Shown: one piece after another, positions 1 through 38,050 of the stretch
Position numbering within the stretch: position 1 is the first letter of the stretch
Layout: the number at the start of each line of letters is the position of its first letter
Assembly (NCBI GenBank): GCA_025352825.1
Contig: JANXSG010000008.1
Location: 1-38,050 of the forward strand
Direction of reading: 5' to 3'
DNA: 38,050 bases
From: Chthonomonadaceae bacterium
GTDB lineage: Bacteria; Armatimonadota; Chthonomonadetes; Chthonomonadales; Chthonomonadaceae
Translations under genes and position numbers: made by a program
Notes under the pieces: generated by a model
Seen by the model: only the letters and a program-made list of their open reading frames with translations
Database searches by the model: none
What the model was told of the DNA's origin: nothing

Positions 1-1
1 C

Positions 2-157
2 CTTCCAGAAGGAGTTGAGATGGTGATGCCCGGCGATAACATCCGTATCACAGGCGAACTTATATCCCCAATTGCGATGGAAGAGGGACTCCGCTTCGCA
101 GTCCGCGAAGGCGGCCGAACCGTTGGAGCAGGTGTCGTAACCAAAATATTCGAATAG
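2..157 (+). CDS. tuf: Elongation factor Tu, C-terminal end (partial)
   Basis: The open frame enters from the left edge and ends at TAG 155-157. The 51 visible residues include [32 protein letters not shown] and a final TKIFE, which is the diagnostic beta-barrel domain 3 end of EF-Tu. EF-Tu delivers aminoacyl-tRNA to the ribosome as a GTP complex. Its place directly before rpsJ matches the usual junction of the str and S10 operons. The GTPase domain lies outside the window, so tufA and tufB cannot be told apart. Confidence 0.96.
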
Positions 158-164
158 AGAGTTA

Positions 165-199
165 AAGTAGTCGGCTTACCAAATCCAGTCCGACTACTT
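165..199 (+). terminator. Stem-loop between tuf and rpsJ, possible weak terminator
   Basis: AAGTAGTCGG at 165-174 pairs perfectly with CCGACTACTT at 190-199 around a 15-nt loop, only 7 nt after the tuf stop codon. The downstream bases (CTTATG) are not a strong U tract. It may be an attenuator or processing site rather than a full terminator. It marks the boundary between the str and S10 parts of the cluster. Confidence 0.5.
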
Positions 200-279
200 C
201 TTATGTAAGGTTGTCCGAAATTACTGTATTTACTGTTACTCAGATTGGACGGCTAAGCAGCTGAGGAAAAGAGAGAGAC

Positions 280-600
280 ATGGCTACCCATACACGTCAA
301 GATAAGGTGCGTATACGTCTTCGAGCGTTTGATCACCGTATCCTTGACCAGTCGGCAGAGAAGATAGTGGACACAGCGAAGCGTACGGGTGCAAGAGTTG
401 CTGGCCCTGTGCTTCTCCCAACTGAAAAGCAGATATACTGCGTAAACCGAGGCACCACGATTGATAAAGAATCGATGGAGCATTTCGAGCAGAGAACTCA
501 CAAACGTCTGATCGATATCTTAGAGCCTGGCCCGAAGACCATCGATGCGCTTATGCGACTTGATCTTCCGAGCGGCGTAGATATTGAAATTAAACTTTAA
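280..600 (+). CDS. rpsJ: 30S ribosomal protein S10
   Basis: The 106-residue product is S10, a head protein of the small subunit that also acts as NusE in antitermination. Diagnostic stretches are [18 protein letters not shown] near the N-terminus, GPVLLPTEK in the middle and [12 protein letters not shown] near residues 69-80. The length is normal for the family (about 100-105). The ATG follows a purine-rich GAGGAAAAGAGAGAG tract. It is the first gene of the S10 cluster, 122 nt after tuf. Confidence 0.98.
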
Positions 601-649
601 TTGAAATACAAATTTGCTTCTATCTATTAAGGTATGAAGTGATGACAAA

Positions 650-668
650 AACCAGAGCTAATCTGGTT
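650..668 (+). other. Small stem-loop in the rpsJ-rplC gap
   Basis: AACCAGA at 650-656 pairs with TCTGGTT at 662-668 over a 5-nt loop, 40 nt before the TTG start of rplC. A second weak pairing, ACTGC with GCAGT, follows. It could tune rplC translation. No function is shown, and such short stems also occur by chance. Confidence 0.3.
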
Positions 669-708
669 ACTGCTGCTGAAATATGCAGTTTCTTACAAGG
701 AGACAGAG

Positions 709-1335
709 TTGGTAGACACAATTCTGGGCAGAAAAATCGGCATGACACAGATCTTCGATGATCGAGGTGTTGTGGTTCCGGTTTCCGTGATAGAAGCAGG
801 CCCCTGCATTGTCACGCAGCTCAAAAGTGTTGAAACAGACGGCTATATAGCTGTTCAGGTAGGGTTCGGAGAGATTCGTCCCCGCCTTGTCAACAAACCT
901 GAAACGGGGCATTTTAACAAAGCCGGCGTCAAACCGATGCGTGAAATACGCGAGATCCGCACCGAAGACACTTCCGAGTATACTCTCGGCGATGCAATCA
1001 CATGCGAGATCTTCCAGCCTGGGATGCGAGTCAAAGTAACAGGCACATCCAAAGGTAAGGGGTTTGCTGGAGTTGTCAAAAGATTTCACTTTCATGGTGG
1101 AGACCAGACTCATGGCTCCATGGTACATCGTAAGCCTCAGTCAAGTGGAGCTACTGATTCAGCCCGCACCTTTAAAGGTACACGTAAACCTGGACAAATG
1201 GGTAACAAGCAGGTCACCGTACGCGGTCTCCGAATTGTACGCATCGATACAGAGCGTAACCTCATTCTCATCGAAGGAGCCGTTCCTGGTTCCGATGGTG
1301 GACTGCTCACTATTCAGCGGCTGCCGCAGCGCTAG
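709..1335 (+). CDS. rplC: 50S ribosomal protein L3
   Basis: The 208-residue product is L3, an early-assembling large-subunit protein whose loop reaches towards the peptidyl transferase centre. Family hallmarks are LGRKIGMTQIFDD at the start, KGKGFAGVVKRF and GGDQTHGSMVHRKPQS in the middle, and the basic GTRKPGQMGNKQVTVRGL stretch. The start is TTG at 709, supported by AAGGAG at 697-702 and by alignment to the usual N-terminus (VDTILGRKIGMT). Length is typical. It lies between rpsJ and rplD as expected. Confidence 0.98.
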   Translation: MVDTILGRKIGMTQIFDDRGVVVPVSVIEAGPCIVTQLKSVETDGYIAVQVGFGEIRPRLVNKPETGHFNKAGVKPMREIREIRTEDTSEYTLGDAITCEIFQPGMRVKVTGTSKGKGFAGVVKRFHFHGGDQTHGSMVHRKPQSSGATDSARTFKGTRKPGQMGNKQVTVRGLRIVRIDTERNLILIEGAVPGSDGGLLTIQRLPQR

Positions 1336-1349
1336 GAGATTATCAGAAT

Positions 1350-2006
1350 ATGGCAACCATACCTTTATACAATACCGAAGGCAAAGAACTCGGTACGTTG
1401 CCCCTGCCTGAATCGATCTTCGGAGTTGCGTTCAACGAATCGCTGGTTCACCAGGCAATCGTTACCGAAGAGGCTAATCAAAGGCAGGGTACATCAAACA
1501 CAAGACAGCGCCATGCAGTTCGTGGTGGTGGTCGAAAACCTTGGAAGCAGAAGGGAACCGGTCGCGCAAGACAGGGTACCATTCGTTCTCCACTATGGCG
1601 AGGTGGCGGCGTCGTATTTGGCCCGCATCCACGTGACTATCGCAAAGCATTTCCTGTGAAGATGAGACGCGGCGCCATGCGCAGTGTTCTATCTGGCAAG
1701 GTTTCGGAAGGAAATGTGGTTGGTCTGGATGCACTTCAGTTCAGTGAAATTAAGACTAAAAGCGCAACCGCGATGATCAAAGCATTGGGGCTGAACACAA
1801 CCCGCAGAATTCTTATCATCATTCCTGAGTATAATGAGATTCTGTTAAAATCGACCAACAATCTGCCAGGAGTAGAGCTTCGATTTGCGCCTAACTTCTC
1901 AGTGCGGGACGCATTGACAGCGCATAAAATCATTTTGGTGAAAGATGCTGTTTCGAAGATCGAAGCGGTGTGGTCACCAGCTCAGCCTAAGGAGGAAGCG
2001 GCATGA
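1350..2006 (+). CDS. rplD: 50S ribosomal protein L4
   Basis: The 218-residue product is L4, which lines the nascent-peptide exit tunnel. In enterobacteria it also represses its own operon, but whether it does so here is unknown. The conserved loop RQRHAVRGGGRKPWKQKGTG, followed by GRARQGTIRSPLWRGGGVVFGP, spans residues about 52-95. Length is slightly above the usual 200-210. The stop overlaps the rplW start (ATGA at 2003-2006), so the two are probably translationally coupled. Confidence 0.98.
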   Translation: MATIPLYNTEGKELGTLPLPESIFGVAFNESLVHQAIVTEEANQRQGTSNTRQRHAVRGGGRKPWKQKGTGRARQGTIRSPLWRGGGVVFGPHPRDYRKAFPVKMRRGAMRSVLSGKVSEGNVVGLDALQFSEIKTKSATAMIKALGLNTTRRILIIIPEYNEILLKSTNNLPGVELRFAPNFSVRDALTAHKIILVKDAVSKIEAVWSPAQPKEEAA

Positions 2007-2308
2007 GAGATCCGCATATCATTATAGAGCGGCCGCTGCTTACCGAAAAAGGAACTGATCTAGCTGCTGCAAATAAGTTCATTTTTCGAGTCAATCTTGA
2101 TGCAAATAAGATCGAAATTGCTCAGGCAATTCAATTTATTTATGCTAAGGATAATGTGAAAGTGCTGGCTGTGAACACTATTCATGTAAAGGGTAAGAAA
2201 AAGCGTACACTTTCAAAAGGCGGTAAGCCGGGATACACTCCCGACTGGAAAAAAGCTATAGTTACGACAGATAAACCGCTTAGCGTATTTGAGGAGCTTG
2301 GAGTCTAA
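2003..2308 (+). CDS. rplW: 50S ribosomal protein L23
   Basis: The 101-residue product is L23, which sits at the tunnel exit and docks trigger factor and SRP. It begins with [19 protein letters not shown] and contains [20 protein letters not shown] and the late [12 protein letters not shown] loop typical of the family. Length is normal. It overlaps rplD by 4 nt, and its last stop base is the first base of the rplB ATG. A good AAGGAGG site lies inside rplD at about 1988-1994. Confidence 0.98.
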
Positions 2309-3162
2309 TGCCAATTCGACAGTATAAACCCAATACTCCGGGACAACGCTTTCGAGCGGGATCTACGTTCTCGGAGCTGACCAGAGCTGAAGGAAGAAAT
2401 CAGCCGGTCGACCCGCACAAGCCTCTGCTTGCGCCACTCAAACATTCTGGCGGAAGAAATAATAAAGGGCGCATTACTTCGCGATTTCGTGGAGGTGGGC
2501 ACAAAAGGATGTATCGTATAGTAGATTTCAAACGAAATCGATACGACGATCCTGCAACGGTACTTACCATAGAATACGATCCCAATCGTTCCTGCCGGAT
2601 CTCACTTATAGAGTTTGCAGATGGTGAAAAGAGATATATTCTCACTCCGATCGGTCTCAAAGAGGGTGATACCGTTATATCGAGTGATACGGCCGATATT
2701 CGTCCTGGCAATAGTCTGCCGCTTCGGGCCATTCCCGTAGGTACCATCATACATAATATTGAGATGTATCTTGGGAAAGGCGGCCAGTTAGTTCGGGCTG
2801 CTGGTGTTGGCGCTCAGTTGATGGCTAAAGAGGGCAAGTACGCACAGATTCGACTACCATCTGGGGAAACACGGCTAGTTCTTTTGACCTGCCATGCTAG
2901 TATCGGCCAGGTAGGAAACCCGGAACACGAGAATGAATCGTTTGGTAAGGCTGGAAAAAGCCGATGGCTGGGACGGCGTCCGCACGTTCGTGGTGTGGCT
3001 ATGACACCAAGAGACCATCCACATGGCGGAGGTGAAGCGCAGAGCCCAATCGGCCGTAAAGCTGGACCTGCAACCCCGTGGGGTAAGCCGGCACTCGGTG
3101 CGAAGACGCGCCATAACAAGGCCACAGATAAGTTCATCGTCCGCAGACGCGGAAGAAAATAG
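2308..3162 (+). CDS. rplB: 50S ribosomal protein L2
   Basis: The 284-residue product is L2, needed for subunit association and peptidyl transferase activity. It shows [20 protein letters not shown] near residues 47-66, the SH3-like core, and the C-terminal [15 protein letters not shown] segment containing the highly conserved GGGE region (around residue 240). Length is close to the usual 275. It starts directly at the rplW stop, consistent with one transcript. Confidence 0.98.
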
Positions 3163-3258
3163 AGAGGCATGGAGTGAGAGAGGGCGGGTTGTTGACAGCC
3201 AAAGAGTTATTTGTTTGTCAAATCACCCATCTCTCTTCTTCCCTCTTCGGAGAATACG

Positions 3259-3546
3259 ATGGGACGTTCACTTAAGAAGGGGCCGTATGCTGACCCCAAA
3301 CTGTTAGAAAAAATTCGCGGAATGAATTCGCGGAATGAAAAAAAAGCGATTAAAACTTGGTCTAGACGTTCGACCATATTTCCGGATTTCATTGGGCACA
3401 CCTTTTTGGTGCATGATGGCCGCAAGCATATTCCTATATTTGTGACAGAAAATATGGTTGGTCACAAATTAGGCGAATTTGCTGTTACGCGCTTATTCCG
3501 GGGACACTCAGGACAGCAAGTAGAACGACGCTCCGGGATTAAATAG
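3259..3546 (+). CDS. rpsS: 30S ribosomal protein S19
   Basis: The 95-residue product is S19, a head protein near the A-site finger. It starts [16 protein letters not shown] and has the family signatures [25 protein letters not shown] and [10 protein letters not shown]. The frame is open from 3211, but ATG 3259 matches the universal N-terminus and is preceded by CGGAG at 3248-3252, so the extra upstream residues are rejected. The 96-nt gap from rplB contains an imperfect stem-loop. Confidence 0.97.
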
Positions 3547-3564
3547 AAGAGGACGCATAACGCT

Positions 3565-4257
3565 ATGGCAAATGAAACAATTGCGGAGACGTTGGAGCGG
3601 CCACGCGAACACCGCGAAAATAGAAAAAAGAACCGTGGGCGAAAAGTTCAAGATAATCAGGCGATGGCCGTCGCTAAGCATATCCGAGTTCCACCACGTA
3701 AAGCCCGTCTCGTCATGGATGAAGTACGTGGTAAATATGCAGTGGAAGCACTTGCTTTCCTGCGATTTATTCCCAACAGAGCTGCAGGATTCATATCGAA
3801 AGTTCTTGCTTCTGCAGTGGCGAATGCAGCAAATAATCACGGACTAAACCCGGCTAACCTTCGCCTGGTAGAGGCTCGAGTTGATGGCGGCCCAAGTCTT
3901 AAGAGGATGCAACCGCGAGCACAGGGCAGAGCCTACAGAATTCTAAAGCGATCGAGTCATATCACAGTGATCGTACAGGAAGTGGAACCTAAGCCTCGGA
4001 AACCGAAAAAGGCTGCGGTCACACGATCTCGAGCGCAGGTTGCCCGGGAAGCCAAGAAGATCGAACCGCCTGTGCATGGAGTTGAAAAGACTACTATTGT
4101 GGATACAGCACCTGTGGAAGTCGAAGCACTTGCGGCTTCCATGCCGGAAGTAACAATAGCTCAGGAAACTGTGGAGGAGCAATCTCCTTCGGCGGAAACA
4201 ACTATTGAAACTCCCGTGTCCGAAGCATCGGACAACAAATCAGAATCGGGAAGCTGA
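3565..4257 (+). CDS. rplV: 50S ribosomal protein L22 with long N- and C-terminal extensions
   Basis: L22 contacts all 23S domains and lines the exit tunnel. The canonical core runs from about residue 34 (AVAKHIRVPPRKARLVMDEV) through the tunnel loop LKRMQPRAQGRAYRILKRSS to about 141. The product is 230 residues against a usual 110-120. A 33-residue Arg/Glu-rich leader precedes the core. About 89 residues follow it: first a basic Pro/Lys/Arg stretch, then an acidic Glu/Thr/Ala/Val/Pro region ending near SEASDNKSESGS. No frameshift is apparent and rpsC follows 24 nt later, so the tail appears genuine. Confidence 0.95.
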   Translation: MANETIAETLERPREHRENRKKNRGRKVQDNQAMAVAKHIRVPPRKARLVMDEVRGKYAVEALAFLRFIPNRAAGFISKVLASAVANAANNHGLNPANLRLVEARVDGGPSLKRMQPRAQGRAYRILKRSSHITVIVQEVEPKPRKPKKAAVTRSRAQVAREAKKIEPPVHGVEKTTIVDTAPVEVEALAASMPEVTIAQETVEEQSPSAETTIETPVSEASDNKSESGS

Positions 4258-4281
4258 CACTGCTACCGAAAGGAAAACGTA

Positions 4282-5256
4282 TTGGGACAGAAAATTCACC
4301 CTATCGGATTTCGTATCGGCGTCATTCGTGACTGGGAGAGCAAGTGGTATCTTCCAGATCGCGGATTTGCGGACGCCTTGTACGAGGATTATAAAATTAG
4401 AGCTTTCGTTAAGAAAACTCTCGCTGCTGCTGCTATCTCTCATATCGAAATAGAACGGGCGGCAGGTCGCGTTAAAGTCACTCTCCATACAGCTAAGCCA
4501 GGAATTATTATTGGGCGAGGCGGCAAGGGAGTGGATGAACTTCGAGCAGCTCTGACAAAGATGACCAAGAAAGATGTGCATGTGAGCGTTCAGGAGATTC
4601 GCCATCCAGATATCGATGCACAGCTTGTAGCGGAGTCGGTTGCCCAGCAGATTGAAAAAAGAATATCCTACAAACGCGCTATGCGTCAATCGGTAGTTAG
4701 AGCTATGAAACTCGGTGCAAAAGGGATCAAACTTCTCTGTTCTGGACGGCTTTCCGGTGCGGAAATGGCGCGTAAAGAAGGGGATCGACTTGGAAAAATT
4801 CCACTGCATACCCTTCGAGCCGATATAGATTATGGATTTGCTGAAGCAGCGACTACTTATGGAAACATAGGGGTGAAAGTCTGGATTTACAAAGGTGATG
4901 TTCTGCCGGGACAGCCGAGACAGTCCGAGCCAGAAATGCCTCGGCAGACGCGAGGCGATGGACGGCCAGATCGATCCGGCGAAAGATCAGACCGTGGTGG
5001 ACGTGGTACTGGTGATCGTGGTGGTCGTGGCGCTGGCGGGGACCGGGGCGGGCGTGGCGGTGGAGGCGACCGCGGTGGAAGCGGCGGACGCGCACCAGGT
5101 GGTGGCGGTGGTCGGCCAGGCGGAGGTTACCAGGGTGGCGGCGGTGGTGGCTATCAGGGTGGCGGCGGCGGACGAGGGCCATCTACTGGAGCGCCTCGGC
5201 CATCAGGTGGCGGCGCGCGGCCCCCGAGAACCGATACACCTTCTGGTGAGGCGTAA
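4282..5256 (+). CDS. rpsC: 30S ribosomal protein S3 with an RGG/glycine-rich C-terminal tail
   Basis: S3 forms part of the mRNA entry channel and helicase site. Residues 1-210 are canonical, starting [12 protein letters not shown], with the KH-domain [10 protein letters not shown] loop at about 74-83 and [10 protein letters not shown] at about 197-206. Residues about 211-324 form an added tail. It is first polar with Arg, Asp and Pro, then has repeated DRGG and RGG units, then long glycine runs with GGGYQ units. The start is TTG 4282, preceded by AAGGA 4270-4274. The tail DNA (about 4912-5253) is visibly more GC-rich than its surroundings. Confidence 0.96.
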
Positions 5257-5363
5257 AGTCAGAACAGCGAGACTGCAGAGAAACATTTATTTGGAGCGGT
5301 GTCTGCGTTCTTAATGAGTTACAGAATTCAGATAACCGGACTCTTTCTAAGGAGTGATCGATT

Positions 5364-5882
5364 ATGTTAATGCCAAAGCGCGTTAAACATAGAAAACAAC
5401 ACCGTGGTCGGCGCACAGGCAAAGCCTCCGGTGGCACCATTGTCAGCTTCGGCGAGTTTGGTCTTCAAGCGATGGAATCTTGTTGGATGACAGCCAATCA
5501 GATTGAAGCAGCTCGTATTGCAATGAACAGATATGTAAAACGAACTGGAAAAATCTGGATTAGAATATTCCCAGACAAGCCATTCACCAAAAAACCTGCC
5601 GAAACACGTATGGGTTCTGGTAAAGGCGCTCCCGAGGGATGGGTCGCAGTAGTTAAACCTGGCCGAGTTCTTTTCGAAATGGGCGGAGTCAGTGAAGAGA
5701 TGGCTCGTGAAGCCATGCGACTCGCATCGCACAAGCTGCCAATTGAGACAAAATTTATCATGCGGGAAGCGGTCAGAGCTTCATCTGAAACCGAAACCGC
5801 TTCAGGTGATATCGAAGAAGCAGATGCAGTTGACGACGCCGAACTAGCGACAGCTGAATTGGCAGGAGAGATAGATGGCTGA
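5364..5882 (+). CDS. rplP: 50S ribosomal protein L16 with acidic C-terminal tail
   Basis: L16 organises the A-tRNA site of the large subunit. The N-terminus [16 protein letters not shown] and the stretches [34 protein letters not shown] and [12 protein letters not shown] are diagnostic. The usual protein ends near residue 138. Here about 35 extra residues rich in Glu, Asp, Ala and Thr follow, giving 172 in total. AAGGAG at 5349-5354 supports the ATG at 5364. The 107-nt gap after rpsC shows nothing distinctive. The end overlaps rpmC by 8 nt. Confidence 0.96.
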
Positions 5883-6105
5883 ATTAAAACTTACCCAAGT
5901 CAGAGCACAGATGCGGGAAATGACTGATGCAGAACTTCATAACGAAATTGCGGCTCAGCGAGCTTCACTCTATGATTTTCGTCGCCGTAATGCTATGAAA
6001 CAACTGGATAACACCATGGCTATCCGAAATGCTCGCAGACAGATTGCACGCTCTATGACCTTGCTGCGTGAACGTGAGCTGGCCGTGCAGAAAGAGGCGA
6101 AATAG
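5875..6105 (+). CDS. rpmC: 50S ribosomal protein L29
   Basis: The 76-residue helical product is L29, which sits beside L23 at the tunnel exit. It contains [16 protein letters not shown], the conserved [16 protein letters not shown] stretch and the terminal [15 protein letters not shown]. Length is slightly above the usual 65-70. It overlaps rplP by 8 nt and is followed after 2 nt by rpsQ, so the three genes are probably co-translated. Confidence 0.96.
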
Positions 6106-6107
6106 AT

Positions 6108-6674
6108 ATGTCGGATGAATCAGTAAATCCCGTTGCTCTATCAGATACCGCAATTGCAGAGGAAACCATTAACGTGGAAGCAAGTGCTCCGGCAGAAGTT
6201 ACCTCCGAAACTGACACAACTCCTGATACAGATGTAGTTACAAATGCAGAATCCACAGAAACTTTAGCAACCGTGGAACAGCCGGCAGCAGAAATAGCTC
6301 CTGTAGAAGAGGAGAAGCCGGCTCCGAAAACCAAGGCGAAAGCTGTGAAGGTTGCGCCAATTCTTGAGGAAGCACCACCAACAGAACCATTTGTAGTCGA
6401 TTTTGGTGCAAAGAAGGATCCTGTTCGTGGGCGTCGTAAAGTTCGTACTGGCCGTGTGGTAAGCAGCAAGATGGAGAAAACTATTGTTGTGGCAGTGGAA
6501 AGCCGCAAACGCCATCCTCTCTATGGAAAATTTATGCGGCACACTTCGAAGTTCAAAGCTCACGATGAAGCGAATAGCTGTGGTGAAGGCGATACCGTTG
6601 AAATAATGGAAACTCGTCCAATTTCAAAAGAAAAACGATGGCGTGTAGTACGCATCATTGAGAAAGCAAAATAG
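6108..6674 (+). CDS. rpsQ: 30S ribosomal protein S17 with about 105-residue acidic N-terminal extension
   Basis: S17 is an early 16S rRNA binder. Its core occupies residues about 108-188 ([19 protein letters not shown], then [19 protein letters not shown], then [13 protein letters not shown]). Before it lie about 105 residues dominated by Glu, Thr, Ala, Val, Pro and Asp, followed by a short Lys-rich linker near residues 73-82. The ATG is 2 nt after the rpmC stop. No Met codon with a clear ribosome-binding site lies nearer the core, so the long form is preferred. Family members are normally 80-100 residues. Confidence 0.93.
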
Positions 6675-6762
6675 TTTTAGGGTATGTTTCACGGTATTCA
6701 GGGGCAGTATTTGCTCTCTTGTGCCAGAAATTAATCCCTGTTGAGGAGAGGCAGAAAGCCCC

Positions 6763-7134
6763 ATGATTCAATCGTATTCGCGTGTGAAATGCGCCGATAA
6801 CTCCGGCGCCAGAGAAATACTATGTATCCGAGTCATGAAAGGCTCGAATGCGCGGTATGCCTTTGTGGGAGATATCATTATTGGAGTAGTCAAATCGGCG
6901 ACTCCAAATCAGCAGGTCAAGAAATCTGACGTGGTCTGCTGCGTTATTGTTCGAACCAAGCACGCCATTCGTCGTCCTGACGGTTCGGTACTTCGCTTCG
7001 ATGATAATGCCGCAGTTGTTATAAATAAAGCCAATCAAGAACCGCGAGGCACACGTATATTTGGCCCCGTAGCTCGTGAACTTCGTGAACGCGATTTTAT
7101 GAAAATCGTTTCGCTTGCGCCGGAGGTGCTCTAA
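6763..7134 (+). CDS. rplN: 50S ribosomal protein L14
   Basis: The 123-residue product is L14, at the subunit interface (bridge B8) and the docking site of silencing factor RsfS. It begins [19 protein letters not shown] and contains [15 protein letters not shown], the [15 protein letters not shown] loop and [14 protein letters not shown]. Length is exactly typical. ATG 6763 is preceded by GAGGAGAGG about 20 nt upstream and by a purine-rich stretch closer in. It follows rpsQ after 88 nt. Confidence 0.98.
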
Positions 7135-7135
7135 T

Positions 7136-7531
7136 ATGCCAAGACTAAAACGCAGCCAACCGACAGAGCCGATAAAGCTTAAAGTCAAAAAAGGGGACAC
7201 TGTTGAGGTGATCTCCGGAAAAGATAAAGGCGTTCGAGGCGAAATTCTTGAAGCAATGCCTAAAGAGAACAAAGTGGTCGTTCAAGGTGCGAATATGATG
7301 GTCAAACATCAGAAAGATCGCCCGAGCAATCGCGCAGGTGCCAACAATGTACTCAAAGGTGGCCGTATTGAGAAAGAGGGACCGCTTTTTGCATCTAAAG
7401 TCATGGTTGTGTGTAAAGCATGCCAGCGCCCCACACGAGTAGGATATGCCTACCGTGATGGTGAAGAGAAGATGTCTCGCAGAAAATATCGTATCTGCAA
7501 GCATCCTGATTGCGGCAAAGCGATCGATTAA
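7136..7531 (+). CDS. rplX: 50S ribosomal protein L24, zinc-ribbon type
   Basis: The 131-residue product is L24, an assembly initiator. The KOW motif is [20 protein letters not shown] near residues 18-37, followed by [14 protein letters not shown]. The C-terminal part has CKAC and CKHPDC pairs, which would suit a zinc site as in many longer bacterial L24 proteins. ATG 7136 is chosen over an in-frame start at 7115 because GGAGG at 7122-7126 is 9 nt away and the N-terminus fits the family. It starts one base after the rplN stop. Confidence 0.97.
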
Positions 7532-7602
7532 TAATCACAAATATTTGTGATCCCGTCGCCGGTCGGAAATCGGAGGCAATCATTTTGGGAGACCCTAATA
7601 GA

Positions 7603-8154
7603 ATGACTCGTTTAAAAGATAAGTTTGTATCGGAAGTGTCGCCTGCACTATTTAAGCAGTTTGAATATAAAAATGTAATGCAGGTGCCTAAGCTGGATAA
7701 GATTGTGATCAATATGGGTGTTGGCCGTGCCGGACAAACTGGCGGAGACGCCAAAGAGCTTGATGGAGCTGTTCGGGATATGACTGCGATTGCGGGGCAG
7801 AAACCGATTGTAACCAAAGCGCGTAAATCAGTTTCTAACTTCAAACTTCGTGAAGGTTCCAAAGTTGGATGTAAGGTGACCCTTCGTGGTGCCAAGATGT
7901 ATGAATTCTTTGATCGATTGGTGAGTGCAACTCTTCCTCGTATTCGAGACTTTCAGGGTATCTCGCCGAACTCGTTTGATGGCCGTGGTAATTTTGCCAT
8001 GGGCATGAAAGAACAGATTGTATTTCCTGAAATTGACTACGATAAGATAGATAAGGTGCGCGGTATGGATATCATTGTCTGTACCACAGCGCAGACAGAC
8101 GAAGAAGCGCGCGCTCTCCTGAAGCTGCTGGGTATGCCTTTCCGCGACAAGTAG
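7603..8154 (+). CDS. rplE: 50S ribosomal protein L5
   Basis: The 183-residue product is L5, a 5S rRNA binder contacting P-site tRNA. It contains [47 protein letters not shown] and [17 protein letters not shown]. Two starts are credible. ATG 7603 gives the usual family N-terminus (TRLKDKF) with GGAG at 7588-7591. TTG 7585 adds 6 residues but has the better GGAGG at 7572-7576. The frame is open even further upstream, overlapping rplX, which is judged spurious. The expected next gene, rpsN, is displaced by an EF-G-like gene. Confidence 0.96.
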
Positions 8155-8388
8155 TTTGTTAAGCTTTCATTCAATAATAATGATCATTTTAAATGAACGC
8201 AGCAGGTTGAATTGAAAACTGAATATCGATATCAACTCAGTCTCCTTCGCCGCGTTTATTCGGCTTCGCGTGGACGCGACGACGTTTGGGATTTAAGAAT
8301 GCAACTTGCGTTTTGTCCTGGACATTTCGCTGCGTCGCAATGATGCCGACCAGCGTGTCAATATAAATTGGCGAGGGGAGAGTACGTC
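8155..8388 (+). other. 234-nt gap between rplE and the EF-G-like gene; small palindromes only
   Basis: No gene was found. AATGATCATT near 8176-8185 is a 10-bp palindrome, and TCGCG-TGGA-CGCGA near 8267-8280 is a 5-bp hairpin with a 4-nt loop. TATAAA at 8362-8367 lacks a -35 and is too close to the ribosome-binding site (AGGGGAG at 8374-8380) to be convincing. Most other gaps in the ribosomal cluster are shorter, so a local control element or an insertion scar is possible. Confidence 0.45.
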
Positions 8389-10470
8389 ATGAAAAGCTAT
8401 GCAATTCATGCGATCAGAAATGTGGGTCTATTCGGACATCAAGGAGCAGGGAAGACTTCCCTTGCCGAAGCTTTGCTCTTCAGTTCAGGGGCTATAGACC
8501 GCCTTGGGCGAACCGATGACGGTACGACAGTATGCGATTTTGATACGGAAGAACAGAAACGGCATATTAGTATCAATGCGGCTTTAGCGCCTTGTGAATG
8601 GCACGAATCGAAAATTAATTTTATTGATGCTCCTGGCTACTTAGATTTTCAGGGTGAAGTCAAGAGTGTATTGAGCGTTGTTGAGGCTGCTATCCTCGTT
8701 ACACCCGCTCAGGGACTGCCGGAAGTCGGGTTTGGAATTGCCTGGGATCTGGCATCCGAAGACAGTCTGCCCAGAGCGGTGTTCGTGAATAAAATGGATC
8801 GTGAAAACGCAGACTTTGGACTCCTGGTTCAATCTCTACGGTCATTATACGGCAATATTATTGCCCCGTTTCAGATTCCAATCGGGTCCGCCGAGAGTTT
8901 TCGCGGTGTCATAGATCTGGTAGAGATGAAAGCTTTCATTGGAACCGGGCACGATGTGGAGTGCAGTGAAATTCCTTCAGAATACTCGGAGGAGGCGCGA
9001 AAATATCGCGAGCTGCTGGTGGAATCGTCCGCTGAAGGCGATGAATTGCTCATTGAGAAATACTTAAACGGGGAAGAACTCACCCATGATGAGGTGGTTC
9101 GCGGGCTTCACGAAGGGATTGATGCTGGCAAGGTTGTCCCTGTTCTGTGCGGATCAGCAAGCAAAGATATTGGGATGACCGACCTGCTTAATATCGTAGT
9201 CCATGAGTTCCCAAATCCATTGGAAGTGGGACATATACATGGGCGGAATCCTGCAACTGGAGCTGAAGATAAGCGTGAGGCCGGGGATGCATCCCCATTT
9301 TCCGCGTTGGTTTTCAAAACAGTTGCCGATCCATTTCTAGGTACGCTCAATTATTTCAGAGTTCTTTCTGGAGTAATGAAAGCTGGCTCTACCGTTCTTA
9401 ATTCGACAAGAGGCAAAGAGGAACGTGTTGGCCAGGTATATTTTGTTCGAGGGAAAAATCAGGAATCTACTTCTGAGATACGAGCGGGCGATATCGGAGT
9501 AACCGCTAAATTAGCCGATACGCGAACCAGTGACACTCTCTGCGACCCCGCTAAGCCGATGGTGATTGACCCGATACAGTTCGGGGAACCAATTTTTGAG
9601 CAGGCGATAGTTGCAAAAACTAAAGTAGATGAAGATAAGATGGGACCAGCGCTACATAGAGTAGAAATTTCGGATCCTACTTTTAAATTTCACCGTGATC
9701 CTGAGACAGCACAGACGATAATTGCAGGCTCTGGTGAGACACATCTAAATATTGTAGTGGAACGACTGAAAAAGTTCGGCGCTAATGTGGAAACGGTGGA
9801 GCGTAAAGTTCCCTATCGTGAAACTATAACTTCCAAAGCAGAGGGCCAGGGGCGCCATAAGAAACAGACTGGCGGGCGGGGGCAGTACGGTGACTGCTGG
9901 CTGCGTCTGGAACCCAATAAGGGAGGCGGAATTGAATTTGTCGATGCTATTGTCGGCGGATCCATACCGCGAAACTTTATTCCTGCGGTAGAAAAAGGGG
10001 TTCGACAGGCGACTGAGACAGGTATACAGGCAGGTTATCCATCCGTCGATATTAAGATAACAGTCTATGACGGTTCCTATCATGATGTCGATTCTTCGGA
10101 AGCGGCTTTTATCATGGCGGGAATATTAGGTTTTAATGCGATCGCTCTAAAAGCTGATCCCACTCTCATGGAGCCGATTTTAGATATAGAAGTTAAAATC
10201 CCTGAAGATATGCTGGGGGACGTGATGAGCGACCTAACAGGCAAGAGGGGTAGAATAGTCGGTACGGAAAATGCAGGATTAGGTAAAACTCTTCTCAAAG
10301 CATCTGTACCGCAGGCAGAGATGCTCCGATATGCAATAGATCTTCGATCCATTACACGTGGCAGAGGATCTTTTACTGGGCAGCTTTCGCACTATGAAGA
10401 GGTGCCGCAGCATATCGTGCAGCACATTATCGCGAACCACAAGAAGGAGCGCGAGGCGGGCGAACACTAG
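8389..10470 (+). CDS. EF-G-like translation-factor GTPase (paralogue, not canonical fusA)
   Basis: The 693-residue product has the full EF-G domain plan. G1 is GHQGAGKTS (16-24), G3 is DAPGYLDF (80-87), G4 is NKMD (134-137) and G5 contains CGSAS. A domain II barrel follows, then domain III with AGSGETHLNIVVERL, domain IV with GRHKKQTGGRGQYGD, and a C-terminal EF-G fold. Two features separate it from canonical EF-G. Switch I reads KRHISI instead of RGITI. Tyr84 stands where translational GTPases have the catalytic His of DTPGH. Both recall the EF-G-like subfamily (such as FusA2) whose role in translocation is uncertain. ATG 8389 follows AGGGGAG with good spacing. The gene interrupts the spc order between rplE and rpsN. 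Confidence 0.93.
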   Translation: MKSYAIHAIRNVGLFGHQGAGKTSLAEALLFSSGAIDRLGRTDDGTTVCDFDTEEQKRHISINAALAPCEWHESKINFIDAPGYLDFQGEVKSVLSVVEAAILVTPAQGLPEVGFGIAWDLASEDSLPRAVFVNKMDRENADFGLLVQSLRSLYGNIIAPFQIPIGSAESFRGVIDLVEMKAFIGTGHDVECSEIPSEYSEEARKYRELLVESSAEGDELLIEKYLNGEELTHDEVVRGLHEGIDAGKVVPVLCGSASKDIGMTDLLNIVVHEFPNPLEVGHIHGRNPATGAEDKREAGDASPFSALVFKTVADPFLGTLNYFRVLSGVMKAGSTVLNSTRGKEERVGQVYFVRGKNQESTSEIRAGDIGVTAKLADTRTSDTLCDPAKPMVIDPIQFGEPIFEQAIVAKTKVDEDKMGPALHRVEISDPTFKFHRDPETAQTIIAGSGETHLNIVVERLKKFGANVETVERKVPYRETITSKAEGQGRHKKQTGGRGQYGDCWLRLEPNKGGGIEFVDAIVGGSIPRNFIPAVEKGVRQATETGIQAGYPSVDIKITVYDGSYHDVDSSEAAFIMAGILGFNAIALKADPTLMEPILDIEVKIPEDMLGDVMSDLTGKRGRIVGTENAGLGKTLLKASVPQAEMLRYAIDLRSITRGRGSFTGQLSHYEEVPQHIVQHIIANHKKEREAGEH

Positions 10471-10556
10471 CTCGTTAATTTCTTGATGAGGTGATTTCCT
10501 GCGATGAAACGAACGTATCATTTCAGGGAAGACCCTCTATCTTATGGAGGTTCCAG

Positions 10557-10742
10557 TTGGCAAAACAGTGTTTAATTGAGAAGGCTAAACGCACACCAAA
10601 ATTTAAAGTGCGCGGCTACACTCGCTGCAACGTCTGCGGGCGTTCACGAGGATATATGCGTCGGTTCGGTCTGTGCAGAATCTGTTTCAGAGAGATGTCC
10701 CATCAGGGCCTCATTCCGGGCGTCACTAAGTCGAGCTGGTAA
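10557..10742 (+). CDS. rpsN: 30S ribosomal protein S14, zinc (type Z) form
   Basis: The 61-residue product is the short zinc-binding S14 of the small-subunit head. It contains [10 protein letters not shown], then CNVC and CRIC pairs around [12 protein letters not shown], and ends [11 protein letters not shown], all diagnostic. The start is TTG 10557, six bases after GGAGG 10546-10550. The frame is open upstream to 10491 but those residues do not match the family. It lies 86 nt after the EF-G-like gene and 12 nt before rpsH. Confidence 0.96.
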
Positions 10743-10754
10743 GGGAGAAAAATT

Positions 10755-11156
10755 ATGGCATTTACAACAGATCCCATCGCCGACCTGCTGACCCGTATAC
10801 GGAATGCAAATCGAGCAAATCACGACAGCCTCGAACTTTCGTCTTCCAAGCTGAAAGTGGAGGTGGTTAAGATTCTGCATCGCGAGGGTTTTATTAAAAG
10901 TTTTGAGGTCATAAAACTAGTACCTCAGGATAAGATCAAGATTTCATTAAAGTATGGTTCGAAACGTGAAAAGGTCATCACTGACCTCAAGCGAATCAGC
11001 AAACCAGGGCTTCGCGTATACTGCGGCAAGGAAGAGATTCCTCGTGTTCTGCGCGGTCTTGGAATCGCAATCCTCTCCACTTCGCATGGTCTCATGACTG
11101 ATCGCGAAGCGCGTAAGCGTGGAGTGGGTGGTGAAATTCTCTGTTATGTCTATTAG
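10755..11156 (+). CDS. rpsH: 30S ribosomal protein S8
   Basis: The 133-residue product is S8, which binds the central domain of 16S rRNA and in E. coli represses the spc operon. It has [17 protein letters not shown] at the N-terminus, [20 protein letters not shown] in the middle, and [21 protein letters not shown] near the C-terminus. Length is normal. GGGAG sits just before the ATG. No obvious S8 target hairpin was identified near rplE here. Confidence 0.98.
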
Positions 11157-11233
11157 ATCAGGCTACGAATAAACATTATTGTTCATATCTTGTTTATACG
11201 TACACATCGCTCTGAAATCGGAAAGGTTGCACT

Positions 11234-11809
11234 ATGTCACGTATCGGCAAACGCCCGATCCCGGTTCCGGCTGGCGTCACCATCACCCATGGTGAAGATG
11301 GTATCGCGGAAATTAAGGGGCCGAAAGGCTCACTCGTACGCCAATTTAGTCCGGACATGAAATTCAATCTCAATGATGGGGTTCTGCTCATTGAACGCCC
11401 AACAGATGAAAAGCAGCATCGCGCACTTCATGGTCTGACGCGCACTCTCGCAGCCAATATGGTGGAAGGTGTCACAAAAGGCTATGAAAAACAGCTCGAA
11501 GTTATTGGAGTAGGATTCAGAGCTTCTGTCGCTGGATCAACTCTGCAGTTAAGTGTGGGTTTCTCTCATCTTATTGAAGTATCTCCACGTGAAGGCATCT
11601 CCTTCTCGGTGGCAAATGATCCTGGCACTCGAAATCCAGTGATAACAATATCCGGGATAGATAAAGAGAGAGTCGGTCAGACTGCAGCTGAAATACGAAA
11701 ACTGAGAAAACCTGAACCCTATAAAGGCAAAGGAATCCGATATAAAGGCGAGAATGTACGCCGCAAACAAGGCAAGACAGGCGGTAAGGGCGGTAAGGGT
11801 AAGAAGTAG
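11234..11809 (+). CDS. rplF: 50S ribosomal protein L6 with short basic tail
   Basis: The 191-residue product is L6, next to the sarcin-ricin loop and GTPase factors. It starts SRIGKRPIPVPAGV, has the two-domain pattern with GVTKGYEKQLEVIGVGFRA, and near the end has the conserved PEPYKGKGIRYKGE. The usual protein ends about ten residues after that motif. Here a Gly/Lys-rich tail (GGKGGKGKK) is added. A purine-rich GGAAAGG lies before ATG 11234. Confidence 0.97.
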   Translation: MSRIGKRPIPVPAGVTITHGEDGIAEIKGPKGSLVRQFSPDMKFNLNDGVLLIERPTDEKQHRALHGLTRTLAANMVEGVTKGYEKQLEVIGVGFRASVAGSTLQLSVGFSHLIEVSPREGISFSVANDPGTRNPVITISGIDKERVGQTAAEIRKLRKPEPYKGKGIRYKGENVRRKQGKTGGKGGKGKK

Positions 11810-11820
11810 GCTGTTGTCGC

Positions 11821-11860
11821 GCCAGGATGCTGAGTGTATACATTTTCGAAGCATCCTGGC
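11821..11860 (+). terminator. Perfect 11-bp stem-loop after rplF
   Basis: GCCAGGATGCT (11821-11831) pairs perfectly with AGCATCCTGGC (11850-11860) over an 18-nt loop that itself contains the small palindrome TGTATACA. It begins 12 nt after the rplF stop and is followed by TTAAAATTG rather than a U run. A partial terminator or processing hairpin is the simplest reading, because a promoter-like site follows within 60 nt. Confidence 0.5.
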
Positions 11861-11911
11861 TTAAAATTGCTGGGGAAGGTGCGGGTTTCCCCCCCCCGAA
11901 CCCCTGGTTTG

Positions 11912-11920
11912 TGGTATAAT
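11912..11920 (+). promoter_or_regulatory. Extended -10 promoter upstream of rplR
   Basis: TGGTATAAT is a perfect TATAAT hexamer (11915-11920) with the TGn extension. No -35 hexamer is seen at the usual distance, where a run of nine C (11889-11897) lies instead. Extended -10 promoters can act without a -35. Together with the preceding hairpin, it would let rplR and downstream genes be transcribed separately from the upstream spc genes. Confidence 0.5.
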
Positions 11921-12002
11921 AGCATCTTACGTTCTGCAGATGATTCAGAACGTTAGTCCAGTGTTGGGTCGGAAATCCAGCACGAGAGGAAACTGTACCG
12001 AA

Positions 12003-12368
12003 ATGGCGATTGAAGATAAAGAGCGTTTGCGTATAAAACGCCACCGGCGTGTTCGCGCAAAAGTAACGGGCACATCTGCCCGCCCGCGACTCAATGTCTC
12101 CCGCAGTATCCAGCACATCTATGTTCAGCTGATCGATGATACCACCGGGCATACTCTATTAGCAGCATCAACAATGGATCCCGATCTGCGCAAAGCGCTC
12201 AAAAGCGGGGGAAATGTGGAAGCGGCAAGAGTGGTAGGCAAGCTGATTGCTGAGCGAGGGATGGAAAAAGGAATCACCACTGTCGTGTTTGATCGCGGCG
12301 GTTATAAATATCATGGCCGCATACAGGCTTTGGCCGATGCAGCGCGTGAAGGCGGACTAGTATTTTAA
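12003..12368 (+). CDS. rplR: 50S ribosomal protein L18
   Basis: The 121-residue product is L18, a 5S rRNA binder working with L5. It contains [33 protein letters not shown] and the terminal [20 protein letters not shown]. The frame is open from 11940, but ATG 12003 fits the family start and has GAGAGGA at 11984-11990. The ORF ends 10 nt before rpsE. The long upstream gap holds a hairpin and a promoter-like site. Confidence 0.97.
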
Positions 12369-12378
12369 GGAGCAGCTT

Positions 12379-12912
12379 GTGGCGAAGATTAATCCAGATA
12401 CGCTAAATCTCGAAGAGCGTGTCGTTCGTACTAATAAGTGCCAGAAAACAACTAAAGGTGGCCGCACCATGAGCTGGAGCGCCCTAGTTATAGTTGGCGA
12501 TGGCGCTGGCCATGTTGGCGCAGGGTTGGGCAAGGCTCGTGCAATTCCAGATGCGATACGCAAAGGAGTGGAAGCCGCGAAGAAAAATATTATTCTGGTT
12601 CCAATCGTAGGCGGTACTATCCCGCACGAAGTGCTTGCAAACTCAGGCGCTGCGCAAGTGATGTTAAAACCAGCATCTGCAGGAACTGGAATTGTTGCCG
12701 GAAGCAGTGTGCGAACCATTCTAGAACTTGCGGGAGTACATGATGTACTGGGCAAATCATTGGGATCGGCCAACTCGCTTAACATCGCATGGGCCGCTAT
12801 GGAAGCGTTGAAACAATTGAAACGTGTGGAAGATGTGGCTCGTCTACGATCTACAACAGTCGATAAACTGCTCCCATGGATGAAATATATGGAGGAGCCT
12901 TCACATGTCTGA
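12379..12912 (+). CDS. rpsE: 30S ribosomal protein S5
   Basis: The 177-residue product is S5, involved in decoding accuracy and the mRNA entry helicase. It has [19 protein letters not shown] at the N-terminus, [37 protein letters not shown] and a late [16 protein letters not shown] stretch. The start is GTG 12379, preceded by AAGGAG in the rplR tail. It overlaps rpmD by 8 nt. Confidence 0.98.
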
Positions 12913-13093
12913 CAAGTTGAAAATCACACTTCGTAAAAGCCCGATTGGATATGCACAGTCTCAAAAAGATACAGTGCGCTCACTCGGATTTAAGAAACTT
13001 CAGCAGACTGTAGTGATGGACGATTCCTTGGTAGTACGCGGTATGATTCACAAAGTACGTCATCTCGTAGTTGTAGAGCAGATTGAGGCCTAA
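12905..13093 (+). CDS. rpmD: 50S ribosomal protein L30
   Basis: The 62-residue product is L30, a small ferredoxin-like protein. It contains [30 protein letters not shown] and the end [15 protein letters not shown]. Length is typical of bacterial L30. GGAGG in the last codons of rpsE (12891-12895) precedes the overlapping ATG at 12905. It lies 72 nt before rplO, the standard spc order. Confidence 0.97.
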
Positions 13094-13165
13094 ACCAGCC
13101 TTTGGCACATATTAAGATTCTATCGGGCTTCAAATGCGCTGATAGATTTAGAAAAGAGAGTTTCT

Positions 13166-13642
13166 ATGGGAATAGGTATACATAGTCTTAAGCCCGCACC
13201 AGGTTCTACGCACCGCCGCAAGCGGCTCGGGCGTGGAATGGGTTCCGGGCACGGCAAGACCTCGACACGCGGGCACAAAGGTAACAAAGCGAGAGGCCAA
13301 ATCAATCCGAACTTTGAAGGCGGGCAGACCCCTCTGCATCGAAGACTCCCACAGGTGCGCGGATTTAAGCCGGTAAATAAAAAGATATACGCGCTTGTGA
13401 ACATTGAAGTGCTCGAACAGAAATTTGCAGCAGGAACGGTCATCACTCCGGAACTGCTTATATCCAGCGGAGTTGTACGTGAAATTTATCACGGTTTAAA
13501 AGTACTTGGTGACGGAGAAGTGACCAAGAATTTTACTGTACACGCACACAAATTCAGTCAGAGTGCTCATGACAAGCTGGTGGAAGCTGGGGGATCTGTA
13601 GAGATATTAGCAGCCATACGCAGACGTCCGGAGGCGAAATAA
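13166..13642 (+). CDS. rplO: 50S ribosomal protein L15
   Basis: The 158-residue product is L15, a late-assembly protein. It begins GIGIHSLKPAPGSTHRRKRL and shows GRGMGSGHGKTSTRGHKGNK and FEGGQTPLHRRLPQVRGF, all family signatures. Length is slightly above the usual 145. A GAGAG purine site lies before ATG 13166. It is 4 nt upstream of secY, so the two are likely co-translated. Confidence 0.98.
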   Translation: MGIGIHSLKPAPGSTHRRKRLGRGMGSGHGKTSTRGHKGNKARGQINPNFEGGQTPLHRRLPQVRGFKPVNKKIYALVNIEVLEQKFAAGTVITPELLISSGVVREIYHGLKVLGDGEVTKNFTVHAHKFSQSAHDKLVEAGGSVEILAAIRRRPEAK

Positions 13643-13646
13643 GTCC

Positions 13647-14948
13647 ATGTTAGAGGCGATGCAGCGAGCATTCTCCATTCCGGAGTTGAAAAAGAGAATA
13701 CTTTTTGTGCTGGGCATGTTTTTGATCTTTGCGATTGGCGCGCACATACCAGTGCCAGGTATTGATCCTAAAAAGATGGCTGCAATCATGGGTAAAGGCG
13801 CTGGAACACTGTTAGGGATGATGGATGTCTTCTCTGGAGGTGCACTTCGCAGAATGTCCCTTTTCGCCATGGGCATCGCGCCCTATATTAATGCTTCCAT
13901 CATCATGCAGATGATGACTTTCGGTATTCCCCAGTTAGAGCAGTTATCTAAGGAAGGGGAAGCGGGGCGAAAACAGATCGCGCGGATTACCAGAAATTTA
14001 ATGGTGGTTCTCGCTGCAATCCAATCCTTCGGAATGACGTTCATATTTACTCAGGGCGGAGTTCATATGGGAATTCTGACTCGCCTCCAGATATGTGTCG
14101 CTCTTACAGCAGGATCCACTCTGCTCCTGTGGCTCGGTGAGCAAGTCACTCAAAACGGAGTTGGAAATGGTGTATCGCTTGTAATCTTTGCTGGTATTCT
14201 CCTCAGTCTTCCTTATCAGAGTCAGATGATACTTGTTCAACTGCGGGCTGGAACTGTTACCTGGGTTAATTTGCTAGCATTAATCGTAGCATTCGTAGGC
14301 ACAGTGTATGCCATTATCTATATTACCCAGGGAACAAGACGCATTCCCATACAGCACACAAAAAGAGTAATCGGGCGGAGTCAGACACAGGCAGGAGCCT
14401 CATATCTGCCTATTAAAGTGAATACAGCAGGTGTTATTCCGATTATATTTGCCATCTCTATTATGTTGCTTCCCGCTACCTTGCTGAATGTAGTGCCAGG
14501 TCAGCCAGGAGTGGGATTTGTAGGGATGCTTAAAGACTTTTCATTAAAGCTGAACCCAGGAAATACCTGGTGGTCAACACTCATCTATGCTCTGTTCGTG
14601 ATTATATTCACCTACTTTTATACGGCAATTGTGATGAATATTCAGGAGATGTCGGATAACCTGCGTAAATATGGCAGTTACGTGCCAGGTATTCGGCCAG
14701 GAAAGCCTACCTACGATTATCTTGAACGCGTGGTATCAAGGATCACTATGGCAGGAGCTTTCTTCTTAGCTCTGGTTGCTGTAGTTCAGTATATTGTTCC
14801 AGCATTTACGCATTTACAAAGTTTCACTCTTGTGGGTGGAACATCACTTCTGATCGTGGTTGGTGTGGCCATTGAAACCATGCAGGCAATTGAGGCGCAG
14901 CTGCTCATGCGGAACTACGAAGGGTTTATCAAAGGCGGACAGTCTTAG
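13647..14948 (+). CDS. secY: Preprotein translocase subunit SecY
   Basis: SecY is the ten-helix channel of the Sec translocon in the inner membrane. The 433-residue product shows a first helix at about 17-35, the plug region with GTLLGMMDVFSGGALRRMSL near 51-70, GIAPYINASIIMQMMTFGIP, the cytoplasmic loop with QGTRRIPIQHTKR, and GIRPGKPTYDYLERVVSRIT in the C-terminal half. Length is typical. GGAGG at 13629-13633 in the rplO end precedes the ATG. It closes the spc block, followed by adk and map as in many bacteria. Confidence 0.98.
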   Translation: MLEAMQRAFSIPELKKRILFVLGMFLIFAIGAHIPVPGIDPKKMAAIMGKGAGTLLGMMDVFSGGALRRMSLFAMGIAPYINASIIMQMMTFGIPQLEQLSKEGEAGRKQIARITRNLMVVLAAIQSFGMTFIFTQGGVHMGILTRLQICVALTAGSTLLLWLGEQVTQNGVGNGVSLVIFAGILLSLPYQSQMILVQLRAGTVTWVNLLALIVAFVGTVYAIIYITQGTRRIPIQHTKRVIGRSQTQAGASYLPIKVNTAGVIPIIFAISIMLLPATLLNVVPGQPGVGFVGMLKDFSLKLNPGNTWWSTLIYALFVIIFTYFYTAIVMNIQEMSDNLRKYGSYVPGIRPGKPTYDYLERVVSRITMAGAFFLALVAVVQYIVPAFTHLQSFTLVGGTSLLIVVGVAIETMQAIEAQLLMRNYEGFIKGGQS

Positions 14949-14979
14949 CTTTCTGTAATTTCTATTCGCAAAGTGGCTG

Positions 14980-15014
14980 ATGAAAGAGTTCAGCACAAAT
15001 ATTGCTGAGTTCAT
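14980..15014 (+). other. Imperfect stem-loop between secY and adk
   Basis: ATGAA and TTCAT form an outer 5-bp stem, and TCAGC with GCTGA an inner 5-bp stem, separated by an internal loop. It lies in the 119-nt secY-adk gap. It might influence mRNA stability or adk expression. The evidence is only the pairing itself. Confidence 0.25.
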
Positions 15015-15067
15015 GTGAGCTGCTTGAATATATGAAAGACATATCTAGGCGGCGAGGATGCGATCGA

Positions 15068-15721
15068 ATGATACTGGTGCTGCTGGGGCCGCCCGGTGTC
15101 GGAAAAGGCACACAAGGCGCACGGATAGCTGTGCACTACGATGTTCCTACCATCTCTACCGGAGCCATATTCCGTGAAGCAGTAGCACGCGGAACAGAAC
15201 TCGGGCGAATAATTCAGCGTGTCAAAATTGATCAGGGTGAATTTGTTCCAGATGAGATTGTGGTGAAAGCAGTTCGAGAACGAACAAGCGAGCATGATTG
15301 TGATACCGGTTATCTTTTAGATGGGTTTCCTCGCACGGTTCCTCAGGCCGAAGCGCTAGAAGCAATGCTCTCTGAAAAAAAGTTAAGGCTGACAGCGGCT
15401 ATAGAGTTCAATGCGCCTATCGATCAAATTATATCTCGTTTCAGTGGCAGGCGAGTTTGTCCAGTTGATGGGGCGACCTATCACATTGAAAACCAACCGC
15501 CTAACCATGCCGGGCTATGTGATATATGTAACTCACAGCTCACGACGCGTGCAGATGATGCACCAGATATCGTTCGAAAACGTATGCAAGTGTTTGCGGA
15601 GAAGACAGCACCACTTTTGGAGTACTACTCAATACAAGGCCTGCTTTACGAAATAGACGCTTCAGCGGAACCGGAAACAGTGTTTGGCCAGGTGGTAACG
15701 GTGCTGGATGGTTTAAAATGA
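15068..15721 (+). CDS. adk: Adenylate kinase
   Basis: The 217-residue enzyme interconverts ATP + AMP and 2 ADP in the cytoplasm. It has the P-loop GPPGVGKGTQG near residue 8, the AMP-site ISTGAIFREAVARGTELG, LDGFPRTVPQAEAL and the lid RRVCPVDGATYH. This is the long-lid form. The lid carries CPVD and CDIC, so a Cys3-Asp zinc site is likely rather than four Cys. ATG 15068 follows GAGG at 15054-15057; the open frame further upstream does not match the family. The stop overlaps map (ATGA). Confidence 0.97.
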   Translation: MILVLLGPPGVGKGTQGARIAVHYDVPTISTGAIFREAVARGTELGRIIQRVKIDQGEFVPDEIVVKAVRERTSEHDCDTGYLLDGFPRTVPQAEALEAMLSEKKLRLTAAIEFNAPIDQIISRFSGRRVCPVDGATYHIENQPPNHAGLCDICNSQLTTRADDAPDIVRKRMQVFAEKTAPLLEYYSIQGLLYEIDASAEPETVFGQVVTVLDGLK

Positions 15722-16482
15722 GCCTTATCAAATCGCAGATTGAAATATCGAAGATAAGGGATGCAGGTAAAGCAGTACACAATATAATCCATTCAACCGG
15801 AGCGATGATACGGCCAGGTATAACGACTGGCGAGCTAGAAGATTATGCTGCCGTGCTATTTGGGAAATTTGGTGCGACAAGCCCGTGTTTAGGGTACTCA
15901 CCGGGAGGGCATCCTCCGTTTCCTGCCTGGACATGTATCTGTGTAAACAATGAAATAGTGCACGCTATACCCGGGCGCCGGCTTATTAAAGAAGGCGATA
16001 TCGTAACAGTAGATGTTGCACTCGAGTTAAATGGATATGTGGCAGACAGCGCATGGACATTTCCAGTGGGAAAAGTATCTCCTTTGGCGGAACGGCTGCT
16101 TAAAGTCACAAGAGATGCCCTATACCGTGGTATTTCTCAGGCAAAAGCAGGCCAGAAAGTGGCAGATATAGGGTATGCTATACAGCGGCATGCCGAGACA
16201 AACGGATTTTCTGTGGTGCGCGAACTGGTTGGCCACGGGGTTGGGCGCACGATGCACGAAGAACCTCAGGTAGCGAACTTCGGGCAAAGAGGTAAGGGAC
16301 CGGCTCTGAAAAGCGGAATGACTTTTACAATAGAACCCATGATTAATGCAGGCCGAAAAGAGATAGAGTGTCTTGATGACGGATGGACAATCGTTACCGA
16401 AGATGGAAGCTTATCTGCCCACTTTGAACACACTGTCGCCATTGTTCCTGGAGGAGCAATGATTTTGACGAACGGAGATTAA
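15718..16482 (+). CDS. map: Methionine aminopeptidase type I
   Basis: The 254-residue enzyme removes the initiator Met from nascent proteins. Metal-site residues are visible: the Asp pair in DVALELNGYVADSAWTF, His in GHGVGRTMHEEPQV, Glu in FTIEPMI and Glu in SAHFEHTVAI. The substrate His lies in EEPQVANFG context. Length is normal for type I without an N-terminal extension. It overlaps adk by 4 nt and abuts infA with no spacer. Confidence 0.97.
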   Translation: MSLIKSQIEISKIRDAGKAVHNIIHSTGAMIRPGITTGELEDYAAVLFGKFGATSPCLGYSPGGHPPFPAWTCICVNNEIVHAIPGRRLIKEGDIVTVDVALELNGYVADSAWTFPVGKVSPLAERLLKVTRDALYRGISQAKAGQKVADIGYAIQRHAETNGFSVVRELVGHGVGRTMHEEPQVANFGQRGKGPALKSGMTFTIEPMINAGRKEIECLDDGWTIVTEDGSLSAHFEHTVAIVPGGAMILTNGD

Positions 16483-16857
16483 ATGCCACCACCCAGAAGA
16501 CCGGGGCCACCTATGAGACCCGGCGGTGCAGGCGGATCGGGAGCAAAGCGCCGGCCAGGATATGGTCCACCTACGCGTCCATCTGGAGGACCGCCAGCTC
16601 AGTCAAAAAAAGCCACACCAGAAGAGAACAGTGGCAAAGAACCAGGAATCGAAATTGAAGGCGTGATTGCTGAAGCGCTTCCCAACGCAATGTTTCGTGT
16701 GGAGATACCTGTAGGGGATCAGAAAAAACTAGTATTAGCTCATGTTTCGGGCAAAATGCGGCAGAACTATATTCGAATCCTACCAGGTGATCGTGTACTG
16801 GTTGAACTGTCTCCTTACGATCTAGAACGTGGTCGAATTAGGTATCGTTATAAGTAG
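16483..16857 (+). CDS. infA: Translation initiation factor IF-1 with Pro/Gly/Arg-rich N-terminal extension
   Basis: IF-1 is a single OB-fold factor that blocks the A site during initiation. The OB core is residues about 55-124, with [40 protein letters not shown] and [17 protein letters not shown]. The usual IF-1 is about 72 residues; this one is 124. The first 54 residues are rich in Pro, Gly and Arg and predicted to be disordered. ATG 16483 directly follows the map stop, with GGAG at 16474-16477. There is no nearer Met with a comparable site, so the extension is probably translated. Confidence 0.93.
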
Positions 16858-16938
16858 AAATTTAAATCAATTTCAACTCCAGGCGAATCTATTCAATCAG
16901 ATCTGCCGGGTTTATTATGTGCCTGGTAAATTATATTA

Positions 16939-16961
16939 AGAGCGTATTAACAAAAGCTCTC
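16939..16961 (+). other. Hairpins in the infA-rpmJ gap
   Basis: AGAGC and GCTCT pair over about 12 nt just before the rpmJ ribosome-binding site. Further upstream CCAGGC pairs with GCCTGG over about 35 nt (approximately 16879-16926). The 119-nt gap has no gene. These stems could modulate rpmJ expression, but the evidence is weak. Confidence 0.25.
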
Positions 16962-16976
16962 TGAGGTATCAATTCA

Positions 16977-17090
16977 ATGAAAGTACGAGCATCCGTAAAA
17001 AAAATATGTGAGAAGTGTAAAGTTATCAAGCGTGAAGGGGTTGTACGTGTTATCTGCGTCAATCCAAAGCACAAGCAGCGTCAAGGTTAA
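16977..17090 (+). CDS. rpmJ: 50S ribosomal protein L36, zinc form
   Basis: This 37-residue gene starts at ATG 16977 ([14 protein letters not shown]) and ends at TAA 17088-17090. Zinc ligands are Cys11, Cys14, Cys27 and His32, the complete C+ set, and the length is exactly that of bacterial L36. GAGG at 16963-16966 lies 10 nt upstream. L36 binds the large subunit near helices of 23S domain V. Its place between infA and rpsM is the classical one. Confidence 0.97.
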
Positions 17091-17101
17091 ACATCAGAGT
17101 T

Positions 17102-17148
17102 AGCGGAATAGCTGAGGTGATCTGACACCGATGCTGATCTTATCCGCT
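17102..17148 (+). promoter_or_regulatory. Stem-loop in the leader of the alpha block (upstream of rpsM)
   Basis: AGCGGA (17102-17107) pairs with TCCGCT (17143-17148), with flanking ATA/TA pairs possible, enclosing 35 nt. It ends 12 nt before the AGGAGG of rpsM. In E. coli the leader at this position is an S4-binding pseudoknot that represses the operon. Whether this structure is equivalent cannot be judged by eye. Confidence 0.3.
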
Positions 17149-17172
17149 GCTTTCCGATGAAGGAGGAACGGT

Positions 17173-17550
17173 TTGGCACGTATCGCTGGCGTGGATTTGC
17201 CACGTGACAAAAGAATAGAATACGCGCTCACCTACATCTACGGCATTGGCCTTCCAAGCGCCAGAAAGATCATAGAGCAGGCGGGTATCGATGTGAATAC
17301 TCGGGTTCGAGATCTGACGGAAGCGGAATCCGCTCGTGTTCGTGAGATTCTGGAGCGTGAATTCCGTGTGGAGGGCGACCTTCGCAGAGAGTTCCAGCTC
17401 AGCATTCGTCGTTTGATGGAGATCGGCTGCTATCGCGGTATCCGTCATCGACGCGGACTTCCTGTTCGTGGTCAACGCAGTAAAACAAATGCGCGAACAC
17501 GCAAAGGTCCGAAACGCACTGTAGCTGGAAAGAAGAAAGTGAAGAAGTAG
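17173..17550 (+). CDS. rpsM: 30S ribosomal protein S13
   Basis: The 125-residue product is S13, forming intersubunit bridges and contacting P-site tRNA. It starts [20 protein letters not shown], has [11 protein letters not shown] and ends with the basic [18 protein letters not shown] tail typical of the family. The start is TTG 17173, preceded by an excellent AAGGAGG. It heads the rpsM-rpsK-rpsD-rpoA-rplQ block and ends 13 nt before rpsK. Confidence 0.98.
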
Positions 17551-17563
17551 GGAGACTCTCCAT

Positions 17564-17974
17564 ATGGCGAACAAATCGACCACAAAACCCGGGGCTGGTC
17601 GCCCGAAATCAAAAGAAAAGAAAAATGTTGTGCAGGGTATTGTTCATATCCAATCAACATTCAACAATACCATCGTCACCATCTCCGATGTGGCGGGAGC
17701 TGTCATCTCCTGGTCCAGCGCTGGAAGCATGGGAATGTTCAAAGGTTCTCGCAAAAGTACTCCTTTCGCAGCTCAAGTAGCCGCTGAAAGAGCAGCGCGA
17801 GCGGCTATGGAACATGGCCTGCGCAGAGTGGATGTGTTTGTAAAAGGGCCTGGAGCCGGACGCGAGACCGCTATCCGTGCCTTGCAGGGAGTGGGACTGG
17901 AAGTGACCATGATCAAAGATGTCACACCGATCCCACACAACGGATGCCGCGCACCTAAGCGCCGCCGAGTTTAA
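17564..17974 (+). CDS. rpsK: 30S ribosomal protein S11
   Basis: The 136-residue product is S11 of the platform, close to the mRNA exit. It has [19 protein letters not shown], the [18 protein letters not shown] stretch, [15 protein letters not shown] and ends [18 protein letters not shown], a near-universal terminus. Length is slightly above the usual 129 owing to a longer basic N-terminus. GGGAG precedes ATG 17564. Confidence 0.98.
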
Positions 17975-18006
17975 ATAGGCATAATTACGCATTGGTGGAT
18001 GAAGCC

Positions 18007-18028
18007 CTCACAAATCGAAATTCGTGAG
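18007..18028 (+). other. Hairpin in the rpsK-rpsD gap
   Basis: CTCACAAAT and ATTCGTGAG pair at 8 of 9 positions around a CGAA tetraloop. It lies 33 nt after rpsK. Together with a second hairpin 45 nt further on, it gives the 135-nt rpsK-rpsD gap an unusual amount of structure. Confidence 0.4.
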
Positions 18029-18072
18029 ACGTGTAAACACCCGGGAAGCTTTTAGAATAGCCGACCGCTAAT

Positions 18073-18091
18073 TTGTGGTAATGCACCACAA
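18073..18091 (+). promoter_or_regulatory. Hairpin touching the rpsD ribosome-binding site
   Basis: TTGTGGT (18073-18079) pairs perfectly with ACCACAA (18085-18091) over a 5-nt loop. The last stem base is also the first base of AGGAG (18091-18095), the probable ribosome-binding site of rpsD. That position suits translational control. S4 is a known autoregulator of alpha operons, so this is a candidate site. The link is inference. Confidence 0.35.
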
Positions 18092-18109
18092 GGAGCATTA
18101 TTTTAGGAT

Positions 18110-18766
18110 ATGGCAAATAATCATGATCCGCGCTGTCGCCAGTGCAGGCGAGAGGGAGCAAAGCTCTATCTCAAAGGCGACAAGTGCTTCACAAAATGTA
18201 CACTGGATAAAACCAGCAAAGATGGGCGTACCAAGTGGCGAGACAAGCCTCCTGGGATGCACGGCTCCCCCACCTTTCAGAAGAAGATAACTGAATATGG
18301 CCAGCAGCTCCGCGAAAAGCAGAAGCTCCGCAGAATTTATCGTGTGCTGGAAGCTCAGTTTCGCGGCTACCTCGAAGAAGCGCTGCGTCGCCCAGGTGTT
18401 ACCGGCGAAAATCTGCTTCAGCTTTTGGAACTGCGTTTAGATAACGTCGCTTTCCGTTTTGGATTCTCATCTTCCAGGGCCCAATCAAGGCAAATGGTAA
18501 GTCATGGCCACTTTACCGTGAATGGCAGAAGGGTTAATATTCCTTCTTACATTGTGAAACCTGGTGATGTGGTGGGAGTGCATGAAAGCATGTCCAAAAG
18601 CGGGGTAATTAAAGAAGCCAGGGATCGTGTGCACAAACGCGGTCTTGCGGGATGGCTGGATTTCAATATTCAGCTTATGGAAGGCAAAGTACTCGCTGTT
18701 CCTTCCCGTGAACAGATCGACACCAATGTACGCGAACAGCTTATTATTGAATTCTATTCGCGCTAA
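18110..18766 (+). CDS. rpsD: 30S ribosomal protein S4, zinc-binding form
   Basis: The 218-residue product is S4, a primary 16S rRNA binder and the usual alpha-operon repressor. The N-terminus carries CRQC, then CFTKC (four Cys near residues 9-30), consistent with a zinc site. The S4 RNA-binding domain spans about residues 105-165, with LELRLDNVAFRFGFSSSRAQ and VSHGHFTVNGRRVNIPSY. The C-terminus REQLIIEFYSR matches the family. ATG 18110 is used, with AGGAG 14 nt upstream. Confidence 0.98.
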   Translation: MANNHDPRCRQCRREGAKLYLKGDKCFTKCTLDKTSKDGRTKWRDKPPGMHGSPTFQKKITEYGQQLREKQKLRRIYRVLEAQFRGYLEEALRRPGVTGENLLQLLELRLDNVAFRFGFSSSRAQSRQMVSHGHFTVNGRRVNIPSYIVKPGDVVGVHESMSKSGVIKEARDRVHKRGLAGWLDFNIQLMEGKVLAVPSREQIDTNVREQLIIEFYSR

Positions 18767-18783
18767 CTATAGTCTGGCTTGAC

Positions 18784-18800
18784 CGCTTGTGCTGCAAGCG
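18784..18800 (+). other. Small hairpin between rpsD and rpoA
   Basis: CGCTTG pairs with CAAGCG over a TGCTG loop, with further GAC/GTC pairing outside after a mismatch. It lies 18 nt after the rpsD stop, in a 106-nt gap. It lacks a U tract, so it is not a convincing terminator. Confidence 0.3.
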
Positions 18801-18872
18801 AGTCCGTTGCAGGATGCCGGGGCGCAGTAAGCCTATGTGTAAAGTGCGTGACGGCAAAGGAGAGAGTGAATA

Positions 18873-19901
18873 ATGGAACTGACCCTGCCGAATATCCAGA
18901 CTTTGGAAACAAATGCGAACTACGGTAAGTTTATCGTAGAGCCCCTGGATCGCGGGTATGGAGTAACACTGGGAAACTCCTTGAGAAGAGTGTTGTTGTC
19001 GTCCATACCTGGCGCAGCAATCACATATGTTAAAATAGATAAGGTTCTTCATGAATTTTCAACTATACCAGGAGTTAAAGAAGACACGACTGAACTTCTT
19101 CTGAACCTTAAGGGTATTAATGTTAAGGTACATCGAAATGGTTCGGGTGAAGTAAAGCACGAGCCGAAAACAGTGCGTATCGATATCGTTGGTGAAAGCA
19201 GAGTTACCGGCGCGGATATTCTATGTCCCGAAGATGTGGAGATCGTAAATCCTGAAGCATATATCGCGACGATATCCGATAGCGATGCCACACTTTCGAT
19301 GGAGATGACTATCGAAACTAATAAGGGATATGTGCTGCCAGACCGCTTGGAACGCAGAAGTACCATAGGTATTGGAGTGATACCTTTAGGGGCGGCATTT
19401 ACGCCTGTTCGAAAAGTCAATTATACAGTCGAAACAACAAGAGTACAATCTAATATTAATTTAGAGCGTTTGATACTCGAAGTGTGGACTAATGGAAGTG
19501 TAACTCCGGAAGTTGCAATTAGTGAAGCATCCAAAATTCTCGTAGAGTATTTTAGTATGTTTGCCGGGTTTCAGCGTGGGACAGGTATGTTGGTTATTGA
19601 TCCTCCAGAAAAAGGAGGGAGTGAACCTGGGCCGGATGTTCCTGTTGTTCGTATCGAAGAGTTAGATTTTTCAGTACGTACGTACAACTGTCTCAAAAAA
19701 GCAAATATATTAAGTATGCGTGAGCTGGTTGACTATACAGAAACCGATCTGATGCAGATTCGTAACTTCGGCAAAAAATCACTTACCGAAGTTCGTGAAA
19801 AGCTTTCGAACTTCAATTTAACTCTGAAGGGCGGAGCAACTGTAAATCTTGATGATGAACCTGGCGACGGTGAATCTGAAACTGATATAGAATTAGAATA
19901 G
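18873..19901 (+). CDS. rpoA: DNA-directed RNA polymerase subunit alpha
   Basis: The 342-residue product scaffolds polymerase assembly and contacts UP elements and activators. The N-terminal domain includes KFIVEPLDRGYGVTLGNSLR and RRVLLSSIPGAAITYVKID, and the C-terminal domain includes ELDFSVRTYNCLKKANI and MQIRNFGKKSLTEVREKL (about residues 265-320). The end is acidic. Length is slightly above the usual 315-330. AAAGGAGAGAG precedes ATG 18873. It follows rpsD and precedes rplQ as usual. Confidence 0.98.
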   Translation: MELTLPNIQTLETNANYGKFIVEPLDRGYGVTLGNSLRRVLLSSIPGAAITYVKIDKVLHEFSTIPGVKEDTTELLLNLKGINVKVHRNGSGEVKHEPKTVRIDIVGESRVTGADILCPEDVEIVNPEAYIATISDSDATLSMEMTIETNKGYVLPDRLERRSTIGIGVIPLGAAFTPVRKVNYTVETTRVQSNINLERLILEVWTNGSVTPEVAISEASKILVEYFSMFAGFQRGTGMLVIDPPEKGGSEPGPDVPVVRIEELDFSVRTYNCLKKANILSMRELVDYTETDLMQIRNFGKKSLTEVREKLSNFNLTLKGGATVNLDDEPGDGESETDIELE

Positions 19902-19922
19902 AATTACTTCGAACCGCTTATT

Positions 19923-19956
19923 AAACTGACGAACCACAATGTTTTGGTTTCAGTTT
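19923..19956 (+). terminator. Stem-loop between rpoA and rplQ
   Basis: AAACTGA (19923-19929) pairs with TCAGTTT (19950-19956). AACC and GGTT pair inside after a 2-nt bulge. A T-rich stretch (TTTGTTAGATTTTG) follows, so partial termination is possible before rplQ. The rplQ ribosome-binding site (GTGGAGG) lies at its end. Confidence 0.4.
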
Positions 19957-19982
19957 GTTAGATTTTGTGGAGGATATAGATC

Positions 19983-20528
19983 ATGCGTCACCGAAGATCG
20001 GGACGTAAATTCGGACTACCAAGTGACCAACGGCGCGCCCTTCTGAAGGGACTTACGCGAAGTATGCTGCTTAACGATCGAATTATCACGACCGAAACCC
20101 GTGCTAAAGATGTGCGACCCATCGTAGAAAAGCTGATTACGACAGCGCGTAAAGGCGGAGCGGATGCTCCTGTTGGCGCACGGCTTCATGCCAGACGTAT
20201 GGTACGACGATATGTCGATAGCAATATCGATGAATTCGTTCGCGTTCCCGGCGAGAAAAAAGCCGGTAAACAACGAGGAACTAAAATTGCTCGTAATCCT
20301 TACTATGTTGTTCCGCGTCTTTTTGAAGTTATCGCTCCCAGATTCATCGGCAGAAACGGTGGCTACACTCGGATTACCAAAATAGGCTTCAGACGCGGAG
20401 ATGGCGCTCCTCTAGTATTGCTCGAATTTGTTGAAGGCATTGAGCCAATCGAAACGGCAGTACCGCAGGTCGCTTTGACTTCAGAAGGTCGTAAAGGTCT
20501 ATTCGGCTTGGGACGACGTAGAAAATAG
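19983..20528 (+). CDS. rplQ: 50S ribosomal protein L17 with internal insertion and C-terminal tail
   Basis: L17 lies near the tunnel exit. Recognised parts are RHRRSGRKFGLPSDQRRALL at the N-terminus, TTETRAKDVRPIVEKLIT, and then LFEVIAPRF with GGYTRITKIGFRRGDGAP. Between about residues 82 and 110 there is a basic insertion before LFEVIAPRF that most bacterial L17 proteins lack. About 30 residues follow the usual end. The total of 181 compares with about 115-130. GTGGAGG precedes ATG 19983. Confidence 0.95.
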   Translation: MRHRRSGRKFGLPSDQRRALLKGLTRSMLLNDRIITTETRAKDVRPIVEKLITTARKGGADAPVGARLHARRMVRRYVDSNIDEFVRVPGEKKAGKQRGTKIARNPYYVVPRLFEVIAPRFIGRNGGYTRITKIGFRRGDGAPLVLLEFVEGIEPIETAVPQVALTSEGRKGLFGLGRRRK

Positions 20529-20616
20529 TTCTTGTCACTATCGGTAGTACAGTAATAATTACTCTGCTTGTATTTTGTCGATGTTTGTGATCGCATTATA
20601 GAAATAGTATCCAGGA

Positions 20617-21429
20617 ATGCGCAGTTTTAAAGCGATAGTGGAGTACGACGGAACAGATTTTGCAGGCTTTCAATGGCAGCATAATTTGCGCACAGTGCAA
20701 GGGGAATTAGAAACTGCGCTAGCGATGCGATTCGAACATCCTGTCAAATTGGTAGGAGCAGGAAGAACTGATTCTGGTGTGCACGCGATAGGTCAGGTTA
20801 TCAGTTTTAATTCTGATACAAGCATTCCTGTAGATAAACTTCCGATAGCGCTTTCATGCACACTGCCGCGTGATATTGCGGTTACCAGGGTAGAAGAGAC
20901 GAGGCCAGATTTTTCAGCAAGATTTTCTGCTTCTTCCAGAGTTTATGTGTATTTAATCCATAACCGCAGAATTCCATCTGCAGTGTGGCGAAGATTCTCT
21001 ACTCATCAATCTGAGCCTCTTGATGTCAGTCTCATGCAGACTGCAGCAAATGAGCTAATTGGTGAGCATGATTTCGCTTCTTTTGGCAACGAGTTAGACC
21101 CTGTTTATACTACAATGCGTGAAGTTACACACTGTAACCTACGCCGTACCGGGGAATTCGTATTTATTCGCATAGAGGCAAATGCCTTTTTGCGAGGCAT
21201 GGTTCGAACAATCGTAGGCACCCTAATTGATATAGGCCGTGGCAGACGTGAACCAGAAGAGATTCGCAGAATACTCGATGCCAGAGATCGTCGTAAGGCA
21301 GGGCCAACCGCTCCGCCAGAAGGCCTCTGTCTTGTGAAAGTGCGATATGGACAGCGTAAAGTTTATGCTGCACAATCGATCTCTGCCAATGTAGACGGCA
21401 GCAATGAACGAATGAGGATAATCGAATGA
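20617..21429 (+). CDS. truA: tRNA pseudouridine(38-40) synthase
   Basis: The 270-residue enzyme isomerises uridines 38-40 in the tRNA anticodon arm. The catalytic Asp is in GAGRTDSGVHAIGQV (about residues 49-63). The N-terminus YDGTDFAGFQWQ, the central FSARFSASSRVYVYLI and the late NAFLRGMVRTIVGTLIDIGRG are typical. The ribosome-binding site is weak (AGGA next to ATG 20617). The stop overlaps the rplM ATG, so coupling to rplM is likely. truA-rplM-rpsI is a common arrangement. Confidence 0.97.
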   Translation: MRSFKAIVEYDGTDFAGFQWQHNLRTVQGELETALAMRFEHPVKLVGAGRTDSGVHAIGQVISFNSDTSIPVDKLPIALSCTLPRDIAVTRVEETRPDFSARFSASSRVYVYLIHNRRIPSAVWRRFSTHQSEPLDVSLMQTAANELIGEHDFASFGNELDPVYTTMREVTHCNLRRTGEFVFIRIEANAFLRGMVRTIVGTLIDIGRGRREPEEIRRILDARDRRKAGPTAPPEGLCLVKVRYGQRKVYAAQSISANVDGSNERMRIIE

Positions 21430-21884
21430 AAACTACCATTTCGGCACGTCCGGAAGATATGGAAGAGGAGCGAAAGTGGTACATTATGGATGCCACTGAT
21501 AAGCCCCTTGGACGGTTGGCCGTAGATGCTGCTAAGATTCTTCGTGGCAAACACAAGCCGATATTTACTAAACATGTTGATACCGGCGATCATGTAATCA
21601 TTATTAATGCTGAAAAAGTAGTAATGACAGGAGCCACCAAAGGGAATGAAAGTGTTTATCACCATACCGGGTGGCCAGGCGCACTGAAAAGCGTTAACCG
21701 GCAGACCGAGCTGGACAAAAACCCCGAAGAGGCGATACGACGTGTCGTCCGTGGGATGATCCCGCACAATAAACTTGGCGACGCTACCATTAAAAAGCTG
21801 AAAGTGTATCGAGGTCCGGTGCATCCACACGATGCTCAAAAGCCGGTAGTTTTTACCGGTGGTGTTCAGGATAGAGGAGAGTAG
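21426..21884 (+). CDS. rplM: 50S ribosomal protein L13
   Basis: The 152-residue product is L13, an early large-subunit assembly protein. It contains [37 protein letters not shown], the [12 protein letters not shown] segment and [20 protein letters not shown], then [13 protein letters not shown]. Length is a little above the usual 142. It overlaps truA by 4 nt and is 2 nt from rpsI. Confidence 0.98.
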
Positions 21885-21886
21885 GC

Positions 21887-22285
21887 GTGGCAGATAATAA
21901 AAATCGATATTACGGAACGGGCAAACGAAAAAATGCGATCGCTCGTGTATGGATTGCCGCTGGTACGGGCACAATGACCATAAACGATAGACCCGCAGGA
22001 AAATATCTTGGGCGAGCAGTTCTTGAACAACTTTTGCATCAGCCTTTCGTTGTTACGGATACAGATGGCCGCTTCGATGTAATCGCCCACTGCAAAGGCG
22101 GCGGGATCTCGGGGCAGGCAGGCGCTATTCGACACGGTATATCAAAAGCACTTCTTGAAGTAGACCCTGAGCTCCGGCCTCGTCTGCGACGGACAGGCTT
22201 ACTTACTCGTGATCCACGAGTGAAAGAACGTAAGAAATACGGTCGTAAACGTGCAAGACGTGGTTTTCAGTTCAGCAAACGGTAA
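21887..22285 (+). CDS. rpsI: 30S ribosomal protein S9
   Basis: The 132-residue product is S9, whose C-terminal tail reaches P-site tRNA. It has [16 protein letters not shown], the middle [20 protein letters not shown] and the invariant end [17 protein letters not shown], with the final Lys-Arg intact. The start is GTG 21887, preceded by AGGAGAG in the rplM tail. It is the last gene of the ribosomal cluster, followed by a hairpin. Confidence 0.98.
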
Positions 22286-22299
22286 GTATTTTCAAACTT

Positions 22300-22341
22300 C
22301 ACTCGTTAGATATCCAGTTCCCTTTTGGAATTTAACGAGTG
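22300..22341 (+). terminator. Stem-loop after rpsI, likely end of the ribosomal cluster
   Basis: CACTCGTTA (22300-22308) pairs perfectly with TAACGAGTG (22333-22341). An inner TTCC/GGAA stem shortens the loop. It begins 15 nt after the rpsI stop. There is no run of T after it, but the position and the promoter candidate just downstream fit a transcription boundary. Confidence 0.45.
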
Positions 22342-22355
22342 GATGCACGCAAGTA

Positions 22356-22385
22356 TTGATACGCTCTTTAAATCCCGATAATAAT
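22356..22385 (+). promoter_or_regulatory. Candidate sigma-70 promoter for the NlpC/P60 gene
   Basis: TTGATA (22356-22361) matches the -35 consensus at 5 of 6 positions. AATAAT (22380-22385) matches the -10 at 5 of 6, with an 18-nt spacer. It sits between the rpsI hairpin and the next gene, about 90 nt before the likely start codon. Assigned by consensus only. Confidence 0.4.
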
Positions 22386-22476
22386 ATCAGTTCAAAATAA
22401 CAATCCTTTCTATTATGCTTTCCCTGCCGCAAGCTCAGTAAATTATTACTCATGGAAAGCATTGGAGGATATTCTA

Positions 22477-23439
22477 TTGATTCTTGATTTTCACCCCTTC
22501 TTTTCAAGTCACTCTTCATTTGGACGCTGCACAATGCCTAGGATTGTTTGCAAGCATTCCCTGCTCAAAATGGCTTTTATTTGTCTTGGACTATTTTCCT
22601 GTAAATTTGTTCTGGCCGACTCCACTATCACGCTCGAGCTGCCTCTTTCTCAGGCAGGCCTTGAGGCGCAGGCAGCTAAGAAAGCGTCTGAAATTCAGAA
22701 TGCACGTACTTCTGCGCGGCCTAGAGGTGGGACGCAATCGTGGAGAGGCACTTCCCCTTCCCGCAGAGCTTCATCACGAGAGAGTGTTGTTGGTCGGTTA
22801 GGGCAGTTATCTCAATCCACTTCAATTTTTAGGCGCAGAAGCAGTTCTTCTTCACGGCTCACAGATGCCCCAGCAGGTACCTATCTTGCTATTCAACAGG
22901 ATGCTGGAGTCTGGATCGGAGTCTTGATGGCAGATGGTTCTACCGGCTGGCTATCTAGAGATAGCGTTCAGATGATGGACTACCAGGTAGTGAGCTCCGC
23001 AAAAACTCCCATCTACGCAAATATAGGTGATGGTGACATCTATCCCAGAGGCAGCACTCCCTATTTTAATGGAGATTCGGCGGCGCTCTTTCAAGAAGCT
23101 TATAAGTATCTAGGGGTGAGATATGTTTGGGGTGGCAATACGGCAAACGGCATCGACTGTTCTGGTTTTATCAAAAATGTATTTGCTTCCTGTGGATATC
23201 CGCTGCCGAGACTCGGGTCAGATCAAATGGCCTACGGAATACCCGTCTCACCAGATCAGTTACGGCCAGGTGACCGTCTCTATTTTGGCCGTAGAAAAGA
23301 GAGAGTAGGCGTTACCCATACGGGGCTGTATATTGGAAATGGCTATTTCATCCACGCATCATCCAGCCGCCACGGAGTAGCGATAAGCTCTTTGAGTGAG
23401 CAGATGTTTGCCCGTATCTTTGTCTGTGCCAGAAGATAG
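22477..23439 (+). CDS. Secreted NlpC/P60-family peptidoglycan hydrolase
   Basis: The product (320 residues from TTG 22477) has a Sec-type hydrophobic segment in MAFICLGLFSCKFVLA, a Ser/Arg-rich linker and an SH3-like region near residues 125-180. It ends in an NlpC/P60 domain: GIDCSGF with catalytic Cys228, His281 in THTGLYIG and His293 in FIHASS. Such enzymes cleave peptide cross-bridges of peptidoglycan. GGAGG at 22464-22468 supports TTG 22477. ATG 22534 would give a tighter signal peptide but lacks a site. Substrate specificity cannot be read from the sequence. Confidence 0.88.
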   Translation: MILDFHPFFSSHSSFGRCTMPRIVCKHSLLKMAFICLGLFSCKFVLADSTITLELPLSQAGLEAQAAKKASEIQNARTSARPRGGTQSWRGTSPSRRASSRESVVGRLGQLSQSTSIFRRRSSSSSRLTDAPAGTYLAIQQDAGVWIGVLMADGSTGWLSRDSVQMMDYQVVSSAKTPIYANIGDGDIYPRGSTPYFNGDSAALFQEAYKYLGVRYVWGGNTANGIDCSGFIKNVFASCGYPLPRLGSDQMAYGIPVSPDQLRPGDRLYFGRRKERVGVTHTGLYIGNGYFIHASSSRHGVAISSLSEQMFARIFVCARR

Positions 23440-23471
23440 TTTCACAAATTAAATAAACTATCATGTCCGCC

Positions 23472-23656
23472 CCCACTTTCTGAACTCGGATTAAACGAAT
23501 TTACTGATAAGCTATGATTTAAGATATGTTCATCATTCTTCAATTTTGTCAGCGCAAAACGTTCTGCTTTCAATCCTTTCTTTTACGGTAATTTCTAACT
23601 TTGCATTGGCTCATAGTTAATCATTAAATCCGTTTGATCCGAGTTCAGAAAGTGGG
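23472..23656. mobile_element. MITE-like element with 46-bp terminal inverted repeats
   Basis: The arms 23472-23517 and 23611-23656 are inverted copies matching at 41 of 46 positions, both starting CCCACTTTCTGAACTCGGAT at their outer ends. The 93-bp centre has no gene. Size, long terminal repeats and intergenic position fit a non-autonomous transposable element. The inverted match may extend 5 bp further out with mismatches. No clear target-site duplication was seen and no transposase is present in the window. Confidence 0.7.
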
Positions 23657-23697
23657 TGCTGGGGTTAGGCAAAACCTGGCAAGACCAACCATCGATC

Positions 23698-23706
23698 TGC
23701 TATACT
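23698..23706 (+). promoter_or_regulatory. Extended -10 promoter for miaB
   Basis: TGCTATACT is a TGn-extended -10 with 5 of 6 matches to TATAAT. A weak -35 (CTGGCA at 23676-23681) is 19 nt away. It lies 41 nt outside the MITE-like element and 38 nt before the miaB ATG. The same TGn arrangement is seen before rplR. Confidence 0.4.
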
Positions 23707-23743
23707 AAGGATTAGTTTTGATAGTACTGAAGGATGGATACGA

Positions 23744-25183
23744 ATGCCGCTGCCTGTGTTGGAAAAGGGAATAAAGCCTGGATATCATATTATGACCTGG
23801 GGCTGTCAGATGAATGAGGAAGATTCTGAGCAGATGGGCCTGTTCCTGGAGCAGATGGGTTATGAATCTGTACAAAATCCTGAAACGGCGGAAGTCGTGC
23901 TGTTGAACACGTGCTCTGTCCGCGCTAAACCTGAAGAAAAAGTTTGGAGCATGCTTGGAAAACTGCGCGATATCAAACGCACTCGCCCAGAACTTATCAT
24001 TGGGGTGTGTGGATGCATGGCTCAAGTAGAGAGCGATGAGATTCGCAGGAGAGCGCCACATGTTGACATGGTGGTTGGTACCGGCAATATTGCATCTATT
24101 CCCGATTTAGTACGTAGTGTGAAGATGCAGTCACCCGAAGAGCGTGGTATTCGAGCGATATCTCCCAGTCCGAAATCTCACAATCCAAACTACATTACCC
24201 TCACATCGCTGGCTCTTCCAGAACGCAAAGGAGCGGTAGTTACAGATATCCCTCTCAGAACCACTCTTCGTGCCCGCAAACTTAAGGCCCATGTGCCCAT
24301 TATGTACGGCTGCGATAAATTCTGCACATTCTGTATTGTTCCGCTGACAAGGGGCAGGGAGCGAAGTCGGCCTACTGTCGAAATCATCGATGAAATTAAA
24401 GCGTTGGCTGCGGCGGGTACCAAGGAAGTTACTTTATTAGGGCAGACAGTAAACTCCTACGGCAAGAATATGCTGGAAGGGCGTGTGCCATTTTGCGATC
24501 TGCTCCAGCAGATCGATGCTATTCGCGGTATCGAACGTATTCGTTTTGTATCTCCCTATCCGCGCGATTTCACCGACGATTTGATTCAAGCAATAGGAAC
24601 TTTGCCATCTGTTTGCGAATATGTGCATCTTCCTCTTCAGGTGGGAGATAACGACCTGCTTTTAGATATGCATCGTGGATACACAGTGGAACGATATTTC
24701 GAGATTGTGGACAGCCTGCGTAAAAATGTGCCTGGAATCGCGATATCAACGGATATTATGCTGGGATATCCTGGAGAAACGGATATCCAGTACGCAAACA
24801 CTATGAACATTGTGGAAGCCATACGTTTTGACGCGGCGTATATGTTCGCATACAGCCCACGTCCTAATACAAAAGCGGCTGCACGAGAAGATCAGATACC
24901 GCACGAAGTAAAGATGGAGAGACTTTCTGGCTTAATTGAGCTTCAAAATCGCATTACATGCGAAATAAATGAGTCTCAGGTTGGCCAGGTTTTCGAGGTG
25001 CTGGTGGAGGGATATAGTCCCAAGGACAGCTCGAAACTCACAGGATATTCACGAACATTTAAGACCATGAACTTCCCGATAAGCAGGAATCATGCAGAGA
25101 TTCACATTGGGAAACTGGTGGAAGTCAAAGCTGTTTCTGCGCATCTATGGGGATTTACTGGTGAGCTTGTTTCAGAAGCATAA
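23744..25183 (+). CDS. miaB: tRNA-2-methylthio-N6-dimethylallyladenosine synthase
   Basis: MiaB is a radical-SAM methylthiotransferase modifying A37 of tRNAs read by UNN codons. The N-terminal cluster ligands are Cys21 (WGCQMNEEDSE), Cys57 (LNTCSVR) and Cys91 (CGCMAQ). The radical-SAM cluster motif is CDKFCTFC (Cys190, Cys194, Cys197). A TRAM-like domain ends the 479-residue protein. The stretch between the two cluster domains (about residues 120-187) seems longer than in E. coli MiaB. TGCQMN- and NTCSVR-type motifs favour MiaB over RimO or MtaB. A dioxygenase-like gene follows closely. Confidence 0.95.
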   Translation: MPLPVLEKGIKPGYHIMTWGCQMNEEDSEQMGLFLEQMGYESVQNPETAEVVLLNTCSVRAKPEEKVWSMLGKLRDIKRTRPELIIGVCGCMAQVESDEIRRRAPHVDMVVGTGNIASIPDLVRSVKMQSPEERGIRAISPSPKSHNPNYITLTSLALPERKGAVVTDIPLRTTLRARKLKAHVPIMYGCDKFCTFCIVPLTRGRERSRPTVEIIDEIKALAAAGTKEVTLLGQTVNSYGKNMLEGRVPFCDLLQQIDAIRGIERIRFVSPYPRDFTDDLIQAIGTLPSVCEYVHLPLQVGDNDLLLDMHRGYTVERYFEIVDSLRKNVPGIAISTDIMLGYPGETDIQYANTMNIVEAIRFDAAYMFAYSPRPNTKAAAREDQIPHEVKMERLSGLIELQNRITCEINESQVGQVFEVLVEGYSPKDSSKLTGYSRTFKTMNFPISRNHAEIHIGKLVEVKAVSAHLWGFTGELVSEA

Positions 25184-25204
25184 ATTTATTGGATGGAGTT
25201 TAGA

Positions 25205-25978
25205 ATGCAGTTAAGTTACCTGCAGAAGCAAGAGTTTTATAAAAATGGCTATCTTCATATCCCGGGTGTAGTACCTAAAGTTATGATTGATCAGGCAATG
25301 CGCAAGATTAATCATTCCATTGGAAACGGTATTCCTTCCGATGAAGTTGAACGTCTTCGAATCGTCTCTTTTTGCAGTGAGTTACGCCATGATCGGTGTA
25401 TAACCGATATGCTGTACAAATCACCTGCTATCGATTTAGTTGAATCTCTGGTGGGCAGCGGCAACCTTAAGCCAACAAATTATGGCCAGATCGCTATTCG
25501 CTTTCCGCTGATGGACGATCCTCCTAAAGTGCCTTATCCTCATCTGGATGGAATGCATGCGCCACTCAATGGAATACCCGAAGGGATAATTGAAAATTTC
25601 ACCATGCTTGTAGGCATTCTGCTTAGTGAAGTCGCCGAAAATAATGCTGGTAACCTTACCGTTTGGCCGGGCACTCACCATCAATATGAGAAGTATTTTC
25701 AAGAGTATGGTGCAAAAACACTGCTGGAAGGTATGCCACCCATTGATTTGCCTGAGCCTGTGCAGTTAAAAGGTAAGCCAGGAGATATCTATTTCTGTCA
25801 TTATCAGCTAGCTCACACAGCGGGGCCAAACGTGACGCCTTATCCCAGGTATGCCACTTTCTACCGCCTCTTCCACGTGGATAAGGGCCTGAGCCATTGG
25901 CCTTCGATGGAGGATATCTGGATGGAGTGGGATGGAATGAAGAAAGTTGTTCAAGATGAAGCTGGTAAACTGATTTAA
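25205..25978 (+). CDS. Phytanoyl-CoA dioxygenase family protein
   Basis: The 257-residue product resembles PhyH-type Fe(II)/2-oxoglutarate oxygenases. The first iron ligands are the His and Asp of PYPHLDGMHAP. The distal His is probably in CHYQLAHTAGPNV, followed by an Arg-containing YPRYATFYRLF for 2-oxoglutarate. GNLTVWPGTHH is also typical. ATG 25205 is chosen over ATG 25193 because GGAG at 25195-25198 has proper spacing. It begins 21 nt after miaB and may share its transcript. The substrate is unknown; members act on lipids, amino acids and natural products. Confidence 0.88.
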   Translation: MQLSYLQKQEFYKNGYLHIPGVVPKVMIDQAMRKINHSIGNGIPSDEVERLRIVSFCSELRHDRCITDMLYKSPAIDLVESLVGSGNLKPTNYGQIAIRFPLMDDPPKVPYPHLDGMHAPLNGIPEGIIENFTMLVGILLSEVAENNAGNLTVWPGTHHQYEKYFQEYGAKTLLEGMPPIDLPEPVQLKGKPGDIYFCHYQLAHTAGPNVTPYPRYATFYRLFHVDKGLSHWPSMEDIWMEWDGMKKVVQDEAGKLI

Positions 25979-26021
25979 AGAGACGGTTATAGATCAGTTA
26001 ACGTTTTAGAAACATCCTCAG

Positions 26022-26202
26022 CCCTCACCCCCATCTCCCAGTCCCAAAAACAGGAGAGGGGGCGACTAATGCACAGGTTTTTCAATGATACACGAGGCAC
26101 TGATCTTAATATATAAATAACTCCTACGAAGTGTGAGATTGAAACCAATCATTTATAGCTCCCCCTCTCCTGTTTTTGGGAGAGGGGGTTGGGGGGTGAG
26201 GG
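26022..26202. repeat. CCTCACCCC-type palindromic repeat pair between convergent genes
   Basis: The segments 26022-26062 and 26161-26202 are inverted copies. One reads CCCTCACCCCC...CCCAAAAACAGGAGAGGGG and the other is its complement. Each arm also folds on itself (CCCCCTCTCC with GGGAGAGGGGG around TGTTTTT). It fills the space between convergent phyH and the ADP-ribosylglycohydrolase gene, where it could end transcription from both sides. The roughly 100 nt between arms contain no gene. Related copies lie at 36314-36407 and 37767-37947. Confidence 0.75.
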
Positions 26203-26216
26203 CTCTCAAGTAGAAC

Positions 26217-27155
26217 TCAAGAATAGGATTGAGCGAGATCCAGCATGGCGTCTGCAAGTTCGATAAGATGATCGCGCTGATAGAGAACATTCAGCCAGCG
26301 AACAGGTATACCAGCCATTCCATATCGTGCTCCAGCCAACGCTCCCACAACTGCCCCTACTGTATCTGCATCTGCTCCTCGGTTCACAGAGACAAGTAGA
26401 GCAGATTCCAAATCGGAAGTATGCAGAAACGACCAGAGTGCAACCTCCAAAGTATCCAACACATAACCTGTGGGGGAAGTCTCGCAGAGCGGCTCCATAG
26501 CTCGGCCGATGCGTTCTTTAAAGGCTTCAGAAGCCTCCGTGCAGGCATCGTACGCATCATCCACAGAATCCTGTTTGCTCTTTCCAATCAAAAGATTCGA
26601 TAAAAGTACATTTAGAAACACACAGGACCATTCACAATCCGTGTGGGTATGTGTGATTCGGGAAAGAACTGGTGATAGAGAAGCGATGTAGTCTGGATTG
26701 CTGTATACAAAAAGCGATAGTGGCGCGCAGCGCATAAGCGAGCCGTTTGCGGCTCCTTCCGGCTTTTGCGCCTGAACTTCTCTGCTTGCCTGCTCCCACG
26801 AGGACCCTTCACTTATCTCCTCTAAAACATGCTTTGTGTGGCTGCCGATATCTTTTGGCTGCTTTTTCATCCAGGATACAAATCTTTGTGCGATATCATC
26901 CGGATCAAACACTCGTTTAGCAAGAAGGCTTTCCACGACGCAGAGAGTCATCTCAGTATCATCTGTCCATTCACCGGGAGCAAGATGCAGCCATCCTCCT
27001 CCGACCATATCTGTAATGAAGTGGCTGGAATCTCGTGCTTCCTGAAATTCCAATGGAGAACCGAGTGCATCACCCGTAGCAATGCCAAGCAGTACTCCCC
27101 TGAAACGATCTTTAAGGCGCTTTTGATTTGCGATTTCATCAGCAGAATCCGCCAT
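26217..27155 (-). CDS. ADP-ribosylglycohydrolase family protein
   Basis: The 312-residue product belongs to the DraG/ARH fold, which removes ADP-ribose from proteins or related molecules with two Mg ions. Visible motifs are GVLLGIATGDALGSPLEF (residues about 20-37), the metal-binding WTDDTEMTL near 62-70 and the C-terminal NRGADADTVGAVVGALAGA with its D-x-D-T ligands. Length is typical of bacterial members. GGGAG lies 8 nt before the ATG on the minus strand. No partner ADP-ribosyltransferase is in the window, so the substrate is unknown. Confidence 0.92.
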   Translation of the reverse strand: MADSADEIANQKRLKDRFRGVLLGIATGDALGSPLEFQEARDSSHFITDMVGGGWLHLAPGEWTDDTEMTLCVVESLLAKRVFDPDDIAQRFVSWMKKQPKDIGSHTKHVLEEISEGSSWEQASREVQAQKPEGAANGSLMRCAPLSLFVYSNPDYIASLSPVLSRITHTHTDCEWSCVFLNVLLSNLLIGKSKQDSVDDAYDACTEASEAFKERIGRAMEPLCETSPTGYVLDTLEVALWSFLHTSDLESALLVSVNRGADADTVGAVVGALAGARYGMAGIPVRWLNVLYQRDHLIELADAMLDLAQSYS

Positions 27156-27178
27156 GTTCGAAACTCCCGTTGCTAAAA

Positions 27179-27406
27179 TCAGTTCAGTTCCAAGCCAAGA
27201 AACTCTTTCATCGCGTGTATCAATTTTTTCCGATCATCTGGGTCTGCCATCTGGAGGCCATAGTGGTTAATGAGTATTACCTGTTGGTTTTGCCATTCCT
27301 GCCAACAGTCAGCACAGATCGTATCAGATATTTTCTGACCGAGTTGACCACCCATCGGCGGGTCAGGGAGCTGCTCCCCACTTTTTGCACATCTGCTGCA
27401 CTGCAT
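27179..27406 (-). CDS. Fe(2+)-trafficking protein, YggX-like, with Cys pairs
   Basis: The 75-residue product matches the YggX family, linked in enterobacteria to iron supply and oxidative protection of Fe-S proteins. The shared core is GGQLGQKISDTICADCWQEW, then QQVILINHYGLQMADP and the end MKEFLG. Unlike E. coli YggX it carries two CxxC pairs, CSRC near the N-terminus and CADC. Such Cys-containing versions occur in other phyla and could bind a metal. It starts directly at the end of the GNAT gene and lies 23 nt before the ADP-ribosylglycohydrolase gene. Confidence 0.85.
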   Translation of the reverse strand: MQCSRCAKSGEQLPDPPMGGQLGQKISDTICADCWQEWQNQQVILINHYGLQMADPDDRKKLIHAMKEFLGLELN

Positions 27407-27913
27407 CTAATTCACAAGCCTTTCTATACCGCAATCCGGCGAGGGCATTTTACTCGAAATGGATTTGCGCATGAGCCGGTGCTCAATGTTGGCATCAAGA
27501 AAAATAGCGCCTTTAGCAAAATATCCGAGTTTCTCGTAAAAAGGAATGGCATGAACTTGTGCTTCGAGAAGTATCTCAATGAAGCCCTGTTCAGCAGCAG
27601 CGTATTCTGCGGCATTCATCAGTTCGGTGCCAACACCTAATCCACGAAATTCTTTCAGTACGGCTACACGTCCGATTTTTGCCAGCCTATTTCCCTTGTC
27701 GAGAAGTCTCGCCGTTCCCACTATTTTACTATCTCGATCAGAAGAGTTAATCATCGCCAGCAAATGAACTGCCGTGGCATCATAACTATCCAGCTCTTCG
27801 TCAGAAGGTACATTTTGTTCAATCACAAATACCTGCATACGAACTGAAAACACCGCCTGCAGATCTGTATCACTTACAACCCGAACTATTTCTATCTTTA
27901 AATCACTGACCAT
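27407..27913 (-). CDS. GNAT family N-acetyltransferase (ElaA-like)
   Basis: The 168-residue product has the GNAT fold: VRMQVFVIEQNVPSDEELD near the N-terminus, KIGRVAVLKEFRGLGVGTEL holding the acetyl-CoA loop, and AQVHAIPFYEKLGY. The pattern resembles ElaA-type acetyltransferases. ATG 27913 is preceded by GGAGAAG with 8-nt spacing. The frame stays open upstream to GTG 28063 and would add 50 residues with a hydrophobic segment; no ribosome-binding site supports this. The acceptor substrate is unknown. Confidence 0.88.
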   Translation of the reverse strand: MVSDLKIEIVRVVSDTDLQAVFSVRMQVFVIEQNVPSDEELDSYDATAVHLLAMINSSDRDSKIVGTARLLDKGNRLAKIGRVAVLKEFRGLGVGTELMNAAEYAAAEQGFIEILLEAQVHAIPFYEKLGYFAKGAIFLDANIEHRLMRKSISSKMPSPDCGIERLVN

Positions 27914-28071
27914 AAAAGCTACTTCTCCATAAAATGAGAGACTTCCTTCTTGATTCACTCTCATCCCCGGCCTGATGAGCGTTAGTAAAATGAAAAATCC
28001 CATTAGCATCAGAGCCATGAATGGCACGGGCTGAGAATTGTATTGCCAAAAATAATCTCCCACACATTGCC

Positions 28072-28141
28072 GGGCACTGAAGTACCCGTCTGGGAAGCCT
28101 GCGGCCAGCCGTCCTCCGGACGGGAATCGCGTCTGAAAGAC
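28072..28141. repeat. Triple-hairpin repeat, single copy
   Basis: Successive hairpins are GGGCAC-TGAA-GTACCC (28072-28087, one mismatch), GCC-TGC-GGC (28097-28105) and CCGTCC-TCC-GGACGG (28109-28123), then GTCT-GAA-AGAC (28131-28141). The second and third align base for base with the repeat pair at 36151-36293, with paired substitutions that keep the stems. It lies between the DUF58 and GNAT genes, both minus strand. Confidence 0.6.
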
Positions 28142-28209
28142 ACCTGTTTTTTGATGCTGTAAGTTTTCAACTCCCGGAAATAGTCATCTATGGGATATTT
28201 TCACACTAT

Positions 28210-29523
28210 TTACAGGAGCATATGCTCTTTGACTTTGAGATAGCGGTTCACCAGATCGGCAGAGAGTTTATCAGCAGGCGAGTCAACCACCAGGACTCCT
28301 CTCTGCATTAACTCAGCCATCGCAGTGCTGCGATCGTTGATAGTTTGAATAGCAACAGATTTCTCGTAGGCAGAATCAGGGCTTGTGACAGGCTGTTTGG
28401 AAGTACGCAGAATGTGTGTATCGAGTAGAGTTACTGCTGCCACCAAATGCCTTGACTGCAGAGCAGCAAGTTCGGAAATAGTGGAGCGAGATGAGTCGGC
28501 ATCCCAAATATCGGTAAAACAGACTAATAACGATCTTCTCCGCCACATCTTTTGAAGCTGTCCCATTGATCTCTGATAATCTGGCTCGGCCAGAGATGCC
28601 TCCACATTATGGAGGGCTTCCATAATCGCAAACACTTGTGATCGCCCTTTTTGTGGAGGAAGATAGGTTTTGATCTGGTCGGAAAATAGCAGCAGTCCCA
28701 CTCTATCTTCTGAAAGTGAGGCAACGTAAGCAAGCACGAGTGCCGCTTTGATGGCGTGTTCGATCTTCTGAACACCGTCGATTTCAGCCAGCATCGTGCG
28801 TCCAATATCAATGGCTATTATCACATTTTGAGACTTCTCAATTTCGTATTGGCGAGTGACTAGTTTTCCTCTCCGTGCTGTCGCTTTCCAATCGATTCGC
28901 CGCATTTCGTCGTCCGGCATATAGTCTCTGAGGCTTTCAAACTCTCTACCCAAACCCTGTATTCTTGCATTTCTGACGCCGATCTGCTGCAATCTACCCT
29001 TACGAGCCATAAGGCTAAACTGAGCCGTCTCAAGATCTGGATAGACTTTTACACAATTATTTGTGGAGAATTCTCGAACTTTTTTAATCAGTGACATTCT
29101 TCCGTGCAGCCTGAGAAAGATATTGCCAAACTCGTAATCGCCTCTTCTGCTTGGAGTGAGATGATAAGAGACTGTTTGTTTGGAATGCGATGGAATATCT
29201 AGGTTCAGCGGGTCCTCTGGAAGGTCGCTCATAATTCCTGGAGGGGGGAATTCTCTCATCTCAACCTTTAATGGATGTGGTGATGAGTTGGTGACATGGA
29301 TATTTACTATATTGGAATGGCCTAACCTCAGTTTGGAATCTATCTCACGATCTATACGAATATCTGTTTGACTGGGCAGCGTGCGATTATCAATGGTAGC
29401 CAGGAGCAGCAGGGCAATATCCCAAATGATCACGAAGGGATAGATAGTTGGTGTAAATCCACCCAGAAGGAGAGCAAGGATTCCGACAACAAAAAGGGAC
29501 AGCCATAGTCTGCTGAACGTCAA
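28210..29523 (-). CDS. DUF58 domain-containing membrane protein with von Willebrand A-like domain
   Basis: The 437-residue product has two hydrophobic segments at its N-terminus (about 7-45), an immunoglobulin-like extracellular region, and the DUF58 signature near 205-220 (LRDYMPDDEMRRIDWKATAR). A VWA-like region follows, with an IIAIDIGRTM metal-site-like strand. DUF58 proteins often pair with MoxR ATPases; none is nearby here. The start is TTG 29523, overlapping the stop of the S4-domain gene. The role in this cluster is unknown. Confidence 0.9.
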   Translation of the reverse strand: MTFSRLWLSLFVVGILALLLGGFTPTIYPFVIIWDIALLLLATIDNRTLPSQTDIRIDREIDSKLRLGHSNIVNIHVTNSSPHPLKVEMREFPPPGIMSDLPEDPLNLDIPSHSKQTVSYHLTPSRRGDYEFGNIFLRLHGRMSLIKKVREFSTNNCVKVYPDLETAQFSLMARKGRLQQIGVRNARIQGLGREFESLRDYMPDDEMRRIDWKATARRGKLVTRQYEIEKSQNVIIAIDIGRTMLAEIDGVQKIEHAIKAALVLAYVASLSEDRVGLLLFSDQIKTYLPPQKGRSQVFAIMEALHNVEASLAEPDYQRSMGQLQKMWRRRSLLVCFTDIWDADSSRSTISELAALQSRHLVAAVTLLDTHILRTSKQPVTSPDSAYEKSVAIQTINDRSTAMAELMQRGVLVVDSPADKLSADLVNRYLKVKEHMLL

Positions 29524-29771
29524 AAACTGGCCTCAGCTGGAGCTGTACTGGAAAGGGTTATAGTTAAGCCTCCGTCGATGTTCACGCAGTCTCCGGGGCG
29601 CAGCTTTCGGCCACGCCTCTGCTCTGGATCGCCATTTACGATTACCGGAGTCTCTGCAAGATAAAACTTTGCTTCGCCTCCTGTTGAGATGGTTCCAGTC
29701 ATCTTTAAAAGCTGGCCTAATGTGATATAGTCGCTTCGAAGTGCAAAGTGTTGTGTATCGTTGATGGGCAT
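29520..29771 (-). CDS. RNA-binding S4 domain protein (YbcJ/YaaA-like)
   Basis: The 83-residue product is essentially one S4 domain: SDYITLGQLLKMTG, then EAKFYLAETPVIVNGDPEQR and RRGRKLRPGDCV. Stand-alone S4 proteins of this type (YbcJ, YaaA) bind structured RNA. It overlaps DUF58 and is 6 nt downstream of the YqgF-like gene, so all are probably co-transcribed. The ribosome-binding site is weak. Its neighbour YqgF-like protein also suggests RNA metabolism. Confidence 0.87.
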   Translation of the reverse strand: MPINDTQHFALRSDYITLGQLLKMTGTISTGGEAKFYLAETPVIVNGDPEQRRGRKLRPGDCVNIDGGLTITLSSTAPAEASF

Positions 29772-29777
29772 ATATTG

Positions 29778-30191
29778 CTATGCTCTTTCATTTTCAAAGA
29801 ATCGCTCACATAGTATCACGGCGACATAGTCATCGTACGCTCGGTCTGGAAATCGCAGAGATGCAGGAATGAGGCGGTGCAGGCCTCTTGCCGGATTTTC
29901 CAGGAGAAACCGCGAGCGTGCCGCCTCCGATGAAAATCTTTCGTCTACATAGATTAAATTAATATCCGGCATGGAAACGGATATCTGCGCGGCAGCTTGT
30001 TTAGATCCTGTCCCTTTACCGAGTAGGATAATATCTGGTTTCCACTCACGTACAGTATTAAAAACTTTCTGGCCGAACAGCTCCGTGTTTACAATTTCCT
30101 TATAAATAATCATGCCATCTTCTCGCACAAGGGCCAGTCCACATTTAGACCTTCCCGGATCAATGCCCAGAGCTGTTCGCATCGTTTTCAT
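29778..30191 (-). CDS. YqgF/RuvX-like RNase H-fold nuclease
   Basis: The 137-residue product matches the YqgF family, in which characterised members process pre-16S rRNA ends. Putative catalytic acids are Asp in LGIDPGRSKCGLALV, Glu in YVDERFSSEAAR and Asp in AYDDYVAVIL. It is more divergent than typical RuvX. It lies 11 nt after DUF3084, an association also seen in cyanobacteria as far as I recall. The ATG at 30191 has a poor ribosome-binding site. Confidence 0.85.
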   Translation of the reverse strand: MKTMRTALGIDPGRSKCGLALVREDGMIIYKEIVNTELFGQKVFNTVREWKPDIILLGKGTGSKQAAAQISVSMPDINLIYVDERFSSEAARSRFLLENPARGLHRLIPASLRFPDRAYDDYVAVILCERFFENERA

Positions 30192-30202
30192 CTTGAAGAT
30201 AT

Positions 30203-31768
30203 TTATAAACGCTTGAGCTTAAACTCAAGTTGAATCGGATCTGTAGAACTCAGCGATTCTCTTGCAATAGCAGTAATCTCGACCTCGCCGCCTCTGCGGC
30301 GCACCCTGTCTGTCAGCAACAGCAGATCACTTGGGCTCATAAGCCCGTAGTTTGGTTTCCCTGTTTGCGGATCGATAAGAGGCACCGCGCCAGCTTTCAT
30401 TGCACTGTTTCGCACATCATTTTGAAGAAACTCTACGATGGAATTCAGAACTTTATCCAGGGATTGGCGAGCATCTATTTGGCCTATCGCCACGATATCA
30501 CCCTTGGCATACAGCGGAGTGACAGCGCGAGGACTAAGTTCGATCAGAATGTCCTCCCCCTCCACACTATTATTGATGGCGTTTACCACCACTACCACGG
30601 GCTGATCACTTCCGTAAAGTGTTTCTACCATCGCATCCAGACTAGCCTGCTCATCCGCATCGTGTTCGCTGGTCAGCGTAATAATATGCTTATTGACGAT
30701 ACGTACTGCACGGTCGTTCTCACCTTTCGATGCTCCGTGGATAAGGGCCGAAGTACTGGCTTCATCCAAAAGCGTGATTAGCTCTTTTCGGATTGCTTCC
30801 GGCCGCTGGTGCGGTGCAATCACTTTACGGCCAAGCATTTCTCCTGCTCGCACACTGAGAGGACGCTGCCTCAAAGCCATGAATGTCTGCTGCATATCGC
30901 GTCCAGAAACAGCAAGCTGTGCGTAAAGATCGTTCTGCTTTTGGTATAGTTTGTCCTGAGTGCTTTGGAGTTCCGCGATCTCTTTTTTCAGCCGTGTCTC
31001 TGCTGCCTGCTGTATTTCATTCGCCCCAAGCTGTACCTTATTTGCCTCATAAAGCGCCTCGTTCGCTTTGGTCAGCTTTACACCGGCATCACGAATTTCG
31101 CCATTCATCGTAATCAGTTCTTTTTTAGCTGCCTCCAGCTTGGTATTTGCTGCCTCAAGCTTCGTATTTTCGCGTACTCTATCCACATTTTGTTCACTGA
31201 TTTCATGGTTTGATATCTGCAGTCGATTTTTCGCTGTCTGAAGATTATGAACATCCCTTTTCCCCGAGGCCAGATTGATTGAGAGCTGTTTGTTGGCAAC
31301 TATTAATTTTGAGTTCGCTTCGACTATCCTGGCATTTTGTTTTAAAGCCTGTTGATATTGAGTTTTAATAGCTATCAGCTGAAAGTTTGTTGTCTTTAAC
31401 TGACTGTCTAGCTCCCTGCGTTTAGCTTCCAGCGAATTAACCTGTGACAGACTCCTCCGGTTCTGTTCTGTATAGATGGACGCATCGCTTGTTAATTTAT
31501 GATTCAGCTCTTTATTCTCTTCAATGGCTCTTTCACCACTCAGAACAACTCTTCTAATTGGGGAGGAGATCAACATCACGGTGACGACGCTCATAAGGGC
31601 GATAAAGCCGCCTGTCAGGCTGGTGATTAGAATAGCGGTATGTTTGGGGCGCATCCCAAACCAGGAGACACGTTTCTTCCCCCAGCGCCTGCCCTGCAGA
31701 TCACCGTAATAAGATATAAAGCCCCCCAGGATAATCCAGGTGATGAGCGCTAATACTGTCCAGATCAT
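30203..31768 (-). CDS. DUF3084 coiled-coil membrane protein
   Basis: The 521-residue product begins with a transmembrane segment (MIWTVLALITWIILGGFISY) and a second near residues 45-68. A long heptad-rich coiled coil runs from about 75 to 300, with many Asn/Lys/Leu/Glu and repeated KLEAAN-type units. A globular C-terminal region ends FKLKRL. This plan fits DUF3084, found mostly in cyanobacteria and a few other diderms. The function is unknown; the adjacent Lpt genes suggest a role in the envelope. Confidence 0.88.
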   Translation of the reverse strand: MIWTVLALITWIILGGFISYYGDLQGRRWGKKRVSWFGMRPKHTAILITSLTGGFIALMSVVTVMLISSPIRRVVLSGERAIEENKELNHKLTSDASIYTEQNRRSLSQVNSLEAKRRELDSQLKTTNFQLIAIKTQYQQALKQNARIVEANSKLIVANKQLSINLASGKRDVHNLQTAKNRLQISNHEISEQNVDRVRENTKLEAANTKLEAAKKELITMNGEIRDAGVKLTKANEALYEANKVQLGANEIQQAAETRLKKEIAELQSTQDKLYQKQNDLYAQLAVSGRDMQQTFMALRQRPLSVRAGEMLGRKVIAPHQRPEAIRKELITLLDEASTSALIHGASKGENDRAVRIVNKHIITLTSEHDADEQASLDAMVETLYGSDQPVVVVVNAINNSVEGEDILIELSPRAVTPLYAKGDIVAIGQIDARQSLDKVLNSIVEFLQNDVRNSAMKAGAVPLIDPQTGKPNYGLMSPSDLLLLTDRVRRRGGEVEITAIARESLSSTDPIQLEFKLKRL

Positions 31769-31836
31769 TGGCCTACCCCCGACATTCGTGATATTCCGGG
31801 ACTCCCATCCACTGTGGACTGGGTACTACGAACATA
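31769..31836. other. Short gap between DUF3084 and LptF/G with imperfect hairpin
   Basis: CCCAtCCA and TGGacTGGG can pair near 31803-31823, and CCCG with CCGGG near 31779-31802. No gene or promoter is evident. The 68-nt gap is the largest break between lptB/lptF and DUF3084, so the operon may continue through it. Confidence 0.2.
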
Positions 31837-32979
31837 CTATCTCGAAGCACGAATGGCTAAAACTACTCCCACAAACCCACCCACAATATCCGCAAGAAAA
31901 CTGGCTAACATAGGAGGCAACCCGCCATTTTTGCCTACTACGAAGGTGGAGTGATAGAACACCCAGTATATAAATACGATAAAAATAGCCAGTCCAAACC
32001 CTACACTTTTCCCACCGCCCCGCTGAGTATTCATACCCAGCGCTGAACCTACTATTCCAAAAATGAGGCTGGCAAACGGCAGCGATATTTTACCATAGAG
32101 ATCGACTTCCTGCCCGCGTACATCATGACCCTTTGATCTGTCTGAAGCAATTTCTTTTTGAAGGTTACGAAAACTCTTATTATTTGGGTCTGTAATTTCA
32201 GCTTTTTTCCCCTCATTAAACGATTTGCCCAGCGTAGCTTGATGAGGAAGGGTTTTCAGTTCTTTGAAGTAGAGCGGTATTAGATTATCGATGGTGCCAG
32301 TTTCTTTATCGGAGATAAATGGCATAGACCAGCCATCGTAATAGGTCCAGTCGACACTCTTTAAATCTTTTGCTCTAGCGCTATTACAGTACACCACAAT
32401 TTCAGGTTCACCTTTGTGATTCTTGTCTGCACTATACTTTATAATACTCACTCTTTTATAACTTTGTGTCCTGGCATCGTAGCCACCGTCTACCCGAACA
32501 AACTCTTCCTGGCCATCCTTCCCCTCAAAGCTATAGGAAAGAGTGTTGGAAGACTCAGCAAAATGTTCCATTGCTTCCTGTTTCACTACCCACATGGCAG
32601 TACTGGCAGGGGGCACCACGATATCATTCCAGAGAAATGCAACAACACTTACCAGAAAACCAACCAGAATAACAATTCGAAGCGTGCGCGGAAAGCTAAT
32701 GCCGGCAGCGAATATGGCCACTGCTTCCCTGTCCGCTGAGAGCCTTCCAAATGCAAGCAGCCCTCCCAACAGCATGGCCATAGGGAATGTCTGAGTGATG
32801 ATGCTGGGCATAGTAAGCATCACGAATTTGAAAACCGTCCAGACAGGCACGCCTTTAACCAGCATATCGGTTGCCTGAAAGAGCGAGCCCGCGGTAAATA
32901 CCAGAAGCAAGAACATCATTAATCCGCTGATGAAAGGGCCAATGATATCTTTCAGTATTAGTTTATCGATCAGGCGCAT
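31837..32979 (-). CDS. LptF/LptG (YjgP/YjgQ) family permease
   Basis: The 380-residue inner-membrane subunit of the LPS transport ABC complex. It starts MRLIDKLILKDIIGPFISG with the first helix. About three N-terminal helices and three C-terminal helices flank a periplasmic beta-rich domain (about 125-265). LptF and LptG cannot be distinguished; only one copy is in the window, so a homodimer or a distant partner is possible. It overlaps the lptB end by 17 nt, strong evidence of coupled expression. Confidence 0.93.
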   Translation of the reverse strand: MRLIDKLILKDIIGPFISGLMMFLLLVFTAGSLFQATDMLVKGVPVWTVFKFVMLTMPSIITQTFPMAMLLGGLLAFGRLSADREAVAIFAAGISFPRTLRIVILVGFLVSVVAFLWNDIVVPPASTAMWVVKQEAMEHFAESSNTLSYSFEGKDGQEEFVRVDGGYDARTQSYKRVSIIKYSADKNHKGEPEIVVYCNSARAKDLKSVDWTYYDGWSMPFISDKETGTIDNLIPLYFKELKTLPHQATLGKSFNEGKKAEITDPNNKSFRNLQKEIASDRSKGHDVRGQEVDLYGKISLPFASLIFGIVGSALGMNTQRGGGKSVGFGLAIFIVFIYWVFYHSTFVVGKNGGLPPMLASFLADIVGGFVGVVLAIRASR

Positions 32980-33844
32980 TGTCGCCGCCTGTTTCTATTT
33001 TTTTTCCACACTGACTGCAGAATACACTTCCTTCTAAATTAATACTCTCGCAATTTGTACAGATGACGGAGTGCGAATCTACAGGCAGGTTCGAAGCGTC
33101 GAGAAATGTTTCTCGTCCCTGCCCAAATCGTTCACCGAAATAGCTGGCTCTTGCTTCGGGATCCTCAAGCAGTTTATCTGAAGGGCCTTCAAACTGTATT
33201 TTTCCATCCGATACAATATATGCCCTCTCTGTAATTCTGAGCATCACATCTACATTATGATCGGTGATCAGTATACCTATAGGATCTTTTTCTCGTTTTG
33301 AAAGACGATTGATGATCGTCCCAATATCCTCGATTGCTTTGGGATCCACCCCGGTAAATGGCTCATCAAGAAGAATAAATTTTGGGTTTGCTGCCAACGC
33401 TCTTGCTATTTCAACTCTTCGGCGTTCTCCTCCGGATAGCAATTTACCCATATTGTGGCGAATATGCTGGATATGAAGCTCTTCCAACAGCTGGTCGGTT
33501 CGCTCCTTTATCTGGACATTAGAAAACTTCTGAATCTGGAGTACCAGCTCGATGTTTTCTTGTACAGATAGATTCCGAAAAACCGATGGCTCCTGTGGCA
33601 GGTAACCTATGCCCGCACGCGCCCTCCTATACATAGGAAGCCGAGTGACATCCTCCCCATTGAGCAGCACCTGGCCGCCTTCCGGCCTCACTAAACCTAC
33701 TATCATATAAAAGGTAGTGGTTTTACCCGCTCCGTTTGGCCCCAAAAGGCCGACAACTTCCCCTTGCCGGACATCCAGGCTTATTCCGTCCACTACCTTA
33801 CGTTTACGATAACTTTTTACCAGTTCACTGGCGTTGATTTCCAA
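32963..33844 (-). CDS. lptB: LptB, LPS export ABC ATPase with C-terminal zinc ribbon
   Basis: LptB powers LPS extraction from the inner membrane. Residues about 1-240 are canonical: Walker A GPNGAGKTTT, Q-loop YLPQEP, signature LSGGERRR, Walker B FILLDEPFTG and switch His in ITDHNVD. The protein continues to 293 residues. The extra end carries Cys262, Cys265, Cys276 and Cys279 (CTNC and CSQC), a CX2C-X10-CX2C zinc-ribbon pattern. LptB proteins normally stop near residue 240. The start is TTG 33844, with GAGAGAG 6 nt upstream. Confidence 0.94.
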   Translation of the reverse strand: MEINASELVKSYRKRKVVDGISLDVRQGEVVGLLGPNGAGKTTTFYMIVGLVRPEGGQVLLNGEDVTRLPMYRRARAGIGYLPQEPSVFRNLSVQENIELVLQIQKFSNVQIKERTDQLLEELHIQHIRHNMGKLLSGGERRRVEIARALAANPKFILLDEPFTGVDPKAIEDIGTIINRLSKREKDPIGILITDHNVDVMLRITERAYIVSDGKIQFEGPSDKLLEDPEARASYFGERFGQGRETFLDASNLPVDSHSVICTNCESINLEGSVFCSQCGKKIETGGDNAPDR

Positions 33845-33863
33845 TCGTTACTCTCTCTCAATC

Positions 33864-35507
33864 TTACTTAGAAGATTTGTTCGCTTCATCCGGTGATTTT
33901 TCTCTAGGAGTGAATTGGATGGTCGCTGTCTGATTTTCACTCTCCAGTTCATATTCAAGACCTGCTGCTCCAAACAGAAGATGCAGCGTGTCACCGGCCA
34001 TTCCCTGCATTATGCCAGGTTCAACCAGATTCTCGGGGTCTGTGTATGTCGCTCGTATCGGACCGTTTACCAATATCTGCTGGTCAGCCACTCCATTGGT
34101 ATATACAGCGCTCTCCGCTGTACCAACAACCGTCTTTTTAACTCCAGGCGGTGGTGGCAGCTGAGTTACCCTAAATCGGACGTGCGAGACAGCATTGGCA
34201 TGTTCTATCGAATTATCTTCAGCCAGTACTACCGTTATCTTCGATGCCTGCAACTGAGTAGTGGAACTGTGATCCACTAATTCCGAAAGTAATGTGGAAT
34301 TTGCGCCCACAAGCTCCGCCTCTACTCCAGGAGTGAACACACCACTCGAAAAATTTGAAATCGTTAGAGTGGAAGGGACTATCGGCTTCTGTGGTTTCTG
34401 ATCAGCATTACTGCCGATCTCAGGTTTACGAGGCTTGGCGGGTATCGGGTCTACCACTATGCGATTTACCGCCGGTTCCCCCTCCATCCGGTATGTTTCT
34501 AAATCTCCAAATGTGGCAAAGATAACTTCAGAAGTAAGACGGGCAGGTGTGCGCAGCGTTTCGGGTGATGTCAGCACAGCACTTACAGCGTAATGAAGAT
34601 TCAGCTTATGTTCCAGGAAATTATACTCTGAAGTTCCACACTTAACATCGACTATCTCCTTATCACCACTCTTAGAATTCCGAACCAGGCCGAGTTTTAC
34701 ACTACCTGAAGCGGTTGACTTGGAGATTGTGTCGCCATCTCCATGTAACTCAACCCCAATATTTGATGCTTGCACCGAAAAATAACTATGATCTGAAGAC
34801 TGAGTTATTTCAATCCTTGAACGATCTCCTTGAATGCTGGCTTTGTCTCCCAAAATCAACGTTCCTGCATCGAATGCCCGAAGATAAACTTCACTGGAAC
34901 CGTTTTTGTTCACACTAGTTTTCGTATTTCCCGGAGGCGTTTTAAAGTGAATACTGCTGGTGCCAGCGTCTCCTGCCATATGATAGACTGTCTGCTCATT
35001 CGACATGTCCACTATAAAACTATCCGACTCCAGCACCCCAGCTCCTTCAATTTTTGCAGAATCGAGAATGGAAAGATGTACTCGCTCCTTGAGGTGGAAC
35101 AGCTGTGAAGACCGGGTATAGCTGCCTGCGCCGGATGTTCCATCGAGAATGCGTGCTCCTCCATCATGCACTTTCTGTACAACATGAAAATGAAGGTTCC
35201 CTTTGAATATCGCTTCTATGTCCTTCTTTTGCTTTTGTATACTGATCTGGTTGGCATGGAATATAATAATCGAACGTGACTTTTTATCTGGAACTTCGAT
35301 AGTGGTTTTTGAACCTGAGAGAACTACCCCCGATAAGTCCGCTTTACCTCGTGATGTATCGAAATCGTAGATCTTTATATCCCCGAACTGAGAGATCTTC
35401 CTCTCTTTATTTGGGGATGTCTGACCATGGGCAACAGATGCTATCATGGTATTAAAAGCAATGCATAAAAATATTGAGGATAGCACCGGGGCGATATGTT
35501 GTCGCAT
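33864..35507 (-). CDS. OstA/LptA-like periplasmic LPS-transport protein
   Basis: The 547-residue product has a signal peptide (hydrophobic residues about 5-28, cleavage near VAHGQT). Long beta-rich sequence follows, with an LptA/OstA-like opening (IKIYDFDTSRGKADLSGVVL) and recurrent strands. The size exceeds LptA (about 180), so it may combine two or more OstA-type beta-jellyroll segments. It overlaps the upstream LptC-like stop by one base and precedes lptB, as in other lpt operons. Whether it acts as the bridge itself or a periplasmic chaperone is unclear. Confidence 0.8.
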   Translation of the reverse strand: MRQHIAPVLSSIFLCIAFNTMIASVAHGQTSPNKERKISQFGDIKIYDFDTSRGKADLSGVVLSGSKTTIEVPDKKSRSIIIFHANQISIQKQKKDIEAIFKGNLHFHVVQKVHDGGARILDGTSGAGSYTRSSQLFHLKERVHLSILDSAKIEGAGVLESDSFIVDMSNEQTVYHMAGDAGTSSIHFKTPPGNTKTSVNKNGSSEVYLRAFDAGTLILGDKASIQGDRSRIEITQSSDHSYFSVQASNIGVELHGDGDTISKSTASGSVKLGLVRNSKSGDKEIVDVKCGTSEYNFLEHKLNLHYAVSAVLTSPETLRTPARLTSEVIFATFGDLETYRMEGEPAVNRIVVDPIPAKPRKPEIGSNADQKPQKPIVPSTLTISNFSSGVFTPGVEAELVGANSTLLSELVDHSSTTQLQASKITVVLAEDNSIEHANAVSHVRFRVTQLPPPPGVKKTVVGTAESAVYTNGVADQQILVNGPIRATYTDPENLVEPGIMQGMAGDTLHLLFGAAGLEYELESENQTATIQFTPREKSPDEANKSSK

Positions 35508-36286
35508 TATTTGATCTCAAACTCCTTAAGCCCAAGGTCGAAGGTGATGGTACCCCCTTCGTGAGTAAATGCGGCTCCGATTTTGGGGTGCCGAACGACT
35601 CTGGCGTTTCCTTCCGCAACGATCTTGTGTGAATCGGTATCCCATGTGATCTTATCAGCAGTGACCACAGTATCCGGGGGGCTGGTAATTGATTTTACTT
35701 TTACTCTGCCTGTACCGATGATTACCTTATCGTGCTGGTCGGCATCCATTTGATCAGCATAGATAATGGCTGACTGCCTGCCATCTTGAAAAAGGCGAGC
35801 ATGAACATCGTTCAACTGAATAACGACATTATCGTCTTCATCGGCCATCGATCCTGTATTGGACTCCGCGTATAGTACCGGAATAGGGGATCCTGCAGGA
35901 TGATTAGGATCGCGCTTCCGCCAGCGGATTTTCCATCCCTTACCAGTAATGGCGCCAGGGCGTGCCGCTTTCGCTTCTTCCGCATCGACGGGTTTCTTTT
36001 TGGGCTGAATGGGTTTTGAATTTGAAGCGCATCCAGACGTTAACCAGACAATTCCGAGCAGCAGTAATACTATCCCAGAACTGTATCGTGGCGTTAATAC
36101 CTTTGCAGTGTTATTGCATTCAGCAAGAACGCAATATCTGATGATTTGTGCGACGGAATGAATTCCTTCGCTTGGTAGCCTGTGGCTGAGTGTCCTTCGG
36201 ACACGAGCATACATACTTGCTGGATTGACACTGCGTATCGTGTGCGAAGCACACTCGGCGGAACGCCACCTATCGAAGAAATTCAT
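35507..36286 (-). CDS. LptC-like lipoprotein with repeat-derived N-terminus
   Basis: The 259-residue product has a hydrophobic stretch and possible lipobox ending LTSGC (Cys86), then an LptC/OstA-like beta-rich domain (about residues 115-259). The first 45 codons are the complement of the inverted triple-hairpin repeat at 36151-36293, whose outer arm contains the ATG at 36286. An inner ATG at 36214 is also within the repeat. No ATG, GTG or TTG lies between the repeat and the lipobox, so translation must begin inside it unless a rare codon is used. Confidence 0.75.
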   Translation of the reverse strand: MNFFDRWRSAECASHTIRSVNPASMYARVRRTLSHRLPSEGIHSVAQIIRYCVLAECNNTAKVLTPRYSSGIVLLLLGIVWLTSGCASNSKPIQPKKKPVDAEEAKAARPGAITGKGWKIRWRKRDPNHPAGSPIPVLYAESNTGSMADEDDNVVIQLNDVHARLFQDGRQSAIIYADQMDADQHDKVIIGTGRVKVKSITSPPDTVVTADKITWDTDSHKIVAEGNARVVRHPKIGAAFTHEGGTITFDLGLKEFEIK

Positions 36287-36293
36287 TTCGTCG
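36151..36293. repeat. Inverted pair of triple-hairpin repeats (BIME-like)
   Basis: Two inverted copies face each other. The left one has GGAAT-GA-ATTCC (36155-36166), AGCC-TGT-GGCT (36177-36187) and GTGTCC-TTC-GGACAC (36190-36204). The right one, on the complementary strand, has GTGTGC/GCACAC (36240-36254), GGCG/CGCC (36257-36267) and GAAAT/ATTTC (36278-36289). The outer 20 bp match at 18 positions. Differences fall in pairs that preserve the stems. The arrangement recalls bacterial REP/BIME elements. It overlaps the 5' end of the LptC-like gene. Confidence 0.7.
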
Positions 36294-36313
36294 AGTCAGT
36301 GTATCTTAACTTA

Positions 36314-36407
36314 ACCCTCACCCCCCATCCCCCTCTCCCAAAAACAGGATAGGGGAGGCTAATATATTCGATGTATGCATCCGTGATGAGTCGTACCCTC
36401 ACCCCCT
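36314..36407. repeat. CCTCACCCC-type repeat, second locus
   Basis: CCCTCACCCCCCATCCCCCT at 36315 and following, then CTCTCCCAAAAACAGGATAGGGG, is nearly identical to the arm at 26022-26062. A fragment (CCCTCACCCCCTGCG) recurs near 36397. The fucosidase stop codon lies within this fragment. It separates the fucosidase from the LptC-like gene and may terminate transcription. Confidence 0.65.
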
Positions 36408-37736
36408 GCGCATTTTTGCAATGCGGACTACTGTGTTGGTACCGTAAGGATATCCTGTGGTATCCAGAGTGAGTTGTGCAGAGCTATTATCATATTCCGA
36501 ACTGAGCTGCTGGCCGTTATCCAGCCAGATTGCTGAGCCATACTTCTGATCTACCCCTTTGAATATGCGCTTGCCGGCGCCGCGTGATGCGGTTACTGCT
36601 CGGGTATCACTGACTGCAGTCAACTGGAATATGAAAAGATAGAGATCGCCATTCAGTTCCAGAGCAAAGTCGTCGCCTTCGCCCACAATAGAAGTCGGTC
36701 TCCCCTGGTAGATCGGGCCCGCATCTCCACCGGTGAGACGTATCCAATCGCCCACTTTGTGAAGCGCTGCTCCCTCATATTCCGGGATGCCGCCGGTGGC
36801 GGTCGGTCCGAAGTTCATGAGAAGATTTGCGCCTGCACGCCGCGCATAACAGAGTTCCTCGATGACATGAGCCGGCGAAAGATAGTTGAAATCTTTTGCA
36901 GCAGTCCCCCAGTGGAAATTGAGAGTGTGGCACATCTCACCTACCACATACTTCGGATGCCCTCGCCGATCCAGCGCAATAGGGCGCCCTCGCTCGAATG
37001 TCACGACATCGATCTCCGGGTTACCCAGCTTACCACCCGCTCCGATACCGGTATTATTGATGATGAGCGCCTCCGGCTGATGTTTACGAATGACGCCGTA
37101 GAGCTTATCCTCCTGCCAGTCCGCGTTCGGTTTGCTCCAGTTCCCATCGAACCAAAGCCCGCCAATCTTTCCATAGTGTGTGCAGAGTATCTCGACGCTG
37201 TCTCTCAGATATTGTAGATAGGCAGGGAAATCGGAATTGAAACGTGCATCATTCCAATCCAGTGTCGTGTGATAGAAGACAGGCATAATACCTTCTGCAC
37301 GGCAGCCGTCCGCAAAGTCTTTGATGAGATCTCGCCCGCAGGGAGTGTGCATCACATCCAGGGTTGAGAGGCCGCGGGTATCGTACAGGCTGAAGCCTTC
37401 GTGGTGCCGCGAGGTGAGGGTGATGTATTTTGCGCCTGCCCGCTTCGCCAGCCGCGCAAAGTTTCTGCCATGGAAGTCCTTTGCGGTGAAGGTCTTCATC
37501 AGCTCGAGATATTTATCGCGTGGAATGCCTTGATTGTTCTCCGCCCACTCCCCAGCTTCCAACTGCGAGTAGAGTCCGAAGTGCATGAACAGCCCCATCC
37601 CCATGCGTTCGAACCGGGCGATTCTAGGCAATGGAGTGGGGAAATCGCTTATCTCAGCTAACGCAGTGCTATTCAGGCCACTTGCAGCCAATGCGGATAT
37701 CGCTGTTTTAGTTATCATTTCACGTCTTGTAATCAA
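36399..37736 (-). CDS. Alpha-L-fucosidase (GH29), Tat-exported
   Basis: The 445-residue product is a GH29-type alpha-L-fucosidase, removing fucose from glycans outside the cytoplasm. GMGLFMHFGLYS near the start, TLTSRHHEGFSLYDT and GGLWFDGNWSK with the probable nucleophile Asp197 are typical. TRREMITKTAISALAASG at the N-terminus is a twin-arginine signal. TTG 37736 is chosen because GGGAGG is 8 nt upstream and Tat signals start close to the Arg pair; the frame is open 8 codons further. The C-terminus ends in a repeat that supplies the stop, so it may have been altered. Confidence 0.9.
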   Translation of the reverse strand: MITRREMITKTAISALAASGLNSTALAEISDFPTPLPRIARFERMGMGLFMHFGLYSQLEAGEWAENNQGIPRDKYLELMKTFTAKDFHGRNFARLAKRAGAKYITLTSRHHEGFSLYDTRGLSTLDVMHTPCGRDLIKDFADGCRAEGIMPVFYHTTLDWNDARFNSDFPAYLQYLRDSVEILCTHYGKIGGLWFDGNWSKPNADWQEDKLYGVIRKHQPEALIINNTGIGAGGKLGNPEIDVVTFERGRPIALDRRGHPKYVVGEMCHTLNFHWGTAAKDFNYLSPAHVIEELCYARRAGANLLMNFGPTATGGIPEYEGAALHKVGDWIRLTGGDAGPIYQGRPTSIVGEGDDFALELNGDLYLFIFQLTAVSDTRAVTASRGAGKRIFKGVDQKYGSAIWLDNGQQLSSEYDNSSAQLTLDTTGYPYGTNTVVRIAKMRRG

Positions 37737-37766
37737 AACCTCACCCTCCCTGAAAAGCAATTAATA

Positions 37767-37947
37767 CACCTCACCCCAACCCCTCTCCCGGAAACTCGCA
37801 AGCTCGTTGGGAGAGGGGCAAATGCACCTCACCCCAACCCCTCTCCCGGAAACTCCAAGCTCGTTGGGAGAGGGGCAAATTCTCGATTAGTAACCGCCTC
37901 TCCCTTGCGAGGAACGAGCAATATGGGAGAGGGGGCAGGGGGTGAGG
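37767..37947. repeat. Tandem and inverted CCTCACCCC-type repeats, third locus
   Basis: Two direct copies (37767-37823 and 37825-37880) each read CACCTCACCCCAACCCCTCT, then CCCGGAAACTC, then AAGCTCGTTGGGAGAGGGGC. Copy one has two extra bases near GCAAGC. A third partial copy in the opposite orientation (about 37892-37947) ends GGGAGAGGGGGCAGGGGGTG, closing a composite palindrome. Each copy folds into CCCCTCTCCC/GGGAGAGGGG hairpins. It fills most of the gap before the fucosidase start. Confidence 0.75.
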
Positions 37948-38049
37948 TTACTTAAACACTGTTTTGCCTGGTACGGCCATTGGTGCGATAGGTAGCTGGC
38001 CATTCCAATCTAGATTGTCTGGGAAGATATTATGCTGCGATTTCATCAT
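37948..38049 (-). CDS. 3' end of an unidentified protein (partial)
   Basis: On the minus strand an open frame enters from the right edge and ends at TAA (37948-37950). The 33 visible residues include MMKSQHNIFPDNLDWNGQL and end PMAVPGKTVFK. The stop lies at the boundary of the third CCTCACCCC-type repeat, a few bases from its last GTGAGG. I do not recognise the family. Position and orientation match the fucosidase, so it may belong to the same carbohydrate-related group. Confidence 0.45.
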   Translation of the reverse strand: MMKSQHNIFPDNLDWNGQLPIAPMAVPGKTVFK

Positions 38050-38050
38050 C

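Follow-up and report, generated by a model that had tools for sequence, protein, structure and literature searches.

The 145-base element at positions 36150–36294 is very probably a REPIN-like non-autonomous mobile element, the two arms of which would serve as recognition ends of a Y1 (HUH, IS200-type) transposase. The window, i.e. the whole stretch of 38,050 nucleotides that was analysed, is one whole contig (C65) of the 4.87-Mb genome of a Chthonomonadaceae bacterium, referred to here as the host (298 contigs, 95% complete). The architecture of the arms, the covariation of their stems, their convergent pairing, sharp outer boundaries and dispersal, and the presence of Y1 genes flanked by such arms were observed directly.

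Each arm of the element consists of 55 bases and includes three hairpins in the same order, and the two arms are inverted with respect to one another. They belong to a repeat family designated family I. The features of the element and its flanks are as follows, scores being those obtained with R1, a covariance model built from 45 distinct host arms of family I.

36090–36149, + strand: left flank, outside the element core and akin to a module, TTAGTACCTTTGAAGTTAACTTGCGTTC..., found ahead of certain other copies (L057, L059); from flank comparison
36150–36204, + strand: left arm, family I, with three hairpins; from the sequence and an R1 match of 77.8 bits, E 3.3e-15
36150–36171, + strand: left-arm hairpin 1, with a C.T mismatch in the stem; from the sequence
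36177–36187, + strand: left-arm hairpin 2; from the sequence
36190–36204, + strand: left-arm hairpin 3; from the sequence
36205–36239, no strand: spacer of 35 bases separating the arms; from the sequence
36240–36294, − strand: right arm, family I, inverted; R1 match of 83.6 bits, E 1.6e-16
36240–36254, − strand: right-arm hairpin 3; from the R1 match
36257–36267, − strand: right-arm hairpin 2; from the R1 match
36273–36294, − strand: right-arm hairpin 1; from the R1 match
36305–36317, − strand: right-flank remnant resembling the type B outer inverted repeat GCGTTAGGTTAAG, without a matching left partner; from flank comparison

An earlier, sequence-only reading had described two inverted three-hairpin copies that differ by paired substitutions, and this was borne out at 36150–36204 (+) and 36240–36294 (−). 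The hairpin 1 stem is GGAAT/ATTCC in the left arm and GAAAT/ATTTC in the right arm, and the hairpin 3 stems are GTGTCC/GGACAC and GTGTGC/GCACAC, respectively. No gene is present inside the 145 bases, where an IS200/IS605 element would have its Y1 gene, and this copy has neither the matching pair of outer repeats nor an obvious target duplication by which a MITE would be recognised.

The element is apparently intergenic, and the neighbouring genes are on the minus strand. One of them is an alpha-L-fucosidase gene (36399–37760). The other is a probable lipoprotein gene, listed as an open reading frame at 35507–36286, the true start of which probably lies inside that frame because a lipobox-like LTSGC comes well past the repeat. 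Repeats of the CCCTCACCCCC type at 36314–36325 and 36395–36406 belong to a further host repeat (CCCTCACCCCCC...CTCTCCCAAAAACAGGAGAGGGGG), which is often found beside family I copies.

Covarying hairpins located between same-strand genes, as in the window, would also be compatible with transcribed structured RNAs, such as small RNAs, mRNA stabilisers or terminators, that are kept for their function; structured RNAs had been named as the alternative in the sequence-only reading. However, no Rfam match was obtained in the window, and sequence analysis together with Rfam revealed no evidence of a functional RNA. The inverted pairing of the arms and their location on both sides of Y1 genes fit transposon ends and would be unexpected for an RNA; hence this explanation is considered very unlikely.

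Family I is dispersed in the host genome, at a frequency far above chance. The 12-mer GNAGCCTGYGGC occurs 27 times, some of these occurrences being in unrelated sequence, as compared with 0 for the reversed control, and blastn with one complete copy as the query gave 86 matches, both orientations counted, which when fetched corresponded to about 40 places. The sequence-only reading had proposed a covariance-model scan of the genome, allowing that it might return only the copies already seen, without covariation, or a known repeat. The scan revealed a large dispersed family of 72 arms at E below 1e-6, with covarying stems (see below) and no match in Rfam. When neighbouring arms were grouped, 31 pairs were obtained, each of them convergent and with hairpin 1 on the outside, and 10 arms remained single, several of which are truncated or located at contig ends. 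An exact 21-mer of hairpin 1 had no match in public genome and viral collections, from which the host record itself is possibly absent.

Spacers in the paired arms are 11–76 bases long. Their lengths in the 31 pairs cluster at 11, 14, 21–22 and 32–35 bases; three of these four clusters are near whole DNA turns, and shared descent within subfamilies could also apply.

The outer boundaries of the arms were defined using nine host copies without a complete outer repeat of type A or type B (described below). In these copies, conservation does not extend past the base of hairpin 1 on either side, the commonest base accounting for ~0.8–1.0 of a column within hairpin 1 and mostly for 0.3–0.7 just outside. 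In L067, one of the nine, the right flank is degenerate and type A-like, and another left module is common to three of them.

Three family I copies (L036, L037 and L066/L260; contigs C261, C182 and C21) are interrupted at an identical point, after ...GCACACTCGG beside hairpin 3, and the inserted sequence begins GTGCGCC. The insert in C21 matches the group II intron model D1-D4-4 with E 1e-4, under the Rfam gathering score; a tRNA gene lies ~500 bases beyond this insert and no reverse transcriptase open reading frame was seen there. These sequence features suggest that a group II intron may target the family I repeat.

In the alignment of host arms, standard pairs account for 90.5% of the pair cells and both sides change in 9 of the 18 pairs, but this covariation is largely the difference between left and right arms. 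As such differences alone could inflate the signal, covariation was determined again for 63 distinct arms from the host, from the sister genome Chthonomonadaceae bacterium LF-bin-356 (G006), from two further genomes (G004 and G009), and from the Y1 locus of Armatimonadetes bacterium 0707_bin6 (G046). In this set, 13 of the 18 pairs change on both sides, in 155 cells as compared with 43 in shuffles. The covariation score is 0.389, as compared with a shuffled mean of 0.111 and with at most 0.090 for slid-partner structures; the alignment was fitted to the model, so that the figures favour its structure, and the controls use the identical alignment. The suggestion made from the first copies, that paired substitutions reflect a structure that is being kept, holds for the wider set.

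The same reading had assigned a third copy, at 28072, to the family of the two inverted arms. This copy corresponds to the following feature.

28069–28123, + strand: single arm of a related family, family II; R1 match of 24.5 bits, E 0.0022, and 84% identity over 57 bases to the flank of the host Y1 locus L071, E 1.2e-13

The order of the hairpins is the same as in the arms at 36150, and the hairpin 3 stem is CCGTCC/GGACGG. The arm is apparently intergenic, with an acetyltransferase gene on one side and a DUF58 gene on the other, both on the minus strand. Membership in family I was rejected on the R1 score (24.5 bits versus 78–84), and of the proposed three-copy family only the two inverted arms stand. 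The sequence places the 28072 arm, as a lone end, in a second, sister family, other copies of which were found at L009, L013, L016, L027 and L087.

A Y1 transposase with matching ends had also been proposed, and such genes were found for both families, for that of the 28072 arm in the host (L071) and for that of the window pair at L122 and L120, each from another genome of the Armatimonadota. The host genome has two Y1_Tnp genes. The first (L071:1402–1872) is flanked by inverted family II arms that are 85% alike, and in its HUH motif, PDRIHLF, arginine replaces the first histidine; hence the enzyme may be inactive. In the second (L072) the HUH motif is intact, and the 83-bp inverted flanks, which are 97.6% alike, are of a third type. 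Neither of the two Y1 genes found in the host carries family I arms; the absence of such a gene may be due to loss or to an assembly gap given the incomplete assembly in many contigs.

In G006, the only Y1 gene found is flanked by inverted arms of the family I type that score 46.4 and 36.4 bits against the model built only from host arms. Among the host loci fetched till then, the best blastn match of these flanking arms was the left arm of the window element. Across this genome 62 arms were detected at E 1e-3, and most of those examined are single and unpaired. G046 likewise includes a Y1 gene with arms of the family I type, scoring 41.0 and 35.9 bits, and the Y1 proteins of G006 and G046 share 52% identity, each being the best match of the other in a comparison of 22. 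Within the GTDB family, which comprises 17 genomes, R1 matches were confined to the host, G006, G004 and G009, and the other 13 gave none. G004 has 8 arms of the family I type and two Y1 genes, neither of which carries them, and G009 has 5 such arms and no Y1 gene was found in its 73% complete assembly. Hence, arms and enzyme do not go together in every genome. More widely, inverted hairpin-bearing flanks are present at 32 of the 46 Y1 loci examined, in Armatimonadota, Planctomycetes, Acidobacteria, Verrucomicrobia and other phyla, and Y1 relatives of L122 were found in Planctomycetes and Acidobacteria.

The arms are short and hairpins with a TTC loop are common, and the likeness of family I, family II and the Y1-flanking arms might thus be ascribed to convergence of short G+C-rich hairpins. 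However, the host-only model matches the Y1 flanks of G006 and G046 with E 3e-8 to 6e-6 in 171 kb, as compared with nothing in the 13 negative relatives, and the order of the hairpins, their spacing and the mismatch or bulge in the outer hairpin are all in common. Convergence is therefore regarded as highly improbable.

Many host copies of family I lie inside elements that end in GAGGTAATTGCAAAAGTC (type A) or GCGTTAGGTTAAG (type B). With two mismatches allowed, 217 occurrences of the type A end were counted in the host genome, as compared with 4 for the reversed control, and type A elements range from 49 to over 500 bp with varied cargo. A 4-bp target duplication was found in 8 of 28 type A end pairs, which include a few nested alternatives at one place, as compared with 0.65 expected; five of the eight elements bearing a duplication carry a family I pair. 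Seven DDE_Tnp_1 gene matches were listed as candidates for an insertion sequence with type A ends. The type A carriers look like DDE-type MITEs.

The GAGGTAATTGCAAAAGTC-ended family of the host (e.g. L083, L088, L092 and L095) amounts to ~100 elements by end count, and its cargo is highly variable, with REP arms or C-rich hairpins among it, or is lacking altogether (49 bp).

Family I might accordingly be seen as a structural module in ordinary MITEs that is spread by a DDE transposase recognising the outer repeats, its link to Y1 enzymes being ancestral only. The location of many copies between type A or type B repeats and the target duplications favour this explanation, as does the finding that the cognate Y1 gene was not detected in the host. 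Moreover, the type A ends appear to move independently because the same ends also bear other cargo or almost none. However, the nine copies without complete outer repeats have equally sharp boundaries (with the provisos given above for L067 and the three that share a left module), matching outer repeats are missing around the copy in the window, and G006 has ~60 arms and one Y1 gene. The explanation accounts for the spread of some copies and not for the origin of the arms, and as a full account it is rather unlikely. The sequences indicate that the terminal-inverted-repeat carriers probably took family I pairs along, such hitchhiking also spreading copies in the host.

The REPIN-like interpretation involves binding, cleavage, a route of movement and an enzyme that moved family I, all of which we infer. 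Y1 enzymes (TnpA_IS200/IS605 and TnpA_REP) are known to bind single-stranded DNA at imperfect hairpins and to cut close to them. Acting in the manner of TnpA_REP and IS200/IS605, a Y1 transposase would bind the mismatch-bearing outer hairpin of each arm in single-stranded DNA and then cut near the arms, and the unit would be moved or copied to a new intergenic site. Hairpin 1 is the likely recognition hairpin, since its mismatch or bulge is at the same position in the host, family II and G006 arms. Candidate movers of family I in the host are a cognate enzyme that has been lost or is not in the assembly, a different Y1 enzyme, or the MITE route. A combined history is possible and is put forward tentatively, namely that the arms arose as Y1 ends with a three-hairpin array and that copies later became cargo of unrelated terminal-repeat elements, one selfish repeat riding another after loss of the enzyme. 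In the host, one class of mobile repeat may thus be carried within another.

Among known systems, REPs and REPINs with their RAYT (TnpA_REP) enzymes, i.e. REPtrons, share several features with family I. In both, high-copy palindromic repeats (here, the 72 strong host arms) are dispersed and form inverted pairs (here, 31, all convergent), their stems covary, a hairpin has a stem mismatch, and a Y1 gene is flanked by the same repeat, as shown for family II at L071 in the host and for the family I type in G006 and G046. Unlike REPtrons, family I has three hairpins per arm and the GT[AG]G foot is not conserved; the foot of hairpin 2 is mostly GTAG or GTGG in host family I arms and mostly otherwise (GAAG, GAGG, AGGG or TTGA) in family II, G006, G004 and G009 arms. 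The Y1 enzymes score 72–90 bits with transpos_IS200 (cut-off 55) and only 29–37 bits with REP_Tyr_transpos (cut-off 80), and the aligned proteins have Q in the tyrosine motif (YIENQ, YVQNQ, YIYNQ or YILNQ) where TnpA_REP has N. Canonical GTAG REPs were ruled out on the foot, the number of hairpins per arm and the enzyme scores. The lead towards REP elements and TnpA_REP-like Y1 enzymes in the sequence-only reading is nevertheless supported by the dispersed covarying family and by the Y1 genes with matching ends.

IS200/IS605 elements likewise have a Y1 transposase and subterminal hairpins with a mismatch, whereas the ends described here are inverted copies of each other and are scattered without a gene. 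MITEs are similarly short and geneless, and many family I copies do lie within terminal-inverted-repeat elements, some with 4-bp target duplications; the core as seen in the window differs in having no outer repeat pair or obvious duplication.

No account of REPs in Armatimonadetes was found in a literature search. Of published systems, TIRtrons and class 3 TnpA_Y1 come nearest, and family I is likened to them by description. In the sections of Di Nocera et al. (2013, PMC3733652) that deal with them, TIRtrons (TIRYT) are Y1 genes between long inverted repeats, some of which are self-complementary; copies are dispersed as dimers or clusters, and the enzymes include a sharp group in Acidobacteria. 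The inverted-repeat flanks of Y1 genes and the dispersed copies are in common with family I; a covarying three-hairpin consensus and an occurrence in Armatimonadota did not turn up in those sections. Class 3 TnpA_Y1, from Planctomycetes and Acidobacteria, has Q in the Y motif, atypical flanking structures and a high copy number (PMC6006769). All three features recur here, the Q being compared by residue. As regards the 5' foot CnGA of that class, some right arms have CCGA and others do not. Family I itself is new, and its kind, the REPtron and TIRtron repeats, is known, with TIRtrons compared by description only. It extends Y1-associated repeats to Armatimonadota, and its arms with three covarying hairpins provide a testable case for how Y1 enzymes read their ends.
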